DNA of 42,360 nt from a virus: positions 1-42,360 of IMG/VR virus record IMGVR_UViG_3300025789_000072; one strand, written 5' to 3'. The stretch's first letter is position 1; every line of letters begins with the position of its first letter. Shown in pieces: positions 1 to 42,360 of the stretch. The translations under genes were made by a program, and so were the position numbers. The notes below the pieces were generated by a model, which saw only the letters and a program-made list of their open reading frames with translations, had not been told where the DNA came from and made no database searches.

Positions 1-384
1 GCTTTTACGCCATCGCTATCAACTGACCCTGCAAACAAGGGATATGTTGATGCAGCGGTAGGGGTGAAGTGTATTTATGCTGGGAATATAAATAATGCAA
101 ACACTCCAAAAGCTTCTCAGTTGTTTCCTACATCTGGACTTGGTCTTGCTGGAAGTGTTACCGTAACAAGCGGAACAACTGGCGGTGAAAATTCTTATAC
201 TGTAAGCCACGGAATCGGAAATAGCAATTATTTTGTGACCCTTCAAGGTAGTGATATTTCAAATGAAACAACTTACGCAAATGGCGTTATTTCGATAAGT
301 AACAATTCTTTTATCATTCCTTTAATTGCAAATAGCGGAAAGCAATATCCTAACGTTTCTTTTCAAATTTGGCAATATCAATAA
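1..384 (+). CDS. Fibre-like structural protein, C-terminal part (5' end outside window)
   Basis: The frame is open from base 1 to the stop at 382-384, so only the C-terminal 127 residues are present. It begins with a segment reading DPANKGYVDAAVG, the 'KGYVDAAV' motif that recurs in tail-fibre and other virion fibre proteins. The rest is rich in Ser, Thr, Gly and Asn and looks like a beta-rich C-terminal domain. It lies just upstream of the head genes, so a capsid or tail fibre is the likely role. This rests on the motif and composition; no specific family is recognised. Confidence 0.6.
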   Translation, partial: AFTPSLSTDPANKGYVDAAVGVKCIYAGNINNANTPKASQLFPTSGLGLAGSVTVTSGTTGGENSYTVSHGIGNSNYFVTLQGSDISNETTYANGVISISNNSFIIPLIANSGKQYPNVSFQIWQYQ

Positions 385-385
385 T

Positions 386-589
386 ATGGCAAACGAAAAC
401 AATAAATTAAGTCCACAGGAACGAGGGGAGAAGGTGTATTTACCGCCATTGTATCATCGACTCGTGGAAGCAGAAAAAGATTATACGGGCGATAGTAAAA
501 GTGGGATAATTGCAGCAGCCGTAAAGAAGCATTATGACGCTATGCCGTTAGACCAAAAAAATAATTTACTAAATAGAAATAGAGGGTAG
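386..589 (+). CDS. Small hypothetical protein
   Basis: A 67-residue charged soluble protein beginning MANENNKLSPQERGEKV. The ATG at 386 is preferred over an in-frame upstream start at 326 because it sits 1 nt after the preceding stop and avoids a 60-nt overlap. There is no signal peptide or membrane segment. It contains LPPLYHRLVEAEKDY and a Lys/Asn-rich C terminus. It is followed by a terminator-like hairpin. Function unknown; the position between structural genes suggests a minor head or maturation role (inference). Confidence 0.6.
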   Translation: MANENNKLSPQERGEKVYLPPLYHRLVEAEKDYTGDSKSGIIAAAVKKHYDAMPLDQKNNLLNRNRG

Positions 590-621
590 GTAGTTTTTTT
601 TTCATAGTTTTTATGTGAAAT

Positions 622-652
622 GGGTGGCGTTTCTACGCATAGCCCTTTTTTT
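622..652 (+). terminator. Likely Rho-independent terminator
   Basis: GGGTGGCGT is followed by a short loop and ACGCATAGCCC, then seven T (646-652). The stem pairs GGG with CCC and GCGT with ACGC, with an internal mismatch. It falls after the small gene ending at 589 and before the head operon starting at 726, as expected for a transcript end. The rest of 653-725 shows no clear TAnnTTTG box. Confidence 0.55.
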
Positions 653-725
653 ATGCCACAAATTATTCCAACCCACATATAACCCTTTACTTAATTACCC
701 ATATTGCCATACGTAATTTTACCAC

Positions 726-1907
726 ATGATTTATTGTATTGACCCGACAGTTGACGAGCCTATCATGTTGCTGAATACGCATATTGGTATGGATGATACA
801 GACGGGCAAGGGATAAACGGCTCTTTGTTTCAACAGGAACTTTTGCAACTGGATACTTTAGGCAAGAAACGCATACAGATTTGGATTAACAGCCCCGGAG
901 GCGTAGTAACGGATGGGTACAACATCTACAACGCTATTTTAAAATCCAATACACCCGTGGATACATATTGTGTGGGTTGTGCAGCCTCGATAGCTGGTGT
1001 CATATTCCAAGCAGGGCGCAAAAGGATAATGGCTGATTACGCATGGTTGATGTACCACAACCCATTTGGAAGCGAAAACGGCGACATCATAAAGACGATG
1101 AAAACAAGCATCGTCACAATGATTGAAAAGCGTTCCGGGATGGATGAAGGTTCGGTTAACAAGATGATGAACCGTGAGACATTCATAACTGCACCGGAGG
1201 CTTTGGAAATGAAGTTGTGCGATTCGATAGAAAGCAGTGTAAAGTTAAACACTAAGTATTTACAAAAAATTTCGGATAGCTTACAATTTCACAAGGAATG
1301 CAACAAAGTAGTAAACACTTTTCTAAACACAAATACAAATAAAATGAGCGAGTTAACAAAAATTACAATGCGCTTAAAGCTGAATGACGCAGCCCGTCAG
1401 GAGGATATAGTAGCTGCTATTGATGCCATCGAAAACAGGGCTAAGGTAGCCGAGGAAAAAGCCGTAGAGGTAGAAAACAAGGCTAAAGTAAAAGCCGATG
1501 CCGACATGGAAGAAATGGACGCTTTGAAAACCAAAATCAAGAAATTGCTTGAGGACAAAGAAAAAAACCAAGCCGAGTATGAAGACTGCAAGGCTAAGTT
1601 GGACGCTATGACCAAAGACAAACTTGCCGCAGAGGAAAAAGCAGAAGGCGAAAGGGTAAAGAACATGATTGAGGGTTACGCAAAAATCGGTCGTATCAAG
1701 AATGAGGCTACCGTGGTGCTTGAATGGTGCAACACTGCAAAAGAGTTGGGTTTTGACCGTGTGAAAAACATTATAGAGGCTTTGCCTTTGAATGTAAAAG
1801 CACCAGTCATTACTGATGTGGTAAACACTTTGAAAGAAGGTGAATTGCCCACAACCGCACAAGGGCTGGCAGTTAAAAACAAACTAAAAAGAGAAGGTAA
1901 AATCTAA
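726..1907 (+). CDS. ClpP-like prohead protease fused to scaffold-like domain
   Basis: The N-terminal 190 residues match the ClpP (S14) serine-protease fold used as a phage prohead protease: INSPGG at 54-59, nucleophile Ser88 in CAASIAG, His111 in MYHNP, and an Asp near 166 in the EALEMKLCD segment. The remaining half is a long Lys/Glu/Ala-rich coiled coil (about 215-330), as expected for scaffold. At 393 aa it is much longer than a protease alone. It should cut scaffold and capsid precursors inside the prohead. It is followed after 27 nt by the capsid gene. An internal start at 1344 is described separately. Confidence 0.85.
   Translation: MIYCIDPTVDEPIMLLNTHIGMDDTDGQGINGSLFQQELLQLDTLGKKRIQIWINSPGGVVTDGYNIYNAILKSNTPVDTYCVGCAASIAGVIFQAGRKRIMADYAWLMYHNPFGSENGDIIKTMKTSIVTMIEKRSGMDEGSVNKMMNRETFITAPEALEMKLCDSIESSVKLNTKYLQKISDSLQFHKECNKVVNTFLNTNTNKMSELTKITMRLKLNDAARQEDIVAAIDAIENRAKVAEEKAVEVENKAKVKADADMEEMDALKTKIKKLLEDKEKNQAEYEDCKAKLDAMTKDKLAAEEKAEGERVKNMIEGYAKIGRIKNEATVVLEWCNTAKELGFDRVKNIIEALPLNVKAPVITDVVNTLKEGELPTTAQGLAVKNKLKREGKI
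1344..1907 (+). CDS. Candidate nested scaffold protein from an internal start in the protease gene
   Basis: An in-frame ATG at 1344 follows an A-rich tract (ACAAATACAAATAAA) that looks like the start regions used elsewhere in this genome, for example before the capsid gene at 1935. The product would be 187 aa, beginning MSELTKITMRLKLND, and consists almost entirely of the coiled-coil part without the protease domain. This is the arrangement of lambda C/Nu3 and Mu I/Z, where scaffold is made from an in-frame internal start. The start context is seen in the sequence; use of the start is inferred. Confidence 0.5.
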   Translation: MSELTKITMRLKLNDAARQEDIVAAIDAIENRAKVAEEKAVEVENKAKVKADADMEEMDALKTKIKKLLEDKEKNQAEYEDCKAKLDAMTKDKLAAEEKAEGERVKNMIEGYAKIGRIKNEATVVLEWCNTAKELGFDRVKNIIEALPLNVKAPVITDVVNTLKEGELPTTAQGLAVKNKLKREGKI

Positions 1908-1934
1908 TTTCAGTAAACTTTAAAACAAAATAAA

Positions 1935-2945
1935 ATGGCATTAAATATTCAAGACGTATCGTACTCCGGCACATACGCATCGTATTTCTGGTTGCCCGCA
2001 ACCTTCGGTATGGATACCGTAGAAAAGGGAGTGGTTTACGTTCAAGATGGCATTAAGAAACAACATACGATTGACCGTATGGATTTCTCTAATCCATTGC
2101 AAGAAAGGGCAGCAACGCCTACATCCAGCGGAACGTTCACAATTGACGGTCGTGTATTGACACCACAAGATATTATGCTGTACACCGAGTTCAACCCTCG
2201 TAATTTCGAAGCTAACTTTTTAGCAGAACAATTGAGCCGTACGTTGCTTGCTCGTGAGTTGCCAGTGACAGCCGAAACATACATGATGCAGATTGCGCTT
2301 AACCGTGCATTTGAGCAAGTAGAAACAATGTTGTGGATGGGTTCAACATCTTACACCGCTCCTATTGGTAGTGCTGGTAACGGTCAATTGAAATTCTTTG
2401 ACGGGTTCTTAAAGAAAATGGTAAACGATAGCTCTGTTTATCAAATAGCTAATCCATTGCCGTTAAGCGCAGCCGCTACAAGTGGAAGTGTTTACAACAT
2501 CTTAGACGCTTTAGACGCTTTGATTTCAAGTGCAGCAACCAATAAGAAGGCATTGATAAGCCGTTCAAGCCGATTTAAAAGGATGAAGTTCTTAGTGTCG
2601 GTAAACACTGAACAAATCTACCAAACAGCAATAACACAGGGTACAACCTTTAAAGGTTTGAACACTATGGATGCAGGAGTTAAGCCTTGGAAGGGTTATG
2701 AAGTAGTAACGCTTGCTGGTTTACCTGATAATACAATACTATTCTGTGAATCACTGGACGACACTAGCTCTAACCTTTACATTGGTATGAACAGCACTGA
2801 AGATAACGCTTTACAACTTGAAAAATTACAAGCTAATTCGGAGTTATTCTTCCTTAAAGGGTTAATGAAGTACGATGTACAATATGGGTTCTCTCAAGAA
2901 ATATTCTTGTTTACAACATTGACAGCAGCATCTTTTAACGTTTAA
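1935..2945 (+). CDS. Major capsid protein
   Basis: A 336-aa protein directly after the protease/scaffold gene, the standard place for an HK97-fold capsid protein. It starts MALNIQDVSYSGTYASYFWL and has the mixed alpha/beta, low-Cys composition of capsid proteins, including a helix-rich stretch with LARELPVTAETYMMQIALNRAFEQ (about 100-125). There is no membrane segment. The ATG is preceded by AAACAAAATAAA. The call rests on gene order, size and resemblance to Bacteroidota phage capsid proteins rather than a catalytic motif. Confidence 0.8.
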   Translation: MALNIQDVSYSGTYASYFWLPATFGMDTVEKGVVYVQDGIKKQHTIDRMDFSNPLQERAATPTSSGTFTIDGRVLTPQDIMLYTEFNPRNFEANFLAEQLSRTLLARELPVTAETYMMQIALNRAFEQVETMLWMGSTSYTAPIGSAGNGQLKFFDGFLKKMVNDSSVYQIANPLPLSAAATSGSVYNILDALDALISSAATNKKALISRSSRFKRMKFLVSVNTEQIYQTAITQGTTFKGLNTMDAGVKPWKGYEVVTLAGLPDNTILFCESLDDTSSNLYIGMNSTEDNALQLEKLQANSELFFLKGLMKYDVQYGFSQEIFLFTTLTAASFNV

Positions 2946-2956
2946 AATTTATAAAA

Positions 2957-3388
2957 ATGAAAAAAGTATTTTCAATATTGGCTTTATTGGTTTGCCTAAC
3001 AACCATTTCGAATGCACAATCTACGGGTCCACGTTTTGACACAACAAGGGCAGGAGATAATACAGGTCGTGTGTTGACTTACCGCTGGTACACCATGACA
3101 GATGCAACAGGCGCAGACAGCCTATCCATTACTCCACGGGCATGGTTAACCACTTTGCCTATTGCTTTGGTTGATAGCTTTACATTGAAACAACCAAGCA
3201 TTGTTTCTTCTTACGCTGGTGACAATATTAAGATTATAGCAACAGGCGCAAGTGGAACGAAGATTAAATTTTACGGGTCGTACTGGAAAACAACCGGAAC
3301 TGCCACGCTATCTACTAATGGGAGGGCGGTAATAGATTTAGTTTTTGATGGTGCATATTGGGTAGAGGCTAATCGAACAGTTCAATAA
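2957..3388 (+). CDS. Signal-peptide protein after the capsid gene, possible decoration protein
   Basis: A 143-aa protein with a clear Sec signal peptide: MKKVFSILALLVCLTTISNA followed by Gln21, so cleavage would leave Gln at +1 as in the Bacteroidetes Q-rule. The mature part is about 120 aa, Thr/Ser/Gly rich, with a beta-rich C-terminal domain (SYAGDNIKIIATG, FDGAYWVEANRTVQ). It starts 11 nt after the capsid gene, where a head decoration protein would be expected, but a secretion signal is odd for a cytoplasmically assembled head. Function is inferred from position only. Confidence 0.65.
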   Translation: MKKVFSILALLVCLTTISNAQSTGPRFDTTRAGDNTGRVLTYRWYTMTDATGADSLSITPRAWLTTLPIALVDSFTLKQPSIVSSYAGDNIKIIATGASGTKIKFYGSYWKTTGTATLSTNGRAVIDLVFDGAYWVEANRTVQ

Positions 3389-3389
3389 A

Positions 3390-3566
3390 ATGGATACTAC
3401 TAAAGTATTTGAGGCGTTGCCTCATGTAACCGAGATATGGGTAACAGCAGATGGAAATTTTCACTTGCACCCACATTACGGTGGAGAAAAAGTTTCACGT
3501 GGAACATTCGAAGAAAAAAAAGAGGTAGTAAAAAAGGCTACCACTAAAAATAAACAAAATGGCTAG
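3390..3566 (+). CDS. Small hypothetical protein in the head-tail cluster
   Basis: A 58-aa gene starting 1 nt after the previous stop and overlapping the next gene by 8 nt (ATGGCTAG), which suggests translational coupling. It begins MDTTKVFEALPHVTEIWV and contains DGNFHLHPHYGGEKVSRGTF, then a Lys/Glu-rich tail. The His-rich middle could bind metal, but nothing proves it. Its place between capsid and sheath suggests a head-tail joining or minor virion part. Confidence 0.65.
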   Translation: MDTTKVFEALPHVTEIWVTADGNFHLHPHYGGEKVSRGTFEEKKEVVKKATTKNKQNG

Positions 3567-5085
3567 ACCAGATATAGTTTTCATAAAGGGTCAAGGAGCA
3601 AGCAAGAGGGTAGCACCGGGACAAGACTACATTAGTGGCTTATTGCTTTACACGGGTTCTTTGCCAAGTGGTTTTACCACAACAAACAACACAAAGGCAC
3701 TTTATAGTATCGTTGATGCTGAAAATGCGGGGATACTTCCTAACTACGCCGATGCAACTGCTGCCACAGCTACTTATTTGATTTCTACAAAAGGCAACAC
3801 TGGAGATACAATAGCATGGATTTATACAGGTGCGCAAGGTGCAATATTGAACTTAGGTACTTACACTGTTGGCAGTAGCGATACTACCATAGCCTTACAA
3901 GGGGCTGCATGGGCTGCCGTTATCAATGCGGGAACGAATATCCATGGTTGTACCGCTTCATTTACAACGGCAACATTAACGGTAACGCTCCCTAAGTCAC
4001 AGGGTATATTTCCAAACAGCGGTACACCTAACGCAGTAACCACTACTGGTGCTTTTGCTGGTACACTTACCCAAAATGCAAGTGCGGGGGTAGCGAGTAA
4101 ACAGGCGATTTGGCATTACCATATAAGTGAGTTTTTCCGTGGCAATCCCAATAGCGTTTTATGGATTGGATTTTATCCAGTTCCTTCTACCTACACATTT
4201 GCAGAGATTACACTTTTGCAAACTGCAAGTGGCGGAACAATCAGGCAAATGGGCGTGTATAAGGATGCCGCAGCATGGGCAAGCGCAGACCTTACGGCTA
4301 TCAATACGCAAGTAGTAACATACAACGATAACAAGCATAAGCCACTATCCGTATTGTACGCAGCAGACCTATCAGGCACTAGCGACATTACTACTGTTTA
4401 TGATTTGTCAACTTTAAGCGCAAACAAGGTAAGTTCAATTATAGGTCAAGACGGAAACGCTTTGGGTAATTTCCTTTACCTTACTTATGGTAAATCAATC
4501 ACACACTTAGGTATTGCTTTAGGATTGCTTTCATTGAGTGCGGTAAGTGAAGATTTTGGCGAACCTGCAAAGTTCAATATTTCAGATGGCACGGAAAACG
4601 CCGTTCCAGCTTTTGCAAATGGGCAGTTGCTATCAGCTCCAGCTTTGAGCGATTCAGCTTTGGATGCAATAAATAACAAACGCCACATTTTCGCACAGCA
4701 ATATATTGGTTACAGTGGGACTTTCTTTGTGGATAACCACACCGCCATTAGTGCAAGTAGTGATTACGCCTATATCAATGACAATAGGGTAATCGACAAG
4801 GCTACCCGTGGTATTTATACTGCTTTGATACCTTACCTTAAAAGTAGGCTAATAAAGAACGCAGACGGAACGTTGACTACAACGACTATTTCTTTCTTGC
4901 AAAATCAATGCCTTGCACCACTTTATCAAATGAATAGGGACGGCGATTTAAGCACAGTATCTACTAGTGATGTTTATATAGACCCTACGCAAAATGTGAC
5001 AAGTACAAGTACTTTGGTTATAACGGTATTATTGAATGAGGATGCAATTGCAAGGAATATTCAGATACCAATTAGTTACAAATAA
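3559..5085 (+). CDS. Contractile tail sheath protein (DUF2586-like)
   Basis: A 508-aa protein whose N terminus (MARPDIVFIKGQGASKRVAPG, then DYISGLLLY) matches the DUF2586 family of Bacteroidota phages, which are tail sheath proteins of the Mu type. The C-terminal domain carries GYSGTFFVDNHTA, YINDNRVIDKATRGIYTAL and a final beta strand ITVLLNEDAIARNIQIPISYK, as in sheath subunits that add a strand to their neighbours. It is followed by the tube gene, the usual sheath-tube pair. It shows that the virus is a contractile-tail phage. Confidence 0.85.
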   Translation: MARPDIVFIKGQGASKRVAPGQDYISGLLLYTGSLPSGFTTTNNTKALYSIVDAENAGILPNYADATAATATYLISTKGNTGDTIAWIYTGAQGAILNLGTYTVGSSDTTIALQGAAWAAVINAGTNIHGCTASFTTATLTVTLPKSQGIFPNSGTPNAVTTTGAFAGTLTQNASAGVASKQAIWHYHISEFFRGNPNSVLWIGFYPVPSTYTFAEITLLQTASGGTIRQMGVYKDAAAWASADLTAINTQVVTYNDNKHKPLSVLYAADLSGTSDITTVYDLSTLSANKVSSIIGQDGNALGNFLYLTYGKSITHLGIALGLLSLSAVSEDFGEPAKFNISDGTENAVPAFANGQLLSAPALSDSALDAINNKRHIFAQQYIGYSGTFFVDNHTAISASSDYAYINDNRVIDKATRGIYTALIPYLKSRLIKNADGTLTTTTISFLQNQCLAPLYQMNRDGDLSTVSTSDVYIDPTQNVTSTSTLVITVLLNEDAIARNIQIPISYK

Positions 5086-5096
5086 ATTTACAAGAT

Positions 5097-5510
5097 ATGA
5101 CCCCGTTAATAAATGGTGTGAATTATAACTACGCAAGTATCCAGTTCGTTTTGTTCGGCGTTCCCGTTGTTGGTATCACCGATATTAAATACACCTCAAA
5201 GCAAGAAAAGACCAATAATTACGGTGCAGGATATGAACCTGTTAGCCGTGGTTACGGAAAGAAAGAGTATGATGGTGCGATAGAGGTGTATCAGGACGAA
5301 TGGAAGAAAGTTATTGCAGCATCTCCCAATCGTGACCCATTGTCTATTCCTTGGTTTGATATTACCGTTACTTATGGTGACAGCTTAGCTAATTTGACTA
5401 CCGACATTTTACAGGCGGCAGAATTTTTGGAAGACCCGTTCGAGGCAAAAACAGGCGACACTAAATTAATGGCAAAAATCCCATTGATAATCGGCAAGAT
5501 ACTTAAATAG
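5097..5510 (+). CDS. Tail tube protein
   Basis: A 137-aa protein immediately after the sheath gene. Size and pattern fit phage tail tube subunits: an N-terminal strand region (INGVNYNYASIQFVLFG), then GAGYEPVSRGYGKKEYDGAIEVY, the loop region typical of Mu gpM and related tube proteins. It would polymerise inside the sheath as the DNA conduit. The ATG lies 11 nt after the sheath stop. Confidence 0.8.
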   Translation: MTPLINGVNYNYASIQFVLFGVPVVGITDIKYTSKQEKTNNYGAGYEPVSRGYGKKEYDGAIEVYQDEWKKVIAASPNRDPLSIPWFDITVTYGDSLANLTTDILQAAEFLEDPFEAKTGDTKLMAKIPLIIGKILK

Positions 5511-5515
5511 AAATT

Positions 5516-5920
5516 ATGGCAATAAAGAAAACAGTAGAAGATACGCAACCTAAAATTGATATTGATTATAGCGTATTGAGTGAGCAAGAGACATTGGACT
5601 TAGAAGCCCACGCAGCGCAATTGGCAAAAAAACACGGTGCAAGCAAGGTGCATATTTATGTAGCTATTGACCCCGAAACAAAGGAAAGGATTGTAGGGTT
5701 CTATAAAGATCCAAGCTATATCCAAAAGATTTACGCTATGGATAAGATTGCCACAGTGGGTATGTTTACGGCGGGGGAGGAGTTAAGGTCGGCATTGGTA
5801 TTAAAGGGTGAGGGCGAGAGCGATTCACGCATTTACACGGTTGATGATTACAAGCTGTCTATGGCAAGTGCATGTATAACATTGATACAAGTTGCCAAAA
5901 ATGCCTTTAAAAAAAAATAG
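5516..5920 (+). CDS. Tail assembly chaperone, short form (gpG-like)
   Basis: A 134-aa protein between tube and tape measure, the conserved position of the tail assembly chaperone that coats the tape measure during tail assembly. It ends on three Lys codons in a run of nine A (5909-5917) and TAG. The N terminus is MAIKKTVEDTQPKIDIDYSVL, followed by an alpha/beta domain with KHGASKVHIYVAIDPETKER. The neighbours and the slippery end support the call more than primary sequence does. Confidence 0.75.
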   Translation: MAIKKTVEDTQPKIDIDYSVLSEQETLDLEAHAAQLAKKHGASKVHIYVAIDPETKERIVGFYKDPSYIQKIYAMDKIATVGMFTAGEELRSALVLKGEGESDSRIYTVDDYKLSMASACITLIQVAKNAFKKK

Positions 5921-6087
5921 CTGAATACGAAGATATTGTAAATGGTTCGCCTACGGGCAGGATGGCGGCGTTAATACGCTGCCATCTTCGTTTAGACCCC
6001 GACCTGATGAATGAAGATGAATTTGCAAAATCATGGTGCCAGGTAAAGTATTATTTAAGCGTTGTTCACCAAGTAGAATTTAAGTAA
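5516..6087 (+). CDS. Tail assembly chaperone, -1 frameshift form (gpGT-like)
   Basis: Slipping back one base on the A9 run at 5909-5917 continues the chaperone into an open -1 frame for 56 residues beginning IAEYEDIVNGSPTGRMAAL and ending HQVEFK at the TAA 6085-6087. The extension has no good start of its own and fills the otherwise empty gap up to the tape measure, whose ATG (6087) overlaps its stop. This is the lambda G/GT arrangement. A_AAA_AAA in the right phase is visible; the frameshift itself is inferred. Confidence 0.75.
5909..5986 (+). promoter_or_regulatory. Programmed -1 frameshift site with downstream hairpin
   Basis: The slippery heptamer A_AAA_AAA lies inside nine A (5909-5917), directly before the zero-frame TAG. 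Further on, GATGGCGGCG (5961-5970) pairs with CGCTGCCATC (5977-5986) across a six-base loop, ten pairs with one G-U. The spacing of about 43 nt is longer than the usual 5-9 nt, so the hairpin may not be the stimulator. Confidence 0.65.
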
Positions 6088-7655
6088 TGGCAGATAATAT
6101 AGTTGAATATATTTTAGGGCTTAAAGACGAAATGTCACCTAAGCTTGACGAGGCTACAAACCATGTCAAGAAGATGGAAGGGGCTTTTGGTGGATTGAAA
6201 GAAACGGTTTTGCACACAGTGGAAGCGTTGGGGGTTTCTTTTGCCATATTCAAGGGCATGGAGTTTATAGGAGAGGCTAGGGAGTATGTGGAAAAGCTAG
6301 ATAAAGCCGAGGCTAACCTTGCCAATACCATGCAAAACATGGGCAACTACTCAAAAGAAGCCTTTGAGAAAGCCACAGGTGCAGCCGATGCGCTCTATCA
6401 TAAGACAGGATATGCCAAAGATGAGATATTAGGTTTACAGGCACAACTAGGATTGTTGGGCAACGTATCAGAAGAAGAAATGGGGCGTATAGAAAAAGTC
6501 AGTGCCGACTTTGCCGCTAAGTTTGGTGGTGGTATCCAAGAAGCAGGTAATATGCTTGCAAAAGCCATCAACAATCCCGAAATGGCTCGTAGGTTAGGGA
6601 TGCAATTAAAGATTGACCCCGCCGTAATGGAGCATATCCAAAACCTTGCAAAACACGGCAAGGAAGCGCAAGCCCGTTTGGAACTATTGAAGATTGCAGA
6701 AGAAAAAGTAGGGGGTGCAGCAGAAGCGATGTTCAATGCCGACCCGTTGGCAAGGTTTAATGTTGCCATGACGGACGTAAAGGAAATGGTGGGCAAGGCT
6801 GCAATAAGCGCAACAGAACTATTAGCCCCCGCACTTGAAAGTATCGCCAACTTTATGAGGGACACGGGAAAAGCCGCAAAAGAAATGGGCAAGTGGCTAA
6901 GTGACAATAAAAACATCTTACAAGATATAGGGGTGGGATTGTTGGCAGGTGCGGCAGCTTTTGGCGTAATGACAGTAGCAATGAATGCGAATGCAATTGC
7001 AGCCGCAATAGATGCAAGTATCAATGAAGGGTTAGCAATGGCAATAACAGCTTGTGGGATTGCCCAAGAATTTCTTAACGCAGCTTTTATAGCTTCCCCC
7101 ATTGGTTGGATAGTTGCGGGGGTAGCTGCTTTAGCAGCAGGTGTAATGGCTTTGGTGCATCATTTCGGCTCATTTAACGCCGCAATGTCCGCAACATGGG
7201 AAATGATAAAGGCTTTTGGTATTGGGGTGGCAAAGGTTTGGTGGGGAGTACAAGAAGCTATAGTAGGCGGATTGACGCTTAACCCTGAACTCATTAAAAA
7301 AGGAGTGGCAGATAGTATAAGTGCAGTAAAAGAAGCATCGGATACAATCAAAGCCGTTTGGAACAATAAAGATGCCCAAGATGCCGCCGCCAAAAACAAA
7401 GGCTTAGTCCCGGGAAAAGAAACGGAAGGCAAAAAGGGTAAAGATGGTGCAGCCGCTATAATTGCCGACCCCAAAACAAAAGCTACGGGTCAAAAGAATG
7501 TAAACATACACATTGCCATAAATGGGGGATTGATACATGGTGATTTCAAGATTGTAACCAACAAACTAGGTGAAGGATTGGGCAAAGTGAAGGATATGGT
7601 TGCCGAGGCTTTGACAGGAGCGATTAATGACAGCCAAATTGTAGCAACCAACTAA
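6087..7655 (+). CDS. Tape measure protein
   Basis: A 522-aa, Ala/Lys/Glu-rich, mostly helical protein after the chaperone genes. Two hydrophobic segments (about 282-300 and 334-357, the latter including SPIGWIVAGVAALAAGVMAL) are typical of tape measures, which set tail length and help DNA entry. Only 522 aa implies a fairly short tail, near 80 nm at about 0.15 nm per residue (rule of thumb). Its ATG overlaps the frameshift stop by 1 nt, so translation is coupled to the chaperone. Confidence 0.85.
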   Translation: MADNIVEYILGLKDEMSPKLDEATNHVKKMEGAFGGLKETVLHTVEALGVSFAIFKGMEFIGEAREYVEKLDKAEANLANTMQNMGNYSKEAFEKATGAADALYHKTGYAKDEILGLQAQLGLLGNVSEEEMGRIEKVSADFAAKFGGGIQEAGNMLAKAINNPEMARRLGMQLKIDPAVMEHIQNLAKHGKEAQARLELLKIAEEKVGGAAEAMFNADPLARFNVAMTDVKEMVGKAAISATELLAPALESIANFMRDTGKAAKEMGKWLSDNKNILQDIGVGLLAGAAAFGVMTVAMNANAIAAAIDASINEGLAMAITACGIAQEFLNAAFIASPIGWIVAGVAALAAGVMALVHHFGSFNAAMSATWEMIKAFGIGVAKVWWGVQEAIVGGLTLNPELIKKGVADSISAVKEASDTIKAVWNNKDAQDAAAKNKGLVPGKETEGKKGKDGAAAIIADPKTKATGQKNVNIHIAINGGLIHGDFKIVTNKLGEGLGKVKDMVAEALTGAINDSQIVATN

Positions 7656-7661
7656 TTAGAT

Positions 7662-8351
7662 ATGTCAGATAAATTCATCATACCGACAATAACGCCGCAA
7701 AGCCTACTTAATACGGGGTTACAGGTTGCGGCGCAGATAGCCACCGAGTTAGCGGGGGAGGCACGCAACAATGCACCCAAGTCTAACCCGTACACTAAAG
7801 GCATTGCAACGATACAGCCACATTTATCATTTGAGACAAATAGCCCCTATGATGGCAAGATAGCAAGCAACGACCCTGATTTGCCACTATATGCAAGCGA
7901 TTTGGGAACGCCTGTTTATGCAGACGTGACCTTTGATAGCATCACTTATACGGACAATAACAACAAGTCTATCACTACGCCTTCTATGACTTTGCAGGCT
8001 ATTTTAATCGATGTTGTATTTCCGAGAAATATTGTAAAGACTGAAATACAAGGAACGGATGGAACTGTTAAGGAATATATCGGCGAGGGAGATGCACAAA
8101 TAACATTTAGGGGAGTGTTGACCGGGACAAATGGAAGTTACCCAAGTGAAGACGTATCAACTTTATTAAAGATTATCAAAGCACCCGTTGCTATCCCTGT
8201 TACGTGTACCTACTTGAATGACAAGGGGATTTACAATGTAGTTTTTGAGGATAGGACGCTCGGACAAACAGAGGGCGGTTATAGTTACCAAACTTTTTCA
8301 TTGCCCGCAATTTCGGATACCCCACAAGAATTATCAATGGCACAAAAATAA
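7662..8351 (+). CDS. Baseplate-proximal protein, DUF6046-like
   Basis: A 229-aa protein between tape measure and hub, the place of the Mu gpN / LysM-type proteins that bind the tape measure end and start the baseplate. The sequence (IDVVFPRNIVKTEIQGTDGTVKEYIGEGDAQITFRGVL) resembles the DUF6046 family of Bacteroidota phages. Its stop shares one base with the next start (TAATG). Confidence 0.65.
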   Translation: MSDKFIIPTITPQSLLNTGLQVAAQIATELAGEARNNAPKSNPYTKGIATIQPHLSFETNSPYDGKIASNDPDLPLYASDLGTPVYADVTFDSITYTDNNNKSITTPSMTLQAILIDVVFPRNIVKTEIQGTDGTVKEYIGEGDAQITFRGVLTGTNGSYPSEDVSTLLKIIKAPVAIPVTCTYLNDKGIYNVVFEDRTLGQTEGGYSYQTFSLPAISDTPQELSMAQK

Positions 8352-9598
8352 TGTATAGGGCAATAACCACGATAACAATAACGCAGCGCACGCAAACAAA
8401 GGCTTATCCTTTGCGAAACAAGGTGTTTACATTCAACTTTGCCCACGAATACGAATGCACTGACAGTTGGCGGGACTTAACTAACCACGGTAAGGTGGTT
8501 GTGCCTAAAAATTTATATGTAAGGGATGCCAATAATAAACTAGTGCCATTGGCGGGAACGATAGTAAACATTGGTGGTTTTTCTAGCAACCCACCATTGA
8601 TAATGAGGGGCGATGCCATAACTATAGATTGGGCTTACAAATATTTCTCTAACGGTAGGGAAATACAAGAAGGGACAAATAACACAACCGACAATACGCA
8701 TCTTTTCCAAGGCTTTGTTTCCAAAGTTACTTCAAAAAAGCCTATCGAGTTTGAAATAGAGGACAATATGTTTTTATTGAAGCAGATACAAGCACCCATA
8801 AAAACATTCCTGCCAACAGATACGCTAGAAACAATACTTACCTTCTTGCTGCAAGGTACGGGTTTAACAGTAAACGCAACAGCTCAAACCACATTCGGGG
8901 CTTTTATGATAGGCAACGAAACGATAGCTGAAGTATTGAGCCGCTTGCGAAAGCAGTACCACTTCGAGAGTTACTTCAGGGGCAATACTTTATATTGTGG
9001 GGCATTGGTTTATAGTTCACTTGTGCCAAATGTGCGTACGTTTTATTTTCAGTCAAAATACATAAGCGGCACTATTGGGGCTATCGCATCGGACGAACTG
9101 GAGTACAACAGAAAGGATGATATAGTTTTGAGTGCAACCGCTACCAATACAATAGAAGAAGAAACGGGCGCAACAACAAAAGACGGTCAGCCGAAAACCA
9201 AAAAAACAAGGTTGGAAGTATTGGTTACGTTTCAAAATGGAAGCGATACGCCTACTGTTTTGGTAAAACAAAAGGGCGTTGATTACCCAGCAAACACGGG
9301 AGGGGAAAGAAGGACTTTATTTTTTCCCGGTGCGACATCCATACAACAATTAAGGGATTTGGCAGCAAATGAACTTAGAAAATATTATTATACTGGATTT
9401 AAGGGCAAGTTCACTACCTTTGGATTGCCATTCGTGAGGATGGGCGACAATGTGAATATTGTGGATAATGTCTTACCTGAGCGCAATGGGCTATATAAAG
9501 TCAAGAGTGTGGCGTATAGTGGTGGTGTTAACGGATTAAGGCAAGTCGTGGAATTGGATTATAAGATTTTATTAACCACACCATCAACAGATAACTAA
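8351..9598 (+). CDS. Baseplate hub protein (gp27 / late control gpD-like)
   Basis: A 415-aa protein matching hub proteins in size, position and layout: an N-terminal beta domain (FTFNFAHEYECTDSWRDLT), a middle region with FVSKVTSKKPIEFEIEDNMFLLKQ, and the C-terminal pattern GLPFVRMGDNVNIVDNVLPERNGLYKVKSV, found where the hub wraps the spike. It would join tube to spike in the baseplate. It overlaps neighbours by one base on each side. Confidence 0.75.
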   Translation: MYRAITTITITQRTQTKAYPLRNKVFTFNFAHEYECTDSWRDLTNHGKVVVPKNLYVRDANNKLVPLAGTIVNIGGFSSNPPLIMRGDAITIDWAYKYFSNGREIQEGTNNTTDNTHLFQGFVSKVTSKKPIEFEIEDNMFLLKQIQAPIKTFLPTDTLETILTFLLQGTGLTVNATAQTTFGAFMIGNETIAEVLSRLRKQYHFESYFRGNTLYCGALVYSSLVPNVRTFYFQSKYISGTIGAIASDELEYNRKDDIVLSATATNTIEEETGATTKDGQPKTKKTRLEVLVTFQNGSDTPTVLVKQKGVDYPANTGGERRTLFFPGATSIQQLRDLAANELRKYYYTGFKGKFTTFGLPFVRMGDNVNIVDNVLPERNGLYKVKSVAYSGGVNGLRQVVELDYKILLTTPSTDN

Positions 9599-10125
9599 TG
9601 AGTACAGCAACGGCTAATAGGGATATTACAGACGCAATCCTAAAGATAACAGGGTTGCATAAAGCCGTACCCGTTTATTATGTAAACGCAACTGTGGAAA
9701 GTGTCGATATTTCCAGCAGGACTTGCATAGTAACTGCCGTTGATGGTAATGTAGAGTTTGAAATACCCGGCGTCATGTTAATGGCAGTTGTGGACGATGG
9801 CATATTGATTGAGCCAGTAGTAGGAAGCACGGTGAAGGTTATATATTCGCAAAACGTAGAACCATTTGTATGCCAATACAGCGAAGTTGCCAATATTACG
9901 TTAACAGCCACGACCTTGATTAAATTAAACGATGGTAGTTATGGAGGATTGATAAGAATAGCGGATTTGACAGCAAAGAATAATAATTTGGTATCACAAA
10001 TACAAGCGGAATTGACGAAAATAGCAACGGGCATATCAAGTGCGGGCGGTACTTATACACCTGGCACATTATCTACTTTTAATCAGTCGGATTACGAAAA
10101 TACAAATGTAAAACATGGCAATTAG
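9598..10125 (+). CDS. Baseplate spike / gpV-like protein
   Basis: A 175-aa protein directly after the hub. Residues about 25-100 form an OB-like beta domain (YVNATVESVDISSRTCIVTAVDGNVEFEIPGVML, with VGSTVKVIYSQNVEPFVCQYSEV), matching the N-terminal domain of P2 gpV/Mu gp45 spikes. A short helical and Gly-rich tail replaces the long beta-helix of larger spikes, so a separate tip may be needed. It overlaps the next gene by 11 nt. Confidence 0.65.
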   Translation: MSTATANRDITDAILKITGLHKAVPVYYVNATVESVDISSRTCIVTAVDGNVEFEIPGVMLMAVVDDGILIEPVVGSTVKVIYSQNVEPFVCQYSEVANITLTATTLIKLNDGSYGGLIRIADLTAKNNNLVSQIQAELTKIATGISSAGGTYTPGTLSTFNQSDYENTNVKHGN

Positions 10126-10417
10126 ATACGACTTACAACTTAGCAATAATGATTTACTCATACTGAACAATGATTTGGTATGGGGGGAGAGTGACGAACA
10201 GCATATTGCGGATACAATTAATGCTTGTCCGGGGTGGTGGAAAGAAAACCCAACGGACGGGGTGGCTATAATGACATTCTTAAAATCAACAAATGCAAGT
10301 CAAATATTGGCTAAAGTTACAAAACTGCAACTCACAAGCGATGGCTACGATTGCCGACCTTTGGTAACTTATGATAATACAGGAAAATTAAATTTAGACC
10401 CCAATGTTAGTATTTAG
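10115..10417 (+). CDS. Baseplate wedge protein (gp25 / gp46-like)
   Basis: A 100-aa protein with the pattern DLVWGESDEQHIADTINACPGWWKENPTDGVAI, the core of the Mu gp46 / P2 gpW / T4 gp25 group (acidic start, Q-H, PGxWKE, GV). These are small wedge proteins at the sheath-baseplate joint. It overlaps genes on both sides (11 and 14 nt), consistent with a coupled baseplate operon. Confidence 0.7.
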   Translation: MAIRYDLQLSNNDLLILNNDLVWGESDEQHIADTINACPGWWKENPTDGVAIMTFLKSTNASQILAKVTKLQLTSDGYDCRPLVTYDNTGKLNLDPNVSI

Positions 10418-10967
10418 TGCAGTTAACGGTCAGGCTTTGATGGATGTAATGTTGAACACTTACGGGTCATTTGATTTGGCTATAAAGCTATTGCAAGACA
10501 ATGGTATATCCAATTTGGATTATGATATTGTCGGTGGCGAGCAATTTGAATGGGACGAAACATTGACAGCCGACCAATCTGTAAATACGATAAATTCAAA
10601 TTCAAATATTGTTTATTCAACATCAATCATAAAGAATGCAACACTTTCAACTATTGTACAAGGAAATAGTGGTGCGACACCAAATAACAACGGATATAAT
10701 CAACCTTCAAACCCAAATCCTGCAACTATGATAAAGTATGAAAATGTGCAGCCATTTGAATATGTAGCTGCTGGAGGTGAAACATCTATAACCCTAACGC
10801 AATTGATAGGGGGAAGTATCGTACAAATAATCAGGGAAATAAAACCAATGGCTCCATCGGACTTTTCCTTTAATGTAAATACGGGGCAAATAACCTTCAA
10901 CAATGGTATTTCCCTAAACCAAGGAGAAACTTTGGCGGGTATTTATACCAAAATAGTTACAGGTTGA
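10404..10967 (+). CDS. Baseplate protein with gpX/LysM-like N terminus
   Basis: A 187-aa protein. Residues about 7-50 (NGQALMDVMLNTYGSFDLAIKLLQDNGI then GGEQFEWDETL) match the P2 gpX/LysM-like pattern, a tail part that binds at the hub. The rest is an Asn/Ser/Pro-rich linker (about 65-105) and a C-terminal beta domain (YVAAGGETSITLTQLIGGSIVQIIREI). The fusion suggests a gpX-like foot carrying an extra exposed domain. It ends the baseplate run. Confidence 0.65.
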   Translation: MLVFSAVNGQALMDVMLNTYGSFDLAIKLLQDNGISNLDYDIVGGEQFEWDETLTADQSVNTINSNSNIVYSTSIIKNATLSTIVQGNSGATPNNNGYNQPSNPNPATMIKYENVQPFEYVAAGGETSITLTQLIGGSIVQIIREIKPMAPSDFSFNVNTGQITFNNGISLNQGETLAGIYTKIVTG

Positions 10968-10996
10968 TTTATTTAGAAAAAAAACCTATACTTTTG
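10964..10996 (+). promoter_or_regulatory. Putative Bacteroidota promoter for the fibre gene
   Basis: TACTTTTG (10989-10996) fits the -7 consensus TAnnTTTG, with TTG at 10964-10966, 22 nt upstream. It lies 4 nt before the ATG at 11001, so the predicted start of transcription falls at or next to the start codon and the mRNA would be nearly leaderless. Confidence 0.5.
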
Positions 10997-11000
10997 TTTT

Positions 11001-13331
11001 ATGAATTTTAAAAATATACTTTTTCTTTTATTGTCCGTTATTTTTTTTTCCGGGCAATGCCTTTCACAATGGCAGCCAATAAACGGGAAGCAAAGATTCA
11101 CAACGGGATTAGGTGTTCCGTCAAAAGACACTGGAACAATAAGTTCGGCAGATACTTCAATGATTACTATTCGCCCTCAAGATAGTGCCTTATGGGTGAA
11201 GTATAAAGGAGATTGGTATAAAGTTCCTAGGGTAACTACTTCAAATCCTTTCAATATATTAAACGGTGGTAATTCATTTGGTTCAACTGCTATAATAGGG
11301 ACGACAGACAACAACGATTTGAAAATAATCAATAACAATACTAACTATTGGACTTTCGGCAAAACAGGCACATTAAGTAATAGTGGCGTTTCTTTTGATT
11401 TTGCAGGTGACGTAACCGCATCGAGTAGCGCAGCCATAACAGGAGGTGCGATATATCCTATTAATTACTTATCATTGCCCGACACCAATAGAAACGTTGC
11501 TTATGGTTTGATAGGCACTCATAATGGGAGTTTATTTGCTCAAATAGGTTCGGGGCAATATTTTAGGCAGGTACTAATGGCAAAAGACAGTAGTTTATAC
11601 ATTACCCCTACTTACTTTAATGCAAACAAAGGTTCGGGAACTATCACAGGCAACTCCCCAACTATCACATCTTCGAAAGTGCCAATAACTTATTGGAATG
11701 GCACAAACCACATAGGCTATACAAACGGGGCAACGGTAGATACAGCGTGTGGTAATGTAGCGGCGAATACTTTTTATAGTGGGTTTAGTAGTGTTGCAGC
11801 AAGTGGCACACAGATAACATTAACTGTTTTATCAATCCCCAATTATTTAATAACGGGTTCGGGGGGGCAAGTTATAAAATTACCAGATGCTACTACTTTG
11901 CCTAGTGGTACAATTTTCACATTCAATAATAATCAAACAAGCGGAACTATTACGGTCAACAATAATTCAAATAGTTTAGTAACTACAATTCCAACAGGTG
12001 GATATGCCTCTTTAGTTCTTAATAGTAATTCGATAGCAGCAGGTAGTTGGGATTGGCATTTTAGCGCACCATCAGCAGTGCAATGGAGTACTAATACATT
12101 TAATTTAGGCAATGCAAGTATAACCAATGCAACGTGGAATGCTAGTGTAATAGGTAGTAACAAAGGCGGTGCAGGTAGTGTAACGGGGATATTAAAGGCG
12201 GACGGTAGTGGTAATGTTAGTGCGGCTACTAGCGGTGCGGCTAATGACTATTTAGTAGGTAGTTCATTGAGTGCCACCCGTAACGTTTCCACGGGCTCAA
12301 TATTCACCTATAATAGCGCAACGGGGGCTTATAATTTGGATACGACTAAGTTGGGCGGTGGGGGAATTACAGGAAACGGGACACCATCGGGTCAATTAAT
12401 GCCATTTGCAACATGGAGTACAGCCAATAGCAAACTAAGTAGTTCAACTGTTACTTATGGCAACTACGATAGTACAAACCACAACTTCAATTTTGGTACA
12501 ACTACACCACAAAGTAATTATTTATTGAATGTAAATGGATTATCAAATTTTACAGGCCCAGACTATGGCTCACTACGCATAAATGCAGCGACAAGCCCTA
12601 ATTTATTATTTTATTATGGTGGAACGAATTTAATAGGAAGGGTAGGTACGGGAATTATTACAGGAGCTAGTACTACTGATTTGTCAATATTAAGTCAAGG
12701 AGGATTTTATGTAGGCATTAATGGTAACTCGTATCCTATATTAAGTATCACATCATCTGGGTTAATAACATTTGCCGGGACACTGAACCTAGGCAATTAT
12801 CCAATAGTGAGGCAAGGGTTACAGATAAATAATGGCGGGTCTACACAATCTGGACTTGTCGGAAATGAGGCGGCGGCATATATTAGTGGTGGTTCTTCAA
12901 GCAATGTTACAGTCCAATCTTATAATGACGTATCAATAGGCTCGGGTGGTGTAACATCTTACGCTAGTAACGTAAGATTTGCTGTCAAGTCATCTGGACG
13001 AATATTAATGGGTGTTTCCTTGCCTACAGATGATGGTGCTAATCAATTACAAGTAAATGGTTCAATAAAACTAGAAACAGCAGGTAATAAAATAAACATA
13101 GCCACAGGAACAAATGCCTCTATCGGTACGGCAACACTTTTATCAGGAACGGTAACGGTTTTGACTTCGGCAGTAACTGCATCTAGTAAAATATTCGTTA
13201 CCCACGCAGGAAGTAGCGTAAGTAATGCAGGTACACTATATATAGGAACAATTTCAGCAAATACATCATTTATTATTAACTCCACTAATTCTAGCGATAA
13301 CGATACCATTAATTGGTGGATTGTGAACTAA
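11001..13331 (+). CDS. Long tail-fibre-like protein with signal peptide
   Basis: A 776-aa protein with an N-terminal signal peptide (MNFKNILFLLLSVIFFSGQCLS then Gln23, Q-rule type). The mature protein is a Ser/Thr/Gly/Asn-rich beta-structured chain with fibre motifs: FGTTTPQSNYLLNVNGLSNF, VNGSIKLETAGNKINIATG, and a C-terminal knob-like domain ending NDTINWWIVN. Such proteins usually sit at the tail tip and bind the host surface. Gene position after the baseplate agrees. A secretion signal on a fibre is unexpected, and the sequence alone cannot show that it is in the virion. Confidence 0.7.
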   Translation: MNFKNILFLLLSVIFFSGQCLSQWQPINGKQRFTTGLGVPSKDTGTISSADTSMITIRPQDSALWVKYKGDWYKVPRVTTSNPFNILNGGNSFGSTAIIGTTDNNDLKIINNNTNYWTFGKTGTLSNSGVSFDFAGDVTASSSAAITGGAIYPINYLSLPDTNRNVAYGLIGTHNGSLFAQIGSGQYFRQVLMAKDSSLYITPTYFNANKGSGTITGNSPTITSSKVPITYWNGTNHIGYTNGATVDTACGNVAANTFYSGFSSVAASGTQITLTVLSIPNYLITGSGGQVIKLPDATTLPSGTIFTFNNNQTSGTITVNNNSNSLVTTIPTGGYASLVLNSNSIAAGSWDWHFSAPSAVQWSTNTFNLGNASITNATWNASVIGSNKGGAGSVTGILKADGSGNVSAATSGAANDYLVGSSLSATRNVSTGSIFTYNSATGAYNLDTTKLGGGGITGNGTPSGQLMPFATWSTANSKLSSSTVTYGNYDSTNHNFNFGTTTPQSNYLLNVNGLSNFTGPDYGSLRINAATSPNLLFYYGGTNLIGRVGTGIITGASTTDLSILSQGGFYVGINGNSYPILSITSSGLITFAGTLNLGNYPIVRQGLQINNGGSTQSGLVGNEAAAYISGGSSSNVTVQSYNDVSIGSGGVTSYASNVRFAVKSSGRILMGVSLPTDDGANQLQVNGSIKLETAGNKINIATGTNASIGTATLLSGTVTVLTSAVTASSKIFVTHAGSSVSNAGTLYIGTISANTSFIINSTNSSDNDTINWWIVN

Positions 13332-13341
13332 ACTAAACAAT

Positions 13342-13707
13342 ATGAAATATTTATCAATCATTCTTGCAGCTTTATTAATTGGTGCGACTTCTTACGGGCA
13401 AACAGTAGACACTACTTTAAAAGACTGTACTTGTGCAGCGGTCAATAGTGTGACAATATCTCACGGTTTCCCAATAGTTACGGACACTATCAATCACATT
13501 GGTTTCTTTAACTATACCGATTCCCCTCGTGACAGTTCTTGCGTGGTTAATTTCACGGTTAAAGCTAACTCAAACAATCAAAATGTCATATTCAACACAT
13601 ACACCCTTACTAAGAGTGAGTATGCGGAATGGAATACTGATTTAGATTTGATAGTAGATATTAAGAACTATCTCTCCCGTAGCGGCATTCAATTAACATT
13701 CAAATAA
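13342..13707 (+). CDS. Secreted hypothetical protein
   Basis: A 121-aa protein with a Q-rule signal peptide (MKYLSIILAALLIGATSYG then Gln20). The mature part is about 100 aa with four Cys, including a CTC pair (DCTCAAVNS), and a beta-rich pattern. It follows the fibre gene by 10 nt and precedes the lysis genes, so it may be a fibre accessory protein or a periplasmic/surface factor. No family recognised. Confidence 0.6.
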   Translation: MKYLSIILAALLIGATSYGQTVDTTLKDCTCAAVNSVTISHGFPIVTDTINHIGFFNYTDSPRDSSCVVNFTVKANSNNQNVIFNTYTLTKSEYAEWNTDLDLIVDIKNYLSRSGIQLTFK

Positions 13708-13724
13708 AATAACATTAATAGACT

Positions 13725-13916
13725 ATGTTACACCACATTAAACAGACAGCAGACGGATTCATTAGCCTATTGGGAGTATTGGGATTGTTTACTATTTCTG
13801 CCACCACAGTAGATATGACTATGAAAATTGTATCGTTTGTATTAGGTTCTATTGTGTCAGTATTAGCAGGGATTTACTACTATCAAGCCATTAAGAAAGA
13901 CCGTAATAAAAAATAA
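13725..13916 (+). CDS. Holin-like membrane protein
   Basis: A 63-aa protein with two hydrophobic segments (about 12-28 and 33-53) joined by a short loop, and a strongly basic C terminus (KKDRNKK). Small size, two membrane spans, basic tail and place upstream of spanin and lysozyme genes are the usual signs of a class II holin, which makes the inner-membrane holes that release or activate endolysin. No family-specific motif is seen. Confidence 0.6.
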   Translation: MLHHIKQTADGFISLLGVLGLFTISATTVDMTMKIVSFVLGSIVSVLAGIYYYQAIKKDRNKK

Positions 13917-13917
13917 A

Positions 13918-14220
13918 GTGTGGATAATCAAACTTATTTATGTAGTTTTGTCTATGTATATAGGTTATTTAGTAATAGAAAATAAAAAACAAATGAGCAA
14001 ATTATTCAGCGTTGGACTTCAAGACTTTTTACACGGGCTTTTGATAGCCGTTATTGGTGCAGTATTAGCGGTTGTGACTAACACCTTACAAGCAGGAACA
14101 TTAACCTTTGATTACAAGGCTATTGGAACGACTGCGGCTATTGCAGCACTAAGTTACATCAGTAAGAAGTTCTTAACTAATTCAGCGGGGCAAGTACTTA
14201 CGAGTGAGCCTTCAAAGTAA
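13918..14220 (+). CDS. Membrane protein, possible second holin or antiholin
   Basis: The frame opens with GTG at 13918 and would give 100 aa with an N-terminal hydrophobic segment (MWIIKLIYVVLSMYIGYLV). A better start is the ATG at 13993, preceded by AAATAAAAAACAA, giving 75 aa beginning MSKLFSVGLQDFLHGLLIAVIG. Both forms keep a hydrophobic segment near HGLLIAVIGAVLAVVTNTL and a second at IGTTAAIAALSYI. If both starts are used they would make proteins differing by one membrane span, as in holin/antiholin pairs; that is speculative. Confidence 0.6.
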   Translation: MWIIKLIYVVLSMYIGYLVIENKKQMSKLFSVGLQDFLHGLLIAVIGAVLAVVTNTLQAGTLTFDYKAIGTTAAIAALSYISKKFLTNSAGQVLTSEPSK

Positions 14221-14221
14221 A

Positions 14222-14427
14222 AAAGCAGTAATAAATAAAAACACCATTCGGCTAAGGTAAGTATCATGCTGCGGACTTAATAACCTTTAAGATACTTGTT
14301 GTGAGGGTGACACAAACTGCTTTAACATCATTGCGGCTATACTGCCCCAAGTTCGCCCTTAAATCATACGGGGCTAGTGTCCGAGACACATTCAACGCCC
14401 TCTATCCAACACAAGAACGATAGAGGG
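14222..14427 (+). ncRNA. Candidate structured RNA with three-way junction and loop-loop pairing
   Basis: The stretch 14221-14448 has no gene but pairs well with itself. P1: AAAGCAGT (14222-14229) with ACTGCTTT (14316-14323). Inside it, P2: AAGTATC (14259-14265) with GATACTT (14291-14297), and P3: TTGTG (14299-14303) with CACAA (14311-14315), directly next to P1. P4: GCCCC (14344-14348) with GGGGC (14370-14374). The P3 loop AGGGTGA (14304-14310) pairs with TCGCCCT (14353-14359) in the P4 loop, seven pairs with one G-U. Then GTGTC-CGA-GACAC (14377-14389) and CCCTCTATC/GATAGAGGG (14398-14427). Not matched to a known RNA family. Confidence 0.55.
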
Positions 14428-14435
14428 TACTTTTA
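14398..14435 (+). terminator. Strong hairpin, possible terminator of the upstream RNA
   Basis: CCCTCTATC (14398-14406) pairs perfectly with GATAGAGGG (14419-14427) across a 12-nt loop, followed by TACTTTTA. The T-run is short (four T), so termination may be partial and allow read-through into the spanin-like gene at 14449. Confidence 0.4.
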
Positions 14436-14448
14436 AAATTAGAAAAAA

Positions 14449-14973
14449 ATGAAAGCAGATAAAGGTTATAGTTACATTGGAATTATCATTTTATTTGGAC
14501 TGATAATGTGGCATTTAACGGGTTGTATGTCCGACCGTACAGCGTTGCAAAGAGTACTCACAAAGAAACCTTTATTTGATACAACAGGCCAGATATATAT
14601 GCAATTATACCCTTGCGATAATAAGGTGATAGCGCACAGTAGCGATACAAGCTATTTACACGATACTTCTATAGTTACTTGTCACGATACTATTGGCAAC
14701 TACATTCACGATACAACTACTAAGATAATACGATTATATACGAAAATCCACGATAGAGATACGATAATCGACAATCAACAAATATCCATCCTCAAATCGC
14801 AAATGCAAGATAAGGACAAGCAAATAGCTATACTTAATCAAGCAGTAACAGATAGCAGACTACAAGCAGCGTCTAACGAAAAGGATGCTAGTAAGTGGGA
14901 GTTGTATTTTTGGCTACTGATTGCAGCGATAGTGTTGGCGTTGGTATTGTATATAGTTAAACCGAGATTATGA
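14449..14973 (+). CDS. Putative unimolecular spanin (u-spanin)
   Basis: A 174-aa protein with a lipoprotein signal at the N terminus (hydrophobic 10-22, lipobox L23-T24-G25-C26) and a transmembrane segment at the C terminus (about 153-169, WLLIAAIVLALVLYIV) ending in KPRL. Between them is a His/Asp/Thr-rich stretch and a coiled-coil-like region (about 110-145). An outer-membrane lipid anchor plus an inner-membrane C-terminal anchor is the T1 gp11 design, which fuses the two membranes in the last lysis step. Adjacent lysozyme and holin-like genes support this. Called by topology, not homology. Confidence 0.7.
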   Translation: MKADKGYSYIGIIILFGLIMWHLTGCMSDRTALQRVLTKKPLFDTTGQIYMQLYPCDNKVIAHSSDTSYLHDTSIVTCHDTIGNYIHDTTTKIIRLYTKIHDRDTIIDNQQISILKSQMQDKDKQIAILNQAVTDSRLQAASNEKDASKWELYFWLLIAAIVLALVLYIVKPRL

Positions 14974-15149
14974 CTTACAAAATAGTAATACAAGTAGGCG
15001 AAAAGAAGGTAGTCGTTGATGTTGAAAGCGATGAAGAACTAAATAGTAAAGATATTTATGTAGATAAATTATTGAAGCAAAAAAGTAAACATAACCCAAA
15101 AAGCAATGATGCCTCATTAAATTTTCTTAAAAAAATCTTTGGATTATGA
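14970..15149 (+). CDS. Small hypothetical protein in lysis cassette
   Basis: A 59-aa gene with ATGA overlaps on both sides (with the spanin-like gene and with the lysozyme at 15146), so it is clearly part of the coupled lysis operon. It begins MTYKIVIQVGEKKVVVDVES, a beta-hairpin-like start, and ends in a basic amphipathic segment (FLKKIFGL). There is no signal or membrane segment. Function unknown. Confidence 0.7.
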   Translation: MTYKIVIQVGEKKVVVDVESDEELNSKDIYVDKLLKQKSKHNPKSNDASLNFLKKIFGL

Positions 15150-15610
15150 GACAAGTAAACAAACAAACAATAGATTTAATAAAACACTTCGAGGGGTTTT
15201 CATCAACTGCCTATCACGATAGTATAGATGCCCCCTCGATAGACACAATCGGCTATGGTTCAACAACTTACCCCAATGGCAACAAAGTAAAAGTAGGAGA
15301 CCCGGCAATTACAGAACAACAAGCAATCGAATACTTAACCTTTGAAGTCAATCAAAAAGCAGTAGCCGTTAGTCATTTAGTCACATCGCAATTAAACGAT
15401 AATCAGTTCGGTGCGTTGGTGTCTTTTGCGTACAATTTAGGTGAAGGCAACTTATCCGAAAGCACTTTACTAAAGAAAGTAAACACAAACCCAAAAGACC
15501 CATCTATACAGCTAGAATTTGACAAATGGATATACTCTAACCACTTGCCCGTTAAAGGGCTAGAAACACGCCGTAGGGCTGAATGGACACTATACAATAC
15601 ACCATGTTAG
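15146..15610 (+). CDS. Endolysin, GH24 lysozyme
   Basis: A 154-aa T4-type lysozyme that hydrolyses the MurNAc-GlcNAc bond of peptidoglycan. The catalytic triad is visible: Glu16 (HFEGF), Asp25 and Thr34 (DTIGYGS), spaced as in T4 (E-8-D-8-T here). It ends with KGLETRRRAEWTLY, the typical lysozyme C-terminal motif. There is no signal peptide, so it needs the holin to reach the cell wall. Start ATG overlaps the previous stop (ATGA). Confidence 0.93.
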   Translation: MRQVNKQTIDLIKHFEGFSSTAYHDSIDAPSIDTIGYGSTTYPNGNKVKVGDPAITEQQAIEYLTFEVNQKAVAVSHLVTSQLNDNQFGALVSFAYNLGEGNLSESTLLKKVNTNPKDPSIQLEFDKWIYSNHLPVKGLETRRRAEWTLYNTPC

Positions 15611-15702
15611 CAGTTTACACGATACTATTTTCATTAACGCTCATAGTAGCAATATTATGGGCTAATCTTATCGACAATGCTAACCCCACCCATACGATTT
15701 GA
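15604..15702 (+). CDS. 32-residue membrane peptide
   Basis: An ATG overlapping the lysozyme stop by 7 nt opens a 32-aa peptide (MLAVYTILFSLTLIVAILWA, then a polar tail) with one transmembrane segment. The overlap and hydrophobic character suggest a real small lysis protein, but the length makes this uncertain. Confidence 0.4.
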   Translation: MLAVYTILFSLTLIVAILWANLIDNANPTHTI

Positions 15703-15741
15703 ACCGTTGAAGATAATTAATACGTTACCTAAAAAGAAGAA

Positions 15742-16863
15742 ATGCCTAACACTACCGAAGAAAAAAGTAAGTCGCAGAAAATAAGGGAGTATCTAAAGGC
15801 TAATCCTAAAGAAATGCCTAAAGATGTTGCCCCTAAATTCGACACTAGCATTAAGTATGTGGAGAAGATGCGAAGGGAAGTTATCGGTAAGTTAGAAGAA
15901 AAACACGTTGCGCTTGCAGAGGAATGTACAAATAGCGGCGTTCCATTTGATAGCGTTAAGCACGGGTGGTATAAAGGGGAGCATTTTAGCTTATTCTTCA
16001 ACAAACAAGTAACGTGGGAGGATTTAAAGGAAGAAATAATAAAAGAAGTAAAACAGTACGCTCCTAAATATCCTAACATCTTATATCCTAAATATGAAGA
16101 TGCACACCTATTAGTTATAGACCCTGCCGACATCCACATAAATAAATTATGTAGTGCATTTGAGACGGGAGACGAATACAATATTGAGATAGCGGTAAGC
16201 AGGGTAAAGGAGGGAATAATGTCGCTACTAAACAAAGTACGTTTCTATAATGTAGACAAAGTGCTTTTAATTATTGGTAACGATATTCTACACACGGATA
16301 ACCCACAAAGCACTACCACAGCAGGAACACGACAAGATACCCAAGTAATGTGGTATGATGCCTTTATGATAGCTAAGAAGTTAATTATTTGGGTAATAGA
16401 AACGCTTTCAACTATCGCACCCACACAAGTAGATTATAACCCGTCTAACCATGATTATATGACTGGTTTTTTATTGGCTCAAACTTTAGAAGCGTGGTTT
16501 TCAAAATGCGAACATATTACATTTAATGTCGGGATGGCACATAGGAAATATTTTGTTTATGGTGAAAACCTTATAGGCAGCACTCACGGGGATGGCGCAA
16601 AGGAAACTGATTTAGCTTTATTAATGGCACATGAAGCTGGCGAAAATTGGTATAAATGCAAACACCGTTACTACTATACGCATCATATTCACCACAAGAA
16701 AAGTAAGGATTATATGAGTGTTACTGTTGAAAGTATGCGAAGCCCTAGCGGTGCGGATAGTTGGCACTCTCGTAATGCTTTTCAATATACACCCAAAGCA
16801 ATAGATTGTTTTTTACACCATCCAACACAAGGACAAATAGGGCGATTCACGCATTTATTTTAA
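15742..16863 (+). CDS. Calcineurin-like metallophosphoesterase with HTH-like N terminus
   Basis: A 373-aa protein carrying all five metal motifs of the calcineurin-like phosphoesterase fold: D130-x-H132 (PADIHINK), G179-N-D181, N236-H-D238, H282-G-D284 and the HHIHH run at 314-318. The N-terminal 60 residues (KIREYLKANPKEMPKDVAPKFDTSIKYVEKMRREV) look like a helix-turn-helix. Such domains bind two metal ions and cut phosphoesters; a nuclease or phosphatase acting on DNA is plausible. It stands after the lysis genes, outside the replication region. Confidence 0.8.
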   Translation: MPNTTEEKSKSQKIREYLKANPKEMPKDVAPKFDTSIKYVEKMRREVIGKLEEKHVALAEECTNSGVPFDSVKHGWYKGEHFSLFFNKQVTWEDLKEEIIKEVKQYAPKYPNILYPKYEDAHLLVIDPADIHINKLCSAFETGDEYNIEIAVSRVKEGIMSLLNKVRFYNVDKVLLIIGNDILHTDNPQSTTTAGTRQDTQVMWYDAFMIAKKLIIWVIETLSTIAPTQVDYNPSNHDYMTGFLLAQTLEAWFSKCEHITFNVGMAHRKYFVYGENLIGSTHGDGAKETDLALLMAHEAGENWYKCKHRYYYTHHIHHKKSKDYMSVTVESMRSPSGADSWHSRNAFQYTPKAIDCFLHHPTQGQIGRFTHLF

Positions 16864-16887
16864 TATTTTTTTAGTATCTTTATAGCT

Positions 16888-17001
16888 ATGGCATACGTAT
16901 ATAGACATATAAGACTAGATTAACTTGGAAGCATATTTAATAGATAAACATTCAGCAACCGTAAGTCACGAAGATTATTTTTTTGATTTAACTAAATTGT
17001 G
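16888..17001 (+). pseudogene. Remnant of a GIY-YIG-type gene start plus short frame
   Basis: ATG at 16888 opens MAYVYRHIRLD, an N terminus I know from phage GIY-YIG endonucleases, but the frame stops at once (TAA 16921-16923), before the GIY-YIG core. One base out of frame another stretch reads NLEAYLIDKHSATVSHEDYF and stops at TGA 16999-17001. A TATCTTTA box (16876-16883) lies just upstream. The simplest reading is a decayed or internally deleted gene. Confidence 0.4.
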
Positions 17002-17005
17002 AATT

Positions 17006-17209
17006 ATGACCGAAACACAAACGGTAAGAATAGAACTACTAGCAGACGGCATTTATAAAGTCTTTGTAAAAAGCAATAACAAGCCAATAGGCATATTTAT
17101 AAGCGACTTAGGCACTTACTACTATGAGCCTATTGATACTAAAGGACTATGGTCTGATTATGCATTGATTGAAATTGGTACATTATTAAAGAAAGTTAAT
17201 GAATTATGA
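17006..17209 (+). CDS. Small hypothetical protein
   Basis: A 67-aa soluble protein, beginning MTETQTVRIELLADGIYKVF, with a beta-strand-rich pattern (IGIFISDLGTYYYEPIDTKG) and a helical C terminus. Its stop overlaps the next start by ATGA, which supports translation. Function unknown. Confidence 0.65.
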   Translation: MTETQTVRIELLADGIYKVFVKSNNKPIGIFISDLGTYYYEPIDTKGLWSDYALIEIGTLLKKVNEL

Positions 17210-17388
17210 CAAAATCCCAACAAATACTACAAGCAAGGGGAATTGAAGAAACTCCCGAGATAATAGAACTAATGAAGTATTGCCTTAACGTTGGCTATTC
17301 TACCTCTGTAATGGGCATCTCTACCACCACACTAGAGGACTTGCAGCGTGATTGGTTTAGCGAAGAAAAGAAGAAAGTTAGTAACTGA
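17206..17388 (+). CDS. Small protein, paralogue of the next gene (copy 1)
   Basis: A 60-aa protein (MTKSQQILQARGIEETPEII). Its core, ELMKYCLNVGYSTSVMG..TLEDLQRDWFSEEKKK, aligns with the next gene's ELMKECIEVGYDTGVKM..SLLKQWFEDDNKK. The pair are therefore tandem duplicates. Helical, no motif for function. ATGA-coupled to the gene before. Confidence 0.7.
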   Translation: MTKSQQILQARGIEETPEIIELMKYCLNVGYSTSVMGISTTTLEDLQRDWFSEEKKKVSN

Positions 17389-17401
17389 AACAAATACAAC
17401 T

Positions 17402-17611
17402 ATGACTAAAGCAGAAAAGCGATTAAAAAAGATAGGTTATAATCCTACGTTTATGCTTCTTGAATTAATGAAGGAGTGTATAGAAGTAGGTTATGATACT
17501 GGTGTTAAAATGTCGGCAATTTCAAAAGATAGTTTATTAAAGCAGTGGTTTGAGGATGACAATAAAAAGATAGCTAAAGAACGTGCAGAGAATTATATGA
17601 AGTTGCCGTAA
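17402..17611 (+). CDS. Small protein, paralogue of the previous gene (copy 2)
   Basis: A 69-aa protein beginning MTKAEKRLKKIGYNPTFMLL. The ATG at 17402, 13 nt after the previous stop, is preferred to an in-frame upstream GTG because it aligns with the start of copy 1 (both begin MTK). The C-terminal tail is longer and basic. Function unknown. Confidence 0.7.
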   Translation: MTKAEKRLKKIGYNPTFMLLELMKECIEVGYDTGVKMSAISKDSLLKQWFEDDNKKIAKERAENYMKLP

Positions 17612-17625
17612 TATCACCCAATAAT

Positions 17626-17701
17626 AGTAATTTTGATAATGTATTAACAAAATTACTATCAAAATTGATAATTAAATGGTTACTATTCGGAAAATATCCG
17701 A
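17626..17701. promoter_or_regulatory. Cluster of inverted repeats, operator-like
   Basis: In the gene-free stretch 17612-17914, TAGTAATTTTG is repeated inverted as CAAAATTACTA after 12 nt, followed at once by TATCAA-AA-TTGATA, and by TCGGA-AAATA-TCCGA (17687-17701). The half-site TTGATA/TATCAA occurs three times. Such spacing suits a dimeric repressor, or alternative RNA hairpins at the transcript end. Confidence 0.4.
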
Positions 17702-17752
17702 GATGCTTATTAAAATATGGCAAGTAAAATGAGCAGAATAGTCGACATAAAA

Positions 17753-17782
17753 AAGCCCCTGTTAAAAAACAGAGGACTTTTT
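17753..17782 (+). terminator. Rho-independent terminator
   Basis: AAGCCCCTGTT (17753-17763) pairs with AACAGAGGACTT (17768-17779) with one C-A mismatch and one bulged A, followed by T at 17778-17782. It would end the 15742-17611 transcript. Confidence 0.65.
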
Positions 17783-17881
17783 GCGGCTTGATAAGACCAA
17801 ACGGGTAAAACCAAGTCGGCTTAAATAAAAGACTTGACCAGTAAGCTGTTCTAATGGTAAGCTGCCAAGTACTGTTGGGGC
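17783..17881 (+). other. Gene-free stretch with alternative RNA helices
   Basis: Between the terminator and the nuclease promoter lies a stretch that can form competing helices: CGGCTTG (17784-17790) with CAAGTCG (17812-17818); CAAGTC (17812-17817) with GACTTG (17831-17836); ACTTG (17832-17836) with CAAGT (17866-17870). The octamer GTAAGCTG occurs twice (17841-17848 and 17857-17864). No gene is visible. Could be an untranslated RNA or a leader; no known family fits. Confidence 0.3.
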
Positions 17882-17901
17882 AAATATAATCATTTATAAA
17901 C

Positions 17902-17909
17902 TATCTTTG
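17902..17909 (+). promoter_or_regulatory. Putative promoter -7 box for the secreted nuclease
   Basis: TATCTTTG matches the Bacteroidota TAnnTTTG box exactly and ends 5 nt before the ATG at 17915, so the transcript would start about at the start codon (leaderless). The upstream TTG (17875-17877) is 24 nt away, wider than ideal. Confidence 0.55.
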
Positions 17910-17914
17910 TAAAT

Positions 17915-18619
17915 ATGAAACAAACATTATTATTTTTCAGTTGGTTAGTGATTGTAGTCAACTCGTGGGGGCAGCATACGATACAACTTAACCATAAGTA
18001 CTATACGGTGCAATTTGATACGGTGTTTTGTCAAGGGATACTAAACCACTACACTCAAACGATTACGCACCATAATAGCCCAAAATTAAAGCGTGAAGGT
18101 AGTTTATTAACCGAGTTCCATAAAGACCCGTTAATACCATCTAAATGGCAAACGGTAAGCAAGTCAGACTATGCTAATTACAATAAGCAATACAAGGGAG
18201 ATAAGCATAATACTGTTGACATCGGTCATATAATCCCGTACCAATCAATGTCTTTCGATAGTATAGCAGCAGAGGAAACTATGATGTTTTCTACTAATAC
18301 AGCCTTTCAAATATCGTGGTTCAATGAGCAACAATGGAAAAATATAGAAGCAATAGTATTTGATAGTATTGGCAGTAAATATGATTGTGAAGTTTACACG
18401 GGTGTATTAATCAGCACTTCGCACCCACATAAGTACAACCAAGTTTATATAGCGGATTATTATTTTAAAGTAGTCAAATTCGACCACTTTACTTTGGCGT
18501 GGTTAGGGTTAAATAGTCCTACCAATACAAGCACTAAGCCAAGTGATGCGGCTATACCTATTGATAAACTAAAAGCTATTATATTACAGTATTATCCTAG
18601 TTTACAACTGCCTTTTTAA
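17915..18619 (+). CDS. Secreted DNA/RNA non-specific endonuclease (NUC family)
   Basis: A 234-aa protein with a Q-rule signal peptide (MKQTLLFFSWLVIVVNSWG then Gln20) and the NUC/beta-beta-alpha-metal core: catalytic His105 in DIGHIIPYQ (family DRGH), Asn128 and Gln132 (STNTAFQ), FN at 136-137 and Trp141/Glu145, the metal-binding helix. It hydrolyses DNA and RNA with Mg2+. Export to the periplasm or medium would keep it off phage and host DNA inside the cell. Its 3' end overlaps the convergent gene by 23 nt. Confidence 0.85.
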   Translation: MKQTLLFFSWLVIVVNSWGQHTIQLNHKYYTVQFDTVFCQGILNHYTQTITHHNSPKLKREGSLLTEFHKDPLIPSKWQTVSKSDYANYNKQYKGDKHNTVDIGHIIPYQSMSFDSIAAEETMMFSTNTAFQISWFNEQQWKNIEAIVFDSIGSKYDCEVYTGVLISTSHPHKYNQVYIADYYFKVVKFDHFTLAWLGLNSPTNTSTKPSDAAIPIDKLKAIILQYYPSLQLPF

Positions 18620-18812
18620 CACTCTTAAACTGAAAGCAAGCTGCATCAGTTACCTTTATTTTCAATAACCCGTTATCGGTACGATTGCTTTTTCTTACGC
18701 CGCAATATTGAATAACTTTACTATTACATTGCCAACGTTGTCTATGTTCACAATGTCTGCAAGTGTCTGTTATCAATTTTTCATCTACTTCAAATAAGTT
18801 TTGTTGTGTCAT
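18597..18812 (-). CDS. Cys-rich small protein, possible zinc binder
   Basis: A 71-aa protein at the 3' end of the leftward early operon. Five Cys and two His are arranged as DTCRHCEHRQRWQC, then YCG and AC near the C terminus, a pattern I associate with small zinc-ribbon-like proteins of Bacteroidota phages. The RKSNRTDNGLLKIK segment is basic and could touch nucleic acid. Function unknown. Confidence 0.7.
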   Translation of the reverse strand: MTQQNLFEVDEKLITDTCRHCEHRQRWQCNSKVIQYCGVRKSNRTDNGLLKIKVTDAACFQFKSVKKAVVN

Positions 18813-18849
18813 AATCTTATCAGTTTAGTTTAATAATTCAAGTAAAAAG

Positions 18850-19041
18850 CTATTCATCTCGTTTGTTTCTTTGAATTATTCTTTCTAATCTTTTTATTTC
18901 TTGTTTTGTGCAGTCAAGTATATTATCATCAGTACAATTCAAAAGTCGTTTTTTATACCTTTTAAGTTTGAGTTCTAATTCAAAGTCATCGTATCTTAAT
19001 TGATGACCCATTAAAATTGAAATTTGTTGTTGTGGTGTCAT
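18850..19041 (-). CDS. Small helical protein
   Basis: A 63-aa protein beginning MTPQQQISILMGHQLRYDDF. This start (ATG 19041-19039) is chosen because it overlaps the upstream gene's stop as ATGA; an ATG four codons earlier is also possible. It is highly charged (Lys/Arg/Glu), with a helical tail ERIIQRNKRDE. Function unknown. Confidence 0.65.
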   Translation of the reverse strand: MTPQQQISILMGHQLRYDDFELELKLKRYKKRLLNCTDDNILDCTKQEIKRLERIIQRNKRDE

Positions 19042-19280
19042 AATGTGTAACATTTATAATATGATTTAAAGTGAATATATATTTTTGTCCTTCTATTCTT
19101 TCGCCAATGCCTACCCTTTACTACTCGTTTGAGGCGTGTAACAGCATTATTATTAACCGTTAATGCAAATCTAACATACTTCATCTTTTTACCAAATAGA
19201 CGATATTCTCCATATTGGGGAATGCCGTTATGTTTGCAATATCTTATCCATACCCATTTGCCATTTCTTACTTTCCCCAT
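19038..19280 (-). CDS. Small basic protein
   Basis: An 80-aa, strongly basic, aromatic-rich protein (MGKVRNGKWVWIRYCKHNG; VVKGRHWRKNRRTKIYIHFK). The composition suggests nucleic-acid or membrane contact, but no family is recognised. It overlaps the genes on both sides (13 nt upstream, ATGA downstream), as in a compact early operon. Confidence 0.6.
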   Translation of the reverse strand: MGKVRNGKWVWIRYCKHNGIPQYGEYRLFGKKMKYVRFALTVNNNAVTRLKRVVKGRHWRKNRRTKIYIHFKSYYKCYTL

Positions 19281-19663
19281 TTTACTTCAATTTCTTTGTT
19301 AGTGAATAATCTGATTAATTGCTGGAGTTGGTGGAGGTATTGGAAAGTACAAACTAATTGAAATTGCTCGTGTGAATATTCGTAAGTATAAATGTATAAT
19401 AAACCATCATCTTCAAAAATAGCAACTAAATCAGTATCTCTGTCAATATTGTAATAACCATCTAAAAAACCGTATCTAGTACCTCTATTTTCATTTTTAA
19501 AAATGCTTTCAATCTTCTCCATAACCTCGGGCGTAATAGGGATAGGAGTAGGAAGTCTTTCGGGGTAATCAGAAATATACACTAAGTATTCGGCGGTTAC
19601 TTTAAATCTTTCACCACAAAGTCTATTCACCCAATCCCCTACCATTAAATTTAAGTTGCTCAT
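19268..19663 (-). CDS. Bacteroidota phage protein with YLHQLQ motif
   Basis: A 131-aa protein with MVGDWVNRLCGERFKVTAEYLVYI at the N terminus (a small beta-barrel-like fold), PTPIPITPEVMEKI in the middle, and QYLHQLQQLIRLFTNKEIEV at the C terminus. The IPLT...YVHQLQ combination recurs in unnamed Bacteroidota phage proteins (from memory). Its first six residues MSNLNL and 16 nt of DNA around its start (19649-19664) are identical to the next gene's start. Confidence 0.7.
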   Translation of the reverse strand: MSNLNLMVGDWVNRLCGERFKVTAEYLVYISDYPERLPTPIPITPEVMEKIESIFKNENRGTRYGFLDGYYNIDRDTDLVAIFEDDGLLYIYTYEYSHEQFQLVCTFQYLHQLQQLIRLFTNKEIEVKWGK

Positions 19664-19995
19664 ATATTTTCAGTTTTAATGATATTGCCAAGTTTTATTA
19701 TAAATACATCTACTTGCCAATTATCCGACCATTCGGGACGTGCAGAACCTATATCAATACCTTTACACTCTACTATCATTTTACGGGCGTTTTTAGCATA
19801 TCCATGAGTGAAGGTGATAGTGTTAAATTCTTTGAATAATACAAAGTGTGGCTCAAATTCGCCATCTTCTGATTCGTGTGGTACTATTAATCTAGTTTCC
19901 CAATAATCCTTAACCTCCCTATACTCTTCTTTCTTTTCGCCCGATAATATCATATCGAACCATTTACCTTTAAGAGTAAGATTTAAGTTGCTCAT
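19660..19995 (-). CDS. ASCH-domain protein
   Basis: A 111-aa protein with LTLKGKWFDMILSGEKKEEYREVKDYWETR, the ASCH/PUA-like N-terminal signature (a hydrophobic strand, then a W-x-x-x-I-x-x-G-x-K-x-x-E/Y-R helix). ASCH domains bind RNA or modified nucleic acid in the beta-barrel cleft, and some phage members are nucleases. Here it may recognise RNA or modified bases. ATGA overlap with the next gene downstream. Confidence 0.75.
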   Translation of the reverse strand: MSNLNLTLKGKWFDMILSGEKKEEYREVKDYWETRLIVPHESEDGEFEPHFVLFKEFNTITFTHGYAKNARKMIVECKGIDIGSARPEWSDNWQVDVFIIKLGNIIKTENI

Positions 19996-19996
19996 A

Positions 19997-20275
19997 CTAT
20001 TTCTTTTTAAGTGTTATTGGTTGTGAAGAATATTCTTCCAAATCGTGTTGTTGGCAAGTTGTAGATGTAGTATTTTCTAAAGAACGCTGATAGCTTTTAC
20101 TCCAAGCATCCTCCAATATCGGTGTGAGAGGGTAGGACTTATCCCTAATAGACTTTAATACCAAGTGTGCATCATAAATACCGCTTTTTGTACGTTCTAT
20201 TTCATTCTCCAACCATTCCCTATCAACTACTATCAAGTTTTCGGGAAGTTGGTTGTGTGTGTTAGGTGTGTTCAT
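19997..20275 (-). CDS. Hypothetical early protein
   Basis: A 92-aa protein, Ser/Thr-rich C terminus, containing LIVVDREWLENEIERTKSG, a short strand-helix motif seen in other early genes of Bacteroidota phages. No catalytic motif. It ends 1 nt before the ASCH gene begins. Function unknown. Confidence 0.65.
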   Translation of the reverse strand: MNTPNTHNQLPENLIVVDREWLENEIERTKSGIYDAHLVLKSIRDKSYPLTPILEDAWSKSYQRSLENTTSTTCQQHDLEEYSSQPITLKKK

Positions 20276-20282
20276 AATGTAC

Positions 20283-20384
20283 TTATTTAGGTATGTGAAT
20301 AATGATAAAATAAATTTCTAATATACCAATAAAGGCAATAAATAATAAGAATAATAACTTTATAATACTAAAAACTTGCCTCAT
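20283..20384 (-). CDS. 33-residue membrane peptide
   Basis: ATG at 20384-20382, preceded on its strand by GAAGAGAA, opens a 33-aa peptide (MRQVFSIIKLLFLLFIAFIG) that is almost entirely one membrane segment. It stops 7 nt before the next gene. Spacing and the purine-rich upstream favour a real gene. The rest of 20276-20432 holds only a small hairpin (CCC/GGG near 20413-20425). Confidence 0.5.
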   Translation of the reverse strand: MRQVFSIIKLLFLLFIAFIGILEIYFIIIHIPK

Positions 20385-20432
20385 TTCTCTTCAATTTTAT
20401 TGTTACACGGATACCCCAAGTTGGGTGTTTAC

Positions 20433-20666
20433 CTAATTCCATTTAAAAGGATTTTTTATATCAACTTCTTTCAAAACACCAACAAAGCCAAACATTAAAA
20501 TGCCTATAATTAAAATAAGGATTAAAGCTATGTAGCTTAGTGGGTTATAAGGGTTAATGCGATGTGCTTCAAAATATCCACGCCCTAATCTTTTTAATCC
20601 CTTTTTGTGTCTTTCTTCGTTAGATACTATCTGAATAATATGTAAACTAATTAATATCTTTCTCAT
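20433..20666 (-). CDS. Single-pass membrane protein
   Basis: A 77-aa protein with a basic N-terminal half (SNEERHKKGLKRLGRGYFEAH) and one strong transmembrane segment (about 44-65, LSYIALILILIIGILMFGFVGV), then a short Lys-rich tail. It may alter the host inner membrane early in infection. It overlaps the next gene by one base. Confidence 0.6.
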   Translation of the reverse strand: MRKILISLHIIQIVSNEERHKKGLKRLGRGYFEAHRINPYNPLSYIALILILIIGILMFGFVGVLKEVDIKNPFKWN

Positions 20667-21142
20667 TAGTATTCTGCTTTAATTGTTTCCCATAAATAAT
20701 TTTCTCCATCGTGTTCTACTGTGATAGTATGTGGGTAGATAGGGAGAGTGAGTGAGGAGATAAAGTTACTAAAATCAATATGCCTATCATCAAAACCCAT
20801 TCTATAAATTTCATTAACTTGCTCCCTTGTCAAATGAAACTCACCACCTACTGATTTGCGACCAGCTAGGAAACCTTCAATATTAGCTTCTCTTATACGT
20901 TGATAAAAACTACCATCACCTCTAACATAAGGATACTTTTCCTCTGCCAATTCCTCATCAGTCTTTGGCTTGCGGATAAGGGTGGAGGGGAGTTTAAGCA
21001 ATCCATAATTAACAATATCATTTATATCTGTTGACGCAATTATACTCCTCCCATTATCATCGTGCATACTAGAATATAATCTAATATCATCTTGATGTGT
21101 TCTCATACTCCCATCCTTCACACTAAATATATTTGTTTGCAT
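20666..21142 (-). CDS. Hypothetical early protein
   Basis: A 158-aa soluble acidic protein beginning MQTNIFSVKDGSMRTHQDD. It contains EELAEEKYPYVRGDGSFYQRIREANIEGFLAGRKS, a helical region of a kind common in Bacteroidota phages, and FDDRHIDFSNFISSLTLPIYP. It starts 1 nt after the Ala-rich gene's stop. Function unknown. Confidence 0.65.
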   Translation of the reverse strand: MQTNIFSVKDGSMRTHQDDIRLYSSMHDDNGRSIIASTDINDIVNYGLLKLPSTLIRKPKTDEELAEEKYPYVRGDGSFYQRIREANIEGFLAGRKSVGGEFHLTREQVNEIYRMGFDDRHIDFSNFISSLTLPIYPHTITVEHDGENYLWETIKAEY

Positions 21143-21143
21143 T

Positions 21144-21719
21144 TTATTGTTGTTTTAAATTGTTTTCTTCAATAAAGTTCATTAATAATTCTTCTAACTC
21201 TTTTATGTATTTTGGATTAGTATCAGCCTCAGCAGCCGCAGCATTCCCAGCAGTCCTAGCAGCCTCAGCAGCCTCAGCAGCCGCAGCATTCCCAGCAGTC
21301 CTAGCAGCCTCAGCAGCCTCAGCAGCCCAAGCAGCAGCCCAAGCAGCATTCCAAGCAGCAGCCCAAGCAGCATTCCAAGCAGCAGCCCTAGCCTCCTCTA
21401 ACTCCTCTATACCTATCTCACCTGCTATGTACAACCTAGCAGCCTCAATTGATTTACGAGGCCTGTTGTCTTCAGGGTACTCCTCTTCAAAGATAGGAAG
21501 AACAACTTCTGCTATTTTAATAGCAAAATGTTGATTCTGACTATCTGTAAAAACTCTATGGCAAAAGAACCAGTACTTATCTTCAAGAGGAATATTGCTT
21601 TGCAATATATCCTTGTAGCTAACTACTTCTCTTTCTTTTGGAAAGAGACTTTCTACTTTACTTTTCTTATAGCATCCTGTATTTTCTAACAGAAAATCTA
21701 AATTGTATTCTGTTTGCAT
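21144..21719 (-). CDS. Ala-rich repeat protein, immunity-protein-like
   Basis: A 191-aa protein with an ordinary N-terminal domain (about 1-105) and a Trp/Ala-rich repeat region (about 108-165) built of AAW-NAAW units and a 15-residue EAAEAARTAG unit present twice, then a helical tail (YIKELEELLMNFIEE). KIAEVVLPIFEEEYPEDNRPRKSIEAARLYIAGE followed by Ala repeats resembles the family annotated as 'putative immunity protein'. Repeat number is probably variable. Function is unproven. Confidence 0.65.
   Translation of the reverse strand: MQTEYNLDFLLENTGCYKKSKVESLFPKEREVVSYKDILQSNIPLEDKYWFFCHRVFTDSQNQHFAIKIAEVVLPIFEEEYPEDNRPRKSIEAARLYIAGEIGIEELEEARAAAWNAAWAAAWNAAWAAAWAAEAAEAARTAGNAAAAEAAEAARTAGNAAAAEADTNPKYIKELEELLMNFIEENNLKQQ
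21224..21313. repeat. Two exact 45-bp tandem repeats inside the Ala-rich gene
   Basis: Positions 21224-21268 and 21269-21313 carry the same 45-bp unit, starting CAGCCTCAGCAGCCGCAGC. Length is a multiple of three, so gain or loss keeps the reading frame. Adjacent bases 21314-21390 contain further Ala/Trp codon repeats. Confidence 0.85.
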
Positions 21720-21850
21720 ATTGCGTAAATTTTATCTGGTGAAAGATTGTATGATTGTAAGAGAGTCTGAAAGCTAAGAAAAGGGTTGCTTATATAAGAC
21801 ATAAGTGGGTGCTTATAGTCTCTGTATCCTGTATAACTTACATCTTCCAT
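21698..21850 (-). CDS. Small hypothetical protein
   Basis: A 50-aa gene (MEDVSYTGYRDYKHPLMSYI...) whose end overlaps the start of the Ala-rich gene by 22 nt in another frame. Tyr/Ser-rich, no motif. The upstream gene stops 3 nt before its start, so it fills an otherwise empty gap of about 130 nt. Confidence 0.5.
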   Translation of the reverse strand: MEDVSYTGYRDYKHPLMSYISNPFLSFQTLLQSYNLSPDKIYAICKQNTI

Positions 21851-21853
21851 AGA

Positions 21854-22267
21854 TTATATTAATTTAAGTGATTCAGTCAATCCAACTTCCAAACCTTCCT
21901 CGAAAATATCAAATGAAGATAAAAACTTTCTTGTCCCATCCTGTAATATAATAACAGACCGATAAGAGTATGTCAAAGGGTGTGTACCATTTATACCTTT
22001 AGTGTATTCTACAAAGACATTAATAGTATAAACCTCCCTGAGCCACTTCTGTAACAAGGACTGGGTGGGAGCATTCCATCTTTCTCCTTCATTAAACTCA
22101 TTATTACAATCATAAATACCATCCTCTAATGAATCCGAAATCAGAAACTCCTCATGTTCTTCACAGATACCTTCATAGTTTTCACAGTAGAATTGTTCTG
22201 TAATTATGTTAAAGCCTTTTTCTTTAGCTAATTTAGCTGTTTTAAAACTTACTCTTTGTTCTTCCAT
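21854..22267 (-). CDS. Bacteroidota phage hypothetical protein (APTQSLLQKWLRE motif)
   Basis: A 137-aa acidic protein with VSFKTAKLAKEKGFN near the start and NAPTQSLLQKWLREVYTINVFVEY in the middle. This combination is widespread in unnamed Bacteroidota phage genes (from memory). A likely role in early takeover is only a guess. Its first codons overlap the small gene at 22242. Confidence 0.7.
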   Translation of the reverse strand: MEEQRVSFKTAKLAKEKGFNIITEQFYCENYEGICEEHEEFLISDSLEDGIYDCNNEFNEGERWNAPTQSLLQKWLREVYTINVFVEYTKGINGTHPLTYSYRSVIILQDGTRKFLSSFDIFEEGLEVGLTESLKLI

Positions 22268-22322
22268 AATTAGATAAATTTAATATTGCATATAAGTACA
22301 CCTTCATTTGTTCTTTTGTCAT
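22242..22322 (-). CDS. 26-residue peptide
   Basis: ATG at 22322-22320 overlaps the previous gene's stop as ATGA and opens MTKEQMKVYLYAILNLSNYG. It ends within the next gene. Only the coupling supports it. Confidence 0.4.
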   Translation of the reverse strand: MTKEQMKVYLYAILNLSNYGRTKSKF

Positions 22323-22516
22323 TTCTTTTGTTTTAAAAGTTTAGTAATTTGTTCTTGATAACCTTCGCTTATTTCTGTACAAAGTTTCACCAATAACTTA
22401 AAATACTTTTGTTCTGTTTCGGACAAATCATCGTAGTGGTTATTGTCCATTTTTTCAAGACTATCTTTCAAGTCTGCGTATGTATTTTCGAACATACAAT
22501 GTTTCATGTTAGACAT
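22319..22516 (-). CDS. Small acidic helical protein
   Basis: A 65-aa protein (MSNMKHCMFENTYADLKDSL) consisting mostly of charged helix, with SETEQKYFKLLVKLCTEISEGYQE. It overlaps the upstream gene by 8 nt. Function unknown. Confidence 0.65.
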   Translation of the reverse strand: MSNMKHCMFENTYADLKDSLEKMDNNHYDDLSETEQKYFKLLVKLCTEISEGYQEQITKLLKQKK

Positions 22517-22691
22517 TCTTCAATACTTTTTTAGTGTTATAAATCCCCTCTCTTAAATAAGTCTTATGCTTATCACTACGGGGGTGTTTGATTAATCTTT
22601 TATAGCGGTCTAATTGCATTTGCATCAGTGCCTCGCTAGTTGGTATCCCGTCACGCTTTGCGATGAAGGTGTAGATAGATTCTGCTGTCAT
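22509..22691 (-). CDS. Small basic protein
   Basis: A 60-aa protein (MTAESIYTFIAKRDGIPTSE) with a basic helical second half (LDRYKRLIKHPRSDKHKTYL). Compact spacing to neighbours (3 nt upstream, 8-nt overlap downstream). Function unknown. Confidence 0.65.
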   Translation of the reverse strand: MTAESIYTFIAKRDGIPTSEALMQMQLDRYKRLIKHPRSDKHKTYLREGIYNTKKVLKNV

Positions 22692-22694
22692 GTC

Positions 22695-22928
22695 CTAACA
22701 CGGTTTAATTTTATTCCACAATTCTAGTTTAGCCTCTAGTATTTCGGCAGGGGTGGCGATAGTTTCGTTATACACCATGTTTCTTTTCTTGGGGGCAATG
22801 TGGTGTACTATAACATCATAACGATATTCATTGCCTTGCCTATCGGTTGTGTAAGCAGCAAACGAATGTAAGTCTACTGTTATTGTTATCGTACCACGTT
22901 CGTCTTTAATAATTTTCTCGTGTCTCAT
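22695..22928 (-). CDS. Hypothetical early protein
   Basis: A 77-aa protein with a beta-hairpin-rich N terminus (ERGTITITVDLHSFAAYTTD), YRYDVIVHHIAPKKRN in the middle and a helix at the end (TPAEILEAKLELWNKIKP). Same general form as other small early genes here. Function unknown. Confidence 0.65.
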   Translation of the reverse strand: MRHEKIIKDERGTITITVDLHSFAAYTTDRQGNEYRYDVIVHHIAPKKRNMVYNETIATPAEILEAKLELWNKIKPC

Positions 22929-22939
22929 TGTGTTTTATT

Positions 22940-23197
22940 TTAGTGGGTGATTAATAAAAATTTGAATACTTGGTTAAACCTTGAGATTGTACAACACCCC
23001 CCGTAATCTCTACCATCAATAGTATATTCTACTTTGCCATTTTTTTCGTAAAATCCTTGCGGAGTACCATAGTCGCTTCTTTTCATTTTTATGAATAAAG
23101 AATTACTCCCCTTATTCATATCATCGCACCAGTTCTTAAAATCTTTAAGAGACTTAACCGTAGATGGAATTTTTATTATTTCTCTTTTAGATGACAT
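22940..23197 (-). CDS. Hypothetical early protein
   Basis: An 85-aa protein (MSSKREIIKIPSTVKSLKDF) containing NWCDDMNKGSNSLFIKM and DGRDYGGCCTISRFN; the CC pair is notable. Starts 20 nt after the first gene of the operon. Function unknown. Confidence 0.6.
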   Translation of the reverse strand: MSSKREIIKIPSTVKSLKDFKNWCDDMNKGSNSLFIKMKRSDYGTPQGFYEKNGKVEYTIDGRDYGGCCTISRFNQVFKFLLITH

Positions 23198-23217
23198 TTT
23201 TCTAGTTTTACTTGTGA

Positions 23218-23424
23218 TTAAATCTTTACAAATTTATTTTCAAAATTTTTAATATAAACGCTACCAACAAATATTTTACTCTTTGTATTCCAATAGGTTC
23301 TAGCGTATATTTTAGCATCTGTAACTGCTGCATCTATATTAATGCCATTGCGAATAAAACTATCAGACTTTAATATAGTACCGTCTTTATTTTTTGTGTG
23401 AAGGTATATTTTGTATGTGTCCAT
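23218..23424 (-). CDS. First gene of the leftward early operon, hypothetical
   Basis: A 68-aa protein (MDTYKIYLHTKNKDGTILKS) with alternating strands and a helix (INIDAAVTDAKIYARTYWN). It is the promoter-proximal gene of the leftward operon, about 27 nt after the predicted -7 box at 23451-23458. Function unknown. Confidence 0.65.
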   Translation of the reverse strand: MDTYKIYLHTKNKDGTILKSDSFIRNGINIDAAVTDAKIYARTYWNTKSKIFVGSVYIKNFENKFVKI

Positions 23425-23450
23425 TTTTTTTCTTTTTTAGTGTGATGATG

Positions 23451-23482
23451 CAAAAATAAGGGCAAATAAATTAACCACCAAA
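23451..23482 (-). promoter_or_regulatory. Leftward early promoter
   Basis: Read on the minus strand, TTTG (23482-23479), 20 nt, then TATTTTTG (23458-23451): a full Bacteroidota promoter driving the 18597-23424 genes. Confidence 0.7.
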
Positions 23483-23512
23483 CTTTTTTTAATAAATTTC
23501 TAAAAAAGATTT

Positions 23513-23544
23513 TTTGGTAGATTAAATATGTATGTATATATTTG
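23513..23544 (+). promoter_or_regulatory. Rightward early promoter
   Basis: TTTG (23513-23516), 20 nt, TATATTTG (23537-23544): full Bacteroidota promoter. The predicted start of transcription near 23551 leaves a leader of about 16 nt before the Cro-like regulator at 23567. The same TTTGGT(G/A)G start as the leftward promoter suggests a shared operator. Confidence 0.7.
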
Positions 23545-23566
23545 CAGCGTATCAAACAAATAGATA

Positions 23567-23761
23567 ATGGCAAAAGAAAAGATTACATTTCAGCAAGCAT
23601 TAGTGAAGGCTATGGATGGCAGGACTAATAGGTGGTTAATGAATAAGTGTGGTATTCACGAAAGCGAGTTATCCCGTATAGTAAAAGGTAGGCTTGCACC
23701 AACTGACGGGCAAATAGAAAAGATTAAAGTAGTATTCCCTAATTTACAATACGATAAGTAA
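23567..23761 (+). CDS. Cro/C1-like HTH regulator
   Basis: A 64-aa protein with a helix-turn-helix core: TNRWLMNKCGIHESELSRIVKGRLAPTDGQIEKI. Size and placement as first gene of the rightward operon, opposite a divergent operon, are those of Cro-like repressors acting on the promoters between them. Its stop overlaps the next ATG by one base. Confidence 0.75.
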   Translation: MAKEKITFQQALVKAMDGRTNRWLMNKCGIHESELSRIVKGRLAPTDGQIEKIKVVFPNLQYDK

Positions 23762-24057
23762 TGGTTACTATATATACGTTATCTTATAAGGATACTAACA
23801 CTCCTTTTTATGTTGGTGCTACGATGTGTTCTTTAAAGAAAAGATTTGCTGAACATTCTTGTTTTAATTTACCATATTTGAAAATAAAACGTGAAAATGT
23901 TATAATAGAGGGAATAGAAGTATGTAAACAAGATGATGCAAGAAATATTGAATTTTTTTGGATTTGCCAATTAAAAGAGTGGGGTTTTAAATTAACTAAC
24001 AACATAGTAAAATCCCCTCATTATCCAATTAAATTTAAAAAAAGACATAGGCGTTGA
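23761..24057 (+). CDS. GIY-YIG domain protein
   Basis: A 98-aa protein with IYTLSYKDTNTPFYVGATMCSLKKRFAEH, a GIY-YIG nuclease N terminus (IYT for GIY, FYVG for YIG, then an Arg in KKRFAEH), and a Glu later (NIEFFWICQLKEWG). It is a minimal single-domain member, so it may be a homing-type or repair nuclease or an inactive relative. It follows the Cro-like gene directly. Confidence 0.7.
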   Translation: MVTIYTLSYKDTNTPFYVGATMCSLKKRFAEHSCFNLPYLKIKRENVIIEGIEVCKQDDARNIEFFWICQLKEWGFKLTNNIVKSPHYPIKFKKRHRR

Positions 24058-24093
24058 TGTTGATTCATTACTTAACAATTAAAAATAGAAAAA

Positions 24094-24597
24094 ATGAGTA
24101 CTAAAAAAGTTTTAAGATTATGGGTAAATGGGGAAGGTTATAAACCTTTCGAGTATGATACTTTTGAAGATATTAAAGATGCTTTAAAAGAAAGAAATAT
24201 CAGCATTGGTTACGGTAGCATAATTGGTGACGGTAGCAGCATTGGTGACCGTAGCAGCATTGGTGACCGTAGCAGCATTGGTTACGGTAGCAGCATTGGT
24301 GACGGTAGCAGCATTGGTTCACGTAGCAGCATTGGTTCACGTAGCAGCATTGGTTCACGTAGCAGCATTGGTGACGATGTTAAAGTAAAGACACTATTTT
24401 TTAATGGCTCAAATCATTCAGTTATGTATTGGGGTGAGGACAAAATACAGATAGGCTGTCAATCTTACTCAATTGCATATTGGGAAGAAAACTTTAAAAG
24501 GATTGGTAATTCACATAGTTACACCGAAGAACAAATAAAAGAATATGAATACTATATTAATACTGTGCGTTCTTTTCATAATTTACTTAACAATTAA
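24094..24597 (+). CDS. Hexapeptide-repeat (left-handed beta-helix) protein
   Basis: A 167-aa protein in three parts: N-terminal domain (1-35, MSTKKVLRLWVNGEGYKPFE), ten hexapeptides of the SSIG(D/S/Y)(R/G) type (36-95), and a C-terminal domain (about 96-167, IQIGCQSYSIAYWEENFKRI, then SYTEEQIKEYEYY). The I/S-G hexad pattern is that of left-handed parallel beta-helices. The C-terminal domain is homologous to that of the gene remnant at 27667-28000. No acyltransferase active site is seen, so a structural or binding role is more likely. Confidence 0.75.
   Translation: MSTKKVLRLWVNGEGYKPFEYDTFEDIKDALKERNISIGYGSIIGDGSSIGDRSSIGDRSSIGYGSSIGDGSSIGSRSSIGSRSSIGSRSSIGDDVKVKTLFFNGSNHSVMYWGEDKIQIGCQSYSIAYWEENFKRIGNSHSYTEEQIKEYEYYINTVRSFHNLLNN
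24199..24378 (+). repeat. Ten 18-bp tandem units encoding hexapeptides
   Basis: Near-identical 18-bp units of the form AGCAGCATTGGTGACGGT code for the beta-helix. Variation is confined mainly to the last two codons of each unit. The array is in-frame and exact enough to gain or lose units by slippage. Confidence 0.85.
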
Positions 24598-24609
24598 TCT
24601 TACACAAAA

Positions 24610-25311
24610 ATGAAAAAAGTAGATTTCACAATTAAAGGAACTAAGTTGCCTGTGATACCGAAGGGGCTTATGTACACTACTGTTGCATCTGTAAAATGGC
24701 ATAAGACAACAGAATTTACATCTGGATTGCATCAGTTAAAATCAGAAGGCATTGCCACTGGATTAGAAGGTTGTATATATGCTAGTCATTTTACAACAGG
24801 TAGCAACCACTACATATTCCACTTATCCACCATCGAACGCCTAGCAGAAGAGCAAGGTATGTTGTATGAAAAGGAAACTGAAAGAGATTGGACGGGGGTG
24901 AGGTTTAGAATTTCGGCATATAAAAATTCTAAAATTTACGATTTGTTAAAAGATGAAAATAATAATTACGAAGTTAATGGATTTTCTACTTATCCCATAT
25001 TTACTCAAGAGGAAGTTGATTGTATATTCACAAAAGGTATTTTGATAGAAGTAAAGGAAGAAAGCGAAATAGACAAGCGTACTAGAATGGCTGAAACATT
25101 AACTGAAAACATATTTGGAAAAGATGCTTTTGCCCCCTCCCTTCGTAACCTATTAGAAGATGCTTGCGCCCACGAAAGAAACATCAGGAAGGGTTGCCCT
25201 ATGTGGAAAGGAGTTGATGAAAACGAAAGGTTGGAACAAGTAAAGCAAGAATGGAGTAAATTGGGGGAAGTGGTGGCGGTATTGCATAAACAATTAAATG
25301 AGAAAAAATGA
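24610..25311 (+). CDS. Hypothetical protein
   Basis: A 233-aa soluble protein beginning MKKVDFTIKGTKLPVIPKGL. The N-terminal half is mixed alpha/beta; a helical C-terminal part has ENERLEQVKQEWSKLGEVVAVLHKQLNEKK. Cys and His near 185-200 (DACAHERNIRKGCPMW) might bind a metal. ATGA overlap with the next gene. No family recognised. Confidence 0.65.
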   Translation: MKKVDFTIKGTKLPVIPKGLMYTTVASVKWHKTTEFTSGLHQLKSEGIATGLEGCIYASHFTTGSNHYIFHLSTIERLAEEQGMLYEKETERDWTGVRFRISAYKNSKIYDLLKDENNNYEVNGFSTYPIFTQEEVDCIFTKGILIEVKEESEIDKRTRMAETLTENIFGKDAFAPSLRNLLEDACAHERNIRKGCPMWKGVDENERLEQVKQEWSKLGEVVAVLHKQLNEKK

Positions 25312-25637
25312 AAATAAACAACCCACATAATATAAAAGTAGGGCTATCTGTATTTGATTATAACCTAAAAGAGTATAAGGTAGTTAGCGTAGGTAATAAA
25401 TATTTTACTTGTGAAAGCGTGCGCAATAAAGTAGACCTATTAACTTTAAGAACAGTAACCCAATATCAACCACTAAAATTATATATTGATAAAGAATCTC
25501 CTATAAAAGAAAAAAGGGTGGCTGAATTATACCAAAAGATAAAAAGTCATTTTAATACTGGTTATACTCCGAAAAATTCACTTGAAGAATTAGAGGCTAT
25601 TGCATTGGTATTATTCCCAAAAAGAAAAACAGATTAA
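25308..25637 (+). CDS. Small beta-barrel-like protein
   Basis: A 109-aa protein; the N-terminal 60 residues (IKVGLSVFDYNLKEYKVVSVGNKYFTC) look like an SH3-like small barrel, and the C-terminal half is helical (KRVAELYQKIKSHF). Coupled to the preceding gene by ATGA. Similar small-barrel proteins accompany replication genes in Bacteroidota phages; function unknown. Confidence 0.6.
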   Translation: MKINNPHNIKVGLSVFDYNLKEYKVVSVGNKYFTCESVRNKVDLLTLRTVTQYQPLKLYIDKESPIKEKRVAELYQKIKSHFNTGYTPKNSLEELEAIALVLFPKRKTD

Positions 25638-25660
25638 TTCACAATTAAACAATAAATAAC

Positions 25661-26062
25661 ATGAAAAGTAAAATAATTTTTAAGGGCAAACGAGTAGATA
25701 ACGGCGAATGGGTAGAGGGATTCTACGAGTATAATAAAGACGATGATATGCACTTCATCAGGACTTATGAGAATCGGGATACGATAGAGGTTGTACCCGA
25801 AACGGTTTGCCAATATACAGGATTGAATGATAAGAATGGGAAAATGTTGTGGGAAAAAGATATTCTACAGCATAAAGAACATAAAGGGTATTTATTGCCT
25901 GATTTCAAGGCACATGTTTTATGGGTAGATGAATATGCTTGTTTTGGGTATAAAAGACTTGATTTGCCTGATTGGAATTACCCTACTTATTTTACTGAAC
26001 ACGATGAACTAAAATCAGATTTCTTAGATTTTTCAGAAATCATCGGCAACATTCACGACTAA
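25661..26062 (+). CDS. YopX-family protein
   Basis: A 133-aa protein with the YopX signature: IIFKGKRVDNGEWVEGFY at the start, ETVCQYTGLNDKNGKMLWEKDIL in the middle, and SEIIGNIHD at the end. YopX domains are common in phages of Gram-positive and Bacteroidota hosts, of unknown function. Confidence 0.85.
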   Translation: MKSKIIFKGKRVDNGEWVEGFYEYNKDDDMHFIRTYENRDTIEVVPETVCQYTGLNDKNGKMLWEKDILQHKEHKGYLLPDFKAHVLWVDEYACFGYKRLDLPDWNYPTYFTEHDELKSDFLDFSEIIGNIHD

Positions 26063-26072
26063 CCACCTACCC

Positions 26073-26162
26073 ATGCTACTACTAACGATTGCCACAATGA
26101 TAGCCTACACAGTGAAATGCTATTTGACGGCGGTAAGGATGCCGAATGATATGGAAATGTAA
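26073..26162 (+). CDS. 29-residue membrane peptide
   Basis: A short ORF 10 nt after the YopX gene, MLLLTIATMIAYTVKCYLTA, one hydrophobic segment. Supported only by position and composition. Confidence 0.35.
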   Translation: MLLLTIATMIAYTVKCYLTAVRMPNDMEM

Positions 26163-26183
26163 ACCCAGTAAACGTAATAAATT

Positions 26184-26348
26184 ATGAAACACACCTTCCC
26201 CATCGGTCACAAATTCGGTGGTAACAAGAAGAAACCTTACAGAACTAAACAAGTAGGCGTAAGAGTGCCAGAGAGCTTGCATAGTGAGATAGTTACCCTT
26301 GTTAAGCAATATGTTAAAGAAATGTTAAAGTCAAAAGAAATATTATAA
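26184..26348 (+). CDS. Small ribbon-helix-helix-like protein
   Basis: A 54-aa basic protein (MKHTFPIGHKFGGNKKKPYR), with RTKQVGVRVPESLHSEIVTLVKQYVKEML, which has the strand-then-two-helices pattern and V-R-V-P-E-S-L core of ribbon-helix-helix DNA-binding proteins. A likely transcription or plasmid-type regulator, by pattern only. Confidence 0.55.
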   Translation: MKHTFPIGHKFGGNKKKPYRTKQVGVRVPESLHSEIVTLVKQYVKEMLKSKEIL

Positions 26349-26357
26349 AGACTATTA

Positions 26358-26384
26358 TTTGTATTCAAAATATACATATTTTTG
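26358..26384 (+). promoter_or_regulatory. Putative promoter before the 26426 gene
   Basis: TATTTTTG (26377-26384) is an exact TAnnTTTG box. The nearest TTTG (26358-26361) is only 15 nt upstream, so the -33 element is imperfect. Confidence 0.45.
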
Positions 26385-26425
26385 TGGTATCAAAGCAATT
26401 AAGCGGAGATTTAAAAAGAAAAAAA

Positions 26426-26671
26426 ATGAAAAGTTTAGTAAGTACAACAGCAAGTAAAGTAAAATCAGTAGAAGTTAAAATGTCTAATATGACATTTGTA
26501 GTTAAATGTGAAAGCCATTTTATTATAGCTAAAAAATCAACATGGAGTACGCCAAAGTTTACCGCTATTATTAAAGAAACAGGCGAAAAATTAACTACAC
26601 TTTGCGGTAAAAATTTTTTAAGAACGCAAATGGAAATGGTTAATTCAAAACCTCACTTATTTTTATCTTAA
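26426..26671 (+). CDS. Small hypothetical protein
   Basis: An 81-aa basic protein, MKSLVSTTASKVKSVEVKMS, mostly beta strands. Start at 26426 is chosen over an in-frame 26384 because it follows AAGAAAAAAA and the promoter box lies upstream. Function unknown. Confidence 0.55.
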   Translation: MKSLVSTTASKVKSVEVKMSNMTFVVKCESHFIIAKKSTWSTPKFTAIIKETGEKLTTLCGKNFLRTQMEMVNSKPHLFLS

Positions 26672-26681
26672 CCCCCTCACA

Positions 26682-26700
26682 GGGCGGCTAACAACCGCCC
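26682..26700 (+). other. Intergenic CTAAYAM-loop hairpin, copy 1
   Basis: GGGCGG (26682-26687), loop CTAACAA, CCGCCC (26695-26700): a perfect hairpin with no T-run, 15 nt before the next ATG. Preceded by ACA, as in the other copies. Confidence 0.6.
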
Positions 26701-26715
26701 ACTAATTTAGAAAAA

Positions 26716-26844
26716 ATGCAACAACTACGCCAAATAATACACGAAGCACGCATGCAACTACAACCACCGCCGACAGTACAGGCTATTCTAATAGTCGCAA
26801 TGGCTTTAGCAATACTGTTCATTGGTGCAGCAACAGGTAATTAA
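26716..26844 (+). CDS. 42-residue membrane protein
   Basis: MQQLRQIIHEARMQLQPPPT then one transmembrane segment (about 23-39, AILIVAMALAILFIGAA). Starts after the hairpin at 26682-26700, precedes recT by 26 nt. Function unknown. Confidence 0.5.
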   Translation: MQQLRQIIHEARMQLQPPPTVQAILIVAMALAILFIGAATGN

Positions 26845-26870
26845 TTTTTAACAATAAAAAAAAGAAAAAA

Positions 26871-27617
26871 ATGAGTACAGAAATCGTAAAGGCTACAACA
26901 GCCGAAGTATCAACAGTAACCGAGCAGGAACTTATCGGGCATCTTGAAAATTTAGGTTTAGTAAACAAACTAACCGCAGGGGAAAAAAGCACTTTTATTG
27001 CTATCGCAAAGGCTTTTAATCTTAACCCTTTTAAGCGTGAAATTCACGTTAGTAAGTACGGCGATAAGGCTAGTATAATTACGGGCTATGAAGTGTATAT
27101 TAAACGTGCAGAACGTACGGGATTGTTAGACGGTTGGGAGTGTGTAACTACGGGCAGCGTTGCACAAGGTAACTTAAAAGCTACTTTAACTATTTACCGC
27201 AAAGATAGAAACCGTCCCTTTATTTGGGAGGCTGACTACAACGAATTTGTACAAAAGACAAGTAGTGGAAGTGTTACTCAATTTTGGCAAAAGGCTTCTT
27301 TTATGATAAAGAAAGTAGCTATATCACAAGGTTTTAGACTTTGTTTTAGTGATGAGTTGGGGGGTATGCCTTACACTAAAGAAGAAATGCCAGAACAATC
27401 AACAGAGGACGTTACTTATACTCCAGTAGAAGCACCACAGCCACAAATAGCGGCCAAAAAGAAGCTAACCGAAGCAAAGTATAAGCAAGCCTTAGAAGGC
27501 GTTAAAACAGGCGCAACGTTGCCAAATAGTGATGTTAGTTTCTTCACGTTCTTAACTACTGAATGCGAATTAACAACCGAGCAACTAATAGAAGTAAACG
27601 CTGCTTATCCTCTATAA
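26871..27617 (+). CDS. recT: RecT/Bet-family single-strand annealing protein
   Basis: A 248-aa protein with the RecT/Bet core: LTAGEKSTFIAIAKAFNLNPFKREIHVSKYGDKASIITGYEVYIKRAERTG, then WEADYNEFVQ and FWQKASFMIKKVAISQGFRLCFSDELGGMPYTKEE. It anneals complementary single strands and promotes recombination and repair. The C-terminal 60 residues form a separate domain. It is near SSB and nucleases, as in phage recombination modules; no separate exonuclease of the RecE or lambda Exo type is seen. Confidence 0.9.
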   Translation: MSTEIVKATTAEVSTVTEQELIGHLENLGLVNKLTAGEKSTFIAIAKAFNLNPFKREIHVSKYGDKASIITGYEVYIKRAERTGLLDGWECVTTGSVAQGNLKATLTIYRKDRNRPFIWEADYNEFVQKTSSGSVTQFWQKASFMIKKVAISQGFRLCFSDELGGMPYTKEEMPEQSTEDVTYTPVEAPQPQIAAKKKLTEAKYKQALEGVKTGATLPNSDVSFFTFLTTECELTTEQLIEVNAAYPL

Positions 27618-27625
27618 TTTTAACA

Positions 27626-27649
27626 GGGTGCAGCCTAATAACTGCACCC
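27626..27649 (+). other. Intergenic CTAAYAM-loop hairpin, copy 2
   Basis: GGGTGCAG (27626-27633), loop CCTAATAA, CTGCACCC (27642-27649): eight pairs, no T-run, 17 nt before the ATG at 27667. Preceded by ACA. Confidence 0.6.
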
Positions 27650-27666
27650 ATAAATTAAACAAAAAA

Positions 27667-28000
27667 ATGAAACATTTTAAATTAACATCGGAAAGTAAGG
27701 TAAACGCATTTGGCTTTACATTGTTTAGAATTGAATTAACCGTTGACTGTAAATGGGGTAAAGCGGGGGATAAAGGTGTATGGCGATGCTTTTGACAAAT
27801 CACCACTTCAAATACAAGGCACTAGGCATTTTGTAAATGAGTGTAAAAAAGGTTATTTAAAAATAGGCTGTAAAGAATTTACTTTTGAATATTGGAAAGA
27901 AAACTTTGAAAGTATTGGTAAAGCAAATAACTATACCGACAAAGAAATTAAAGAATATTCATCATATATTGACTTGGCCATATCACTTTCAAAATTATAA
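27667..28000 (+). pseudogene. Broken repeat protein, paralogue of 24094-24597 without its repeats
   Basis: ATG at 27667 opens a 42-codon frame with MKHFKLTSESKVNAFGFTLF, CKWGKAGDKGVW, an N terminus I know from repeat proteins of Bacteroidota phages in which GDKGGW runs on into repeats. Here it shifts out of frame after GDKG and stops (TGA). One base on, another frame reads VYGDAFDKSPLQIQGTRHF and KIGCKEFTFEYWKENFESI, the C-terminal domain of the same family (homologous to 24094-24597), to the stop at 28000. The repeat array appears deleted at the junction with loss of frame. Confidence 0.65.
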
Positions 28001-28005
28001 ACAAA

Positions 28006-28188
28006 ATGCAACTACTACAACAAGAAGTAATATCTCAGTACATTGAAGAAATGCCAATAGGCAGACCACCACGCAAAGAGCAAAGCAAATGGGCGGCGAA
28101 GATTGAAATAGCAAACAATTACACGATAGAGCAGTTAGAACAATTAGAGTATCAATATCAACAACATTTGAAGTATGGAAAAGAGTAA
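28006..28188 (+). CDS. Small hypothetical protein
   Basis: A 60-aa Gln/Glu-rich helical protein (MQLLQQEVISQYIEEMPIGR). Its 3' end overlaps the next gene by 14 nt. Function unknown. Confidence 0.6.
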   Translation: MQLLQQEVISQYIEEMPIGRPPRKEQSKWAAKIEIANNYTIEQLEQLEYQYQQHLKYGKE

Positions 28189-28414
28189 CCTTTACGACAT
28201 TTACACCACCAAAGCCCGTGAAATGCGGATTAACTTTGAAAGTGCTAAGAAGTTGCAATGTCCATTAACACACCCACTATTTAAGACAGTAATAAGGGAT
28301 ATTATCAACATAGATACTCCCACCGAATTACTAGCACCACTAAACAAACTTGCTTATACTTTAGTTGCACAGTATGATGCTGAAATTAAAGCAACGATAA
28401 TAAGTAAAATTTAA
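28175..28414 (+). CDS. Small hypothetical protein
   Basis: A 79-aa helical protein beginning MEKSNLYDIYTTKAREMRIN, with YTLVAQYDAEIKATIISK at the end. Function unknown; part of the recT-SSB operon. Confidence 0.6.
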   Translation: MEKSNLYDIYTTKAREMRINFESAKKLQCPLTHPLFKTVIRDIINIDTPTELLAPLNKLAYTLVAQYDAEIKATIISKI

Positions 28415-28419
28415 AGAAA

Positions 28420-29067
28420 ATGAAAGCATCAAAAGAATTATTAAACCACCTCAGCGCAAATGTGTGGGGTGTAACCGCAGATGGTTTTAGGACTATTTTA
28501 GAAGCGTATAAGGGGGATGTAGAGGAGAAGGAACAGGAACAGACTACTAAACACCCTATCGAGTTAGTAAATGAGTGTTACCCTAATGGGTGGTGTGTAG
28601 AAAAGTGTGACGAAGTAATAAAAGACATAAATAGTTTTTATGGTGCTACTTTTTTGGGAGAATGTAATTTTTATGGGCAAATATATAGAAGCTATTTTGC
28701 ATCTAATTCAAGTTGGGAAATTATCATCACCCGTTCCGAGTATATGGCTATTACGAGACCACAAGAAGTTGAAAAATGGCAACCTAAAGTAGGCGATTTA
28801 GTAGAGATGTACGGTGATAATGAATCGTACGGGGTTTTTAAAGGCGAATACAGCCATACTACAAAATATGGTTTCCATTACATTAAAGGGAATGATGCCA
28901 TTGGGTGTAAGAATATTCGTCCTGCTTCTAATGGTGTACACATAGAACAACCGAAGCCTGAAAGCGAACATCTATTGGAAGTATTGCAAGAATGCGTAAA
29001 CGATTTGGATAAGAGAGTGAAACAGTTGGAATCAATGCAAGCACCGACATTGAAGAGACATTTATAA
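28420..29067 (+). CDS. Hypothetical protein with C-terminal coiled coil
   Basis: A 215-aa protein: helical start (1-45), a middle with YPNGWCVEKCDEVIKDINSFYGATFLGECNFYGQ, a small-barrel segment (WQPKVGDLVEMYGDNESYGVFKGEY), and a coiled coil (about 183-208, LQECVNDLDKRVKQLES). Several Cys suggest a metal site. No family recognised. Confidence 0.65.
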   Translation: MKASKELLNHLSANVWGVTADGFRTILEAYKGDVEEKEQEQTTKHPIELVNECYPNGWCVEKCDEVIKDINSFYGATFLGECNFYGQIYRSYFASNSSWEIIITRSEYMAITRPQEVEKWQPKVGDLVEMYGDNESYGVFKGEYSHTTKYGFHYIKGNDAIGCKNIRPASNGVHIEQPKPESEHLLEVLQECVNDLDKRVKQLESMQAPTLKRHL

Positions 29068-29105
29068 ACAAGTAAAAGTAAGGCTACTTCACAGCCGTAA
29101 GTATA

Positions 29106-29489
29106 ATGAATAAAGCAACATTTACAGGTAATCTTGGCGCAGATGCCATCATAAAAGATGCCGCAGGAAAAAAGGTTTTAGAGTTCAATATTGGTGTAGC
29201 AGTAGGTAGTAAAGACCAACCGCAAACGTTATGGGTAAAGTGTAGCCGTTGGAGTGAAAAGACAGCAATAGTAGACTATCTAAAGAAAGGTACTAAAGTG
29301 CTAGTTTACGGCGATATTGGTATGCAAACGTACGCCAACAAAGAAGGTAAAGAAGTTAGTAGCTTAGTCCTTAGAGTAGATAATATTGAACTACTTGGAA
29401 GTAAAGCAGATGCACAACAGGCATCAGCCCCTACACCACAGGCAGCGGCAGTAGTAGTAGATGATTCAAGCGGAGATTTTCCATTTTAG
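29106..29489 (+). CDS. ssb: Single-stranded DNA-binding protein
   Basis: A 127-aa protein with the OB fold of SSB (MNKATFTGNLGADAIIKDAAGKKVLEFNIGV..WVKCSRWSEKT..YLKKGTKVLVYGDIG) and the acidic tail ending DDSSGDFPF that recruits partners. It protects single-stranded DNA and works with RecT and the helicase. A short GGCT/AGCC hairpin lies just upstream. Confidence 0.92.
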   Translation: MNKATFTGNLGADAIIKDAAGKKVLEFNIGVAVGSKDQPQTLWVKCSRWSEKTAIVDYLKKGTKVLVYGDIGMQTYANKEGKEVSSLVLRVDNIELLGSKADAQQASAPTPQAAAVVVDDSSGDFPF

Positions 29490-29510
29490 AATGGTAAAAA
29501 AGTGTTAAAA

Positions 29511-29555
29511 TAATTTCCGTTTTAAGTTATTTATTTAGTATCTTAGCGGAAATTA
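29511..29555 (+). promoter_or_regulatory. Promoter-like box inside a 9-bp inverted repeat
   Basis: TAATTTCCG (29511-29519) and CGGAAATTA (29547-29555) flank TATCTTAG (29539-29546), a near-match to the -7 box. The repeat could be an operator for a dimeric repressor or a leader hairpin for the 29562 gene. Confidence 0.4.
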
Positions 29556-29561
29556 TTTAAT

Positions 29562-30080
29562 ATGAAAGTATGTTTTAAATGTGGTATTGAAAAGCAACTA
29601 ACAGAATTTTATGCACACCCTAGAATGGCTGACGGTCACGTTAACAAGTGCAAAGTTTGTAATAAAGAAGATGTTAAGGGAAACTATTTGCAAAATATTA
29701 AAGACTCTTTATATATTGAAAAAGAGCGCAAAAGGGGTAGGCAAAAATATTTTAGACTTTATGAAGGCACAAGTAAAGCAAAGCCTAATAGTAATGCAAA
29801 ATGGGCGGCTAAATTTCCCGAAAAGGTTAAAGCTACAAACTTTTCTTCTTCTTTAAAAAAGCCTTTTGAAAATGCAGAAAAGCATCACTGGAGTTACAAT
29901 GAAGAACATTATAAAGATGTAATTTGGCTAACTAAAAAACATCACTTGAAAGCACATAGGTTTATTATTTACGACCAAGAACAAATGATGTACAGGCGTT
30001 ATGATAATAATGTTCTTTTAGATACCAAAGAAGCACACGAAGCATTTATTAAGAATTGTATTGAACACGAAGAAGATTAA
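29562..30080 (+). CDS. HNH-like nuclease with N-terminal zinc finger
   Basis: A 172-aa protein. An N-terminal Cys4 finger (C4-x2-C7 ... C30-x2-C33, MKVCFKCGIEKQLTEFYAHP / HVNKCKVCN) is followed by a His-rich core, EKHHWSYNEEHYKDVIWLTKKHHLKAHR, matching HNH-type endonucleases that act on nicked or branched DNA. Likely a phage recombination or homing nuclease. Confidence 0.7.
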   Translation: MKVCFKCGIEKQLTEFYAHPRMADGHVNKCKVCNKEDVKGNYLQNIKDSLYIEKERKRGRQKYFRLYEGTSKAKPNSNAKWAAKFPEKVKATNFSSSLKKPFENAEKHHWSYNEEHYKDVIWLTKKHHLKAHRFIIYDQEQMMYRRYDNNVLLDTKEAHEAFIKNCIEHEED

Positions 30081-30087
30081 TCTCACA

Positions 30088-30114
30088 GGCTGCAAGCCTA
30101 ACACGTTTGCAGCC
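30088..30114 (+). other. Intergenic CTAAYAM-loop hairpin, copy 3
   Basis: GGCTGCAAGC pairs with GTTTGCAGCC (30105-30114) across loop CTAACAC; ten pairs with one G-U. Preceded by ACA and 9 nt before the ATG at 30124. Confidence 0.6.
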
Positions 30115-30123
30115 ATTAATTAA

Positions 30124-30396
30124 ATGAAAATGAGAGGTTCAATAGAAGTCTATTTCGATGGTGAGTTTAAGGGTAGCAGATACTATACAATGCGAAAAGA
30201 ACGTAATGAATGGATGGCGCAGCAACTTAAATTATACCCACAGCACAAGCATCATAAAATTTATTTCATAAACAAACCAACAGAATACAATGAGAAGCAA
30301 CATTGTCAGCGCAATACATCATCTCCGATTAGCGAAAGAACACTACCAAGACCTTCAACGGGAAATGCCCAACTCTCTTGGAGAAAAATTGGGTAA
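30124..30396 (+). CDS. Small hypothetical protein with long C-terminal overlap
   Basis: A 90-aa protein beginning MKMRGSIEVYFDGEFKGSRY. The N-terminal 57 residues look like a compact domain known from Bacteroidota phages; the last 35 residues lie within the next gene in another frame and look disordered, as if an original stop near 30290 was lost. Confidence 0.6.
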   Translation: MKMRGSIEVYFDGEFKGSRYYTMRKERNEWMAQQLKLYPQHKHHKIYFINKPTEYNEKQHCQRNTSSPISERTLPRPSTGNAQLSWRKIG

Positions 30397-30625
30397 ACGT
30401 TATGAGGCTAAAATAGATTGGATTTATACAGACTTCATAACTAACCCGAATTTCCCTAAAGAAGTGCGTGAAGGCTGCCGTAAAGAATGGAACTCCGATG
30501 TTTTCGCCGTTCCTGCCATTGCTGAAAAGATAGCACTACTACAACCAGAATTTAGGGAACTGTTAGAAAGTGTTATTGATGCAAAATTAAATGGTGAAGA
30601 AATTTTAATACAAGATATAAAATAA
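30290..30625 (+). CDS. Conserved Bacteroidota phage hypothetical protein
   Basis: A 111-aa helical protein (MRSNIVSAIHHLRLAKEHYQ, then KIDWIYTDFITNPNFPKEVREGCRKEWNSDVFAVPAIAEKIALLQPE). This pattern is widely conserved in Bacteroidota phages (from memory), usually near replication genes. It overlaps the preceding gene by 107 nt. Function unknown. Confidence 0.7.
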   Translation: MRSNIVSAIHHLRLAKEHYQDLQREMPNSLGEKLGKRYEAKIDWIYTDFITNPNFPKEVREGCRKEWNSDVFAVPAIAEKIALLQPEFRELLESVIDAKLNGEEILIQDIK

Positions 30626-30630
30626 AAAAA

Positions 30631-32019
30631 ATGTTTGACAAAGAATTTTACCCGACCCCTGATAATGTGATAGACCGTATGATTAACGGTTATGATTTTA
30701 CAAATAAGATTATACTAGAACCATCCGCAGGAAGTGGTAACATTGTTAGCTATCTTTTACAGAATGGCGCAAAAGAAGTAATTGCGGCAGAAAAAAACGA
30801 CAGCCTCAGAAAAATATTAAAGACTAAATGTAAAGTAATTTCGGATGATTTTATGACAACCACTAGCGATATGATTAGCCATATTGATATGATAGTAATG
30901 AATCCCCCTTTCTCAAACGCTGATACTCATATCCTACACGCCTACAATATCGCTCCCGGTTGTTGTGATATTATTGCGATATGTAATCAAGAAACTGTTA
31001 AAAATAGATATTCAAATAAACGTGGTGAATTGTTTTCTATTATTGAAAATTATGGCAGCTTTGAATATTTAGGCAATGTTTTTAGTGAGGCAGAACGCAC
31101 AACAGATACGGGGATTGTATTAGTAAGAATAAAGAAAGCAGGAGAAAGTAATAAAGGCGAATTTGATGGATTTTTTTTAGATGAAGAAATTGAACAACAA
31201 GTAAACGGTATTATGTCTTATAACGTTGTTCGTGATTTGGTTAATCGTTATACGGGTGCAATAAAGATATTTGATGAGCAATTGCAAGCAGCCGTTAAAA
31301 TGAATAATCTTACAAACGGTTTTTATTCCGCAAAATTAGGAATGTCTATAACTGAAAAAGATGCACCTAAAAATAGAAATGAATTTAAAAAAGACTTACA
31401 AAAAGCAGGTTGGAAGTTTATATTTAGTAAAATGAATATGAATAAATATGCCACCAAAGGGTTAAAGGAAGATATTAATAAGTTCGTAGAGCAGCAAACT
31501 GAAATACCCTTTACAATGCGTAATATTTACAGAATGCTTGATATAGTTATCGGTACTAACTCTCAGCGTATGGATAAAGCTTTAATTGAAGTATTTGATA
31601 AGTTGACAGAACACCACCACGATAATAGATATAGCGTTGAGGGATGGAAAACTAATAGCCATTATTTAGTTAATCGTAAATTTATTATGCCTTATTTGTT
31701 CAATGTTGGATACGGCGGTGAGGTTACAGTCAATTTGTACCATAATAGAAATAATGATATTTTAGACGATTTTATTAAAGCATTATGTTATCTCAATGGT
31801 GATAATTATGATAGCTTAAAAAGTCTTTATAAAACTTGTAATCGTGAAGCAAATTTAGAGTTTGGAAAGTGGCACGAATTTGCATATTTTAAATTTAAAG
31901 CATTTAAAAAAGGTACAGGGCATTTTGAGTTCTTAAACGAAAATATTTGGCATAAGTTTAATCAAAATATTGCAAGAATTAAAGGATATGCACTTTATGA
32001 GCCTAAGTATAAAAAATAA
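30631..32019 (+). CDS. N6-adenine DNA methyltransferase with DUF4942 C terminus
   Basis: A 462-aa protein. Residues 1-170 form a class I methyltransferase: FYPTP at the start, motif I EPSAGSGN (30-37, S-adenosylmethionine binding) and catalytic NPPF (91-94), the N6-adenine type. The C-terminal 280 residues match DUF4942. It would methylate adenine in phage DNA, protecting it from restriction or marking it. No partner endonuclease is adjacent, so it is an orphan methylase. Confidence 0.85.
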   Translation: MFDKEFYPTPDNVIDRMINGYDFTNKIILEPSAGSGNIVSYLLQNGAKEVIAAEKNDSLRKILKTKCKVISDDFMTTTSDMISHIDMIVMNPPFSNADTHILHAYNIAPGCCDIIAICNQETVKNRYSNKRGELFSIIENYGSFEYLGNVFSEAERTTDTGIVLVRIKKAGESNKGEFDGFFLDEEIEQQVNGIMSYNVVRDLVNRYTGAIKIFDEQLQAAVKMNNLTNGFYSAKLGMSITEKDAPKNRNEFKKDLQKAGWKFIFSKMNMNKYATKGLKEDINKFVEQQTEIPFTMRNIYRMLDIVIGTNSQRMDKALIEVFDKLTEHHHDNRYSVEGWKTNSHYLVNRKFIMPYLFNVGYGGEVTVNLYHNRNNDILDDFIKALCYLNGDNYDSLKSLYKTCNREANLEFGKWHEFAYFKFKAFKKGTGHFEFLNENIWHKFNQNIARIKGYALYEPKYKK

Positions 32020-32038
32020 CAACAATCCCTCTTCTAAC

Positions 32039-32506
32039 ATGACAGCAAAAGAAAGGTATAATGAGGTACATAGGAAGTACATGGAAGTGAAGTGTCCTAC
32101 TGTTGTAGCTGATGGACATTACTCACAACCTAAGTATCCTGATATAAGAAAAAGTAACGGACTTACTAACTACATAGTAAACGCTATTAATTGGCAAGGG
32201 GGTAACGCCACAAGGGTAAGTAGTGCAGGAAGATTAGTAGATGCAACCGAAAAGCAACAAAGCGGTACAATACTAACAGTAAAAAAATATATCCCGTCTA
32301 CAACCCGAAAAGGCACGGCGGATGTTACCGCTACCATTCAAGGACGTTCTGTAAAGTTTGAAATTAAGATAGGCGCAGACAAAGCATCAGCAGACCAATT
32401 AAAAGAACAAGCAAGGGAAATAGCGGCAGGAGGTTACTATTTTTTTGTTAAAACGCCAGAGGATTTTTGGTTATGCTATGAAAAAGTATTACAGGATATT
32501 CGATAG
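32039..32506 (+). CDS. VRR-NUC / PD-(D/E)XK nuclease
   Basis: A 155-aa protein; start ATG at 32039 is chosen because an upstream in-frame start would overlap the methylase gene by 50 nt. The nuclease core is GTADVTA (Asp95), FEIK (Glu108, Lys110) and QLKEQAR (Gln120), the VRR-NUC pattern, with helix-strand order typical of Holliday-junction-type or structure-specific nucleases. It probably processes recombination or replication intermediates. Confidence 0.8.
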   Translation: MTAKERYNEVHRKYMEVKCPTVVADGHYSQPKYPDIRKSNGLTNYIVNAINWQGGNATRVSSAGRLVDATEKQQSGTILTVKKYIPSTTRKGTADVTATIQGRSVKFEIKIGADKASADQLKEQAREIAAGGYYFFVKTPEDFWLCYEKVLQDIR

Positions 32507-32513
32507 TTTTTAG

Positions 32514-32521
32514 TATATTTG
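32514..32521 (+). promoter_or_regulatory. Putative promoter for the kissing-loop RNA
   Basis: TATATTTG exactly matches the -7 consensus, 8 nt after the VRR-NUC stop. No TTTG lies at the usual distance upstream, so strength is uncertain. Transcription would start near 32527. Confidence 0.45.
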
Positions 32522-32526
32522 CGGTA

Positions 32527-32629
32527 GTTCTTATATCACAAATACAGACATCTGCCAATGTCTTATTGATTAAATATTTTTCAGCCCTTAACGGGGAGAG
32601 TGGCAGCTCGAACCGTTAAGGGCTTTTTT
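32527..32629 (+). ncRNA. Candidate small RNA or attenuator with complementary hairpin loops
   Basis: Between the VRR-NUC stop and the ATG at 32637. Hairpin 1: AGACA (32546-32550), loop TCTGCCAA, TGTCT (32559-32563). Hairpin 2: AGCCCTTAACGG (32583-32594) with CCGTTAAGGGCT (32613-32624), an inner GAG/CTC (32598-32600, 32607-32609) and loop TGGCAG (32601-32606). Loop 1 CTGCCA (32552-32557) is the perfect complement of loop 2 TGGCAG. With the TATATTTG box upstream and the T-run it makes a self-contained unit; the nearby start codon also allows an attenuator. Confidence 0.55.
32583..32629 (+). terminator. Strong Rho-independent terminator or attenuator
   Basis: A 12-bp perfect stem (32583-32594 with 32613-32624) followed by six T (32624-32629), only 7 nt before the ATG at 32637. 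Formed by hairpin 2 of the RNA element. Confidence 0.75.
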
Positions 32630-32636
32630 ATTTGCT

Positions 32637-32915
32637 ATGAGTTTTAATAAAGAGTTATTAAATTGTCTTAAATCAGTAGTGTTGAAAGACTTTGAAAAAC
32701 GTACGGAAGATTTTCCAAGTGCTTGTATTATTGGTGCGTGTGTAGGGGTTTATCACCCTAAAAAAGATAAGTATATTGACTTCATACATCAATTTGAAGT
32801 AACAACGGCGCAAGGTGAGATATCCATTATTGCAGCATTAAAAGAAGCCGAAGCTATCACAAACAAATTATTCCCCACCCTTACAACCGCTATTAATCAT
32901 GGAATCATTGACTAA
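32637..32915 (+). CDS. Hypothetical protein after the terminator
   Basis: A 92-aa protein beginning MSFNKELLNCLKSVVLKDFE, mixed alpha/beta, with GACVGVYHPKKDKYIDF. Its ATG lies 7 nt after the T-run, so its expression needs read-through of the terminator or a start within it. It overlaps the HNH gene by 17 nt. Function unknown. Confidence 0.6.
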   Translation: MSFNKELLNCLKSVVLKDFEKRTEDFPSACIIGACVGVYHPKKDKYIDFIHQFEVTTAQGEISIIAALKEAEAITNKLFPTLTTAINHGIID

Positions 32916-33561
32916 AGAATGTGCAATTTGCGGCAGCGAAAACATTCAGTACAAAGAAACTGAAACACAATACGGCTATTATTGTAACGATTGCTATAAC
33001 TTTGGCGTTTACACCTTCAAAGAAAATTTAGGTATATGCTGCAAAAAACCTAAAACAGTAATTTACGAATTAACACAATCCAACGGCGTTTCTATTTATA
33101 GAAATGTTTGTCTTAATTGTTGGGATAATTCAAAAAATATTAAAAAAGATGAAGCCTTAAAAATAGGCATCTACGATAAAGCGGAACTTTCTTCAATTAA
33201 TCAGCTAAAAGATGAAAAACACTCTGGAAGTCTTTGGAGTTACTTTTCTAAGTTAAAGCAAGACGAATATATTAAAAGAAAAGAAGCGGAAGCAGAAAAG
33301 TTTCGTAAAGAACAGCAAGATAAATCTAGCGAATGGTGGCAACGTTATAAAGAATATTTAAAGACGGAAAAATGGCAAAAAAAAAGATTGAAAGTGTTGG
33401 AACGTGATAAAAATCTTTGCCAAGCGTGTTTGGTAAACACCGCAACACAAGTACATCATTTGACATACCAGCGTGTTACCGATGAGCCTATGTTTGATTT
33501 AATTTCTATTTGTTCACCTTGCCACGAAAAGCTACATAAAAAAGAAGACGATGGATATTAG
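32899..33561 (+). CDS. HNH endonuclease with N-terminal zinc-binding region
   Basis: A 220-aa protein. N-terminal zinc-ribbon-like region: C8-x2-C11, C29-x2-C32, C71-x2-C74. A charged helix (120-160) leads to the HNH domain: C174-x2-C177, HH186-187, then a CxxCHEKLH (C205-H209), the GHH-type active site. It cuts DNA, possibly as a packaging or homing nuclease; packaging HNH proteins usually sit beside terminase, which this does not. It overlaps the primase gene by 11 nt. Confidence 0.85.
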   Translation: MESLTKECAICGSENIQYKETETQYGYYCNDCYNFGVYTFKENLGICCKKPKTVIYELTQSNGVSIYRNVCLNCWDNSKNIKKDEALKIGIYDKAELSSINQLKDEKHSGSLWSYFSKLKQDEYIKRKEAEAEKFRKEQQDKSSEWWQRYKEYLKTEKWQKKRLKVLERDKNLCQACLVNTATQVHHLTYQRVTDEPMFDLISICSPCHEKLHKKEDDGY

Positions 33562-35830
33562 TATTTTTAGAGAATTAATTGCAATCGGTTTAAAACCTAT
33601 TCCTATTTATTGGAACGCTGAAACAAAGACCGCAGATAGTCACGTTGTTAAACATAGTGAAATTACAGACGATAATTACAACAATACTACTATTGATAAA
33701 TGGCTAAAAGAGATTGAGCAAGCCAATGGGATAGCTTTAAAGTTATTTCCGCCATTTGCGGCGTTTGATTTTGATTTGAAGAATACCGACAATAAAGTAG
33801 TTTTTACTGATTGGATGCAAATAGTTAAAGCTACTAATGAAGATGTTTTAAGGAAAGTTTGTATTGAGGAAACTAGAAACAAGGGATATCACATTTATTT
33901 TAAATACCCGCAGCTCAGTCACAAGATAGGTATTGCAGCCAATGATAAAGGCAATGAAATAATAAGCGTTTATACAGGTGGGTTACTAGCTTATTGCGCT
34001 CCTACACCCGGATATACTATGTTTCATAATTCATGGGAAGATTTAGAAGAACTTACCCAAGAAGAATACGATTTACTTGTATCTGTTTCTGCTACATTCA
34101 ACGAGTACAAAGACAACTTAGAACACAAAGAAACTTCATTTAACCCCGTTGAGTACCCTTTAGATTATGAAAGTACTTGTTTATCATTTGACTACAATAT
34201 AACGGATGAAGCCTTTGAAACGATGTTAAATGAAATGTCTTTATTTAGAAACTTATCCTATAAATATAGTAAGAATGATAAGCACATAGCATATTTACGA
34301 AAAGATAGTACAGCTACTTATTCAGCTAAAGTTTATTGGAAATCACGCAAGGTTATTCTATTTACAACATCATTACCCGACTATCCTAATTGGCAGGATA
34401 GGAAAGGGGCAAGCGATAAAAGTTGGGTACTTACTCCCTCAAGGATTATTTACTACCGAAATAAAAGAGATTGGATTAAGACTATTGAAGAAATACAAAT
34501 AATTTGCGATAGTATAGGCATTGAAATAAAACAAAAGCCTATCGAACTACAACCACTTCGCCAGGATAGGATGCAGTTTCCTTATGATATATTCCCCGAC
34601 TATTTACAGGAATATATTAAATGCCATAACATTCAACATGAGTACATTGCATCGTTTATGTTTTCGGCACTTAGTACGGCAATAGGTAATACTTGCTATT
34701 TAGAAGCGTTGGACGGGTATTTCGTTAAGCCTATTATCTATCTTGCAGTTGTGGCTAATGCAGGTAGCGCAAAGTCGCCTAGTATGAAGATAGCTTTTGA
34801 TTTTCTTACTAAACAGGATAACGAACGCTTTAAAGAATACAAGACTAAGAAGGCTGCCTATATTGAAGAAAAAGCAATCTTTGATAAAGATAAGAAGTCA
34901 AACACGCCGCCGACATTGCCAATACTATCACAAAACATTATACAGGATGCCACAATTGAAACGGTTATAAACGTGCTACAATACAATAATAAAGGGTGTG
35001 TATTGCTTGCAGATGAGTTGATAGGTTTTATTAAAAGAATGAACGCATATAAACAGGGGGATGATTTACAAAAGTGGCTAGAAATGTGGGACGGTAGTAG
35101 CATTATGTTGCAACGTATAACCCGTGAGGAAACTAAGATAATAGACTATACTTGTAATGTTGTTGGTGGTATTCAGCCCGGTGTGTTAGACCAACTATCA
35201 AATGGGGAAAACGCCTATAATGGTTTTTACCATCGTTTTTTATTCAGCTATCCTAACCCACAAGATAAAGCATCATTTGAGCAGATATATAAGCCGACAC
35301 ACTTAAAAGAGCGTGTTACGACGTTATTCAGCGATTTATATGCACATCGTGACAATGAAGTAAAGACACATTATACAATGTCACCCGAAGCAATGCAACT
35401 TTATAAACGGTGGCACGACCATAAGAACACCTATTACAACAAAGCCAATAATGATAACGTTAAGGGTATCATCGCAAAATATCAAGGTTACTGCCTACGT
35501 TTTGCTCTTATTATTCAAGCCATAAGTGATGGTAGTTACCGAGTAGGTTATATAATGCAGGATAGTATGGAACGTGCTATTCGTTTAACGGAGTATTTCT
35601 TTGCCAATATGAATAAGGCTTTAAAGTTGCTTGACCCAGAAACGCCTATTGATAATCTTAGAAGCCCTTATGATAAAATATACCCAGATTTACCTGCACA
35701 GTTTACAACTAGAACAGGTATAGAAATAGCGGCACGTTACAAGGTGAAAGAGGCTACATTTAAAGTATGGTTATCTAGCAATAGAAAGTTATTTACACAG
35801 TTAGAAAGGGGCGTTTACGAGAAGTTGTAA
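33551..35830 (+). CDS. Primase-polymerase/DUF3987 helicase
   Basis: A 759-aa replication protein. The N-terminal 250 residues resemble prim-pol domains: FDFDLK near 73-78 (metal-binding D-x-D), then TRNKGYHIYFKYP with a His. The C-terminal half is a DUF3987-type ATPase: Walker A VANAGSAKSPSM near 400-412 and Walker B CVLLADE near 482-488. It would prime and unwind at the origin just downstream. No DNA polymerase gene is in the window, so the host polymerase is probably used. Confidence 0.85.
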   Translation: MDISIFRELIAIGLKPIPIYWNAETKTADSHVVKHSEITDDNYNNTTIDKWLKEIEQANGIALKLFPPFAAFDFDLKNTDNKVVFTDWMQIVKATNEDVLRKVCIEETRNKGYHIYFKYPQLSHKIGIAANDKGNEIISVYTGGLLAYCAPTPGYTMFHNSWEDLEELTQEEYDLLVSVSATFNEYKDNLEHKETSFNPVEYPLDYESTCLSFDYNITDEAFETMLNEMSLFRNLSYKYSKNDKHIAYLRKDSTATYSAKVYWKSRKVILFTTSLPDYPNWQDRKGASDKSWVLTPSRIIYYRNKRDWIKTIEEIQIICDSIGIEIKQKPIELQPLRQDRMQFPYDIFPDYLQEYIKCHNIQHEYIASFMFSALSTAIGNTCYLEALDGYFVKPIIYLAVVANAGSAKSPSMKIAFDFLTKQDNERFKEYKTKKAAYIEEKAIFDKDKKSNTPPTLPILSQNIIQDATIETVINVLQYNNKGCVLLADELIGFIKRMNAYKQGDDLQKWLEMWDGSSIMLQRITREETKIIDYTCNVVGGIQPGVLDQLSNGENAYNGFYHRFLFSYPNPQDKASFEQIYKPTHLKERVTTLFSDLYAHRDNEVKTHYTMSPEAMQLYKRWHDHKNTYYNKANNDNVKGIIAKYQGYCLRFALIIQAISDGSYRVGYIMQDSMERAIRLTEYFFANMNKALKLLDPETPIDNLRSPYDKIYPDLPAQFTTRTGIEIAARYKVKEATFKVWLSSNRKLFTQLERGVYEKL

Positions 35831-36106
35831 AAGGTAAGGTAAAGGTAAGGTTAGCTATTTTTTTGCCTTACCTACCTTACTTTGAAAACATATCTCTTTA
35901 AAAAGTTAGTAAGGTAGTAAGGTTTTAGTAAGGTTTAAAAAAGTGGCTCAAACTCAATACAGTATTGAATAGTAAGGAAGTAAGGCTTACTATATAAGAT
36001 ATAAAAATTATATTATTATTATTATATAATATATAAGTACTTATAATTACCTATTTTACTAGATTTTTACACTTACTTATAAAACTGCCTTACCTACCTT
36101 ACTTTG
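35831..36106. other. Candidate replication origin: iterons and AT-rich block
   Basis: Gene-free stretch after the helicase gene (35831-36221). GTAAGG occurs 7 times (starting 35834, 35845, 35909, 35917, 35928, 35972, 35980) and its complement CCTTAC 4 times (35866, 35875, 36088, 36097). A 21-bp unit is repeated exactly at 35864-35884 and 36086-36106. A perfect inverted repeat TCAATAC-A-GTATTGA (35954-35968) and an AT-rich block (about 35991-36060) lie between. This is the look of a replication origin with initiator sites and an unwinding element; not proven. Confidence 0.6.
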
Positions 36107-36147
36107 GTTAATTTTATCTTTTTAATCCCTTTAACAAAACTTTAACA

Positions 36148-36187
36148 TTTGATATTGATATTTATATCAATTATAACCTTATCTTTG
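36148..36187 (+). promoter_or_regulatory. Promoter with overlapping operator
   Basis: TATCTTTG (36180-36187) is an exact -7 box before the gene at 36222. Upstream, ATTGATAT-TT-ATATCAAT (36154-36171) is an 8-bp inverted repeat in the -33 region, where a repressor would block it. TTGATA/TATCAA half-sites recall those near 17626-17677. Confidence 0.55.
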
Positions 36188-36221
36188 TGTAACAAAAGAA
36201 AAAAATATAAATACAAGTACA

Positions 36222-36440
36222 ATGAAAAGTGAATCATTTTTAATACCAACAGAAATGTATTACAAAGCCGATGTAATTATATCTGATTCTGAAAAAAGAG
36301 TTTCAGCAGCTTTCAAAATAATATTTGAAATGAAAGGAACTACTAAACCACAAAAAGTAAGAGCTATTAATAAAGCTGGTATTGAATTAACTTTTGAAGA
36401 TTGGAATACTATTTTTTCTATGTTCGGAGATTATCTATAA
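36222..36440 (+). CDS. Small hypothetical protein
   Basis: A 72-aa protein (MKSESFLIPTEMYYKADVII) with helical middle and ELTFEDWNTIFSMFGDYL at the end. First gene after the candidate origin with its own promoter/operator, so it could be a regulator of the following genes; no motif shows this. Confidence 0.65.
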   Translation: MKSESFLIPTEMYYKADVIISDSEKRVSAAFKIIFEMKGTTKPQKVRAINKAGIELTFEDWNTIFSMFGDYL

Positions 36441-36465
36441 TTTTTTAACTTTTAATTTTACAACT

Positions 36466-36621
36466 ATGTTTTCAATTTACATTAACAACAATCCCTTAAA
36501 ATGTACAGACGGTACAGTTTATACTTATGCAACGGTTAAAGAAGCCGTTTAAATGGTTAATATTTGCTATGGGTTAGCATCTTTTAAAACGTTTTGTAAA
36601 ATTAAAAGAAATTGCAGCTGA
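36466..36621 (+). pseudogene. Small gene interrupted by a stop codon
   Basis: ATG at 36466 gives 28 residues (MFSIYINNNPLKCTDGTVYT YATVKEAV), then TAA at 36550-36552; the same frame continues at once as MVNICYGLASFKTFCKIKRN. The pattern ..YATVKEAVxMVNICYG resembles an intact family in Bacteroidota phages (from memory), so the TAA looks like a nonsense mutation. It could also be two very short genes. Confidence 0.4.
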
Positions 36622-36625
36622 TGAC

Positions 36626-36766
36626 ATGATTAAAGAAATTATCTTGCAAACAGAAGCTAAAATTACAGCCGAAACAAAGGTTAAAAATAAAATATATAAC
36701 GCAAAATTGATGGCATTCAATATGGATATTTTTGGGAGCGAAGTTTTGCAAATACTTAGTAAATAA
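36626..36766 (+). CDS. 46-residue protein, start uncertain
   Basis: The frame reads KRFVKLKEIAADDMIKEIIL, then QTEAKITAETKVKNKIYNAK, and ends QILSK. It is open from 36578 but has no ATG until 36626, so the N terminus may be lost or use a non-ATG start. Charged helical protein of unknown function. Confidence 0.4.
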   Translation: MIKEIILQTEAKITAETKVKNKIYNAKLMAFNMDIFGSEVLQILSK

Positions 36767-36806
36767 CACCTCAAAAGTTTGCAGACTTTCAAAACTGCTT
36801 TTTATT

Positions 36807-36956
36807 ATGCTTTACTACTGCCGCTTCTCCGACAATATCGTCTATGTCTTCAAAAACGACATATTAGCCTCAAAATTCGATTATACTGCCTTTTGCCTTA
36901 GTGTTATATCACCGAAGCAATTTAAAGCCCTAGAACGCAATAATTACAAATTATGA
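36807..36956 (+). CDS. Small hypothetical protein
   Basis: A 49-aa protein beginning MLYYCRFSDNIVYVFKNDIL and ending LERNNYKL; its stop overlaps the XRE gene's ATG (ATGA). An in-frame TTG at 36732 would add 25 poorly conserved-looking residues and overlap the previous gene. Function unknown. Confidence 0.5.
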   Translation: MLYYCRFSDNIVYVFKNDILASKFDYTAFCLSVISPKQFKALERNNYKL

Positions 36957-37144
36957 CAAAAGAAAAACTTTCTTACTACATTCGCACCGAACGTAAACTA
37001 AATGACATATCTTTGCAAGACATGGCAAAAGAGATAGGTGTAACACCCGAAGCACTTTGCCGAATGGAAAGCGGGAAGTATTGGATTAATAGTAAAAATT
37101 TATTTGCTATTTGCGAAGTACTGAAAATTAAAATACTAGAATGA
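36953..37144 (+). CDS. XRE-family HTH regulator
   Basis: A 63-aa protein that is essentially one XRE helix-turn-helix domain: IRTERKLNDISLQDMAKEIGVTPEALCRMESGKYWINSKNLFAICEVLK. It probably binds an operator such as those near 36154 or 17626 (inference). ATGA overlaps on both sides. Confidence 0.8.
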   Translation: MTKEKLSYYIRTERKLNDISLQDMAKEIGVTPEALCRMESGKYWINSKNLFAICEVLKIKILE

Positions 37145-37722
37145 TTTACAAAAATATAACAGATATTAAGGCAAACCCTAAAAACCCTCGTGTAATTAAA
37201 GACGATAAATTTGCTAAATTAGTTAAATCATTACAGGACTTTCCAGAAATGTTACAGAAACGCCCTTTAGTTTGCTTTACCGACGTAGATAATAAAGTAG
37301 TAGTGCTCGGTGGTAATATGCGCCTAAAAGCAGCTAAAGAATGTGGAATGAAGCAACTGCCAGTTATACTTGCAGACGATTGGACGGAAGAACAAAAGAA
37401 TGAGTTTCTTATTAAAGATAATGTAGGTTTTGGCGATTGGAATTGGGAAGAAATAATAGTAGATTGGGATGTAGAACAACTAGGAAAATGGGGGTTAGAT
37501 GTCCCTATATTTCATAATGATTTAGAAATTAATGAAATGACTGATGATAATGTAGATATTACAGAGGAGTTCGACCCCGTAGGAAATACAGGAAATCAGC
37601 AAAGAGTTGTATTTTTATTTGATGGAAAAGATGAAGCTGAAAGTTATCTAAATTCAATAAATGTTGAATTTAAAAAAATGAATATGGCATGGCAAGTAAA
37701 CATGTGTACCCCGTCTATATAA
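37141..37722 (+). CDS. ParB/sulfiredoxin-like N-terminal domain protein
   Basis: A 193-aa protein. Residues 1-110 match the ParB-nuclease/Srx fold: ITDIKANPKNPRVIKDDKFAKLVKSLQDFPEMLQKRPLVC, then VVLGGNMRLKAAKECGMKQLPVI, with GGNMRLKA as the signature. A Trp/Glu-rich segment (WNWEEIIVDWDVEQLGKWG) follows. In phages this domain often stands next to methylases or base-modifying enzymes. Here it overlaps the TAGT gene by 34 nt, so they are made together. Confidence 0.8.
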   Translation: MIYKNITDIKANPKNPRVIKDDKFAKLVKSLQDFPEMLQKRPLVCFTDVDNKVVVLGGNMRLKAAKECGMKQLPVILADDWTEEQKNEFLIKDNVGFGDWNWEEIIVDWDVEQLGKWGLDVPIFHNDLEINEMTDDNVDITEEFDPVGNTGNQQRVVFLFDGKDEAESYLNSINVEFKKMNMAWQVNMCTPSI

Positions 37723-38459
37723 TTTCTAAAGGAAGGTATGAAAAAACATTAACCGCTGATAATTTCGAAAATTCAAATATTGATTATTTAATTGTAGTTG
37801 AGCCACAAGAATATGATTTGTATTGTAAAAAATTAGGCATTAAAAGAGTTTTAAAATTACCATTTTCAAATTTAGGGCTAGGTAGTTATCCAGCTCGTAA
37901 CTTTTGTTGGGAACATGCAAAATTATTAGGTTATAAATATCATTGGTTATTTGATGATAATATACAATATTGGTGTAAATGGATTAATGGGAAACGAACA
38001 AAAATAACTGATATTGATAGTGCATTATTTTTTGTAGAACAATTTACTATAAAAAACAATATTGATATATCAGGATTTGAAGAACCTAATTTTGTTGTTA
38101 AAATACCTAAAAAGCCATTTAAAACAAATTGCCACGTTTATAGTGCAATGCTAATAAAAAACAATTTGCCTTATCATTGGCGACTTAAATACAATGAGGA
38201 TATAGATTTATGCTTACAAGTGTTACATAATGGTGGTAGCACTGCAAGTTGTGTTTATTATATGGCAGATAAAGTTAGTACAGCAGCTAAAATGAAAGGT
38301 GGCAATCAAACAGAGTTATATAAAGGTAACGACCCTAAAAAAAACTTATTAAAAGCTAAAATGATTGAAGCGGTATGGCCACAATATGCAAAAACAGTAA
38401 TAAGATTTGGCAGACATCATCATTTAATAGATTGGAAAGTTTTTAATAAAAAAAAGTAA
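37689..38459 (+). CDS. TET-associated glycosyltransferase (TAGT)
   Basis: A 256-aa protein matching the TAGT family: PVYIISKGRYEKT at the start, VVEPQEYDLYCKKLG, LPFSNLGLGSYPARNFCWEH, WLFDDN (89-91, metal/nucleotide-sugar acidic motif), WRLKYNEDIDLCLQVL and MKGGNQTELYKG. TAGT proteins are GT-A-type enzymes predicted to attach sugars to modified bases such as hydroxymethylated pyrimidines in phage DNA. No TET/JBP oxygenase or hydroxymethylase is seen in the window, so the acceptor base is unknown. Confidence 0.85.
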   Translation: MASKHVYPVYIISKGRYEKTLTADNFENSNIDYLIVVEPQEYDLYCKKLGIKRVLKLPFSNLGLGSYPARNFCWEHAKLLGYKYHWLFDDNIQYWCKWINGKRTKITDIDSALFFVEQFTIKNNIDISGFEEPNFVVKIPKKPFKTNCHVYSAMLIKNNLPYHWRLKYNEDIDLCLQVLHNGGSTASCVYYMADKVSTAAKMKGGNQTELYKGNDPKKNLLKAKMIEAVWPQYAKTVIRFGRHHHLIDWKVFNKKK

Positions 38460-38479
38460 TATATTTACAGCATTAAAAA

Positions 38480-38941
38480 ATGAAATATATGAATAACACA
38501 TTTAAAGTTCCTGAGTTTACAATTAAATTAGATAGTAAAGTAAAAGCAAGTGAAAGGATAAAGATAGAAAGTTCAAAAGACACTTACAAAGTATTTAAAG
38601 AAATATTTGATGCTGATACTATTGATTGGACGGAAACAATGATAATATTAGCATTAAGTAATTCAAATAAAGTTTTAGGGTTTTATAAACTTTCAAGCGG
38701 TGGTCAGACGGGTGTAATATGTGACCCTAAAATTATTTTTCAATTTGCTTTATTAAGTAATGCAAGTAATATTATTTTAGCACATAATCATCCCTCTGGA
38801 ACTTTACAACCTTCAAAAACGGATAAAGCAACAACACAAAAAATAAAAGAGGCAGGATGTTTGTTAGATATTAGATTATTAGACCATTTAATAATTACAA
38901 GTGAAGGTTATTACTCTTTTGCTGATGATTGTTTATTATAA
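38480..38941 (+). CDS. RadC-like JAB/MPN-domain protein
   Basis: A 153-aa protein with the RadC JAMM motif AHNHPSGTLQPSKTD (H-x-H-P-x-G-x8-D), IILALSNSNKVLGFYKLS strands and the C-terminal LLDHLIITSEGYYSF. The fold is a zinc-dependent isopeptidase-like one; RadC's role in DNA metabolism is unresolved. Start ATG at 38480 or 38489. Confidence 0.88.
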   Translation: MKYMNNTFKVPEFTIKLDSKVKASERIKIESSKDTYKVFKEIFDADTIDWTETMIILALSNSNKVLGFYKLSSGGQTGVICDPKIIFQFALLSNASNIILAHNHPSGTLQPSKTDKATTQKIKEAGCLLDIRLLDHLIITSEGYYSFADDCLL

Positions 38942-38952
38942 AATTATTCAAG

Positions 38953-39351
38953 ATGCCATTTCAGAAAGGACATAATTACGGAAACACTTTTAAGAAAGGG
39001 CAAAGCGGCAATCCGAAAGGGCAGCCAAAAAAAGTATTGTCACGGGTTAATGAACAGCTAAAAGAAGAGGGATATTCTGCGGCTTCGGCTAATAATATAG
39101 TTGAGGCATATTCAATATTGATTAACCTAGATGAAGGACGTATTAAGTCAATTATAAGTGACAATAGTTATCCTATGCTAATGCGTATTGTGGCAAAAGA
39201 AATGCTATCTAAGAACGGTGCAGAAATGATTGAGAAAATACTAGACAGGGCGCATGGTAAGGCAATACAAAAACAAGCCCAAGTTAATAAAGACGGGGAG
39301 GATGTTAAACCAACAGTATTAGTTTACAATGGTCAAGAAATAAAACTGTAA
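38953..39351 (+). CDS. Terminase small subunit-like (DUF5681)
   Basis: A 132-aa protein with N-terminal FKKGQSGNPKGQPKKVLSRV, the DUF5681 motif common in small terminase subunits, and a helical rest including IEKILDRAHGKAIQKQAQ. Start at 38953 is chosen over an upstream in-frame ATG at 38929 that would overlap radC. It should recognise the packaging site. The terminase large subunit follows in the same frame after one TAA. Confidence 0.75.
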   Translation: MPFQKGHNYGNTFKKGQSGNPKGQPKKVLSRVNEQLKEEGYSAASANNIVEAYSILINLDEGRIKSIISDNSYPMLMRIVAKEMLSKNGAEMIEKILDRAHGKAIQKQAQVNKDGEDVKPTVLVYNGQEIKL

Positions 39352-39354
39352 TAT

Positions 39355-40725
39355 TTGCAAATCATATTTTCAGATAAACAAAAAGAAGCGTTTGAAGCTG
39401 TACTATCAACTAAGTACAGCTTTATTCTTTTTGGGGGAAGTATGGGTGGCGGAAAGACTTATTGGGGATTAACTACACTTTTATTTTTGTGCGAGGTATT
39501 TCCGAAAAGTAGATTTTGCGTTATTCGTGAAAACTTAGAGAAAATAAGAATTACTACTATCCCATCTTTTCAAAACCTAAAGCCATCTGGAACACTTAAA
39601 ACTTCACCATTCGAATATACTCACCCCAATGGGAGTGTGATAATGTTTAAAGGTGAAAACTACGACAATGATAAGGAGTTAAATTGGTTAAAGGGATTAG
39701 AAGTAAATGGCTTTTTGTTCGAAGAGATTAACGAATGTCAAGAGATCACATTAGATATTTGTTTTGGTAGGGCAGGGCGTTGGAAAACACCAACTAAAGT
39801 ACAAATTGAGCCATTTATTATTGCAACTTGCAACCCTTCAAATAATTGGGTAAAGTCTCGTGTTTACGATAAATGGAAGTCGAATACATTACCCGAAAAT
39901 TGGCTTTATATACCTTCAAAAATAACGGATAACCCCTACCTTACGGAAAGCTACAAAGAAAACCTTAAAAATATGCCACGTTTTCAATATGAGGTATTTG
40001 TTGAGGGGAATTGGGATGTGCAAATGAAAACGGGCGGCGAATTTTACAAATGTTTTGAGATTAATCAGCACGTTGCAGATACTTACTACGACCCCGAATT
40101 GCCTTTACATATTTCATGGGATGACAACGTTAACCCTTACTTGCCAGTAGGTATATTTCAGATTAAGGGAAAAGAGGTTTATATGATTGATGAGATTGCA
40201 GGAGTTACGCCACTAAATACTGTTAAGGCTGTTTGTAATGAATTTATAAGAAAATATCCATCCCATCAATCAGGGTTATTTATTTACGGCGATGCAACTG
40301 CAAGTAAAGAAGATACAAAGCTAGAAAAGGGTTACAATTTTTATAGACTTATTACTGATGCTTTAGTAAGTTACCGCCCTACATTGCGAGTATTACGTTC
40401 AAACCCAAGCGTTAAAATGCGAGGCGATTGGATTAATACAATCTTCGAAAAAGAAATAGGGGGATTGAAAATAGTAATTGGCTCAAACTGCAAAAAAACT
40501 ATTAACGATTTTATTGCAGTAAAAGAAGCTCCTGACGGCACTAAGAACAAAGAAACCGCAACAGACCCGAACACAAAGAAATCTTATCAAGTTGTAGGAC
40601 ATTTTAGTGACCTAGTAGATTATCTTCTTTGCTCCGCTTTTGCCCAAGACTTCACGGCGTATCAACGTGGGGGCATAACGCGCACCCCAACCACAGGCAA
40701 AAATGTCTCTAAAAATAATTATTAA
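39355..40725 (+). CDS. terL: Terminase large subunit
   Basis: A 456-aa packaging ATPase/nuclease. ATPase: Walker A GGSMGGGKT (27-35), Walker B FLFEE (122-126, Glu catalytic). C-terminal RNase H-like nuclease with acidic residues in ISWDDNV and IYGDATAS. It pumps DNA into the prohead and cuts it. The only start near the N terminus is TTG at 39355, 3 nt after the small-subunit stop and in the same frame; no ATG occurs before Walker A. Confidence 0.9.
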   Translation: MQIIFSDKQKEAFEAVLSTKYSFILFGGSMGGGKTYWGLTTLLFLCEVFPKSRFCVIRENLEKIRITTIPSFQNLKPSGTLKTSPFEYTHPNGSVIMFKGENYDNDKELNWLKGLEVNGFLFEEINECQEITLDICFGRAGRWKTPTKVQIEPFIIATCNPSNNWVKSRVYDKWKSNTLPENWLYIPSKITDNPYLTESYKENLKNMPRFQYEVFVEGNWDVQMKTGGEFYKCFEINQHVADTYYDPELPLHISWDDNVNPYLPVGIFQIKGKEVYMIDEIAGVTPLNTVKAVCNEFIRKYPSHQSGLFIYGDATASKEDTKLEKGYNFYRLITDALVSYRPTLRVLRSNPSVKMRGDWINTIFEKEIGGLKIVIGSNCKKTINDFIAVKEAPDGTKNKETATDPNTKKSYQVVGHFSDLVDYLLCSAFAQDFTAYQRGGITRTPTTGKNVSKNNY

Positions 40726-40769
40726 AAATAAACGAACTATTTTAGTACTTTTACGGCAAATTTTATTTA

Positions 40770-41720
40770 ATGGATAGCTTTTTATTTATAGGCGACTATT
40801 ACAAGCAAATACAGGCAGATGCTTTAACGCAAATAATAGGCGGCAGCAATCAAATATTAGAAGCCATACAACGTGCGGCAGTAGAAGAATGTATCAGCTA
40901 TCTAAAACAGAAATACGATACAACACTTGAGTTTGAGCCGGTAACTCAACATAACCGCACTTTATCCTATTTGGCAGAAAACACGGTTTATCTTAATGCC
41001 ATAACTTACGACCCAACAGCTACCTACGCATTGAACGCCTATACGCTATACAATGGAAGCGTCTATGAATGTAGTTTAGCCATTACGATACCTGAAACAT
41101 TTAATCCCGAACATTGGACTTTATTAGGGTTGCAATACGATTTGTTTTATGCGATACTGCCTTACCCAACATTCAACTATCAATCCTTTTATAATGTCGG
41201 CGAGCAAGTATTTTGGCGCAATAAAACATACACGGCTTTATTGCAGACGCAAGTGTTGGGGCATGATGATAAATTACAAATCAACCAAGCTGCAACCGAC
41301 ACAATTTTGAACGTATTCCCTGATGACCCCGTTAATGGGGTAAAGTATTGGGGTGATGGTGTCGATTATAGCGTGCCAGCAAATACGGATTTATCAAATA
41401 CGACCTATTGGGCAAGTGGCGACAATAGAGACCAGAAATTGTTAATGATTTGCGTGGATATTGCACTTTACCACGTTTACGCAAGGATTGCACCAAGGAA
41501 CATCCCAGATTTGAGGATACACCGATACATGGGGGATAGTCAGGACAGGGAGAAGGATACGGGCGGAAAAAGGATATTATACCCTACATATTCAGCTTTG
41601 GGGTGGTTACAAGCTGCCAGCATCGGTGACGATATTACGCCCGAACTTCCACTATTGCAACCAGCGCAAGGTGGCAGAATAAGGTTTGGCGGAAATTTTA
41701 AAAACGTTAATTCATACTAA
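40770..41720 (+). CDS. Mu gp36-like head-tail connector with inserted beta modules
   Basis: A 316-aa protein. The ends match Mu gp36 (DUF1320): FLFIGDYYKQIQADALTQIIGG..AVEECISYLKQKYDTTLEF at the start and LMICVDIALYHVYARIAPRNIPDLRIHRYM later. Typical gp36 proteins are about 140 aa; here about 130 residues (about 75-205) are inserted, with two segments (NAYTLYNGSVYECSL, YNVGEQVFWRNKTYTALL) resembling carbohydrate-binding CBM5/12 modules. Connector role is inferred from place between terminase and portal. Confidence 0.75.
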   Translation: MDSFLFIGDYYKQIQADALTQIIGGSNQILEAIQRAAVEECISYLKQKYDTTLEFEPVTQHNRTLSYLAENTVYLNAITYDPTATYALNAYTLYNGSVYECSLAITIPETFNPEHWTLLGLQYDLFYAILPYPTFNYQSFYNVGEQVFWRNKTYTALLQTQVLGHDDKLQINQAATDTILNVFPDDPVNGVKYWGDGVDYSVPANTDLSNTTYWASGDNRDQKLLMICVDIALYHVYARIAPRNIPDLRIHRYMGDSQDREKDTGGKRILYPTYSALGWLQAASIGDDITPELPLLQPAQGGRIRFGGNFKNVNSY

Positions 41721-41723
41721 ATT

Positions 41724-42360
41724 ATGGGCGCACCAAATAATAATCCATTCGTAGGTTTTCTTAAATCTATCAACCCATTTGGGCAGGATAGCAATAATCC
41801 GTCAGCCGTAAAGAAAGATTTAAGAAATTATATTGCGCCTGTACAATTCCAGCGTCTAAGGGCGGACGTTTTATCGTGGCGTGACATTATGGTAGAATCG
41901 GAATCAGCTTGGTATCCGCATCGTGTCAAAGCCCAACGACTTTTTATTGACACCATCAACAATGCTCAAATATTTGCCTGCATAGAACGCCGAAAGGATT
42001 TGACATTACTCCGCAAATGGGAGTTTATGGATAAGCACGGCAAAATAGACCAATACACGACTGATTTGTTAACCGATACTATCAACGGGCGCAACCAAAA
42101 TAAAGAATGGTTCAACAAGTTTATATCATATTCACTCGATGCCCTTTATTATGGCTACACATTAATTACATTGGGCGATATAGTAAACGATAGTTTTCCT
42201 AACATCGACATAATAAAACGTTGGAACGTTTCGCCGGATAGGTTGAACGTTACCAGTTACGTTTATTCATTGAGTGGAGCAAACTTTATGGAAGAACCCT
42301 ATAAAAATTGGCACGTTTACATTGATACACCAAACGACATAGGTAGCAGCAGGAGCGGTT
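41724..42360 (+). CDS. Portal protein, N-terminal part (3' end outside window)
   Basis: 212 residues, open to the window end. Starts MGAPNNNPFVGFLKSINPFG; DVLSWRDIMVESESAWYPHRVKAQRLFIDTINNAQIFACIERRKDLTLLRKWEF matches the Mu gp29-type portal (DUF935) N-terminal region. Portals form the dodecameric DNA gate of the head. Together with the terminase and gp36 order this supports the call; the truncation is only the window edge. Confidence 0.78.
   Translation, partial: MGAPNNNPFVGFLKSINPFGQDSNNPSAVKKDLRNYIAPVQFQRLRADVLSWRDIMVESESAWYPHRVKAQRLFIDTINNAQIFACIERRKDLTLLRKWEFMDKHGKIDQYTTDLLTDTINGRNQNKEWFNKFISYSLDALYYGYTLITLGDIVNDSFPNIDIIKRWNVSPDRLNVTSYVYSLSGANFMEEPYKNWHVYIDTPNDIGSSRSG

Follow-up and report, generated by a model that had tools for sequence, protein, structure and literature searches.

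A putative self-terminating leader RNA with kissing hairpin loops upstream of phage replication genes

The window analysed here is the whole of an IMG/VR virus record, 42,360 bases in length with a GC content of 36%. Directly before a presumed replication operon it carries two hairpins whose loops are exact complements of each other, and one of these loops caps an intrinsic terminator. Do the two loops pair with each other, and does the RNA that contains them control the genes that follow?

The element in the window

The features of the element and of the genes downstream are listed in Table 1. The promoter box, both hairpins, the 12-bp outer stem of H2, the six T and the ATG at 32637, which lies 7 nt after the end of the U-tract, can all be read directly in the sequence. 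The same is true of the two exactly complementary 6-nt loops, one of them at the tip of the terminator. These features agree with the original prediction, apart from the stem of H1, which had been given as 5 bp and is 6 bp long. Single-strand folding of 32514-32636 predicts both hairpins (-39.4 kcal/mol; z -5.3 against dinucleotide shuffles), and the fold of 32527-32631 gives a z of -5.4 against the same kind of shuffle. A simple terminator scan listed no site at H2 because it needs an uninterrupted stem and a loop of 3-8. A covariance model (R1), from whose training set the window was left out, scored the window H2 at 35.8 bits (E 1.3e-5).

Table 1. Features of the element and the genes that follow it in the window.
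Feature	Position	Strand	Description	Basis
Putative -7 promoter box, Bacteroidetes-type	32514-32521	+	TATATTTG	Sequence match to consensus TAnnTTTG
Hairpin H1	32546-32563	+	6-bp stem AGACAT/ATGTCT (32546-32551/32558-32563), hexaloop CTGCCA	Sequence, fold
L1 (H1 loop)	32552-32557	+	CTGCCA, exact 6-nt complement of L2	Compensated in relatives
Linker	32564-32582	+	A/U-rich, single-stranded, 19 nt	
Hairpin H2	32583-32624	+	Intrinsic terminator hairpin	Sequence, fold, covariance-model match
H2 outer stem	32583-32594/32613-32624	+	12 bp, AGCCCTTAACGG/CCGTTAAGGGCT	
H2 internal loop	32595-32597 (GGA), 32610-32612 (GAA)	+	3x3, GGA/GAA	
H2 apical stem		+	3-bp GAG/CTC, between internal loop and hexaloop	
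L2 (H2 apical hexaloop)	32601-32606	+	TGGCAG, exact 6-nt complement of L1	Compensated in relatives
Terminator U-tract	32624-32629	+	Six T	Sequence
First gene after the element	32637-32915	+	92 aa	No family match
HNH endonuclease gene	32899-33561	+	220 aa	PHROG 144, E 1.5e-14
DUF3987 helicase/primase-like replication protein	33551-35830	+	759 aa	PF13148, E 4.3e-53; phrog_2373 DNA helicase

In Flavobacterium psychrophilum the primary sigma factor has TAnnTTTG as its -7 element (PMC9723704). This type of promoter suggests a Bacteroidetes host, and the transcript would be expected to start at about 32525-32530. A leader of ~110 nt would be unusual for such a promoter, given that the median 5' UTR in F. 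psychrophilum is 24 bp (PMC9723704). A similar box is usually found 11-37 nt before H1 in related elements. No TAnnTTTG box was detected between the terminator and the ATG in the window, nor on the opposite strand at 32500-33000, and the 7 nt from U-tract to ATG are too few to hold another such promoter. At the level of sequence, and with the promoter assigned by consensus, the gene is thus preceded by promoter, leader and terminator without an intervening promoter.

Loop-loop pairing in relatives and in blind searches

Relatives were first reached via the primase-like protein of the downstream operon. Upstream of the primase-like gene in L124 and L127 the loops read CTGGCA/TGCCAG, a double change that keeps the pairing, while those of L125 and L126 are GCAGCCTA/TAGGCTGC and those of L131 GTTCGAG/CTCGAAC. 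A scan for promoter, H1 and terminator added further members, with the loop pairs CCGCCA/TGGCGG (L140), ATTGCAG/CTGCAAT (L141, L172), CGTGCCGG/CCGGCACG (L145, L170), GGTGACTC/GAGTCACC (L143) and TGTGGTAG/CTACCACA (L129). The elements of L128 and L156 came from a relaxed scan, and those of L086 and L154 from the covariance model of H2 trained without the window; in the latter two the upstream loops were complementary as well. Second elements occur in the phages of L124 (TATGCGACA/TGTCGCATA) and L127 (AGGTAGAAGTG/CACTTCTACCT). Beyond CTGGCA/TGCCAG, CGTGCCGG/CCGGCACG and TATGCGACA/TGTCGCATA, more than 25 other loop pairs were found, with the design kept in related phages. In phages with two elements the loops always differ (6 of 6 cases, which is not significant). 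The element is present in all loci in which the primase is ~58% or more identical and the upstream region is available; many loci with a more distant primase are without it.

The closest comparison is between the window and L127, whose flanking genes are 96-99.6% identical to those of the window and whose H1 is 63% identical. When window 32546-32631 is set against L127:2861-2948, H1 and the linker differ by about a third, and the sole stem-loop difference in H2 is a compensating base in L2. Judging from this alignment, H1 is either replaced or fast-changing between the two phages, with L2 having followed. L127:1488-2367 also holds a GIY-YIG/NUMOD3 homing-type endonuclease gene that is absent at that place in the window. 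This gene comes with a separate copy of the element, whose loop pair is 11 nt long, and the insertion lies within the gene region upstream of the main element.

The complementarity spans essentially the whole of both loops and ends at the loop edges without extending into the stems, which argues for loop-loop kissing and not for a competing helix. For the same reason, an alternative helix of the classical antiterminator kind was rejected. Spacing between L1 and L2 is 39-44 nt in most members although the lengths of stem and linker differ (in a few members the boundary between linker and arm is only roughly placed). A simple length estimate suggests that in most members the linker can reach across the stacked helices, so that kissing within one molecule would be possible. 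The kissing segments are GC-rich (60% vs 36% for the window), and a T-run is found in every accepted member. The conserved internal loop of the terminator, GGA(U)/(U)GAA, amounts to three stacked G-A oppositions, an arrangement that is stable in model RNAs; it is absent in other subtypes (L125, L131, L142). In one such subtype, comprising L131:4047-4160, L142:4276-4390 and the minus strand of L096 near 8856, the stem of H1 is very long, the linker holds an additional hairpin and the terminator is short and lacks GGA/GAA; the loops are still complementary (GTTCGAG, ATTGCAG, ATTGCGG).

As complementarity had been a search condition for some members, two further searches used the terminator alone. 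The first used the pattern GGGGA...GAACC...TTTTTATTTTATG and returned 18 viral loci, from which L291 (a chance match in coding sequence) and L300 (a contig that starts inside the element) were left out. In 16 of the 16 remaining loci the apical loop has a complement of 6-8 nt upstream; in L293 this complementary segment does not lie in a clear hairpin. After near-duplicates in IMG/VR had been merged for the statistics and identical interiors removed, 13 distinct terminators remained. All 13 showed complementarity of at least 6 nt with their own upstream region, compared with 11% of cross pairs and 5.6% of shuffled loops, and none of 20,000 permutations did as well. The second pattern, GGGGGATGGN{5,10}CCTGAACCC, contained neither the T-run nor the ATG. 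In 17 of its hits, outer stem and T-run were present and the upstream region was complete. All 17 had a complementary partner, with nine different loops between them, and in each an ATG lies 6-14 nt after the start of the T-run. In matches to this pattern without a terminator, both the complementary partner and the ATG linkage were absent. Seven loci were common to both searches. A fortuitous match between the two loops was considered, as 6-nt matches are common (~5.6% per shuffled terminator), and is refuted by the 13 self-matching terminators, the permutations and the replication in the second search.

Covariation in the first blind set points the same way. All six kissing pairs changed on both sides (6/6), with 100% of the kissing cells paired, as did all five H1 pairs (5/5). 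The kissing helix had a covariation score of 1.135, compared with 0.233 after shuffling and at most 0.21 for slid registers. Loop-loop covariation at homologous loci had been put forward in the original prediction as a check, and homologues with non-complementary loops as its refutation; these were looked for, and complementarity was kept in the relatives and in both blind sets.

Other searches delimit how far the family could be traced. A nucleotide search of annotated phages gave no match, and a protein search with the primase gave only four distant, unannotated fecal phage records. In genome contigs, a search with the primase alignment found no relatives and a search for the terminator pattern only two chance matches. 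The terminator model run on 395 Bacteroidota genomes gave six matches (E 2e-4 to 0.01), roughly as many as chance would yield, and GGGGA lay near none of them. A loose CTGCCA...TGGCAG pattern returned mostly chance matches in coding sequence, and true members were accepted only after structural checks. Signal could not be separated from controls in unstructured scans for loop matches; it was separable only with descriptors that included H1, terminator and T-run, or by the blind terminator searches. Many viral contigs share another conserved hairpin, TTCAGGGGGATGGTCCTTCCCCTGAA or a near variant of it, which has no T-run and is unrelated to the kissing-loop family. It was seen in L317, L321, L323, L325, L326, L328, L329, L331, L333, L334, L340, L343 and L344.

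Gene context and possible functions

The element usually begins a few tens of nucleotides after the upstream gene. Homologues of the 92-aa gene come after it in L124, L125 and L127, and in some relatives the next gene encodes the DUF3987 helicase/primase or is a small one preceding that gene. Elsewhere the next gene encodes a DnaG-type primase with a CHC2 zinc finger (L249, L296), a helicase (L290, L302, L304), a replication initiator (L292, L297, L298, and Lin1244_N in L096), a DUF1376-like protein (L294), or an HNH or GIY-YIG endonuclease (L127, L140, L213, L230, L287). At least 8 of the 13 distinct elements from the first blind search precede replication genes or operons by HMM match, and some downstream genes encode homing-type nucleases or unknown proteins. 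The element recurs before replication genes whose machineries are unrelated, namely DUF3987 proteins, DnaG-type primase/helicase, SNF2-type helicases and initiators. The terminator of the element abuts the next start codon, whereas 31-311 nt separate the other terminators of these loci from one (a small control set, n=10).

Further genes and repeats were observed in the window. A methyltransferase-like/DUF4942 protein is encoded upstream of the element (30631-32019), and a ParB-like protein beside a TET-associated glycosyltransferase (TAGT, PF20691) downstream of it (37141-38459); the DUF4942, ParB-like and TAGT genes may belong to a DNA base modification pathway. The 12-nt arms AAATAATTTCCG/CGGAAATTATTT of a perfect inverted repeat at 29508-29558 are 27 nt apart; the repeat has no T-run, and 3 nt lie between its end and the ATG at 29562 that opens an endonuclease-like gene.

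The original prediction had offered two forms, a small kissing-loop RNA of ~100 nt or an attenuator of the HNH/primase-helicase operon. Both are supported, and the context favours the attenuator, because the terminator abuts the next ATG and replication, HNH or GIY-YIG genes follow in unrelated operons. We therefore favour, with fair confidence, the reading that the element is a self-terminating leader RNA, or transcription attenuator, of the phage replication operon. Transcription would start just after TATATTTG and produce H1 first; the long terminator hairpin H2 would follow, and its apical loop would kiss the loop of H1. Most transcripts would presumably end at the U-tract, yielding a compact RNA of ~100 nt, while a readthrough share would express the genes for the 92-aa protein, the HNH endonuclease and the helicase/primase. 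As the apical stem is only 2-3 bp, the kiss should help to nucleate and hold H2 and so promote termination, although the opposite effect is also conceivable; breaking or out-competing it would then raise readthrough. Comparison between loci bears out both hairpins, the loop-loop pairing, the GGA/GAA loop, the U-tract, the link to the start codon and the preference for replication genes. It is probable that the element is a genuine on/off control of phage replication genes, not catalogued before, its pairing having been kept with entirely different letters in dozens of other environmental phages. The analysis found neither a ligand nor a protein or second structure by which the leader would be switched, and the sequence by itself reveals no switch because the two hairpins and the kiss are mutually compatible.

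The released RNA of ~100 nt might instead act in trans, its loops binding the same element on RNAs still being transcribed from its own or a related phage, in the manner of P4 CI RNA or plasmid antisense RNAs, to give copy-number-like feedback or superinfection control. We hold this to be possible but rather doubtful. Loop diversity would then mark compatibility groups, and competition between genome copies for loops would explain both the diversification and the link to replication. The loops do diversify while self-complementarity is always kept, as in the divergent H1 and compensated L2 of the window and L127, the element precedes replication genes, and two-element phages carry different loops in the few cases observed. 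However, 7 of the 8 longer loops tested had no second target in the sequence examined, the intramolecular kiss is geometrically possible in most members, so that no second molecule is needed, and compensatory drift alone could diversify the loops. In its extended form, which we likewise treat as a speculative minority reading, the terminated leader would sense or limit the expression of its own replication operon in trans through a self-recognising RNA code. The hypervariable loops would form compatibility or immunity groups among Bacteroidetes phages, much as plasmid antisense RNAs set compatibility groups.

An unregulated promoter and constitutive terminator between operons, with the kiss merely stabilising the RNA end and readthrough due to leakiness, seems improbable to us. 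Such an arrangement would accord with the coexistence of both hairpins and the kiss, the lack of a switch partner among the structures found, and the short distance from the upstream gene. Yet a terminator would not need exact complementarity strongly kept through sequence change, a fixed L1-L2 spacing in most members or a conserved internal loop, and the ten other terminators do not abut start codons. Very improbable is an element acting as DNA or as a primer (a replication origin, a single-strand hairpin or an RNA primer): it would fit the position beside replication genes, but the T-run, promoter box and ATG linkage point to transcription, freely varying loops make a common DNA-binding protein unlikely, and some phages have two elements or have one before unrelated genes.

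Novelty and comparison with known systems

No Rfam 15 family scored above its gathering threshold in the window, and no C4 match was among the weak Rfam matches there at E up to 10. The best of these weak matches was the trpB ncRNA motif (RF04312; 24 bits, E 0.16, far below its gathering score of 59), which shares the layout of hairpin, linker and terminator; unlike the element here, its model has a long first loop without a kissing partner. No description of such an element was found in the openly licensed literature. It appears to represent an RNA family that is confined to phages and has no entry in Rfam, with the terminator loop as the conserved partner of an upstream loop. Phage gene regulation in Bacteroidetes is little known, and an element working as proposed would be a common early control point in these phages, with its many loop pairs forming a natural set of candidate orthogonal attenuators.

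Individual properties of the element have counterparts elsewhere. The packaging RNA (pRNA) of phi29 is a single RNA with two mutually complementary, covarying loops; it differs in lacking a terminator-loop partner, in the genes concerned and in its assembly into a ring at the portal. In ColE1, RNA I and RNA II control replication through fully paired hairpin loops of 6-8 nt, so that whole-loop kissing is shared, whereas these are two overlapping antisense RNAs without a terminator loop and with different genes. Closer in context is the CI RNA of satellite phage P4 (and the C4 RNA of P1/P7), a small RNA from the leader of a replication (or antirepressor) operon; P4 CI uses complementary segments on the same transcript and controls transcription termination, as is proposed here. 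Unlike in P4 CI, the pairing segments here are two entire hairpin loops, one of them that of the intrinsic terminator itself, and their sequences vary.

The antisense attenuators of plasmid pT181 (and of pIP501/pAMbeta1) combine loop-loop kissing with an intrinsic terminator before a replication initiator gene (PMC3753616). The element resembles pT181 in tying loop-loop kissing to an intrinsic terminator before replication genes. In pT181 the antisense RNA comes from the opposite strand, whereas here both loops lie on one RNA, and the window has no opposite-strand TAnnTTTG promoter at 32500-33000. We class the element, as a putative family previously uncatalogued as far as could be checked, with the leader/attenuator RNAs, because it would work like the replication attenuators of plasmids and P4, yet without the opposite-strand antisense RNA of pT181 and with the pairing partner placed on the terminator loop.
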